A DNA stretch of 29,258 nucleotides from a virus: IMG/VR virus record IMGVR_UViG_3300006737_000123, positions 1 to 29,258 of that record; one strand, written 5' to 3'. Below, one piece after another: positions 1-29,258 of the stretch. Positions within the stretch are counted from its first letter, which is position 1. The number at the start of each line of letters is the position of its first letter. The notes beneath the pieces are model-generated. The model ran no database searches and had not been told where the DNA came from. It saw only the letters and a list, made by a program, of their open reading frames with translations. Both the position numbers and the translations under genes were made by a program.

Positions 1-60
1 ACAAGATGCGCTCACCGGTGCTAACTTTATAAAAGCTGGTATTGTAGCAGCAACTGGTGC
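1..60. repeat. Terminal direct repeat, left copy
   Basis: Bases 1-60 are identical to 29199-29258. The repeat lies inside the tape measure gene and keeps its reading frame when the ends are joined, so it is best read as the assembly overlap of a circular or circularly permuted genome, not as two real copies. A true short direct terminal repeat cannot be excluded from sequence alone. Confidence 0.97.
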
Positions 61-295
61 AGCACAAATAGCAACTATTTCCAAAAGCAAATTTCAAGGT
101 GGCGGAGGTGACACACCGAGCTTAGATACAAGCGGAGGAGATGCTCAAGCACCCAGTTTTAACGTTGTCGGAGATTCGGGCGTAAATCAACTCGCTCAAC
201 TCCAACAACAACCAGTACAAGCTTTTGTAGTGAGTGGCGAAGTTACGACCAGTCAAGCATTAGACAGAAATAGAGTTGAAAATGCAACACTTTAA
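1..295 (+). CDS. Tape measure protein, C-terminal part (continues from the right end)
   Basis: This open frame enters from the left edge (codons begin at base 2) and stops with TAA at 293-295. Joined through the 60-base terminal overlap, it is in frame with the ORF starting at 27454 and supplies about the last 97 codons of a 679-residue protein. The tail is rich in Gly, Ser and Gln and ends in a Gln-rich stretch followed by FVVSGEVTTSQ, a type of ending I recognise from tape measure proteins of Bacteroidota phages. The protein would set tail length and sit inside the tail tube. The next gene (prohead protease) starts 21 bases downstream. Confidence 0.9.
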   Translation, partial: QDALTGANFIKAGIVAATGAAQIATISKSKFQGGGGDTPSLDTSGGDAQAPSFNVVGDSGVNQLAQLQQQPVQAFVVSGEVTTSQALDRNRVENATL

Positions 296-304
296 AAATA
301 TAAA

Positions 305-314
305 GGTTAAATAA
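305..314 (+). promoter_or_regulatory. GGTTAWATA box before the protease gene
   Basis: GGTTAAATAA lies 12 bases before the ATG at 317, in the only gap between the tape measure and protease genes. Closely related boxes occur at 2043, 4550 and 22014, each shortly before the first gene of a late block. A late promoter element or a translation-enhancing leader is possible. This is a sequence observation with inferred function. Confidence 0.35.
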
Positions 315-316
315 TT

Positions 317-1876
317 ATGAGAATAGTTGAATTGATCATTGACGAGACAGATGAGAATAGCGGCATTGAAGCCGTTAGCTTAGTAGAACAACCAGCCATA
401 GAAGAGAACTTCATCGCATTAAACAAGCATGAGGTACAAATGGCGGAAGTGGACAAGGAAAAACGTATACTTATGGGGGCGGCGCTAATACCCAACAAAC
501 AGATCTACAGAAAGAACGATAAAACCAATGACGAGTACTACATATACTTTAGCAAGGACACAGTCAGGAAAGCGAGCGAATTATTCTTTAAAAGGTCAAA
601 CCACCAAAACGCTACCTATGAGCATAAACAACCTATAAAGGGTACAACCATAGTTGAGTCCTGGATTATTGAAGGAGAGAAAGACAAATCGAGACATTAC
701 GGACTTGATTTACCAGTCGGAACATGGATGGTTTCAATGAAAATAGATGACGAGGAGTTATACAAGAAAGCTAAGAGCGGAGAGGTAAAAGGCTTTTCAA
801 TCGAAGGTTACTTCGCTGACAAGTATGAAATGAGCAGAGAGCAGAGCTTAAAGGACTTACAAAAAGAAATGCTTTTGGATGAGTTAAAAGAGTTGTTAAG
901 CAAAGAAGAATTGGAAAGTTATAGCGATTATCCGGATAGCGTAAAGAACAATGCTAAGAGAGGTATTGAACTAAATGAAGCAGTAGGTAACAAATGTGCA
1001 ACTCAGGTCGGGAAAGTGAGAGCTCGTCAATTAGCAGCTGGAGAGCCAGTTAGTGAGAGTACTATCAAGCGCATGTTTTCCTATTTAAGTCGGGCAGAAA
1101 CTTATTACGATGCTGGAGACAAAGAAAGTTGCGGATATATAAGCTATCTGCTATGGGGTGGCAAATCTGCTAAGTCATGGGCTGAATCTAAACTCAAGCA
1201 AATAGAAAGAGAGGACTTGGCAAGCATGGTTATTGATTCTAATTTCGCTATAATAGATGACAGACTGGCTTACTCATCTAAGACAATGGCTATGAAGGCA
1301 GCAAAAGATGTCGGGGTCAAAGGAGTTCACGAACACGAATACGAGGGCAAGACATGGTACATGATTGGCGAAACTCATGATCTCGATTTATATGGGGGTT
1401 GCCCGAAAGGATATGAAAAAAAGAATGGCAAATGCGTTAAAAAAAAAAGTAAATATGCAGAGGTCGGACCAAGAGGCGGAGTAAAAAGAAGCAAGAAAGC
1501 ACCAAAGAGCGATACCCCGAATAAAAACCCTAAAGGGAAAGGATCAGCTAAAGGAGATGCTGGTACAAGCAGAGGGGCTAAAGTAAGTAAGGCAGATGAG
1601 CAAAGTCTACAAAAAAAAAGTGATGAGTTCAATGAAAAATACAAGAAAAAACTTGGCTATGGAGCTAATATTGGTGCATTAAAAAGCGTATTCCAGAGGG
1701 GACTCGGAGCATATAACACAAGCCATAGTCCGAATGTAACCAGTGCGAAACAATGGGGAATGGCAAGAGTAAATGCGTTTCTTTATTTGATTAAAAATGG
1801 CAGACCTCAAAATGCAAAATATACTACTGATTACGATTTACTCCCAGCTAAACACCCAAAAAGTCCAAAGAAATGA
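317..1876 (+). CDS. XkdF-like prohead serine protease, multidomain
   Basis: A 519-aa protein of three visible blocks. Residues 45-170 resemble the XkdF-type phage serine protease family. H103 (in YEHK) and S161 (in VKGFSIEG) are placed as in the His/Ser catalytic pair of herpesvirus/HK97-type prohead proteases. Residues 205-295 (SVKNNAKRGIELNE onwards) form a conserved helical module found in other phage head proteins. After a basic, Gly/Lys-rich linker, the C-terminus (about 450-515, with GAYNTSHSP) resembles a DUF5824-type domain. The enzyme would mature the capsid by cleaving scaffold and capsid proteins. It lies just upstream of the scaffold and capsid genes, as expected. The fusion makes it much longer than a minimal prohead protease. 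Family call is fairly secure; catalytic residues are inferred. Confidence 0.8.
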   Translation: MRIVELIIDETDENSGIEAVSLVEQPAIEENFIALNKHEVQMAEVDKEKRILMGAALIPNKQIYRKNDKTNDEYYIYFSKDTVRKASELFFKRSNHQNATYEHKQPIKGTTIVESWIIEGEKDKSRHYGLDLPVGTWMVSMKIDDEELYKKAKSGEVKGFSIEGYFADKYEMSREQSLKDLQKEMLLDELKELLSKEELESYSDYPDSVKNNAKRGIELNEAVGNKCATQVGKVRARQLAAGEPVSESTIKRMFSYLSRAETYYDAGDKESCGYISYLLWGGKSAKSWAESKLKQIEREDLASMVIDSNFAIIDDRLAYSSKTMAMKAAKDVGVKGVHEHEYEGKTWYMIGETHDLDLYGGCPKGYEKKNGKCVKKKSKYAEVGPRGGVKRSKKAPKSDTPNKNPKGKGSAKGDAGTSRGAKVSKADEQSLQKKSDEFNEKYKKKLGYGANIGALKSVFQRGLGAYNTSHSPNVTSAKQWGMARVNAFLYLIKNGRPQNAKYTTDYDLLPAKHPKSPKK

Positions 1877-2013
1877 GAAAAAAAAGAACTAAAGAAACAA
1901 AAGGAAAATCGAGCCCACAAGGTGGCAAACGTGGGTGTCTATGCAAGGATAACACATACTCGTCAAAGTGCTGCGATGGGACTCTTAGAGCACAAGGAAT
2001 AGGAAAAATTTAA
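1873..2013 (+). CDS. Cys-rich miniprotein (46 aa)
   Basis: A 46-aa ORF begins with the ATG that overlaps the protease stop as ATGA (1873-1876), the usual sign of translational coupling. A very basic N-terminus (MRKKRTKETKGKSS) precedes a compact core with four cysteines, CLC at 22-24 and CC at 33-34, then the ending LRAQGIGKI. I recognise this CxC...CC pattern as a recurring unannotated miniprotein beside capsid genes of Bacteroidota phages, but know of no function. The cysteines could bind a metal or form disulphides. Position suggests a capsid-associated or DNA-contacting role. The gap to the next gene is 59 bases. Confidence 0.75.
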   Translation: MRKKRTKETKGKSSPQGGKRGCLCKDNTYSSKCCDGTLRAQGIGKI

Positions 2014-2042
2014 ACGAATTTGTAACACGTTAAAAAAGCAGC

Positions 2043-2052
2043 GGTTATATAA
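2043..2052 (+). promoter_or_regulatory. GGTTAWATA box before the scaffold-like gene
   Basis: GGTTATATAA lies 30 bases before the ATG at 2073 and is identical to the box at 22014-22023. It sits in a 59-base gap. It may be part of a late promoter or leader; function is inferred from recurrence only. Confidence 0.35.
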
Positions 2053-2072
2053 TTAAGCAAAACAATATATAC

Positions 2073-2714
2073 ATGGAAAATTCAATTTTAAATAAAGTGC
2101 GTGAGCTTTTAGGTATGGACGTAAACCTTGAACAACGCAAATTAGATGACAGCACAACAACTGTTGAAGCTGAGTCTTTTGAGAAAGGCAGCGAAATCAT
2201 GATCGTAACAGAAGACGAGCAAAAAATTGCACTACCAGTTGGGGAGTATAAAATGCAATCCGGAGAAATCCTTGTTGTAAAAGAGGAAGGCGTCATTGAT
2301 GAGATCAAAGCAGAAGAGAAAGAAGAAGAGGAAACAATCGAAGAGGACTCAAAAAAGGAAGAGGACTACAAAGAAGAAGAAGAGGTCGAAGCATCCACAG
2401 AGGAAGTTAAGCCAGTTAAAAAGACTGTTGAATCAATAGTAAAAGAAACTTTCTTTACTGAAATGGAGGCATTAAAAAAAGAGAATGAAGAGCTTAAGGC
2501 AGAAATAGAATTGCTCTCAAAAGAAGAAATTAAAAAAGAAGAGGTTACAGAGGAAGTTGTACTATCTGAGGAAGTCAAGACTGAGCCAGTTGAAGCGGCT
2601 GCAGATCCAATTACTCACAACCCCGAAAACAAGAAAACAATCGAGCATATCCAATACTCACCAAATAGAACTAAGTCTACATTGGACAGAGTAATGGAAA
2701 AACTCAGCAAATAA
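2073..2714 (+). CDS. Probable capsid scaffolding protein
   Basis: A 213-aa, strikingly acidic, Glu/Lys-rich protein. The N-terminal 80 residues look folded (a VGEYKMQSGEILVVKEEG segment); then comes a long E-rich low-complexity stretch and a predicted coiled coil around residues 125-165, ending in a basic tail. Composition, coiled coil and position directly before the major capsid gene and after the prohead protease are typical of tailed-phage scaffolds, which guide procapsid assembly and are removed by the protease. No sequence signature proves the role. Start ATG is preceded by an A-rich leader without Shine-Dalgarno. The gap to the capsid gene is 26 bases. Confidence 0.6.
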   Translation: MENSILNKVRELLGMDVNLEQRKLDDSTTTVEAESFEKGSEIMIVTEDEQKIALPVGEYKMQSGEILVVKEEGVIDEIKAEEKEEEETIEEDSKKEEDYKEEEEVEASTEEVKPVKKTVESIVKETFFTEMEALKKENEELKAEIELLSKEEIKKEEVTEEVVLSEEVKTEPVEAAADPITHNPENKKTIEHIQYSPNRTKSTLDRVMEKLSK

Positions 2715-2740
2715 TTATTAATAAATAAAAAACAAACACA

Positions 2741-3664
2741 ATGGCAGTATCATTGACATCAACTTATGCTGGAGAGTTTAGCGGTAAATATATTAGCGCA
2801 GCTTTACTTTCTGGATCAACATTGGAAAACGGACTTATTACCGTTATGCCAAACGTAAAGTACAAAGCAGTACTTCAAACCGGAGCTTTAGGAGACATCG
2901 TTGCAAACGCAACATGTGATTACACAGCTTCTGGAACATTAACTCTTGCTGAAAAAATCATTCAGCCAGAAGAATTCCAAGTGAACTATGACATGTGCAA
3001 GAAAGATCTTGTCAATTCATGGGAAGCAGAGCAAATGGGCTTTTCTGCATTCGATAAATTAGCACCTTCATTATCTGATTTCGTTATTGGGTACACTGCT
3101 GCTAAGGTCGCTGCAAAAATGGAAACTAATATTTGGAGCGGTCAAACAGCGAACGCTGGCGAATTCGACGGCTTTTATTATTTGGCTACTGCTGGTGGAT
3201 CAGGTTGCGTTGCTGTAACTGGAACATCTGTAACGGCAGCGAATGTCATTGACGAGATGGGCAAGGTAGCCGATGCTATACCGGCTAGCGTTTACGGAAA
3301 AGAGGACGTATTTATTTACGTTGCTCCTAACGTAGCAAGAGCTTACATTCGTGCATTAGGCGGATTCGGAGCAAATGGCTTAGGTGCAAATGGTGTTAAC
3401 AATCAAGGCACAACTTGGTTTACAAATGGAGCATTGTCTTTTGACGGAATTCCAGTAGTTGTTGCTCAAGGCTTACCAGCTTCTTCAATGATGGCAGCAC
3501 AAAAGTCAAACCTTTTCTTTGGAACTGGATTGATCAACGACCACAATGAGGTACGAGTACTAGACATGGCCGAGCTTGATGGATCGCAAAATGTGCGTGT
3601 AATCATGAGGTTTACAGCTCAAGTTCAAATGGGAATTAACTCTGACGTAGTTATCTACGCTTAG
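2741..3664 (+). CDS. Major capsid protein
   Basis: A 307-aa protein placed after protease and scaffold genes. It begins MAVSLTSTYAGEFSGKYI and has a mid-section (YDMCKKDLVNSWEAEQMG) that I recognise from major capsid proteins of Bacteroidota phages, presumably with the HK97 fold. Late regions rich in Ala/Gly (GGFGANGLGANGVNN) and a beta-strand C-terminus ending MGINSDVVIYA fit. It would form the icosahedral shell. An intrinsic terminator 25 bases after the stop suggests a highly expressed transcript ending here. No long cleavable delta domain is visible, consistent with the separate scaffold. Confidence 0.85.
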   Translation: MAVSLTSTYAGEFSGKYISAALLSGSTLENGLITVMPNVKYKAVLQTGALGDIVANATCDYTASGTLTLAEKIIQPEEFQVNYDMCKKDLVNSWEAEQMGFSAFDKLAPSLSDFVIGYTAAKVAAKMETNIWSGQTANAGEFDGFYYLATAGGSGCVAVTGTSVTAANVIDEMGKVADAIPASVYGKEDVFIYVAPNVARAYIRALGGFGANGLGANGVNNQGTTWFTNGALSFDGIPVVVAQGLPASSMMAAQKSNLFFGTGLINDHNEVRVLDMAELDGSQNVRVIMRFTAQVQMGINSDVVIYA

Positions 3665-3688
3665 AATATACTAACTTGAATATTTAAA

Positions 3689-3716
3689 GGGTGGGTAAAA
3701 TTGCCTACCCTTTTTT
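3689..3716 (+). terminator. Intrinsic terminator after the capsid gene
   Basis: GGGTGGGTAA and TTGCCTACCC form a strong stem (8-10 pairs with two G-T wobbles), immediately followed by six T (3711-3716). It lies between the capsid gene and the 190-aa structural gene. Confidence 0.8.
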
Positions 3717-3737
3717 ATTCACAATACTTAAAAACAA

Positions 3738-4310
3738 ATGAGTTGCGATATTACAAACGGTAGAGTTGAAGAGTGCAAAGATTCGGTTTCTGGATTGAAA
3801 GCCATTTACTTTGCAAACTTCGATGACCTCGACACAGACAACATCACTTACGATGCAACAAATACAGATACAGTTGATGCTTGGGCACCAGCTGCAATTT
3901 TATCTTTGTTTAAATACGAATTAAAATCGAACGAGAATAGCTTTACAACGGCTGTTCAAACGTCACGAGATAACGGAACTACGTTCTTTGAGCAGACTTT
4001 GGCTATTTCTTTAAAGAAACAAGATCAAGCAATGCACAAAAACATTAAACTTCTTGCTTACGGAAGACCAAGAATTATTGTACGCACTATGACTGACCAA
4101 TTTTTCCTTATGGGATTGGCTCAAGGTTGCGATACAACTGCTGGAGAAATTTCTAGCGGTGCTGCTCTTGGAGACTTTAACGGCTACAAGCTCACATTTG
4201 TAGCGAGCGAAGTTTTACCGGCGAACTTCATTGATGTATCTACAGAAGCAGCTTTAAAAACTGCTTTCGCTACTGGAGCTGGCGAAGATGCATCAGTCGT
4301 AACGGCTTAG
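3738..4310 (+). CDS. Probable major tail (tube) protein
   Basis: A 190-aa protein starting MSCDITNGRVEECKD, containing FFEQTLAISLKKQD and AYGRPRIIVRTMTDQFFLMG, then GDFNGYKLTF. This pattern recurs in a single-copy gene beside the capsid gene in Bacteroidota phages. The beta-rich composition, size near 20 kDa, and own transcription unit between two intrinsic terminators argue for an abundant virion protein, most simply the tail tube subunit. A capsid decoration protein is the main alternative. The C-terminal 20 residues are Ala/Gly-rich and may be flexible. Confidence 0.6.
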   Translation: MSCDITNGRVEECKDSVSGLKAIYFANFDDLDTDNITYDATNTDTVDAWAPAAILSLFKYELKSNENSFTTAVQTSRDNGTTFFEQTLAISLKKQDQAMHKNIKLLAYGRPRIIVRTMTDQFFLMGLAQGCDTTAGEISSGAALGDFNGYKLTFVASEVLPANFIDVSTEAALKTAFATGAGEDASVVTA

Positions 4311-4334
4311 CGTTTCATTCCTTTCATAATAAAA

Positions 4335-4360
4335 GGGCACTTTTCGGAGTGCCTTTTTTT
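4335..4360 (+). terminator. Intrinsic terminator after the tail-tube candidate
   Basis: GGGCACT and AGTGCC enclose a short TTTCGG-type loop and are followed by seven T (4354-4360). With the terminator at 3689 it isolates the 190-aa gene as a unit. The region 4311-4563 has no convincing gene; it holds this terminator, the repeated box at 4437 and the box at 4550. Confidence 0.85.
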
Positions 4361-4436
4361 GTTTATATACTAATCAAAGCATTTGTTTAGATTTCAAGCA
4401 TTTTAGTTTAATGGCATTTCTCATGTTTTTAATATG

Positions 4437-4453
4437 TTCGTATATTAGCGAAG
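4437..4453 (+). repeat. TTYGTATATTAGCGRAG box, copy 1
   Basis: TTCGTATATTAGCGAAG in the intergenic region downstream of a terminator matches 15 of 17 bases at 17401-17417, also intergenic. TATATTAG differs by one base from the Bacteroidota -7 consensus TAnnTTTG, so this may be a promoter variant. A good -33 TTTG is not visible (TTTC at the expected spacing). Confidence 0.35.
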
Positions 4454-4549
4454 TATAAAGTTCAGCTAATCGAAGCTATGGAGATAATAGACGGCTTGTG
4501 AGTTTGGATTTTTATTGTTATGCAAAAAGGAACAAAGCGAAAAAAATTA

Positions 4550-4558
4550 GGTTATATA
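4550..4558 (+). promoter_or_regulatory. GGTTAWATA box before the 109-aa gene
   Basis: GGTTATATA lies 14 bases before the ATG at 4564, at the head of the portal gene block. It is the third upstream occurrence of this box along the window and supports choosing ATG 4564 as the start. Confidence 0.35.
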
Positions 4559-4563
4559 TACAA

Positions 4564-4893
4564 ATGATACTATTACAACAAATAGGGACAGAGCAGACTA
4601 TCCGGTTTATACCAAGAACAGAAAGCTACGATGGTTTATTCATTACTGACGATCAGACCAATACGGAGGTGCAAGTGGCTATTGCAAGTACTGTACAAGG
4701 AGATTATTACGATACGATCAACGCTACGTTTACCTTAGTACAGAATCATTTTTACAATTTAGAAATAAGGAATGGCACCACGGTTGTTTATAAAGACAAG
4801 ATATTTTGCACTAATCAAAGTGCAGACTCTTATTCGATTAACAACGGTAAATTTACAAGCCAGTCATCAGACAATGAATTTATAGTTTTATGA
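4564..4893 (+). CDS. Unknown structural-type protein (109 aa)
   Basis: I chose ATG 4564 (MILLQQIGTEQTIRFIPRTE) rather than the GTG at 4498, because the intervening 22 codons give an unconvincing Lys-rich leader and the shared GGTTATATA box lies in them. The 109-aa product alternates hydrophobic and polar residues and looks all-beta, with segments such as YYDTINATFTL and YNLEIRNGTTVVYKDKIF. Similar small beta proteins sit between capsid/tail and portal genes in Bacteroidota phages; their role is unknown to me. The stop overlaps the portal start as ATGA (4890-4893), suggesting coupled translation. A virion role is inferred from context only. Confidence 0.65.
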   Translation: MILLQQIGTEQTIRFIPRTESYDGLFITDDQTNTEVQVAIASTVQGDYYDTINATFTLVQNHFYNLEIRNGTTVVYKDKIFCTNQSADSYSINNGKFTSQSSDNEFIVL

Positions 4894-6761
4894 GTAAAGA
4901 CGTACACATATTAGAATTAGCAGCTTACGAGGCACCAGTAATTTCGGAGAGCAAGAAAGACGATTACGTTTCCTTTGGAGAGGACAATAACTATTATCAA
5001 TTTTTGATTGACTGTTATACCAATAGCACCACTCAAAATGCAATAGTAAATAATACATGTCGGTTGGTATATGGCAAAGGACTAACGGCAAGTAATGCAT
5101 CGCAGAAGCCAAACGAATACGCTTCAATGGTTTCCATGTTCAGCAAGGAAGACGTCCGGAACATGATCAATGATTTAAAATTATTAGGTCAATGTGCTAT
5201 GCAAGTCATTTATTCTAAGGATCGTAAAAAGGTCGCTCAAGTTCATCACATGCCAGTTCAACTTCTTAGAGCTCAAAAGTGCAATGCAGATGGGAAAGTT
5301 GAAGCGTATTACTATTCGGATAATTGGTCTGATATTAAGAATTACCCACCTCAGCTAATACCAGCATTTGGAAAATCAAAAGAGGCTATTGAAATCTATT
5401 TTATAAAGCCGTATTCTGTTGGCTTAAAATATTACGCATTACCCGATTACGTTGGAGCATTACCTTATTGTACTTTAGAGGAAAGCATTAGCGAGTATTT
5501 AATCAATGAAGTAAACAACGGCTTTAGCTCTCGATCAGTAGTAAACTTTAATAACGGAGCACCAAGCGAGGAACAGCAAAGATTGATTAAGAATAAGATC
5601 ATGCAGTCGCTTACTGGTACACAAGGCGAAAAGGTTATTGTCTCTTTTAATAGTAACGCAGAAAGCAAGACCACTGTTGATGCTATGCCGGTGAATGATG
5701 CACCAGATTTGTACTCAACTTTATCCGAAGAGTGCTTAAGAAAAATCATGCTCGGACACAATGTTACTTCGCCTTTATTATTTGGCATCGCATCCAGTAA
5801 TGGCTTTTCAAGTAACGCAGACGAGTTAAAAAATAGTTACATTCTTTTTGAAAACATGGTAATTAAGCCAATGAGAATGCTCTTGCTTGATGGTATTGAG
5901 CAGGTACTTGCCTATAATGGTATTGCATTAAAGATTCATTTTGATGAGTTGCAGCCATTGACCGCAGATGGGGACTTGACTAAGACCGATGAGGCTAAAG
6001 ATATTATAAACGGAATAAATAGCTTGTCACCGTTAGTTGCAAACAAGGTATTGGAAACCATGACACCACAAGAGATACGTTCTATAATCGGCTTAAAAGG
6101 GGATTACACAAAGCCTAGCGTTGCTTTACACAAGGATTTTACTGACCAAGAGGGAAATCAGATGCTAAACAATTTGGATGGAGAGGTCATGGCGCAAACA
6201 TGGGAATTAATAGACGAAAGAGAATTAAATGACGATAACATTGATCTTGACAAATGGATTAAAAAGCATAATAATAAAGGTAAAAGTACTTTACAAAAGT
6301 TTTCAGATGTTATAAAGAGCTTTCCCAGTAGAAGCAGTTATTTGGACAAGTCTATTTACAAGGTGCGTTACAAATATAGCGAAAGGTACAGCAGTCCAAA
6401 TACAAGAGATTTCTGCAAACAAATGATTACCAGAAGTAAAAACGGAGTTGTTTATAGACTGGAAGACATTGACAAAGCATCAAGGGCTGGAGTCAATAGT
6501 TCATTTGGGCATAAAGGTCAAGCGTACGATTTATTTAAATTTAAAGGCGGTGTAAATTGCGGTCATTATTGGAGTGAGCAACTGTACAGATTAAAGAAGA
6601 AAAAAGATGGATCGTATTATGAGGACAAGGCATTAAGCAGTAGTGCAGAGGTTGCATCAATTCCAAAGAGCTACAAGCCGTCTCCTTATGGAAACGCAAA
6701 AAGCAAGATAGCGCCAAAGGACATGCCGGACAATGGACACCACCCAAACTATAAAGGATAA
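4890..6761 (+). CDS. Portal protein with C-terminal extra domain
   Basis: A 623-aa protein. The N-terminal about 400 residues (YTNSTTQNAIVNNTCRLVYG, then a long helical and mixed region with GHNVTSPLLFGIAS) match portal proteins as annotated in Bacteroidota phages. The portal is the dodecameric ring through which DNA is packaged. Residues 500-575 form a separate conserved module: RDFCKQM, YRLEDI, a VNSSFGHKGQAYDLF stretch and KFKGGVNCGHYWSEQ, seen fused to or next to head proteins in this phage group. Its Cys/His residues (C508, C557, H559) could bind metal. The position, upstream of a head-tail connector, fits. The C-terminal function is unknown. Confidence 0.75.
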   Translation: MSKDVHILELAAYEAPVISESKKDDYVSFGEDNNYYQFLIDCYTNSTTQNAIVNNTCRLVYGKGLTASNASQKPNEYASMVSMFSKEDVRNMINDLKLLGQCAMQVIYSKDRKKVAQVHHMPVQLLRAQKCNADGKVEAYYYSDNWSDIKNYPPQLIPAFGKSKEAIEIYFIKPYSVGLKYYALPDYVGALPYCTLEESISEYLINEVNNGFSSRSVVNFNNGAPSEEQQRLIKNKIMQSLTGTQGEKVIVSFNSNAESKTTVDAMPVNDAPDLYSTLSEECLRKIMLGHNVTSPLLFGIASSNGFSSNADELKNSYILFENMVIKPMRMLLLDGIEQVLAYNGIALKIHFDELQPLTADGDLTKTDEAKDIINGINSLSPLVANKVLETMTPQEIRSIIGLKGDYTKPSVALHKDFTDQEGNQMLNNLDGEVMAQTWELIDERELNDDNIDLDKWIKKHNNKGKSTLQKFSDVIKSFPSRSSYLDKSIYKVRYKYSERYSSPNTRDFCKQMITRSKNGVVYRLEDIDKASRAGVNSSFGHKGQAYDLFKFKGGVNCGHYWSEQLYRLKKKKDGSYYEDKALSSSAEVASIPKSYKPSPYGNAKSKIAPKDMPDNGHHPNYKG

Positions 6762-6764
6762 GAC

Positions 6765-7265
6765 ATGGCAAAAGCACTATTAATTACAAGACAAGATATT
6801 GTGCGGTTTACTTCAATGAACGGCAATATTGATACTGACCTATTTATTCAGTACATCAGCATTTCTCAGGACATAGAAATACAACAGATGCTAGGAACTG
6901 ATCTGCTAGAAAAGATACAAGCTGAGATCGTGGCTGGTACATTAGCAAATCCATATTTAGCGTTGCTAACTGATTATATTAAACCATGTTTAATTCACTT
7001 TGCTTTTGCTCGTTATTTACCTAACGGAGCATATACGGTTTCAAACAAGGGAATCTACAAGCATAATTCAGAGAATAGCGATACGGCATCAAAAGAAGAA
7101 ATTGACTATTTAGAGGGTAAAGCCATGCAGACTGCAATGAACTATAAGCAGAGATTCATTGATCACATCTGCTTTAACCAAGCAAGTTTTCCAGAGTACA
7201 ATACAAATAGCGATGGAGATGTTTACCCCGATAACGATATTAACTTTACTGGATGGGTGATATAA
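6765..7265 (+). CDS. Head-tail connector (DUF6712-like)
   Basis: A 166-aa, mainly helical protein starting three bases after the portal stop. MAKALLITRQDIVRF, the IQQMLGTDLLEKIQ segment and the LTDYIKPCLIHFAFARYLP helix resemble small phage adaptor proteins that dock under the portal. I associate this pattern with the DUF6712 family of Bacteroidota phages. The C-terminal tail (PEYNTNSDGDVYPDND) is acidic and likely extended. The connector role is supported by size, helical character and adjacency to the portal; it is not proven. Confidence 0.65.
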   Translation: MAKALLITRQDIVRFTSMNGNIDTDLFIQYISISQDIEIQQMLGTDLLEKIQAEIVAGTLANPYLALLTDYIKPCLIHFAFARYLPNGAYTVSNKGIYKHNSENSDTASKEEIDYLEGKAMQTAMNYKQRFIDHICFNQASFPEYNTNSDGDVYPDNDINFTGWVI

Positions 7266-7325
7266 GATACAAGACGAAAGAAAGAAACGAACAGAAGTTA
7301 AAACTGTATTTAAAAAAATTAAATA

Positions 7326-7778
7326 ATGGCAGACATAAAGATCAGCGCACTAACGGCAAAAGGAGCTAACATAGCTACGACAGACAGATTTGCAATAGCA
7401 GAGGTTGGGGGTGGCTCTTTCAATAGTAAGCATATTACTGGAAGCGAAATAATTGATGGCGTCAAATTAACGACTACACGAGCCGTTTCAAGTTTTCCGA
7501 ACACCTTTAGTTTAGCAGATGCAAACAAATTTCTGACTTTAGATAGCAGTAGCGCAAATGTCTGTACAATCCCACCAAATAGTTCTGTGGCGTTTCCTAC
7601 TGGAACACGAATCGAAATTACTCAAAGCAATAGTGGACAATCACAAGTAGTCGCTGGAAGTGGTGTTACTTTAAGAGCAGCTGGAGGCGCAAGTAAACTA
7701 TCGGCACAATATGCACAAGCTACATTGTTAAAAGTAGCAACAGATGAATGGTATTTATTTGGATCAATAACAACTTAA
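7326..7778 (+). CDS. Small virion surface or fibre-type protein
   Basis: A 150-aa protein. It opens MADIKISALTAKGANIATTD, a start typical of phage fibre and adhesin-like proteins. Residues 85-150 (FPTGTRIEITQSNSGQ, then a VVAGSGVTLRAAGG segment, ending DEWYLFGSI) are a compact beta domain that I recognise as a recurring C-terminal module of phage and prophage structural proteins. Low Cys, high Ser/Thr/Ala/Gly content fits an extracellular beta protein. It lies before the GH54-like tail protein, so a tail-tip or head-fibre role is likely. A 60-base gap separates it from the connector gene. Confidence 0.6.
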   Translation: MADIKISALTAKGANIATTDRFAIAEVGGGSFNSKHITGSEIIDGVKLTTTRAVSSFPNTFSLADANKFLTLDSSSANVCTIPPNSSVAFPTGTRIEITQSNSGQSQVVAGSGVTLRAAGGASKLSAQYAQATLLKVATDEWYLFGSITT

Positions 7779-7788
7779 TTTAATAGAA

Positions 7789-8733
7789 ATGGCAGTTACA
7801 AACGGATGGGGACAAGCAGCAGTAAATAATACCATAGACTACGGTAAAGGTAAAACTACTGCTACAAATAATTGGGGCGAAATATACGATACCAGCGCAA
7901 GTGGTGATACAAGCTTAGGAACGGCAGCAGCAGCAAGTTTATTATTAGACACGTACACCAAGTCGGCTGTGGCTTATTCATTAAGAAAGCTGTCATCTAC
8001 GTATAGTGGCTCGGCTATTAGAGTCCGGCGTTCAAATGATAATGCAGAACAAGACATTGGGTTTTCAAACAACGAACTTGACACAACAAGTTTGACGTCT
8101 TTTATAGGATCTAACGATGGACTTGTTACTACTATATACGACCAAAGCGGTAACGGTAATAATTTAACACAGTCTACAGCAGCCAATCAAGGTCAAATTG
8201 CAAGTAGTGGCTCTGTAAATACAGTAAATAGCAAGCCTTGTATTAACCTAAGCGCATCCCCAGTATTTTATCAAGCATTATCCAGTTTAAGCGGTAACTC
8301 AAAAAGCTTTTTTATGACTACTAAAAACAATGGTGCTGATAGCGGTTCTTACCATAATTTGTTAATGATTGCTACAAGCGTTACAGTAACCGGAAAGTTT
8401 GCACAGTTGAATAGTACAAACGCAAGTAATTCATTAATTTTTAATTTAAAAACCAATAGTTTGGATATTTCTACTTCGCAGGCTTGGACTTCACAAACCT
8501 TAATAAGTGGAATAAAAAGTGCAACTGGCAGCAGTTCGGAGTTGTTTAAGAATGGTGCAAGTATTGGCACCGGTACCGGAACACAAGATTTAGAAACTAA
8601 TTTGTTTGTAAATAGATGGAGTAATAACTATGCCAACCAACAGTTGCAAGAATTAATAATGTTTGATACCGATGAAAGCAGCAATAGATCAGGCATAGAA
8701 ACTAATATAAACGACTTTTATACAATATTCTAA
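7789..8733 (+). CDS. Receptor-binding candidate with arabinofuranosidase-B-like domain
   Basis: A 314-aa protein. Residues 60-140 carry YSLRKLSSTYSGSAIRVRRS, DNAEQDIGF and TTIYDQSGNGNNLTQ, ending AANQGQI. This is the recognisable fold signature of the alpha-L-arabinofuranosidase B catalytic-type (GH54, concanavalin-like) domain found in phage tail proteins and secreted enzymes. The rest (residues 160-314) looks like a LamG-like beta sandwich ending NINDFYTIF. It probably binds, and might cleave, a host surface polysaccharide. I cannot verify catalytic acids, so binding only is as likely as hydrolysis. Its stop overlaps the next start (TAATG). Confidence 0.65.
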   Translation: MAVTNGWGQAAVNNTIDYGKGKTTATNNWGEIYDTSASGDTSLGTAAAASLLLDTYTKSAVAYSLRKLSSTYSGSAIRVRRSNDNAEQDIGFSNNELDTTSLTSFIGSNDGLVTTIYDQSGNGNNLTQSTAANQGQIASSGSVNTVNSKPCINLSASPVFYQALSSLSGNSKSFFMTTKNNGADSGSYHNLLMIATSVTVTGKFAQLNSTNASNSLIFNLKTNSLDISTSQAWTSQTLISGIKSATGSSSELFKNGASIGTGTGTQDLETNLFVNRWSNNYANQQLQELIMFDTDESSNRSGIETNINDFYTIF

Positions 8734-8987
8734 TGGAAGTATCAGGCTACAAATACACGGATAAAGCAGAAGCTATTGAAGCACGAAAAGAATGTGCTGA
8801 TTTTTATGGATTACCTAAAACACCAAGCGATGAAACAATCTATTGGATTGACTACAATGAAGCAACCGAAGACAGTCCCATATTTTGGTATATTGTTTTT
8901 GACGAATCAATACAAGAAATATTAGGCAAACCGATAAGCTTTACAGTAACTGATCAACCTATACCAATGAAGGCTGAAAAAGAATAA
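8733..8987 (+). CDS. Unknown small acidic protein (84 aa)
   Basis: The ATG overlaps the preceding stop by one base (TAATG at 8731-8735), so it is probably coupled to the receptor-binding candidate. The 84-aa product is acidic and rich in aromatic residues (YWIDYNEATEDSPIFWYIVF). It has no signal peptide or membrane segment and I do not recognise a family. Being wedged between the tail gene and the lysis genes suggests a chaperone or cap for the receptor-binding protein, but that is only context. Confidence 0.65.
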   Translation: MEVSGYKYTDKAEAIEARKECADFYGLPKTPSDETIYWIDYNEATEDSPIFWYIVFDESIQEILGKPISFTVTDQPIPMKAEKE

Positions 8988-8991
8988 AATA

Positions 8992-9147
8992 ATGAGACAC
9001 ACAAACATACTTGCGGTATTATATTTTATTAGTGGTTACTTTGCAACTTGCACTTTGCTATTCAATACACAATTACACTTACAAGCGCTTGGTGGTTTTC
9101 TATTAATTTACTTAACCTACATGCTCGTAGAACAACTAGAATCATGA
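8992..9147 (+). CDS. Two-TM membrane miniprotein upstream of the holin
   Basis: A 51-aa ORF starting MRHTNILAVLYFISG. Two hydrophobic segments (about residues 6-24 and 32-46) are separated by a short polar turn, and it ends EQLES. The stop overlaps the holin ATG as ATGA (9144-9147), which both supports this ORF and fixes the holin start. Small hairpin membrane proteins beside holins can be antiholins or accessory holins. That role is inferred from topology and context. Confidence 0.6.
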   Translation: MRHTNILAVLYFISGYFATCTLLFNTQLHLQALGGFLLIYLTYMLVEQLES

Positions 9148-9617
9148 GAAATCAGGTTATACTTTTAACAACTAAATTACAAACATATTCAACCAAACTC
9201 ATGGCTATTGTTCTATCCTTCTTTTTGCCTATTGTCGGCATATTGATATTAATTGCGGCATCTGTTTTCTTAGATACAATTACTGGTATCTGGAAAGCAA
9301 AAAAATTAAAAATGCCACTTACAAGCAGAAGGCTATCTGCTATTATTTCTAAAATCCTATTATACGAAGTAACAGTAATGCTGTTTTATTTGATTGATTA
9401 TTTTCTGGTCAATGAATTAGTCATGACATTTTTCAGTATTCAAATGCTCACTACTAAGGTATTGGCTTTGACATTGGTATCTATTGAAGTGATCAGTATA
9501 AATGAAAACTACAAAGCGGTAAAAGGCATTGACTTGTGGGCTTCACTTAAAAACCTATTCGCAAGAGCAAAAGAAGTAACAAGCGACTTCAAAAACATTA
9601 ATGAGAAAAATAAATAA
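9144..9617 (+). CDS. Holin
   Basis: I use ATG 9144 (MRNQVILLTTKLQ), which overlaps the upstream miniprotein stop, instead of the in-frame ATG at 9048 that would lie inside that gene. The 157-aa product has hydrophobic segments near residues 19-43, 70-89 and 103-118. It also has the DTITGIWKAKK and LTSRRLSAIISK signatures and an EVISINENYKAVKGID region typical of the phage/toxin-secretion holin family common in Bacteroidota phages. It would permeabilise the inner membrane at the end of infection. It overlaps the amidase gene by 17 bases. Confidence 0.85.
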   Translation: MRNQVILLTTKLQTYSTKLMAIVLSFFLPIVGILILIAASVFLDTITGIWKAKKLKMPLTSRRLSAIISKILLYEVTVMLFYLIDYFLVNELVMTFFSIQMLTTKVLALTLVSIEVISINENYKAVKGIDLWASLKNLFARAKEVTSDFKNINEKNK

Positions 9618-10014
9618 AATTATTATTCACTGTTCTGCAACACCAGAGGGAAGGCCTCATGACGTTGCTGACATAAGAAGGTGGCATTTAGCAAGGGGAT
9701 TCAATGATATTGGCTATCATTATTTAATTCACTTAGACGGCACTATTGAAACCGGGAGATCAATTAAGAAGTCTGGAGCTCATACGGCATATCACAATCG
9801 GCATTCAATCGGTCTTTGCTATGTCGGGGGAATGAATAAGGATATGACCAAGGCAAAGGACACAAGGACTCCGGAACAAAAAAATGCTTTGATTGAATTG
9901 ATGCAAGAATTAATCTACGAATACAATCCGGATATGACAATACATGGACACAATGAATACGCTGCTAAGGCATGCCCGAGTTTTAATGTAAAAGACGAAT
10001 ATGCGATTATATAG
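9601..10014 (+). CDS. N-acetylmuramoyl-L-alanine amidase (endolysin), T7 lysozyme type
   Basis: A 137-aa Amidase_2 family protein starting MRKINKIIIHCSATPEG. Residues corresponding to the T7 lysozyme active site keep the same spacing: zinc ligands H10, H117 and C125, and catalytic Y39 and K123 (in KACPSF). GFNDIGYHYLIH and the GAHTAYHNRHSIGLCYVGG region confirm the family. It cuts the bond between muramic acid and L-Ala in peptidoglycan. There is no signal peptide, so it depends on the holin upstream. Length is close to minimal for the family, with no cell-wall-binding domain. It overlaps the spanin-like gene by 14 bases. Confidence 0.95.
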   Translation: MRKINKIIIHCSATPEGRPHDVADIRRWHLARGFNDIGYHYLIHLDGTIETGRSIKKSGAHTAYHNRHSIGLCYVGGMNKDMTKAKDTRTPEQKNALIELMQELIYEYNPDMTIHGHNEYAAKACPSFNVKDEYAII

Positions 10015-10423
10015 CTTTATTTTGATTCTAACGATGTTTGGATGCTCAGCGAAGTATCATTATAGGAAGGCACTTAAAAAGGGCTTAGAAGTCATTACAA
10101 TGGCTGACACAGTACGTATTGCTACCATTGATTCAGTGCCAGTAATAAAACACGACACAATAGTTTATGAGCATTTTTACAGTTCAAAAGATACTATAAT
10201 CGAATATAAAAACATTTATGTACCTCAAACAAGGCTTGAAACTAGAATCGAATACAAGCTAAAGAGGGACACAATAAAAATGATCACAAGAGTAGAAGTG
10301 CAAAAGGCTAGGGCGGATGCCAAAATAAATAAGAAACCTAATTACTGGGCGATGTTGATATTTGTTGCTTGTGTTTTTCTGGTGGGGTTATTCGGCACTA
10401 AGCTCGTAAACAAATATTTATGA
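10001..10423 (+). CDS. Candidate unimolecular spanin (u-spanin)
   Basis: A 140-aa protein. Its N-terminus MRLYSFILILTMFGCSAK is a lipoprotein-type signal with the lipidated Cys at position 15. The middle is a charged periplasm-type region rich in repeated DT/IEY motifs. Residues 116-133 (WAMLIFVACVFLVGLFGT) form a C-terminal membrane segment followed by a basic tail. Lipid anchor at one end and inner-membrane anchor at the other is the defining layout of u-spanins such as T1 gp11, which fuse inner and outer membranes in the last lysis step. The gene order holin-endolysin-this gene agrees. No sequence homology claim is made; a generic lipoprotein is the alternative. Confidence 0.75.
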   Translation: MRLYSFILILTMFGCSAKYHYRKALKKGLEVITMADTVRIATIDSVPVIKHDTIVYEHFYSSKDTIIEYKNIYVPQTRLETRIEYKLKRDTIKMITRVEVQKARADAKINKKPNYWAMLIFVACVFLVGLFGTKLVNKYL

Positions 10424-11289
10424 TTAAAAAACATGGCAAAAACGTTCACGAGATTGTCTTACATGGCAAAGAGGTGCGTATTGCCATGCTTAGCGATTTA
10501 CACTGGGACAATCCAAAGTGCGACAGAGAGCTTTTAAAAAAGCATCTGGATTATTGTCTGGAGGAAAACATACCAGTCATGATCAATGGCGATCTTTTCT
10601 GCTTGATGCAAGGCAGAGGGGACAATCGAAGAAACAAATCAGACATCAGACCAGAACATAACAACTCACGATATCTGGATTCAATAGTCGAAACGGCGGT
10701 GGAATGGTTTACCCCTTATGCAGATATTTTAACAGTAATTGGCTACGGTAACCATGAAACGGCAATAATTAAGTGGCAAGAGACTGACATATTACAAAGA
10801 TTTGTTGATCTGTTAAACTTAAAATGTCAATCAAAGGTGCATACTGGGGGCTATGGGGGTTGGCTTATTGTTAAGGCTGGAATTGGAAATAAAATAACTA
10901 CAATCAAAATAAAATACTATCATGGTAGCGGTGGCGGTGGCATTGTTACAAAGGGTGCTTTGAATCTGACTAGAGCTCTTGAGAAATACTCGGGAATGGA
11001 TGTGTTTACAATGGGACATATTCATGAGAACAGCAGCCGTAATGACGTGCAAGATACTTGTGATCACAATGCTTATCAAGGTTATTGCGTTAAACATAAA
11101 GAGGTGCACATGATGCTAACTGGCTGTTATAAAGAAGAGTACGAAGACGGCTCAAAAGGTTGGCATGTAGAAAGAGGTGCACCAGTTAAGCCATTAGGTG
11201 GGCGAATGCTATCTATTAAGGTCGAAAGAATCTATAAAGACAACAAAGATATTGTTGTAAAACAGATTGATTCCCACCGAATATTCTAA
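10420..11289 (+). CDS. Calcineurin-like metallophosphoesterase
   Basis: A 289-aa protein with all the metal-binding blocks of the family: DLHWDN (D26, H28), NGDLF (D58), GNHE (N111, H112), the YYHGSGGG region (H168) and GHIHE (H200, H202). It would be a dinuclear-metal phosphatase or phosphodiesterase. The substrate is unknown; nucleic acid, nucleotide or protein phosphate are all possible. Its ATG overlaps the spanin-like stop (10420-10423), tying it to the lysis operon. A poorly conserved lid with C206-C230 region cysteines/histidines (TCDHNAYQGYC) could add a metal site. The phosphatase call is secure; the biological role is not. Confidence 0.9.
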   Translation: MIKKHGKNVHEIVLHGKEVRIAMLSDLHWDNPKCDRELLKKHLDYCLEENIPVMINGDLFCLMQGRGDNRRNKSDIRPEHNNSRYLDSIVETAVEWFTPYADILTVIGYGNHETAIIKWQETDILQRFVDLLNLKCQSKVHTGGYGGWLIVKAGIGNKITTIKIKYYHGSGGGGIVTKGALNLTRALEKYSGMDVFTMGHIHENSSRNDVQDTCDHNAYQGYCVKHKEVHMMLTGCYKEEYEDGSKGWHVERGAPVKPLGGRMLSIKVERIYKDNKDIVVKQIDSHRIF

Positions 11290-11290
11290 G

Positions 11291-11317
11291 AAATAACTTA
11301 TGATAATGGTGTTATTT
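11291..11317 (+). repeat. Inverted repeat downstream of the phosphoesterase gene
   Basis: AAATAAC (11291-11297) and GTTATTT (11311-11317) are perfect inverted copies separated by 13 bases, directly after the stop at 11289. There is no T run, so it is a weak terminator at best. It could also be an operator for the promoter beginning at 11339. Confidence 0.45.
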
Positions 11318-11321
11318 TAAA

Positions 11322-11336
11322 AATATCACTGATATT
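11322..11336 (+). promoter_or_regulatory. Operator-like palindrome next to the early promoter
   Basis: AATATC-ACT-GATATT is a perfect 6+6 inverted repeat ending two bases before the -33 TTG of the promoter at 11339-11369. That position suits an activator or repressor. Function inferred. Confidence 0.45.
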
Positions 11337-11338
11337 GC

Positions 11339-11369
11339 TTGTTTAAAACATTTCTTTTGTATAGATTTG
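11339..11369 (+). promoter_or_regulatory. Bacteroidota-type promoter for the early genes
   Basis: TTG at 11339-11341, a 20-base spacer, then TAGATTTG at 11362-11369 fits the Bacteroidota sigma-A pattern (TTG, 19-21, TAnnTTTG). Transcription would begin a few bases beyond 11369, giving a leader of roughly 20-25 bases before ATG 11400. The sequence from the -7 element onward is nearly repeated at 15654. Confidence 0.75.
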
Positions 11370-11399
11370 TTATACATTAATCAAATTAAAAATAAAAAA

Positions 11400-11600
11400 A
11401 TGACAAATTCAAGAATTGCAGAACACGTAAAAGAATTAACTTCGAAAGAACAAACCACAATATCCAGGTTTATTGATCACCATTACAAAACGCTTAACCA
11501 AGAAAACTTTATTGGTCGAATGCACTTTGAAAACAAGGAAGAAGTAACAATATTAATATCCAAAGTATTGAAAGCAATGGCAGAAACCATTTGGGAATAA
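11400..11600 (+). CDS. Unknown small early protein (66 aa)
   Basis: I choose ATG 11400 because the in-frame TTG at 11367 lies inside the -7 promoter element. The 66-aa product (MTNSRIAEHVKELTSKEQTT onward) looks wholly helical and mildly charged, and has no Cys or membrane segment. It is the first gene after the strongest promoter of the window, so it is likely to be made early. No family recognised. It could be a host-takeover or DNA-binding peptide, but nothing in the sequence decides this. Confidence 0.7.
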   Translation: MTNSRIAEHVKELTSKEQTTISRFIDHHYKTLNQENFIGRMHFENKEEVTILISKVLKAMAETIWE

Positions 11601-11614
11601 TCAATAATTAATCA

Positions 11615-11633
11615 GGGGGCGTAAAAAACCCCC
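11615..11633. repeat. G5/C5 hairpin between two early genes
   Basis: GGGGG (11615-11619) and CCCCC (11629-11633) enclose CGTAAAAAA. The + strand downstream is TTAAAAAAAC, so a U tract is lacking and it is not a canonical terminator. It could be an attenuator or an RNA-stabilising hairpin within the early operon. Confidence 0.5.
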
Positions 11634-11647
11634 TTAAAAAAACACTT

Positions 11648-11890
11648 ATGAAAAGGAAAATTTCAAGAATAGAAATGACAGAGATGCTTCTAAAATTAGA
11701 TGAAGCAAAAGAATCCAATTTAAAAATGATCAGCAGTATTGAGGACAGTTTAAAAGGGTACGGCGGTCAGGATCGTGACAATCAAATTATATTTAAACAA
11801 CAGATAGCTCAGCTTAAAGAAACTATGCTGGAGCAAGAAGAGTTGTACAAAACAATAGTTGATCAATTACATAAAAGAGTTAATAAATAG
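11648..11890 (+). CDS. Unknown coiled-coil protein (80 aa)
   Basis: An 80-aa protein that is almost entirely charged helix (MKRKISRIEMTEMLLKLDE onward, then a QQIAQLKETMLEQEELYKTI heptad-like stretch), separated near residue 37 by GYGGQD. A helical hairpin or coiled-coil dimer is likely. It lies 14 bases after the G/C hairpin. I do not recognise a family. Small coiled-coil proteins in this position could be accessory replication or anti-host proteins; this is speculation. Confidence 0.7.
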   Translation: MKRKISRIEMTEMLLKLDEAKESNLKMISSIEDSLKGYGGQDRDNQIIFKQQIAQLKETMLEQEELYKTIVDQLHKRVNK

Positions 11891-11893
11891 ATT

Positions 11894-12004
11894 ATGAATA
11901 AGCAAGAAAGAAAAGAAGCAAAAAGAGAACTGATCACAAGTGCCGTTTTTATATGGTCGTGCTTTATCGGTTATTATTTAATCATAACAATACTTTACAT
12001 ATAA
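11894..12004 (+). CDS. Single-TM miniprotein (36 aa)
   Basis: A 36-aa ORF: a charged N-terminus MNKQERKEAKRELITS, then one hydrophobic segment (VFIWSCFIGYYLIITILYI) running to the stop. The stop overlaps the ATG of the following gene by one base (TAATG at 12002-12006), the same coupling seen elsewhere in this genome. It would sit in the inner membrane with a basic cytoplasmic tail. Function unknown; superinfection exclusion or envelope modulation would fit such topology. Confidence 0.55.
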   Translation: MNKQERKEAKRELITSAVFIWSCFIGYYLIITILYI

Positions 12005-12198
12005 TGGAGGATCAAATAACAAAAAGAATGAATGACATTCATACATTCATGTCTACAAAAGACAATGAAACTTGTTTATCCGGAACTGATGAGAATGGAA
12101 AGGAGTTTATGATCTGGTTTAATACAATAGATTTATTGGAGTCGCTTCGCATTGACCACATGAAAGAAAAGGCAAAGTATTACATAAATAACTTATAA
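12004..12198 (+). CDS. Unknown small protein (64 aa)
   Basis: The start is taken as ATG 12004 (MEDQITKRMNDIHTFMST), which overlaps the upstream stop; the longer frame opening at 11953 would overlap the TM miniprotein for 17 codons. The 64-aa product is mixed alpha/beta in pattern, with CLSGTDENGKEFMIWFNTID in the middle. No family recognised, no membrane segment. It belongs to the string of small early genes. Confidence 0.65.
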   Translation: MEDQITKRMNDIHTFMSTKDNETCLSGTDENGKEFMIWFNTIDLLESLRIDHMKEKAKYYINNL

Positions 12199-12201
12199 GA
12201 A

Positions 12202-12450
12202 ATGGCACACAAGGTAAACGTATGGGCATGGGATCGCTTTAACGCATCGCTATATGCTCAAAGAATAAAAAGCAATGACATATTTCAATCTTTGTATAAA
12301 ATCACATACAAGTATTTTAAGAATAGTAATGAGATGCACAAACCATTTCAAGCAACTGAATATGTAGTCGCTTATGATCAGGATGAGGCTATTAAAACAT
12401 GGGGCAAATACAAAGCTCTTTTAATTAAAATTGAAAAAATAAAAGCATGA
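12202..12450 (+). CDS. Unknown small basic protein (82 aa)
   Basis: An 82-aa basic protein with many aromatic residues (MAHKVNVWAWDRFNASLYAQ; YKITYKYFKNSNEM). The segment ATEYVVAYDQDEAIKTWGKY looks like a small alpha/beta fold in which a strand is followed by a helix. It starts three bases after the previous stop and overlaps the next gene by four bases (ATGA). I recognise no family. Confidence 0.7.
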   Translation: MAHKVNVWAWDRFNASLYAQRIKSNDIFQSLYKITYKYFKNSNEMHKPFQATEYVVAYDQDEAIKTWGKYKALLIKIEKIKA

Positions 12451-12716
12451 GAATCAAAATACAAGAAAACCACGAGGAGCAAGACATGATCGAATTTACT
12501 ATTGAAGAAGTTGATTATGAGTGTAATTACAAAGAAGAGACTATTTTACAAACATACCCAGTTTCGCATAACTCAATAACCAATACAACAGATTGTGAAA
12601 CGGAGTCATTTGATTACAAATTTCCGGTAATGAAATCACTAAAGAGAATGGATGGCATAATAATCGGAGACCCCGAAGGAATCTGCAGACATTTAGAGCT
12701 TAAAATAAACATGTAA
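12447..12716 (+). CDS. Unknown small acidic protein (89 aa)
   Basis: An 89-aa acidic protein coupled to the preceding gene by ATGA overlap. The sequence (MRIKIQENHEEQDMIEFTIE; then Glu-rich strands and IIGDPEGICRHLELKI at the end) suggests an all-beta or alpha/beta domain. Two-cysteine content (C26, C83 region) is not arranged as an obvious metal site. No family recognised. Confidence 0.65.
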   Translation: MRIKIQENHEEQDMIEFTIEEVDYECNYKEETILQTYPVSHNSITNTTDCETESFDYKFPVMKSLKRMDGIIIGDPEGICRHLELKINM

Positions 12717-12717
12717 A

Positions 12718-12780
12718 ATGAAATTATTGGAATCAATATTTATAATAATTATTAATTGGATTTATAGAGGAATTAATTAA
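12718..12780 (+). CDS. Possible 20-aa membrane peptide
   Basis: ATG at 12718 follows the preceding stop directly and encodes MKLLESIFIIIINWIYRGIN. The peptide is hydrophobic and could insert in a membrane, but at this length in AT-rich DNA chance is a serious alternative. If it is not real, the gap 12717-12812 is plain leader for the following gene. Confidence 0.25.
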   Translation: MKLLESIFIIIINWIYRGIN

Positions 12781-12812
12781 ATTCGATTTTATAATAATCA
12801 AAAATCAAAAAA

Positions 12813-13388
12813 ATGGCAGAAAACAAAAAAGGCTTTATCCTATATGCAGACACAATTCATTCAGTAAACATGCTGAACAATGCGCAGTCTGGAAAACTAT
12901 TTAAACACATTTTGGCTTATGTTAATGATCAGCAACCAGAGGTAAAAGATCCAATGGTCAAACTAGCATTTGAACCTATTAAGCAGTATCTCAAAAGAGA
13001 TCTGCGCAAATATGAAGAGATGCTCAAGAAGAAAAGCGAAGCTGGTAAAAAGGGAATGGCAAAAAGATGGGGAAAGGATAACAAAAATAACACCAGTTAT
13101 CAGAGCATAACATCTATAACTGATAGAGATAATGTAAGAGATAATGATAATGATATACATAGGAGCTTCGCTCATTTGTCTATTTCAAAAAAAGAATACA
13201 AGAAGCTGTGCGATGATCATGGAGATAATAATACTGACATGATTCTGGATCAAATAGAAAATTATAAAGCAAATAAAAAATATAAATCTTTATATTTAAC
13301 TGCAAAAAATTGGCTAAGGAAGTTACCGAAGGAAGAGGCAGATGACAAATTGGTCAAACAAGCTAAGCAGTTAGGCTATGTTAAATAA
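12813..13388 (+). CDS. DUF6291-like replication-associated protein
   Basis: A 191-aa protein. Residues 5-70 (GFILYADTIHSVNMLNNAQS onward, with GKLFKHILAYVND) match the DUF6291-type N-terminal domain that precedes phage replication genes. Residues 72-86 (KKKSEAGKKGMAKRW) are the basic loop typical of such DnaD/replisome-organiser-like proteins. A variable polar linker rich in Asn/Asp follows, then a helical C-terminus (KKEYKKLCDDHGDNNTDMIL; YLTAKNWLRKLP) of the kind that ends phage initiator-like proteins. It probably helps load the ATPase encoded next, which it overlaps by 11 bases. The initiator role is inferred. Confidence 0.65.
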   Translation: MAENKKGFILYADTIHSVNMLNNAQSGKLFKHILAYVNDQQPEVKDPMVKLAFEPIKQYLKRDLRKYEEMLKKKSEAGKKGMAKRWGKDNKNNTSYQSITSITDRDNVRDNDNDIHRSFAHLSISKKEYKKLCDDHGDNNTDMILDQIENYKANKKYKSLYLTAKNWLRKLPKEEADDKLVKQAKQLGYVK

Positions 13389-14232
13389 AGGTATACACAC
13401 AAAATACTTACTAGATTTAAAGCACGGAAAAATACAACAAGGACTGGGTATCGGTTGTGCCTTAGACAAATATTTTGTATTTAAAAGAAGTGAATTAACT
13501 ATAATTTGTGGACATGACAATGTCGGCAAGTCTTATTGGATATTTTGGTACTTCCTTGTGCTTGCGTTAAAGCATGATTTAAAGTTTTGTATTTATGCAG
13601 CAGAGAATCAGTATGGACAAATCATGAGGGACTTAATACAAATGTATTCCGGCATTAGATTTGAAGAGTTGCACGATCAACAGATCATGAATTATTCTGC
13701 TTTCTTAGAGCAGTTTTTTGATTTTATAGACAATTCAAAGCTATATACTCCAGAGAGTCTGCTCGATGAGTTTAAAAAGAGTGATGCGGATGCGTTTCTA
13801 ATTGATCCATTTACGGCTTTAAATCGTAAATTCGGCTATGAAGCTAATTATGAATTCCTGAATATGACAAGACAATACATTAATCAATCCGGTAAAAGTA
13901 TTTATGTCAACACCCATCCAACATCTGAGAGCGGAAGGACTGGAAACATATTTGCAAAGGGACATATCTGGGAAGGACATTTAAAGCCGCCAATGTCTGC
14001 TCATGTCGAAGGAGGTAAAAGTTGGCTCAACAGAACAGATAGCTTTTTGACTATTCACAGATTAGTTAAGCACCAGACCATGAAATATGTTACATTAATT
14101 TCAGTAGATAAAATAAAAGACACAAGCTCTGGCGGTAAGCAAACCTTATTGGAGGACTATATACTTTGTGATTTCAATAGAGGTCTTGGCTTTGAGCTTT
14201 ATGGTATTAACCCACTAGAAAAATTTAGATAA
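13378..14232 (+). CDS. RecA/DnaB-type replication ATPase
   Basis: A 284-aa P-loop ATPase. Walker A is GHDNVGKS (residues 45-52). A hydrophobic strand with D143 (DAFLIDPF) fits Walker B, and YVNTHPT near residue 180 resembles a sensor segment. CIYAAENQYGQIMRDLIQ is the typical segment after strand 2 in RepA/DnaB-like SF4 ATPases. It is single-domain, lacking a primase or DnaB N-terminal domain, so it may be a compact replicative helicase or a helicase-loading ATPase. Its position after a DUF6291-like gene supports a replication role. No separate polymerase gene is present, so host polymerase is presumably used. Confidence 0.75.
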   Translation: MLNKGIHTKYLLDLKHGKIQQGLGIGCALDKYFVFKRSELTIICGHDNVGKSYWIFWYFLVLALKHDLKFCIYAAENQYGQIMRDLIQMYSGIRFEELHDQQIMNYSAFLEQFFDFIDNSKLYTPESLLDEFKKSDADAFLIDPFTALNRKFGYEANYEFLNMTRQYINQSGKSIYVNTHPTSESGRTGNIFAKGHIWEGHLKPPMSAHVEGGKSWLNRTDSFLTIHRLVKHQTMKYVTLISVDKIKDTSSGGKQTLLEDYILCDFNRGLGFELYGINPLEKFR

Positions 14233-14829
14233 ATGAAATTTTTAAGAAAAAACAAATATTATGAAGGTATTGTGTATGAATGGAATTTACCCAGCGGATT
14301 TAGCTGCCCTTCTGCTTTAGAATGTTTGGTAAAAGTAGAAAGAAAGACTGGAAAATTCAACAACAAAAGCAATGCTTATAGATGTTATTCAGCTATGCAA
14401 GAAAGATTCCCAGCAGTGCGTGAACATAGATGGAAAAATTTTGATTTTTTAAGGGATGGCGGGACACCAATTATTCCAGAAAAGGCAAAGGCAGTTAGAA
14501 TACACATGTCGGGGGATTTTTATAGTCAAAAATATTTTGATTTATGGTTACAAATATGCAAGGACAATCCAAAAATTGAATTTTGGGCCTATACCAAAAG
14601 TGTTAATTATTGGGTAAAAAGGTTAAATCAAATTCCAAATAATTTAATTTTAACTGCCAGTCAAGGTGGTAAATATGACCATTTTATTCAACGGTACAAT
14701 TTAAAAAATGTAGAAATAATTAAAACAAAAGAAGAAGCACAAGGAAGGCCGATTGATATTTGCGATGATCAAGCTAGAAAACCTCATGTCAATTTTTGTT
14801 TATTGGATAATTTTAACAAAAAAAAATAA
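14233..14829 (+). CDS. GP88-like phage protein
   Basis: A 198-aa protein starting right after the ATPase stop. It shows NLPSGFSCPSALEC (C25, C31), a Cys at 51, RIHMSGDFYS (89-98) and FWAYTKS (117-123), followed by C177 and C189. This arrangement matches the family named after mycobacteriophage gene product 88, which is widespread in phages and of unknown biochemical function. Conserved Cys spread over the sequence and the RIH.SGDF/YTK motifs resemble those of DUF5131-type (Gp37/Gp68) proteins, so a metal or Fe-S cofactor is conceivable. It is embedded in the replication block. Confidence 0.7.
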   Translation: MKFLRKNKYYEGIVYEWNLPSGFSCPSALECLVKVERKTGKFNNKSNAYRCYSAMQERFPAVREHRWKNFDFLRDGGTPIIPEKAKAVRIHMSGDFYSQKYFDLWLQICKDNPKIEFWAYTKSVNYWVKRLNQIPNNLILTASQGGKYDHFIQRYNLKNVEIIKTKEEAQGRPIDICDDQARKPHVNFCLLDNFNKKK

Positions 14830-15122
14830 TGGACAGCCTAGAAATACTAAAAGCAAAGATCAATCTGCAGACATTAATAATAAAAATGACAAATAGTATT
14901 GAAGAGATACAGAAGAAACACCCAGAAAGAAAAGACATAATAGATAGTATGCTGGAAAGCGCTGAGGACATAGCTCAATTTCAAAGCGTGTTTGCTCAAT
15001 TAGAGGAAAATTTAATCATTGAATGCAAGGTAAACCTCAGAAATCAAATAATAATACACGACTTAAAACAACAAAACCATAAGCTTAGAACAGATTTAAG
15101 AATTAAAAAAGAGCGTTTTTAG
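14829..15122 (+). CDS. Unknown coiled-coil protein (97 aa)
   Basis: A 97-aa protein coupled by TAATG overlap to the GP88-like gene. It consists of helices with heptad-like spacing, from MDSLEILKAKINLQTLIIKM through a central IIDSMLESAEDIAQFQSVF to a basic end LRTDLRIKKERF. No family recognised. Its stop (TAG) shares one base with the GTG start of the NinG-like gene, so the three genes form a tight unit. Confidence 0.7.
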   Translation: MDSLEILKAKINLQTLIIKMTNSIEEIQKKHPERKDIIDSMLESAEDIAQFQSVFAQLEENLIIECKVNLRNQIIIHDLKQQNHKLRTDLRIKKERF

Positions 15123-15646
15123 TGCCAAGATGTAAAAATTGCAGAGAAAAATTCGAGCCAAAGCATTTCAATCAAAAGTATTGCTTCAAACCAGAGTGCG
15201 TTAAAGCGTGGGTTACGTCTGCAAAGAAAAGTAATTGGAGAAAAGAGAAAAAAAAACTAAAAACAGAATTGGAAACTGTCCAAAGTTTAACCAAAAAAGC
15301 TCAAAGATATTTCAATACATACATTCGACTCCGGGATGCGGATCAAAATTGTATTAGCTGTCATAAAAAACTTACTGCAAAATTCGATGCTGGGCATTAT
15401 TTTAGCTCTGGGGGGCATAAAATACTCACGTTTAATGAGGACAATGTGCATGGTCAATGCGTTCGCTGTAACAGAGACTTACACGGCAATCTATTAGAGT
15501 ACCAAATAGGAATCGCACAGAGAATTGGAACGGATAAATTATTCCTATTACACGAACAAGCTCATACAATTAGAAAGTTTACGAGGGATGAGTTGCGAGA
15601 GATCATTGAGATTTACAAGAAAAAAGCGAATGATTTACAAAAATAA
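15122..15646 (+). CDS. ninG: NinG/Rap-like recombination nuclease
   Basis: A 174-aa protein similar to lambda NinG (Rap), a structure-specific DNA endonuclease that promotes RecBCD/Red recombination. N-terminal zinc-knuckle Cys are C4, C7, C21 and C26. The core has C77/C80, H92 (FDAGHYFSSGG) and C113/C116 with NRDLHGN (H121), the HNH-like metal and catalytic region of the family. Between them is a Lys-rich helix. It starts with GTG, overlapping the preceding TAG by one base. Length is a little shorter than lambda NinG. It is the last gene before the promoter at 15651. Confidence 0.85.
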   Translation: MPRCKNCREKFEPKHFNQKYCFKPECVKAWVTSAKKSNWRKEKKKLKTELETVQSLTKKAQRYFNTYIRLRDADQNCISCHKKLTAKFDAGHYFSSGGHKILTFNEDNVHGQCVRCNRDLHGNLLEYQIGIAQRIGTDKLFLLHEQAHTIRKFTRDELREIIEIYKKKANDLQK

Positions 15647-15650
15647 TGTG

Positions 15651-15658
15651 TATATTTG
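15651..15658 (+). promoter_or_regulatory. Bacteroidota-type -7 element of the recombination operon
   Basis: TATATTTG fits TAnnTTTG, but the -33 box is poor. From 15654 the sequence ATTTGTTATACAATAATC nearly repeats the leader of the early promoter at 11365. It lies between the NinG-like stop (15646) and ATG 15687. Confidence 0.6.
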
Positions 15659-15686
15659 TTATACAATAATCAATTAAATACATATT

Positions 15687-16181
15687 ATGAAGGAATTAAA
15701 ATCAATAAACATCAAGGGGAAGCAGTACGTTGAGGTCAATGAGCGGTTGCGTTATTTCAGACAGAACTACAAAGACTGGAGTCTAGAATCTGAGGTGATC
15801 CAGAAAACAGAGAACTCTGTTACTATTAAAGCATCTATAAAAGATGACAAAGGAAGAGTGCGGGCGAATGGTTTGGCAGAAGAGATCAAAGGAAGTACAT
15901 TTATCAATAAGACCAGTTACGTTGAGAATTGCGAGACATCTGCATGGGGACGAGCATTGGCTAATCTGGGAATAGGCATAGATGTATCGGTTGCAAGTTT
16001 TGATGAGGTTGCAAATGCGATTAATCAGCAGAAGTCAAAGCCAAAGAAAAAACCAAGATTAAGCGAGGAGCGGTTTGAAGAAGCTTTGTTGCTTATATCA
16101 GAGAATAAATATACTCATGAAGAGTTAAGGAGCAAATTTGAATTAACTGAAGAACAATTAAAATCAATTACATTATGTTAA
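15687..16181 (+). CDS. Candidate Rad52/Sak-type single-strand annealing protein
   Basis: A 164-aa protein (MKELKSINIKGKQYVEVNER). The segment YFRQNYKDWSLESEVI, a strand pair ending KGRVRANGLAEE, and the helix INKTSYVENCETSAWGRALA followed by LGIG resemble the beta-beta-beta-alpha core of Rad52/Sak-like annealing proteins, in which the last helix carries the TDALKRAL-type motif. The tail (residues 115-164) is basic, then a small helical domain. Pairing with the adjacent YqaJ-like exonuclease is the standard exonuclease/annealase arrangement. The fold assignment rests on pattern similarity and needs a structure-level comparison; a DUF is the fallback. Confidence 0.6.
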   Translation: MKELKSINIKGKQYVEVNERLRYFRQNYKDWSLESEVIQKTENSVTIKASIKDDKGRVRANGLAEEIKGSTFINKTSYVENCETSAWGRALANLGIGIDVSVASFDEVANAINQQKSKPKKKPRLSEERFEEALLLISENKYTHEELRSKFELTEEQLKSITLC

Positions 16182-16921
16182 AATTTGATCCATTAAGAAT
16201 AAGATGTTCTGCTATTGGTAACATAATGACCAATGCAAGAAGTAAAACAGAAACCCTAAGTAAGGGTACTAAGAAATACATACAAGAGTTGGCTCTGGAA
16301 AACATCTATGGAATCCGGAAAGATTTTACAAGTAAATATACTGACAAAGGTAACTTAGTTGAAAATGAAGGCATCCAGTTAGCGGCTGAATTGATGGACA
16401 AGGGGTTTTTGATTAAGAATGAAGAGAGGTACAGAAACGATTATCTCAGCGGCATTCCAGATGTGAACACAGACAGTTGCTTATTGGATATTAAAAGCAG
16501 TTTTGATGCGACTACCTACCCATGGTTTGAAAAGGAGATACCAAACAAATCATATTACTATCAGTTACAAGGATATATGGAGCTGACCGGTAAAAAAACT
16601 GCATATCTTTGTTATTGTCTGCTCAATACTCCTTTTCACATGGTTGAGGACGAAGTACGGAGAGCTCACTACAATGCATTTTTAATAGATGAGAACGAAG
16701 AGCTAAGAGCAGATGTCGAAAAGAAGCACATTGTTGATCACATTCCAAAGATCAAACGGCTTAAAGTATACGAGGTGCATTATGACGAGGAGACCATAAA
16801 AAAGATATATAATCGAATAGATGAGTGCAGAGAGTATTACGAGGAGTGCGTAAAAGAAATAAGCGTACCAGAAAATGATATGGCATACATAGATGGATCA
16901 CAAAACATAAGACATGAATAA
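16175..16921 (+). CDS. YqaJ-like PD-(D/E)XK exonuclease
   Basis: A 248-aa protein with the nuclease core. An acidic residue lies in NLVENEGIQLA (E63/E65), then SGIPDV (D96), LLDIKS (D105, K107) and the YYYQLQGYMELTG motif (Q130, Q132), which is typical of lambda-exonuclease/YqaJ recombinases. It would resect double-stranded ends for the annealing protein encoded just upstream, which it overlaps by seven bases. The C-terminal about 60 residues are helical and charged. The catalytic assignment is strong; processivity and polarity cannot be judged. Confidence 0.8.
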   Translation: MLKFDPLRIRCSAIGNIMTNARSKTETLSKGTKKYIQELALENIYGIRKDFTSKYTDKGNLVENEGIQLAAELMDKGFLIKNEERYRNDYLSGIPDVNTDSCLLDIKSSFDATTYPWFEKEIPNKSYYYQLQGYMELTGKKTAYLCYCLLNTPFHMVEDEVRRAHYNAFLIDENEELRADVEKKHIVDHIPKIKRLKVYEVHYDEETIKKIYNRIDECREYYEECVKEISVPENDMAYIDGSQNIRHE

Positions 16922-17144
16922 ACAAATAATAGAGAGTGATAAACTCACAGAACAACTAAATGTAAGGATAACGAAAGCGGAAAGGGAATTGATGAGGGTA
17001 ACGATCAAAAAGTTCTACCCCAGCATGAAAACTGGTGCTTTTATTAGAATGATTTTGCACTTGCATTGGAGGAAAATTGCAGAAGGTCTGGATGAGTCGG
17101 ACAAATTAGATCAACAAATAGTTAAATTTTTAAAAAGTAAATAA
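16914..17144 (+). CDS. Small RHH-like DNA-binding candidate (76 aa)
   Basis: A 76-aa protein. The sequence LTEQLNVRITKAERELMRVT, then a GAFIRMILHLHWRKIAEG helix, has the short strand plus two helices expected of ribbon-helix-helix or MobC-like DNA-binding proteins. It overlaps the exonuclease stop by eight bases and is followed immediately by the SSB-like gene. It may regulate the operon, possibly at the palindromes near 11322 or 17510. That link is guesswork. Confidence 0.6.
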   Translation: MNKQIIESDKLTEQLNVRITKAERELMRVTIKKFYPSMKTGAFIRMILHLHWRKIAEGLDESDKLDQQIVKFLKSK

Positions 17145-17399
17145 ATGGAACACAAGGAAAACACCGGAAAGATATTCAAAAACAATTTCAAGGAGAAAGA
17201 CTGCCAACCAGATTACAAAGGATCTGCTTTAATAGATGGACAGTATAAAGAAATAGCACTCTGGATTAACACGAGTAAAAATAACGTCAAATATTTTAGC
17301 GCTGCATTTCAAGATAGCACAAAAGACGTAGAGCAAGGCGGAATAAAAGAAGACCAAAGAATAAAAAAAGCACAAAAAAATGACGATATACCATTTTAG
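17145..17399 (+). CDS. Mini SSB-like protein (DUF736-like) with DDIPF tail
   Basis: An 84-aa protein starting directly after the previous stop. Residues 8-56 (GKIFKNNFKEKDCQPDYKGS, IALWINTSKNNVKYFSAAF) resemble the small DUF736-type beta domain. A polar linker follows, and the last residues NDDIPF are the acidic-hydrophobic tip by which bacterial SSB proteins recruit replication and repair enzymes. It therefore probably binds ssDNA or mimics the SSB tail at replication forks, working with the annealing protein and exonuclease. It is half the length of normal SSB. A terminator lies downstream. Confidence 0.65.
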   Translation: MEHKENTGKIFKNNFKEKDCQPDYKGSALIDGQYKEIALWINTSKNNVKYFSAAFQDSTKDVEQGGIKEDQRIKKAQKNDDIPF

Positions 17400-17400
17400 T

Positions 17401-17417
17401 TTTGTATATTAGCGGAG
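17401..17417 (+). repeat. TTYGTATATTAGCGRAG box, copy 2
   Basis: TTTGTATATTAGCGGAG starts two bases after the stop of the SSB-like gene and matches the copy at 4437-4453 in 15 of 17 positions. See the finding on this pair. Confidence 0.35.
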
Positions 17418-17453
17418 CTTAAGGTATTTTTTGATTTAGATTATTATCTGAGA

Positions 17454-17481
17454 GGGCATGTTTAGTAGCGTGCCCTTTTTT
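17454..17481 (+). terminator. Intrinsic terminator of the recombination operon
   Basis: GGGCATG and CGTGCCC pair (7 bp, one G-T wobble) around an 8-base loop, followed by six T (17476-17481). It closes the unit ending with the SSB-like gene. Confidence 0.85.
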
Positions 17482-17509
17482 ATTGCCTTATATTTAGAAA
17501 AATACTAAT

Positions 17510-17523
17510 GTTATACAGATAAC
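17510..17523 (+). promoter_or_regulatory. Operator-like palindrome before the sigma-like gene
   Basis: GTTAT-ACAG-ATAAC is a perfect 5+5 inverted repeat located where the -33 region of the promoter at 17536 should be. Its left half GTTATACA also appears right after the -7 elements at 11369 and 15658. A shared regulator site is possible. Confidence 0.4.
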
Positions 17524-17535
17524 AAAAAAAATTAC

Positions 17536-17543
17536 TACATTTG
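17536..17543 (+). promoter_or_regulatory. Bacteroidota-type -7 element for the sigma-like gene
   Basis: TACATTTG fits TAnnTTTG and lies 15 bases before ATG 17559. The expected -33 TTG is not obvious; a palindrome occupies that region, so activation by a regulator is plausible. Confidence 0.5.
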
Positions 17544-17558
17544 ATTAGATTCTAAGCA

Positions 17559-18110
17559 ATGGAATGGATTAAAAAAGTGCAAGAAAAGGAAGCCGAATTC
17601 TTAAAAATCATATATAAAAAGGGCGAGTATTTTTATGCTAAGGATATTGTGCAAGAGTTCTACATCAAGCTAATGAAGTATGCAACGGAGGACAAAGTAT
17701 TCAAAAACGGAGAGCTAAATATGGGTTATTTGTATTATGTACTTAAAAATATCTTTGTCAATTACCAAAATGAAAAGAATAAGATCCAGAAAGTAAACAT
17801 GGATGAGGTGCAGTTGGCTGTTAATTATGATTATTATGAAGGTGATACAAGCAGAGAATTTGAATTACAGATAAAAGAGCATATTAGCTCATGGAGTTAT
17901 TTCGACAGAGAGCTGTTCAAATTATACACTGGTATATGTGATGAGTACAGAACAGAAAGCATAAGCATGCGCAGTATTGCAGATGGCACTAAGATCAGCA
18001 CAAGAACTATCTTTTATACCCTCAAAAGATGTAAGGACAAATTACGAACGGAGCTTGGGGATGAGTATGCTGATTATATAAATAAACAAAAGAAAAAGCA
18101 AATCAAATAA
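17559..18110 (+). CDS. Sigma-70-family-like transcription factor
   Basis: A 183-aa protein with a two-domain layout. Residues 25-70 (YAKDIVQEFYIKLMKY, a YLYYVLKNIFVNYQNEKNK stretch) look like sigma region 2. Residues 134-165 (SISMRSIADGTKISTRTIFY, then TLKRCKDKLR) form a region-4-type helix-turn-helix. Such short sigma-like proteins are common in Bacteroidota phages and could redirect host RNA polymerase to late promoters. The gene has its own candidate promoter and begins the terminase-containing block. The basic tail KQKKKQIK may bind DNA. Whether it binds RNA polymerase is untested. Confidence 0.7.
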   Translation: MEWIKKVQEKEAEFLKIIYKKGEYFYAKDIVQEFYIKLMKYATEDKVFKNGELNMGYLYYVLKNIFVNYQNEKNKIQKVNMDEVQLAVNYDYYEGDTSREFELQIKEHISSWSYFDRELFKLYTGICDEYRTESISMRSIADGTKISTRTIFYTLKRCKDKLRTELGDEYADYINKQKKKQIK

Positions 18111-18111
18111 A

Positions 18112-18510
18112 ATGGCAGAGAAAAAAACAAGGAAAAAAAGAACACCTAAAAAATCGGTGAATGAAGGAATAGGTGACAAGGTCGAAAAGGTATTGAAGAA
18201 AACTGGAGTTGACAAGGTTGCAAAATTTGTCATGGGCGAAGACTGCGGATGCGATCAGCGTAAAGAAAAGCTCAATGAGATGTTTGCAAGATTCACAGAG
18301 CCAGAATGTTTAACGGAAGACGAACACAAGTGGCTAGAAAATTGGTATAGCGAACAGCGTAATGTCATGAAACAATCAGAGCAGAATGAATTTATAGCTA
18401 TCTACAAGAGAGTATTCAGAGTACGTGGCAAAGTTAGCACTCACTGTCCCAGCTGCATGCGTGATTATTTGAGTAAAATGAAACGGTTGTTTGAAACATA
18501 CCAAGATTAA
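18112..18510 (+). CDS. Conserved phage protein with Cys clusters (132 aa)
   Basis: Begins one base after the sigma-like stop. The N-terminus is very basic (MAEKKTRKKRTPKK), then comes a helix GIGDKVEKVLKKTGVDKVAKF followed by GEDCGC (C45, C47), C66, and later CPSC (C112, C115). I recognise the GEDCGCDQRKEKLN block as recurrent in Bacteroidota phages between the sigma-like and ParB-like genes, without known function. Paired Cys suggest zinc binding. Tight coupling to the sigma-like gene suggests joint work in late transcription or packaging; this is inference. Confidence 0.7.
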   Translation: MAEKKTRKKRTPKKSVNEGIGDKVEKVLKKTGVDKVAKFVMGEDCGCDQRKEKLNEMFARFTEPECLTEDEHKWLENWYSEQRNVMKQSEQNEFIAIYKRVFRVRGKVSTHCPSCMRDYLSKMKRLFETYQD

Positions 18511-18677
18511 TGATCACAATAACTGGACACCCAATAAGGCACAAAAAAAGGATCAAAGAAATAGAACAAAGATTTCTGGACTCTGGTGTTGATGTCGAAG
18601 TTATTTACAAGAATATAAACCACATAAGTATAAAGAATGAAGACGGAAAAAATCAAGATCAGCAAAATAAAAGCTAA
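18510..18677 (+). CDS. Unknown small protein (55 aa), overlapping the ParB-like gene
   Basis: ATG 18510 overlaps the preceding stop (TAATG) and the ORF runs to TAA at 18675, 41 bases into the ParB-like gene. The product starts MITITGHPIRHKKRIKEIEQ and has a strand-helix-strand pattern with a very polar end. The coupling and the otherwise empty 126 bases before the ParB-like gene support it. No family recognised. The overlapping tail is probably unconstrained. Confidence 0.5.
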   Translation: MITITGHPIRHKKRIKEIEQRFLDSGVDVEVIYKNINHISIKNEDGKNQDQQNKS

Positions 18678-19227
18678 TCCGGAAAATCCCAGAGTAATAA
18701 AGGACGATAAATTTAAGAAGCTGGTGCAGTCAATTAAGGACTTCCCAGAGATGCTGGACATACGTCCTATTGTAGTAGACAAAAACAATATGGTCTTAGG
18801 CGGAAACATGAGATTAAGGGCATGTCAAAAAGCTGGATTGACAGAGGTCGCTATAATTAAAGCAGATCAATTAACAGAGGAACAACAGAGAGAGTTCGTT
18901 ATAAAGGACAATGTAGGCTTTGGAGAATGGGACTGGGATGCTTTAGCGAATAGCTTTGATGCTAATGAGCTTGAGAACTGGGGACTAGAAGTGCCGGGTA
19001 TATTGGACAAGGATGAAGAGATCACACCGCAAATCGAATTTAGCGAGCAATTAAACGAAGCTAACAATTACGTGGTTTTATTTTTTGATAATGATATTGA
19101 CTGGTTACAAGCTCAAACTCACTTTGAATTGAAGTCAGTACACTCTAAAAGAGCAAACGGCAAGGCATGGAGCAAAGGAATTGGCAGAGTTGTTAATGGT
19201 AGTAAATATTTTAATTCGATAAAATGA
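18637..19227 (+). CDS. ParB-like nuclease-domain protein
   Basis: A 196-aa protein. Residues 4-110 form a ParB/sulfiredoxin-like domain: NPENPR (14-19), DIRPIVVD and GGNMRLRAC (55-63), then a FVIKDNVGFGEWDWDAL stretch common in phage ParB proteins beside terminases. The C-terminal 60 residues (YVVLFFDNDIDWLQAQ, then SKRANGKAWSKGIG) form a second conserved module that recurs on ParB-like proteins in Bacteroidota phages. Phage versions have been linked to DNA modification gene sets and to nuclease activity. It is followed by a methyltransferase and a glycosyltransferase. The exact reaction is unknown. Confidence 0.8.
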   Translation: MKTEKIKISKIKANPENPRVIKDDKFKKLVQSIKDFPEMLDIRPIVVDKNNMVLGGNMRLRACQKAGLTEVAIIKADQLTEEQQREFVIKDNVGFGEWDWDALANSFDANELENWGLEVPGILDKDEEITPQIEFSEQLNEANNYVVLFFDNDIDWLQAQTHFELKSVHSKRANGKAWSKGIGRVVNGSKYFNSIK

Positions 19228-19781
19228 AGTCAAAAGTAAGGGAAAGAATCATGATCACTTTAGATCAATTAAATGACATTGAGATTGATATTCTCAACCG
19301 AAGACATATAGAAAGATATGCAATGATTCGACAATGGTGTTATGGCAAGGTGCTTGATATTAGCTCTGGATGCGGTTATGGAACAAATTTGATAGGTAGA
19401 AACCCAGATGTGGAATATATTAAGGGTGTTGATATTAATAAAGAAGCAATAAATTGGGCAAAAAAATATTTTGAAAATCACAAATGCCAGTTTGAACAAA
19501 ATAGCATAGAAAAATTTAATGAAATTTATAACGTATTGGTGTGTATTGAAACAGTTGAACATTTAAAAAACCCAAAAATAATAAATGATCTTTGCGAAAG
19601 ATGTAATATTCAAACCATTTTTATAAGTTACCCCAGTAAAAAAACAACTCATTATAATAAATTTCATTATAACGATTTCAATGATAGCGATATAATCAAA
19701 ATATTTAGCAATTATTCTCTAAAAGATTCTATTGATCTGCATCGAGAGGTACGCATACTTAAACTTATTAGAAATGTATAA
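19224..19781 (+). CDS. Class I SAM-dependent methyltransferase
   Basis: A 185-aa protein overlapping the ParB stop by four bases (ATGA). Motif I is VLDISSGCGYGTN (43-55), with the acidic end of strand 2 in GVDINKEA (68-75) and a VCIETVEHLKNP stretch (106-117), typical of Methyltransf_11/UbiE-like enzymes. No DPPY/NPPY or PC motif of DNA N6-adenine or C5-cytosine methylases is visible, so it more likely methylates a small molecule, a sugar or a nucleotide modification. Local base composition looks more AT-rich than flanking genes, which may indicate recent acquisition. The methyltransferase call is strong; the substrate is open. Confidence 0.8.
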   Translation: MKSKVRERIMITLDQLNDIEIDILNRRHIERYAMIRQWCYGKVLDISSGCGYGTNLIGRNPDVEYIKGVDINKEAINWAKKYFENHKCQFEQNSIEKFNEIYNVLVCIETVEHLKNPKIINDLCERCNIQTIFISYPSKKTTHYNKFHYNDFNDSDIIKIFSNYSLKDSIDLHREVRILKLIRNV

Positions 19782-20517
19782 AATTTATTGTGCTTCATAT
19801 AAAAGAGCTAACATATGTAAAACGCATAAATATCTTAAAGACATTACATACGTAGTCATGGAGCAAGAGGCGGAAAAATATAAAAAAATTCATGATCAGA
19901 TTTGGGTAATACCTAACGAAGTGCAAGGAAATTTGGCAAGAGTTTGGAATTATATTTTAGATAATTCTCCAGAAAAAAACATAGTAACGATAGACGATGA
20001 TATAAAATATTTTGGCAGATGGAATGGTAACAAGTCTGTACGATTAAATGAGCAAGAAGTATATAACATGATTCAGGAAGGCATGCAACTTGCACAAGAT
20101 TTAAACGTTGTCTACTGGGGACTAAATTGTTTAGCCGACAAAGGGGCATACAGAGAATACACACCTTTTGGAACATGTCAATACATTGGCGGACCATTTC
20201 AAGCTCATATAAATAACGACTTAAGATATGACGAGCAAATATATTTAAAGGAAGACTATGACATGACGTTACAAGTGTTAAATGCATACAGAAAAAATAT
20301 CCGAATGAACATGTACCATTACGTATGTGAACAAGCTACAATAATTGGGGGCTGTGCTGACTATCGAAATGTCGCAAAAGAAATAGAGCAAAATAAAAAA
20401 CTGCAAAAAAAATGGGGCAGGAAAATTGTGAGGTTTGATAAAAGCAATAAAAGTTCCGGTAAAGAAAAAAGCTTTGACATCAACCCAATTATCAACGTAC
20501 CAATAAAAGGAGTTTAA
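19774..20517 (+). CDS. TET-associated-type glycosyltransferase candidate
   Basis: I use ATG 19774 (MYKIYCASYKRANICKTHKY), eight bases inside the methyltransferase end, since homologues I recall begin this way. The 247-aa product has a GT-A layout: an N-terminal nucleotide-binding region, the VTIDDDI acidic motif (D74-D76) for sugar-nucleotide and metal, then CQYIGGPFQAH and LKEDYDMTLQVLN with E160/D161 as possible catalytic base. The end DINPIINVPIKGV is conserved. This matches the TET/JBP-associated glycosyltransferase group (TAGT), proposed to glycosylate modified DNA bases in phages. No TET/JBP oxygenase or hydroxymethylase is present here, so acceptor and sugar are unknown. Located directly before the terminase genes. 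Confidence 0.7.
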   Translation: MYKIYCASYKRANICKTHKYLKDITYVVMEQEAEKYKKIHDQIWVIPNEVQGNLARVWNYILDNSPEKNIVTIDDDIKYFGRWNGNKSVRLNEQEVYNMIQEGMQLAQDLNVVYWGLNCLADKGAYREYTPFGTCQYIGGPFQAHINNDLRYDEQIYLKEDYDMTLQVLNAYRKNIRMNMYHYVCEQATIIGGCADYRNVAKEIEQNKKLQKKWGRKIVRFDKSNKSSGKEKSFDINPIINVPIKGV

Positions 20518-20518
20518 A

Positions 20519-20851
20519 ATGGCAAGTAAAGATAATTTAATACCCTTTGAAAAGGGAAAGAGCGGTAACCCAAAAGGCAGACCAGTAGGCAGTAAAAACA
20601 GAAGCACTATTGCTAAGAAATGGCTAGAGATCGAACAGAAGCTAAAGAACCCTTTAACGAATGAAGTTGAAAAGATGAGCCAAGAGGACTTAATGACATT
20701 GGCATTAATCAAAAAGGCTAGAGAGGGAGATACGCAAGCATACCAAAAATTGCTTGATTCAGCATACGGACAACCTCTCCAACAGATTGAGCAAACAAAT
20801 ATAGAGCAACCACTATTTCCAGATGTTAAAGAGGACAACGGCGATAAATAA
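20519..20851 (+). CDS. Terminase small subunit candidate (DUF5681-like)
   Basis: A 110-aa protein. The N-terminal FEKGKSGNPKGRPVGSKNRS is the DUF5681 signature often found next to terminases. A helical middle (EDLMTLALIKKAREGDTQAY) is followed by LLDSAYGQPLQQIE, typical of small terminase-like DNA-recognition proteins, and an acidic tail that could contact the large subunit. It overlaps the large terminase by 29 bases. It would recognise the packaging start. Role by context and signature; reasonably secure. Confidence 0.75.
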   Translation: MASKDNLIPFEKGKSGNPKGRPVGSKNRSTIAKKWLEIEQKLKNPLTNEVEKMSQEDLMTLALIKKAREGDTQAYQKLLDSAYGQPLQQIEQTNIEQPLFPDVKEDNGDK

Positions 20852-21989
20852 AATACTGGCTCTAAAAAAGAGAATCAAAATTATTCAAGGCGGTACATCT
20901 GCCGGAAAGACATTTGGCATTCTGCCTATATTGATCAACAAGGCTTGTTTACTTCCCGGTCTGGAGATTTCAGTTGTAGCAGAGAGTCATCCGCATTTAA
21001 GAAGGGGAGCCCTAAAAGACTTCCTAAAAATCATGAAGACCACCAACCGATTTATGGATGACCGCTTTAATAAAAGCAGATCGCAGTACACATTCGCTAA
21101 TGGCAGCTTTATCGAATTTTTTAGTGCCGATGACTCCAGCAAATTGAGAGGGGCGAGAAGGGACATTTTGTATATCAACGAGTGCAACAATATTACTTTT
21201 GATTCTTATAATGAGCTTTCAATAAGAACAAAGAAAGAGGTTTACCTTGACTACAACCCAAGCAACGAATTCTGGGTGCATACCGAACTAAAAAATGATC
21301 CGGATGCTGATTTCATTATTTTGACCTACAAAGACAATGAAGGACTTGACGATGGTATCGTCCAACAGATTGAAAAGAATCGCTTAAAAGGAAAGACAAG
21401 TACCTATTGGGCGAACTGGTGGCGTGTTTATGGCGAAGGGCATATAGGTCAATTACAAGGAGCGGTTTTTACTAACTATAAGATCATTGATAAAATACCG
21501 AGTGAAGCAAGATTGATTGGCATTGGTCTGGATTTCGGTTATAGTGCTGACCCTACGGCAATAATAGAGATTTACAAATACAATGATCAAAGGATATTAA
21601 ATGAATTGGCATACCAAACTAAAATGGTCAACAGTGATATTGCTAAAATCCTACCTACTGGCATTCCTATATTTGCAGATAGTGCTGAGCCAAAAAGTAT
21701 TGAAGAGATCAGAAGAGGAAAAAATGGTGTATTGATTAAGGGAGCGGCAAAAGGAAAGGACAGTATTAGTTATGGCATAGACGTTATGCAGAGGCAAGAT
21801 TATCTGGTAACGAAAGACAGCACTAATTTAATTAAGGAGCTTAGATCCTATTGCTGGGACTCGGATAAAAGCGGAAAAAAACTAAACAAACCTATTGGAG
21901 AGTACAATCATGCGTTGGATGCGATCCGGTACCATGAGATTGAAACGCTTGGCTTAAATAAAAGCTACGGCAAATATTCTATAATATAG
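20823..21989 (+). CDS. terL: Terminase large subunit
   Basis: A 388-aa packaging motor. The N-terminal ATPase has Walker A GGTSAGKT (23-30) and Walker B DILYINE (114-120, E120). The C-terminal RNase-H-like nuclease has GLDFGYSADPTA (D237), FADSAEPKSIEEI (D286) and NHALDAIRY (D366), which would be the metal-binding acids. The pattern fits the PBSX/Terminase_3 type, about 390 aa, so it is complete though compact. Circular permutation implied by the overlapping ends would fit headful packaging. The stop at 21989 is followed by a 39-base gap with a GGTTATATAA box. Confidence 0.95.
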   Translation: MLKRTTAINKILALKKRIKIIQGGTSAGKTFGILPILINKACLLPGLEISVVAESHPHLRRGALKDFLKIMKTTNRFMDDRFNKSRSQYTFANGSFIEFFSADDSSKLRGARRDILYINECNNITFDSYNELSIRTKKEVYLDYNPSNEFWVHTELKNDPDADFIILTYKDNEGLDDGIVQQIEKNRLKGKTSTYWANWWRVYGEGHIGQLQGAVFTNYKIIDKIPSEARLIGIGLDFGYSADPTAIIEIYKYNDQRILNELAYQTKMVNSDIAKILPTGIPIFADSAEPKSIEEIRRGKNGVLIKGAAKGKDSISYGIDVMQRQDYLVTKDSTNLIKELRSYCWDSDKSGKKLNKPIGEYNHALDAIRYHEIETLGLNKSYGKYSII

Positions 21990-22013
21990 GTTACTACATA
22001 ATTATTATTTAAA

Positions 22014-22023
22014 GGTTATATAA
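22014..22023 (+). promoter_or_regulatory. GGTTAWATA box before the chaperone-like gene
   Basis: GGTTATATAA, preceded by TTTAAA, lies 15 bases before ATG 22029 and is identical to the box at 2043-2052. It opens the tail gene block. Confidence 0.35.
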
Positions 22024-22028
22024 ACAAG

Positions 22029-22781
22029 ATGAACATAGATTTATTACTTCCTACTTCGCTAAGTGAGATTCCATTAAGCAGATACCAAGAGTTTATTGAG
22101 ATGAAAGAAGCATCAAACGATGACGAATTTATTGCTCAAAAAATGATCCAAATATTTTGCGGCATTAAATTATCAGAAACTAGAAAAATTAAAATGAAGG
22201 ATTTGAATGATTTAATTGTGCATTTTACTAGAGTGTTTAATGAAAAACCCAAGTTAATCAGACAATTCAAAATCAAAAACATTCAGTTCGGCTTCATACC
22301 CAAACTAGATGAGATTACTTTTGGTGAATACGTAGACCTTGAAAACCATCTGCAGAACTGGAAAAATTATCACAAGGCTATGGCGGTCATGTACCGACCT
22401 ATCACCGACAAGAATGGGTACAATTATTCGATTAGAGATTATGAGCCAAATGAGGACATGCAAGATTTAATGAAGTTTGCACCATTAGATGTAGCGATCA
22501 GCAGTTCTCTTTTTTTTTTGACTTTAGGCAACGAATTACTCAGTCTTACAATCAACTATTTACAGAAAGAATTGAAGACGATGATAAGTTCCAGCAATAT
22601 AGCGAACGCCAAAATTTCACCAAGCAATGGGGATGGTACAATAGCTTCTATGCACTTGCTTCAGGAGATATTACCAAGTTTGACGAAATTGCAAAATACA
22701 GACTTACTAAATGCCTCACCTATCTCACCTTTGAAAAACAAAAAAACCAAATTGAAGCAAACGAAATTAAACAACAAATGA
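22029..22781 (+). CDS. Tail assembly chaperone candidate, zero-frame product
   Basis: The zero frame gives 250 aa starting MNIDLLLPTSLSEIPLSRYQ. Residues 1-160 are a well-formed helical/mixed domain. From the T10 run at 22510-22519 (residues 161-164) onward, the zero-frame sequence turns into low-complexity Ser/Thr/Leu/Lys text ending in a Lys-rich tail, whereas the -1 frame becomes a balanced protein-like sequence. Two-product genes with a -1 slip are typical of tail assembly chaperones (lambda G/GT), which bind the tape measure. Here the gene lies about 5 kb before the tape measure, instead of next to it. The zero-frame tail may be translated, or may be an accidental extension. Confidence 0.6.
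   Translation: MNIDLLLPTSLSEIPLSRYQEFIEMKEASNDDEFIAQKMIQIFCGIKLSETRKIKMKDLNDLIVHFTRVFNEKPKLIRQFKIKNIQFGFIPKLDEITFGEYVDLENHLQNWKNYHKAMAVMYRPITDKNGYNYSIRDYEPNEDMQDLMKFAPLDVAISSSLFFLTLGNELLSLTINYLQKELKTMISSSNIANAKISPSNGDGTIASMHLLQEILPSLTKLQNTDLLNASPISPLKNKKTKLKQTKLNNK
22511..22517 (+). other. Slippery heptamer T TTT TTT (-1 frameshift site)
   Basis: Zero-frame codons here read CTT TTT TTT TTG. The heptamer T-TTT-TTT at 22511-22517 is a canonical X XXY YYZ -1 slip site. Slipping back one base joins the upstream 163 codons to the -1 frame from 22517. A homopolymer length error would mimic this. Confidence 0.55.
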
Positions 22782-22789
22782 GACGATGA
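22517..22789 (+). CDS. Tail assembly chaperone, -1 frame extension
   Basis: The -1 frame runs open for 90 codons from 22517 to TGA 22787-22789. Its product begins FDFRQRITQSYNQLFTERIE, continues with NFTKQWGWYNSFYALASGDI and TKFDEIAKYRLTKCLTYLTF, and ends QQMRR. Balanced charge, aromatic residues and the WGWY..FYALA.GDITKFDEI block resemble known protein in this phage group far more than the zero-frame tail does. Its stop overlaps the next ATG as ATGA (22786-22789), the coupling used throughout this genome; the zero-frame stop (22781) does not. The fusion would be about 253 aa. Confidence 0.6.
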   Translation, partial: FDFRQRITQSYNQLFTERIEDDDKFQQYSERQNFTKQWGWYNSFYALASGDITKFDEIAKYRLTKCLTYLTFEKQKNQIEANEIKQQMRR

Positions 22790-23238
22790 ATTATTTTGAT
22801 ATTATAGATAAATTAAAAGCACATTTTGAAGCGGATCCAATAGTAAATACCGTTACGCAAGGCGATATCTTTGACGTTGATCTGGACAAGCAGACTATTT
22901 TCCCACTAGTGCACCTCATTGTAAATAACGTAACATTTGAGGAAAACGTCATACGTTTTAACATATCAATCTTAGCAATGGATATTACTGACATATCAAA
23001 AAAAGAAAGTGCTAACAAGTTCGATGGGAACGATAACGAGTTATGGGTACTTAATACACAGTTATTAGTGCTTAACAGATGTTATGAGCTGTTACGAAGA
23101 GGCACATTGTATTCAGATAAATTTCAAATAGATGGTAACCCCAGCTGTGAGCCATTTACAGAAAGGTTTGAAAACAAGCTCGGGGGGTTTACGATGAGCT
23201 GTGATGTATTAATCGGCAATGACATGACTATCTGCTAA
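22786..23238 (+). CDS. Tail terminator/neck protein candidate
   Basis: A 150-aa protein starting MNYFDIIDKLKAHFEADPIV. The alternating strands (FPLVHLIVNNVTFEENVIRF), LNTQLLVLNRCYELLRRGTL and the end FENKLGGFTMSCDVLIGNDM match a small protein regularly found between terminase and tape measure genes in Bacteroidota phages. It has the features of gpU/tail-terminator-like folds. It would cap or join the tail tube to the neck. The next gene starts at its stop. The role is inferred from position and fold impression. Confidence 0.6.
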   Translation: MNYFDIIDKLKAHFEADPIVNTVTQGDIFDVDLDKQTIFPLVHLIVNNVTFEENVIRFNISILAMDITDISKKESANKFDGNDNELWVLNTQLLVLNRCYELLRRGTLYSDKFQIDGNPSCEPFTERFENKLGGFTMSCDVLIGNDMTIC

Positions 23239-23795
23239 TGGATCAAATGGACAGCATACAAGATGTATTAAATGACTTCAAAAATAATGTCATTAACGAG
23301 GCTAAAAAAAACTTAGGTAAAAAAAACACGTCTGGTACTTTGCAGAATAGCATACGAGCTAAGGTTAAGGAATCCAAAAACAGCATTGAGATCAACTTTG
23401 AAATGGCTAATTACGGAATATTTCAAGACAGAGGTGTTAAGGGAGTTGAAAGCGGAAAGAGTCTAAGTGGTTACAGATATACTCGCAGAGGTGGTGCCGG
23501 TAGCTTAAAGGGTATGCCGCCACCCTCAGCATTCGACAAGTGGGTTGTACAAAAAGGTGGATTCAGCTCTCAAATCAGAGGTAAAAAAGGAAGGTTTATA
23601 AAAAGAAAGACTTTGACATTTTTAATAGCAAGAAGCGTATTCAAGGATGGAATTAAACCAAGTATGTTTTTCACTAAGCCGTTTGAAAAGCATTTTAAAA
23701 GATTACCACCAGAACTGCTCGAAAAATTCGGTCTGGATCTGGCAAATCTATATAGTCAAATAACCGATAACAGTTTTAAAGAATTTAACAAATGA
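23238..23795 (+). CDS. HK97 gp10-like tail-completion protein
   Basis: A 185-aa protein with SGTLQNSIRAKVKESKNSIE, MANYGIFQDRGVKG (56-69) and a basic middle (YRYTRRGGAGSLKGMPPPSA). The layout (an N-terminal helix, the NYG.F.D.G core, a basic loop and a C-terminal amphipathic helix) is that of HK97-gp10-type head-tail joining proteins. It would be part of the neck, where tail meets head. Its start shares one base with the preceding stop and its end overlaps the next gene by four bases. Confidence 0.7.
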   Translation: MDQMDSIQDVLNDFKNNVINEAKKNLGKKNTSGTLQNSIRAKVKESKNSIEINFEMANYGIFQDRGVKGVESGKSLSGYRYTRRGGAGSLKGMPPPSAFDKWVVQKGGFSSQIRGKKGRFIKRKTLTFLIARSVFKDGIKPSMFFTKPFEKHFKRLPPELLEKFGLDLANLYSQITDNSFKEFNK

Positions 23796-24880
23796 ATTTA
23801 GCAAGATCGCCATACATAGTCGAAATTTCAGTTGCAACACAAACGGCTAGCAAAGTAAAGTTGTATTTATGGACAACTGGAAGCCAACCAGCTAGCCCTC
23901 AATATACGTTAGACAAGCTTATACCAGCATCCAACAATGTCAAGACGTATTACAATATATCACCTTACGTTCGCGAATATTTTACAATGGGGGGATATGA
24001 CTATGACACCGCAAATTTCTTTGACACAGCAACAAGCACAAACTATGTCGTTAATTATCACATAGAAAAATTCAAAACAATCGGGGGAGTGGAGTCATCT
24101 GCTGGTACGGAAACTGGTCAATTCATGAATGGATATTCAAAATACACAGAAGGATTTAATGCGACCACCTCAGACGTTCTTTTAGAAGAGGGAACATATC
24201 TGTACCATTATGATAGTTCATTCAGCACAACGCAAAGAAATGCACTTGCTGGAAGTTTTGATGCTGAACTTGCTGTTGGAGAAAAAATTAAGTACACCAA
24301 TTTAAGAACTGGATCAACGCAAATTTACACCATTAGTGCTGCTGGAGTTAAAGTATTTGGCAGAGTGTATACCGGCAATCTTGCAGATGGGAATAAAGTC
24401 GAAATGATCAATACAAGTGCGGCGGTTGTTTGGACAGCTACATTCAAACCAGTATGCGAGCCAAAATACAGTCCTATTGTTTTAGATTTTGTAAACAAAC
24501 ATGGCAGTTGGTCACGAATGTTTTTCATGAAGGTAAATAAAAGAACAACATCGATAAAAAGTAAAGAATTCAAATTCAACCCTCAAACCCTGCCATACAG
24601 TCCAACTAGCGATGGCGGACAGATCAAGCAATTCAATAAGACTGGTAACGAATCAATTACTTTAAACAGTGGATTTGTAAACGATGGATATGCTGAATAC
24701 ATTGAGCAGCTAATGTTAAGCGAACATGTCACTATTTTAGATTATGACACTAACCAAAATGCCTTTCCAGCTAAGGTTAAAACATCGTCTTTAAAAAAGC
24801 AAACTGGATTGAATGACGGCACGATGAATTACACACTTGACTTTGATTTTGCCTTTGATCTTATAAACAACGTAACATAA
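23792..24880 (+). CDS. Tail structural protein, unknown role (362 aa)
   Basis: A 362-aa, beta-rich protein opening MNLARSPYIVEISVATQTAS. The C-terminal third (TLPYSPTSDGGQIKQFNKTG; LMLSEHVTILDYDTNQNAFP) is a pattern I know from conserved genes between neck and tail-tip genes of Bacteroidota phages. Possible roles are distal tail or baseplate hub protein. There is no signal peptide and little Cys. It is one base from overlapping the 800-aa gene (TAATG). Virion location is well supported by context; the exact role is not. Confidence 0.65.
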   Translation: MNLARSPYIVEISVATQTASKVKLYLWTTGSQPASPQYTLDKLIPASNNVKTYYNISPYVREYFTMGGYDYDTANFFDTATSTNYVVNYHIEKFKTIGGVESSAGTETGQFMNGYSKYTEGFNATTSDVLLEEGTYLYHYDSSFSTTQRNALAGSFDAELAVGEKIKYTNLRTGSTQIYTISAAGVKVFGRVYTGNLADGNKVEMINTSAAVVWTATFKPVCEPKYSPIVLDFVNKHGSWSRMFFMKVNKRTTSIKSKEFKFNPQTLPYSPTSDGGQIKQFNKTGNESITLNSGFVNDGYAEYIEQLMLSEHVTILDYDTNQNAFPAKVKTSSLKKQTGLNDGTMNYTLDFDFAFDLINNVT

Positions 24881-27282
24881 TGAGGGGAGTTTCTGTTTAC
24901 ATAGAGGGTGTCAAATTAGATTTATTTAAAGATGAGCAAATAAATGTTACATCAATTCAACAGAACGTTCAGGATCTTGCTGCCGTTTTTGCTGACTTTA
25001 GTCAATCGTTTACCGTTCCGGCTACACCAAACAATAATAAAGTATTTGAGCATTTTTATCAGAATGACATAACACCAACTATAGACCAAAATATACGGAG
25101 AGCGGCTTTCATTGAGATTGATTTAACTACATTTAGACGAGGTAAAATAAGCCTTGAAAAAACGGAAGTGCAAAACAATGAGCCATATTCTTATCAAATC
25201 ACATTCTATGGAGATGTAGCAAGTTTAAAAGATACGTTTGGCGAATCCAAGCTTGTAGATATAACAACCTTAAATACAACAGATTTTAATTATTCCAGTT
25301 CTACGGTTAGCCAAAGAATAACAGACGATGCAACAGAGTACCCAATTCGCTTTCCTTTAATAGTTGGCAGAAACGTAACCTATGGTGATGGTGCAAGTAC
25401 AGATATAAGTCACACCGGTAGTGGCTCAATAGCATACACAGAGTTGTTCCCAGCAATAGCAGTGTATCAAATATTCAATGCAATTCAAAGTCATTACAGC
25501 ATTACGTTCAATGGTTTGTTTTTAAACAATGACAGATTCAGAAGGGCATTTTTGTATTGCCAAAATTCAGAAGCATTTTTGTACACAACAGCTTCGCAAA
25601 TAGCACAACAAGAAAATTTAGTAACTGGAGCAAACAACACAAATCCAGTAGCAGAAGCAAGTCACTTTTTTGATCAAGCAAATCACACGTTAACAATAAG
25701 CAACACAGAGCCAACTGTGATGTTTCCAAGCTTAACTCCAAGTGGTGGCACAATATCTAATGCAAGGCATAGCATTCAGTTTGCAGTTAGTAATGTTAGT
25801 AATGCAACGATAGGATATTATATTGATGTTTATTTAAATGGTGAATTATCGCAAAGCTTTTTTCGTGAAGGAAATAGTAATATACAAATAGTTAATGTCA
25901 GTAATGACTCAATACTTAGCAATCAATATTCGTTTTATGTCAGAGCGTTAAATGCACTTACATTTAATTTTGAGGTTAAATATTTACAAGCAGCAGTATA
26001 CGTTTCAACTGGAGTTACACTTGTTGCTAACACATATACAAGTAGCAGTACGTTTTCAACTACGGCAACTTTTAGTGTATTAAACTATCTGCCAGATATA
26101 AAAGTAGTTGACTTTTTTAAAGGTATTCTACAGATGTTTAATTTAACGTGCTACGGCACTTCTAAAGACGTTTATCAAATTGAGCCATTGGATGACTGGT
26201 ATCAAAAAGGAGCTATTGTAGACATCACAGAATTTACAGACATAAAAAGCATCAACCTTGATCGAGTTAAATTATTTAAAAATATTAGTTTTAATTATCA
26301 GGAAAGTGAATGTGCAACAAACGAAGCATTTAGAGAGCTATCAAATGGTCGTAATTATGGTAATGTCAGTAATAAATTTGATTACGATGGGGGCGAATAT
26401 AAAATAGATTTGCCGTTTGAAAACATGATGATGCACAAGTTTACCGATACTGATTTGCAAGTTGGTAAAAGATTAAATACCGACATTCAAACATACATAG
26501 CCAAACCATTGATCATGTATGCCTACGATACCACAAGCGCACAATGGAGATTAAACGAGGGTGGCAGTGTAACTAATATGAATACATATATACCTTTCGG
26601 ACAAGATCTGCGTTTAGGCACTACGGATTTTACATTAAACTTTAATGCTGATAATAGCACATTTTTATTGGAGCCAATACCAAATACTTTATACGCAATT
26701 TATTACGCCCAATATTTAAGTAATTTATACAACCTTAAAAACAGAAGAACTAATGTCAAGACGAATCTGCCTATAAGCTTATTAACCGGTCTTGAATTAA
26801 ATGACAGAGTGATTATAAGAGACAAGCGTTACATGATTGACAGCATGAAGTCCAACTTAAATACTGGCGATGTTGATCTGGTGCTTATCAATGATTTCAG
26901 AGAGCTTATTGCAGATGGTGGCATAGTACCAGAGGTAATAGTCCCGGATAATAGTGCACAATGTTTAAACATAGATATATTGTTCCCAAACAATGCAGTT
27001 AGTGCTACGGTAACAACAACGACTGCTGGAGTTACTATCACACCTAGTACTTTTACTGCAGAAGGAAGGACAAGAGTCTGCCTACCAGTCAATGGAGCTA
27101 CTGATTTAATTGTTACAGAAGACGGAACAGATGATATAACAGATGAGAATGCTGGCAGTATTGCAACAAAACAATTAAGAACAGAAGGAGGCGGAGCTAC
27201 GGTTATTATTTTAGTCGTAACATACACATTCAGTAATGGAACAACTGCGGCCAATCAAATATTCATACAACAAGATGCTTAA
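24880..27282 (+). CDS. Large tail tip/baseplate protein (800 aa)
   Basis: The largest gene with both ends inside the window. Its N-terminus (MRGVSVYIEGVKLDLFKDEQ, then NVQDLAAVFADFSQSFTVPA and NNNKVFEHFYQNDI) is a highly recognisable opening of a conserved Bacteroidota phage structural protein. It is followed by beta-rich segments, a KVVDFFKGILQMFNLTCYG block and, from about residue 700, an Ig-like or adhesin-like end rich in Thr/Val. It lies just before the tape measure gene and is probably a tail-tip hub or host-contact protein. I cannot see an enzymatic motif. The call is by family pattern plus synteny. Confidence 0.7.
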   Translation: MRGVSVYIEGVKLDLFKDEQINVTSIQQNVQDLAAVFADFSQSFTVPATPNNNKVFEHFYQNDITPTIDQNIRRAAFIEIDLTTFRRGKISLEKTEVQNNEPYSYQITFYGDVASLKDTFGESKLVDITTLNTTDFNYSSSTVSQRITDDATEYPIRFPLIVGRNVTYGDGASTDISHTGSGSIAYTELFPAIAVYQIFNAIQSHYSITFNGLFLNNDRFRRAFLYCQNSEAFLYTTASQIAQQENLVTGANNTNPVAEASHFFDQANHTLTISNTEPTVMFPSLTPSGGTISNARHSIQFAVSNVSNATIGYYIDVYLNGELSQSFFREGNSNIQIVNVSNDSILSNQYSFYVRALNALTFNFEVKYLQAAVYVSTGVTLVANTYTSSSTFSTTATFSVLNYLPDIKVVDFFKGILQMFNLTCYGTSKDVYQIEPLDDWYQKGAIVDITEFTDIKSINLDRVKLFKNISFNYQESECATNEAFRELSNGRNYGNVSNKFDYDGGEYKIDLPFENMMMHKFTDTDLQVGKRLNTDIQTYIAKPLIMYAYDTTSAQWRLNEGGSVTNMNTYIPFGQDLRLGTTDFTLNFNADNSTFLLEPIPNTLYAIYYAQYLSNLYNLKNRRTNVKTNLPISLLTGLELNDRVIIRDKRYMIDSMKSNLNTGDVDLVLINDFRELIADGGIVPEVIVPDNSAQCLNIDILFPNNAVSATVTTTTAGVTITPSTFTAEGRTRVCLPVNGATDLIVTEDGTDDITDENAGSIATKQLRTEGGGATVIILVVTYTFSNGTTAANQIFIQQDA

Positions 27283-27475
27283 ACATATAATAGATTTACT
27301 ACAATTAGATGACTTCTACGAAGGTAGTCATGACGTACAAATAGCAAAGGGCTTATACAATTATGAGAAAGGAATAAAAGGAATTTACAAGCAAAAAAAA
27401 CGCATGTCAATACTAAAAAAAACAAATTCAGAACACCTCAAAAACTATAAACAATGGCAGAAATTAAACAAGTAG
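27275..27475 (+). CDS. Unknown small protein before the tape measure (66 aa)
   Basis: I use ATG 27275 (MLKHIIDLLQLDDFYEGSHD), which overlaps the end of the 800-aa gene by eight bases; the in-frame ATG at 27236 would overlap it by 47. The 66-aa product is helical and very basic toward the end (KQKKRMSILKKTNSEHLKNY). It overlaps the tape measure gene by 22 bases. Its position directly before the tape measure is where tail chaperones usually lie, so it could be a tape measure chaperone, but no signature supports it. Confidence 0.65.
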   Translation: MLKHIIDLLQLDDFYEGSHDVQIAKGLYNYEKGIKGIYKQKKRMSILKKTNSEHLKNYKQWQKLNK

Positions 27476-29258
27476 CTACCTTAGAAGCAAAAACAAAAGG
27501 AGTTGATGAGGCAGCAAAACAATTTGAAACGCTGTCAAATGGTGTTAAAAAAACAGCAGATAGTGCTCAAAATTTAGATGCTAAATTTGAGGATGTGTTT
27601 CAGGGCGTTGAGCCGTTGACTACTAGATTAGGCGAAGCAGAGGACAGAATGTATGAACTTGCTCTTGCTGGAGATACAACGTCTCAAGAGTACCAAGATC
27701 TTTTAAATAAAGTTGCTCAATATCGAAAGGTACAAATTGAAACCGACAGAGTAGTTGATCAAGCCGCACAAACATTTAGTCAAAAGTTAGGTACAGCAAT
27801 CGGGGGTGTTACAAGTGGGTTTGCAGTTGTTCAAGGGTCAATGGCATTAGTCGGCGGTGAATCCGAAGCACTCGAAAAATCATTACTCAAAGTTCAATCA
27901 GCTTTAGCCATTCAACAAGGAGTTGCTGGCGTTTTAGAATATAGCCGGAGCGCTGGTCTAGCAACAAAAGCTACAAAGCTCTGGAATCTGGCTTTAAAAA
28001 ACAATCCTATTGGGCTGGTTATTGCTGGAGTGGTTGCCTTAATCGCCGTTGTTGGTACGTTAGCTGCTGCATTCAATTCCAGTGCAGATGCAAGGAAAGA
28101 AGACTACGAAGCTCAGCTCAATCAAATAGATGCGACTAAAAAACAAATTGAAGACAGAAAAAATCAATTAAAACTCGAAGGCCGGTATGCTGAAAATCGC
28201 ATTAAAGAATTGCAGCTTGACAGAGATTTGGCAACAAGTAAAGAAGAGATTGCTGCTATTGATAAAAAAATTGTAGCAGAACGAATAGCTGGTTTTGAAA
28301 GGGAACGAGAAGCTGTCAGAAGTAACCAGGAAACAGCAATTCAAGATGCCTTAAAGCAACAAAAAAGGATGCAAAAGCAATTTGAAGATGAGCTTGATAA
28401 AACATTTTTTAAATCTAAAGAAAGAATTGCAGCAGCAAAAAAAGAATTTCAAATATCAGTACAATTTACAAACAAATTACAAAAGCAATTACAAGAGGAT
28501 AATTTTCAAGGCATAGTAGAAATAAACACAAGGCAAAAAGAATTTGAGCAAAACTTGCAGAAAGAATCTATTGAAGAGGAAGCTCAAACCAATCAAGAAA
28601 AGCTAGACAATTACAAAGACTATTTACGAGGCAGATTAAACGCTGCAAGAAGAATTGAAGACCTTGAAAATGAATTAATGGACGAGGGTCTGGAAAAAGA
28701 ACTTGAGATCAATCGTGATACATTCAGAAGACAACGAGAGGATACAAAAGCACAAGGTAAACAAAAACAAAAAATAATAGATTTACTTAATGAGCTTGAA
28801 CTTAAAAAAGAAAAAGAAATACGAGAAAAATTTGACGTATTTAAATTAGAATCATTTGATGGCGAAATTGCACAACTTAAACTTCAATCAGTAAAAGAAA
28901 TTGAAATAAAAAAACTGACCAATGAAGAAATAGAAAAGCAAATGTCAGAAAGTGCAGCACGTCAAAAAGTGATTGACGATAAATCGTCTACTGATAAAAG
29001 AGCCAATGCTATTGCAGTGGCTGATGCTAACTTAACCATTGCTCACGATTCATTAGGTGCTATTGGGGAACTTGCTAACGCATTTGCTAAGGACGATGAA
29101 AAGAACGCTAAGAAAGCATTTAACATTAACAAAGCAGTAGGTATCGCACAAGCAGTAGTTAGCACGGCACAAGGGATCATGGCACAATTAGCAGTACCAC
29201 AAGATGCGCTCACCGGTGCTAACTTTATAAAAGCTGGTATTGTAGCAGCAACTGGTGC
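27454..29258 (+). CDS. Tape measure protein, N-terminal part (continues at the left end)
   Basis: ATG 27454 (MAEIKQVATLEAKTKGVDEA) opens a frame with no stop to the window end. Through the 60-base overlap it continues in frame to TAA 293-295, giving 679 aa. The N-terminus is helical with TMP-type repeats. Residues 140-210 contain a hydrophobic stretch (NNPIGLVIAGVVALIAVVG, 183-201). Long charged coiled coils follow (about 210-520), and a final Ala-rich helical part. Length and composition are those of siphovirus tape measure proteins. By the usual proportionality the tail would be of the order of 100 nm. The hydrophobic stretch may help DNA cross the inner membrane. Confidence 0.9.
   Translation, partial: MAEIKQVATLEAKTKGVDEAAKQFETLSNGVKKTADSAQNLDAKFEDVFQGVEPLTTRLGEAEDRMYELALAGDTTSQEYQDLLNKVAQYRKVQIETDRVVDQAAQTFSQKLGTAIGGVTSGFAVVQGSMALVGGESEALEKSLLKVQSALAIQQGVAGVLEYSRSAGLATKATKLWNLALKNNPIGLVIAGVVALIAVVGTLAAAFNSSADARKEDYEAQLNQIDATKKQIEDRKNQLKLEGRYAENRIKELQLDRDLATSKEEIAAIDKKIVAERIAGFEREREAVRSNQETAIQDALKQQKRMQKQFEDELDKTFFKSKERIAAAKKEFQISVQFTNKLQKQLQEDNFQGIVEINTRQKEFEQNLQKESIEEEAQTNQEKLDNYKDYLRGRLNAARRIEDLENELMDEGLEKELEINRDTFRRQREDTKAQGKQKQKIIDLLNELELKKEKEIREKFDVFKLESFDGEIAQLKLQSVKEIEIKKLTNEEIEKQMSESAARQKVIDDKSSTDKRANAIAVADANLTIAHDSLGAIGELANAFAKDDEKNAKKAFNINKAVGIAQAVVSTAQGIMAQLAVPQDALTGANFIKAGIVAATG
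29199..29258. repeat. Terminal direct repeat, right copy
   Basis: Identical to bases 1-60; see the left copy. Removing one copy gives a 29,198-bp closed map. Confidence 0.97.

Follow-up and report, generated by a model that had tools for sequence, protein, structure and literature searches.

A very likely programmed -1 frameshift at a conserved T9/T10 run in a tail-assembly-chaperone-like gene of Bacteroidota phages

INTRODUCTION

Tail chaperone genes are known to use ribosomal frameshifting (PMC5009743, PMC10885494), and the roles of the lambda products gpG and gpGT have been summarized (PMC5009743). The distance from the slip to the stop codon of the zero frame averages 26 and 36 nt in two sets of known phages (PMC10885494). 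Frames can also be changed during transcription, since the RNA polymerase of bacteria slips where nine A or nine T follow one another (PMC5009743) and on Tn with n over 8 (PMC3711429); examples of such transcriptional slippage are the T9 of Shigella mxiE and the A9 of Thermus dnaX (PMC5009743, PMC3711429). The present work deals with a linear virus record of 29,258 bases, referred to as the window, and with a gene in it that carries a T10 run. A first-pass annotation of this DNA had proposed that a -1 frameshift occurs at the run in a tail-chaperone-like gene, and its claims are revisited here in the light of approximately 280 related loci.

RESULTS

Layout of the locus. The features of the frameshift gene and of its neighbours are listed in Table 1. 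The codons around the T10 run place the T_TTT_TTT heptamer in the zero frame, exactly where the first-pass annotation had read it, and the -1 stop does overlap the next start codon as ATGA, as had also been described. The joined protein comprises 253 aa, of which 90 are derived from the -1 frame, and the distance from the slip to the zero-frame stop amounts to 262 nt. The T10 run is the sole T-run of at least 8 on the + strand of the window. When the gene was recoded at random with its own amino acids and the codon usage of the phage, a T-run of at least 9 arose in 4.6% of cases. Runs of 9 to 10 A are found at 1439-1448, 1611-1619, 14818-14826, and 15248-15256, several of them within genes; long A-runs are thus tolerated in the window, and long T-runs are rare.

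Table 1. Features of the frameshift locus and its neighbourhood in the window
Feature	Position	Strand	Details
Terminase large subunit (TerL), conserved upstream neighbour	20823-21989	+	Pfam PF17288, PF04466; synteny
Zero-frame gene	22029-22781	+	250 aa; stop TGA 22779-22781
N-terminal domain of zero-frame gene			~residues 1-188, followed by ~60-residue tail of low predicted confidence
T10 run, slip site	22510-22519	+	zero-frame codons CTT TTT TTT TTG
T_TTT_TTT heptamer, in zero frame	22511-22517	+	
T_TTT_TTG, second slip option	22514-22520	+	
-1 extension	22517-22789	+	90 aa; predicted helical domain; conserved KWGWY..[IF]YALA.GD and LTYL.FEK
Zero-frame tail overlapping -1 extension (dual-coding region)	22518-22781	+	
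ATGA, overlap of -1 stop and next start	22786-22789	+	-1 stop TGA 22787-22789
150-aa gene, conserved next gene	22786-23238	+	
185-aa gene	23238-23795	+	weak similarity to tail completion/Neck1 (phrog_5, E 0.004)
362-aa gene	23792-24880	+	
800-aa gene	24880-27282	+	
Putative tape measure protein	27454-29256	+	runs off window; assigned from composition and place

Conservation of the T-run. All of the approximately 280 related loci, with identities down to 19-30%, have T9 or T10 at the site, followed by the -1 extension; the figure is a round one, and a handful of these loci are second copies of one contig. The first scan yielded 80 relatives with 62-100% identity, and scans with the cultured Nonlabens phage P12024L and a divergent plasmid-labelled phage as queries were added. 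Together, these three scans provided 183 loci (33 non-redundant at 85% identity), with T9 in 177 and T10 in 6. The -1 extension alone as query matched at least 597 places, from which 74 new loci were kept (T9 in 73, T10 in 1). A further scan and a search of bacterial genomes contributed 32 more loci (T9 in 31, T10 in 1), among them contigs of Psychroflexus and of Flavobacterium sp. MFBS3-15, in the latter of which the run survives at 50% G+C. The first scan of bacterial genomes, for which a narrow alignment served as query, found nothing, and a broader alignment found four loci. A T9 run is present in a prophage of a 3.9-Mb Flavobacteriaceae contig and in a copy from another genome of this family; the cellular genomes with matches belong to Flavobacteriaceae or other Bacteroidota.

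Most relatives have T9, and the T10 of the window corresponds to T9 plus a G-to-T substitution that converts TGG into TTG. As the additional T arose by substitution and not by insertion, a missing T is ruled out. A run of 11 T, which would have made a plain single frame, is not what the relatives have: frame and run are equal in independent contigs. Deviating run lengths are confined to two "plasmid" records full of indels, CP045836 (T8) and NZ_CP040811 (T7), which represent the same phage and differ from each other by homopolymer indels. The corresponding regions (CP045836.1 22327-39018 and NZ_CP040811.1 22667-39355) are near-identical and of Bacteroidota phage type, situated on "plasmids" of 66-67 kb that are labelled Lysinibacillus pakistanensis and Escherichia fergusonii, so that contamination or mislabelled phage DNA is probable. 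Every homologue checked has kept the run, which chance cannot explain. A slip-prone zero-frame sequence kept across homologues is a hallmark of programmed -1 frameshift genes, and the invariance of the run in this many relatives points to a deliberate slip as opposed to an error of sequencing.

The -1 extension as a protein. Upstream of the run, the variability of the three codon positions (zero-frame numbering) was 0.16/0.08/0.46, as compared to 0.14/0.28/0.23 downstream. The second base of the zero frame is thus the most variable one downstream, which means that the silent position now coincides with the third base of the -1 codons. The pN/pS ratio was 0.15 upstream of the run, 0.41 for the -1 extension, and 0.73 for the zero-frame tail. 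The length of the extension is constrained, at 82-94 aa in all complete relatives, whereas that of the zero-frame tail varies between 50 and 268 nt. The extension is predicted to be a helical domain, most of whose second half has a pLDDT of 85-91. Its KWGWY motif and a downstream Leu show almost no variation. The first-pass annotation had considered this 90-residue stretch protein-like, and coding in the -1 frame is now supported by the approximately 280 loci; it is this frame that the homologues conserve, so that the contrary pattern, a conserved zero-frame tail in the absence of a conserved -1 frame, does not apply. No start codon precedes residue 89 of the -1 frame in the window, and in two non-redundant relatives this frame is devoid of start codons; the new frame is therefore conserved as a protein that has no start of its own, a further hallmark of a programmed -1 frameshift. 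The model of the N-terminal domain and that of the extension are both matched, at the fold level only, by several viral proteins 226-267 aa in length, as would be expected of natural one-frame fusions.

Two side observations concern the frames around the run. At one locus (L043:4817-5500), the overlap has lost ~27 codons by an in-frame deletion; both frames are kept, but the -1 extension lacks its KWGWY part. Furthermore, in 30 of the 33 non-redundant relatives, the third frame encounters a stop no farther than ~6 bases from the run.

Taken together, the conserved T9/T10 run, the switch in variability to the -1 frame, and the lack of a usable -1 start make it very likely, judging from sequence comparison, that the -1 frameshift at the T-run is real and programmed. 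The central proposal of the first-pass annotation has thus been borne out by the relatives.

The zero-frame tail and dual coding. When the codons of the -1 frame were redrawn from the codon usage of the phage, 5.2 zero-frame stops were expected, and the open tail had a probability of 0.0003. The tail is open in 76 of 76 members of the subfamily of the window. For comparison, when 75 stretches of 88 codons were taken from ordinary genes of the phage, not one was stop-free (minimum 2, mean 6.5, with 7.0 expected). Silent change was reduced at four-fold sites (0.23 in the extension versus 0.54 upstream) and also at two-fold sites (0.16 versus 0.38), at which changes cannot create zero-frame stops. 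A stricter permutation of codons within the extension gave a weaker test of openness, with P values of 0.002-0.6 per sequence, which is due to the fact that codon choice in the extension has already been shaped by constraint; the permutation was jointly significant (Fisher 167 on 66 degrees of freedom, with relatedness ignored). The first 24 codons of the overlap are equally constrained in both frames (pN/pS of 0.55 each), and beyond them most of the zero-frame tail is nearly neutral at the protein level (0.83). The start of the tail continues a predicted helix to approximately residue 192, and the rest is predicted with low confidence. These substitution patterns indicate that the overlap is dual-coding at its start, and that past this part the zero frame is chiefly maintained open, perhaps for the sake of its tail, perhaps to let ribosomes reach the next gene. 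The earlier description of this tail as low-complexity holds for its end (..KNKKTKLKQTKLNNK) but not in the sense of mere noise, since selection keeps it open.

Gene neighbourhood. Classical G/GT genes adjoin the tape measure gene. Here, the order of TerL, the frameshift gene, the genes of 150, 185, 362, and 800 aa, and the putative tape measure gene is conserved in the relatives that cover the region. The distance from the frameshift gene to the putative tape measure gene is 4.7 kb in the window, and in 54 relatives 5.3-7.4 kb separate the start of the gene from the start of the tape measure match. A location about 5 kb away from the tape measure had already been pointed out as unusual, and the position is indeed conserved and unlike that in lambda: at least four genes lie in between, so that the gene is not found directly upstream of the tape measure gene and after the major tail protein gene, as a G/GT gene would be. 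Elsewhere in the window, positions 317-1876 encode an XkdF-like protease (PF14550) and a C-terminal DUF5824 stretch as one long protein.

Function. A function as tail chaperone is likely by analogy, and the gene quite probably is a tail-assembly-chaperone-like gene of tailed phages of Bacteroidota (Flavobacteriaceae), with two products that share an N-terminal domain and a -1 frame that is entered at T9/T10. These products would be a 250-aa zero-frame form and a 253-aa form with its last 90 residues from the -1 frame, presumably both made in a fixed ratio. By analogy to lambda gpG/gpGT, the shared domain may coat the tape measure protein and the -1 domain may recruit the major tail protein. 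A short form and a frameshift-extended form with a common N-terminus, as in G/GT, are predicted from the sequence. At the level of individual matches, phrog_166 ("tail protein") was matched weakly by 12 of 33 members (best 5e-4), PF10109 (Phage_TAC_7) was matched below threshold by one member (0.043), and a Foldseek match to an annotated chaperone had an E value of 0.99; a comparison of the prediction with the solved structures in the PDB revealed no convincing match. The tail-chaperone identity proposed earlier is supported indirectly, by the architecture, the weak PHROG "tail protein" match, and the gene neighbourhood. Given that its position is unlike the usual place of tail chaperone genes, the gene has been filed as one that may work like a tail chaperone and not as a proven member. 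In Flavobacterium phage 6H (L195:10000-10927), gp10 is a weak structural match and is followed by an extension-like unannotated stretch; this case was dropped as support, since a stop interrupts the -1 frame between TTTTTTC and that stretch.

DISCUSSION

The slip may be made by the ribosome, in tandem on U_UUU_UUU, or by RNA polymerase, which would leave one additional U, or two fewer, in the mRNA; the case between these two mechanisms is nearly even. Tandem -1 slippage of the ribosome as in lambda G/GT has about an even chance of being correct. Every homologue possesses an in-frame heptamer for the -1 direction, and ribosomal slippage is the mechanism known from tail chaperone genes (PMC5009743, PMC10885494). 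Taken alone, it leaves unexplained that the run is always 9-10 long in both codon registers and that no other slippery heptamer occurs across the diversity of the family. A stimulatory RNA structure was sought upstream and downstream of the run in 33 relatives, and the mean z was near zero, which likewise speaks against the ribosome.

The invariant T9 and the lack of a detectable stimulatory structure make polymerase slippage a serious candidate, to which somewhat less than an even chance is assigned. The polymerase would stutter on T9/T10, and normal translation of those mRNAs that have gained one U (or lost two) would yield the -1 product. Bacterial RNA polymerase slips on runs of this length, and a homopolymer of about nine or more A or T under purifying selection is a signature of transcriptional slippage. 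The run is exactly 9-10 T in the approximately 280 loci and in two codon registers (phase 1 and phase 2), whereas a heptamer of 7 bases would be enough for the ribosome. If the second Phe codon ended in C instead of T, the protein would be the same in either frame and U_UUU_UUC would remain, but this change was never seen in the 29 applicable non-redundant cases (P ~0.04 if these are independent); the two slip Phe codons are always TTT in the non-redundant cases, whereas 29% of the other Phe codons are TTC. The enrichment of RNA structure on neither side of the run and the end of the third frame at most 6 bases from it in 30 of the 33 non-redundant relatives also agree with slippage of the polymerase. 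On the other hand, the outer T's also encode hydrophobic residues (V/L/I before the run in the zero frame and L/F after it in the -1 frame), so that amino acid selection can account for them. Moreover, U_UUU_UUC may slip less well on the ribosome than U_UUU_UUU. To our knowledge, no downstream structure is needed in lambda G/GT either, and the known tail chaperones slip ribosomally. The most far-reaching reading, namely, that a large family of Bacteroidota phages makes two tail-chaperone forms by polymerase slippage on an invariant T9, with DNA selected in both frames over up to 88 codons, is accordingly put forward as a tentative one.

As to the overlap, the zero-frame tail may be kept open for translational coupling, such that most ribosomes translate up to the end of the gene and can then re-initiate at the gene that follows; this explanation is plausible, although it falls somewhat short of being favoured. 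In the subfamily of the window, 5-20 bases separate the zero-frame stop from the -1 stop downstream of it, the latter overlapping or abutting the next start in many members, and most of the tail past its first 24 codons is near neutral and predicted with low confidence. Coupling does not account for the slowed change at those two-fold sites of the -1 frame that are unable to make zero-frame stops, nor for the first 24 codons, which are constrained alike in both frames and continue the helix, and in more distant relatives the zero frame ends up to 191 bases earlier.

It is very improbable that the -1 extension is a separate gene with a start of its own. The deposited annotation of P12024L gp41 treats it in this way, and PHROG 38404 matches the extension as its own family; however, the -1 frame is under constraint from the run onward, and start codons are not conserved and, in two non-redundant relatives, lacking. 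A sequencing or assembly error, with 11 T and one continuous frame in reality, is refuted by the homologues. Homopolymers are error-prone, as the two plasmid records illustrate, but T9/T10 recurs in loci from many samples, a cultured phage, and the 3.9-Mb chromosome contig, the T10 of the window stems from a substitution, and the zero frame is kept open downstream.

A search of mainly open-access literature, which is no proof of novelty, retrieved no report of this frameshift in Bacteroidota phages. In the cultured relative, neither the -1 extension nor its slip site has been annotated, and the PHROG families that match carry the label of unknown function, so that this gene is probably mis-annotated in hundreds of genomes of marine and freshwater phages. 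With one invariant sequence and changes all around it, the family offers a natural experiment of unusual clarity on what fixes a frameshift site. It is also relevant to a second question, namely, whether slippage of the polymerase is a means by which phages set the ratio of their tail assembly proteins. A dual-coding overlap of this length is not usual among frameshift genes of the tail chaperone type.

Parallels exist to lambda G/GT, namely, two products with a shared N-terminus, the -1 direction, a slippery heptamer, and a separate C-terminal domain in the new frame, and the layout had fairly been likened to that system. In contrast to lambda, the slip site here is an invariant T9/T10, both frames are selected, there is no convincing match in sequence or fold, and the gene has the terminase on one side and neck-type genes on the other, with the putative tape measure gene following after 5-7 kb. 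The overlap of 262 nt (50-268 in the family) likewise exceeds the averages of 26 and 36 nt in the two phage sets (PMC10885494). Shigella mxiE and Thermus dnaX have in common with this family that a run of nine A or T changes the frame, but these are bacterial genes with experimental evidence, whereas the gene described here is a phage gene whose slip is predicted. The direct relative is that of Nonlabens phage P12024L, which has T9, the shared domain, a homologous -1 extension, and the same order beside the terminase, and which differs in that its zero-frame tail has only ~25 residues and that it is annotated as two hypothetical genes. These genes, gp40 and gp41 (L082:11995-12689, JQ823123.1), look like one frameshifted gene, which PHROG 32199 and 38404 split in the same way as the annotation does.
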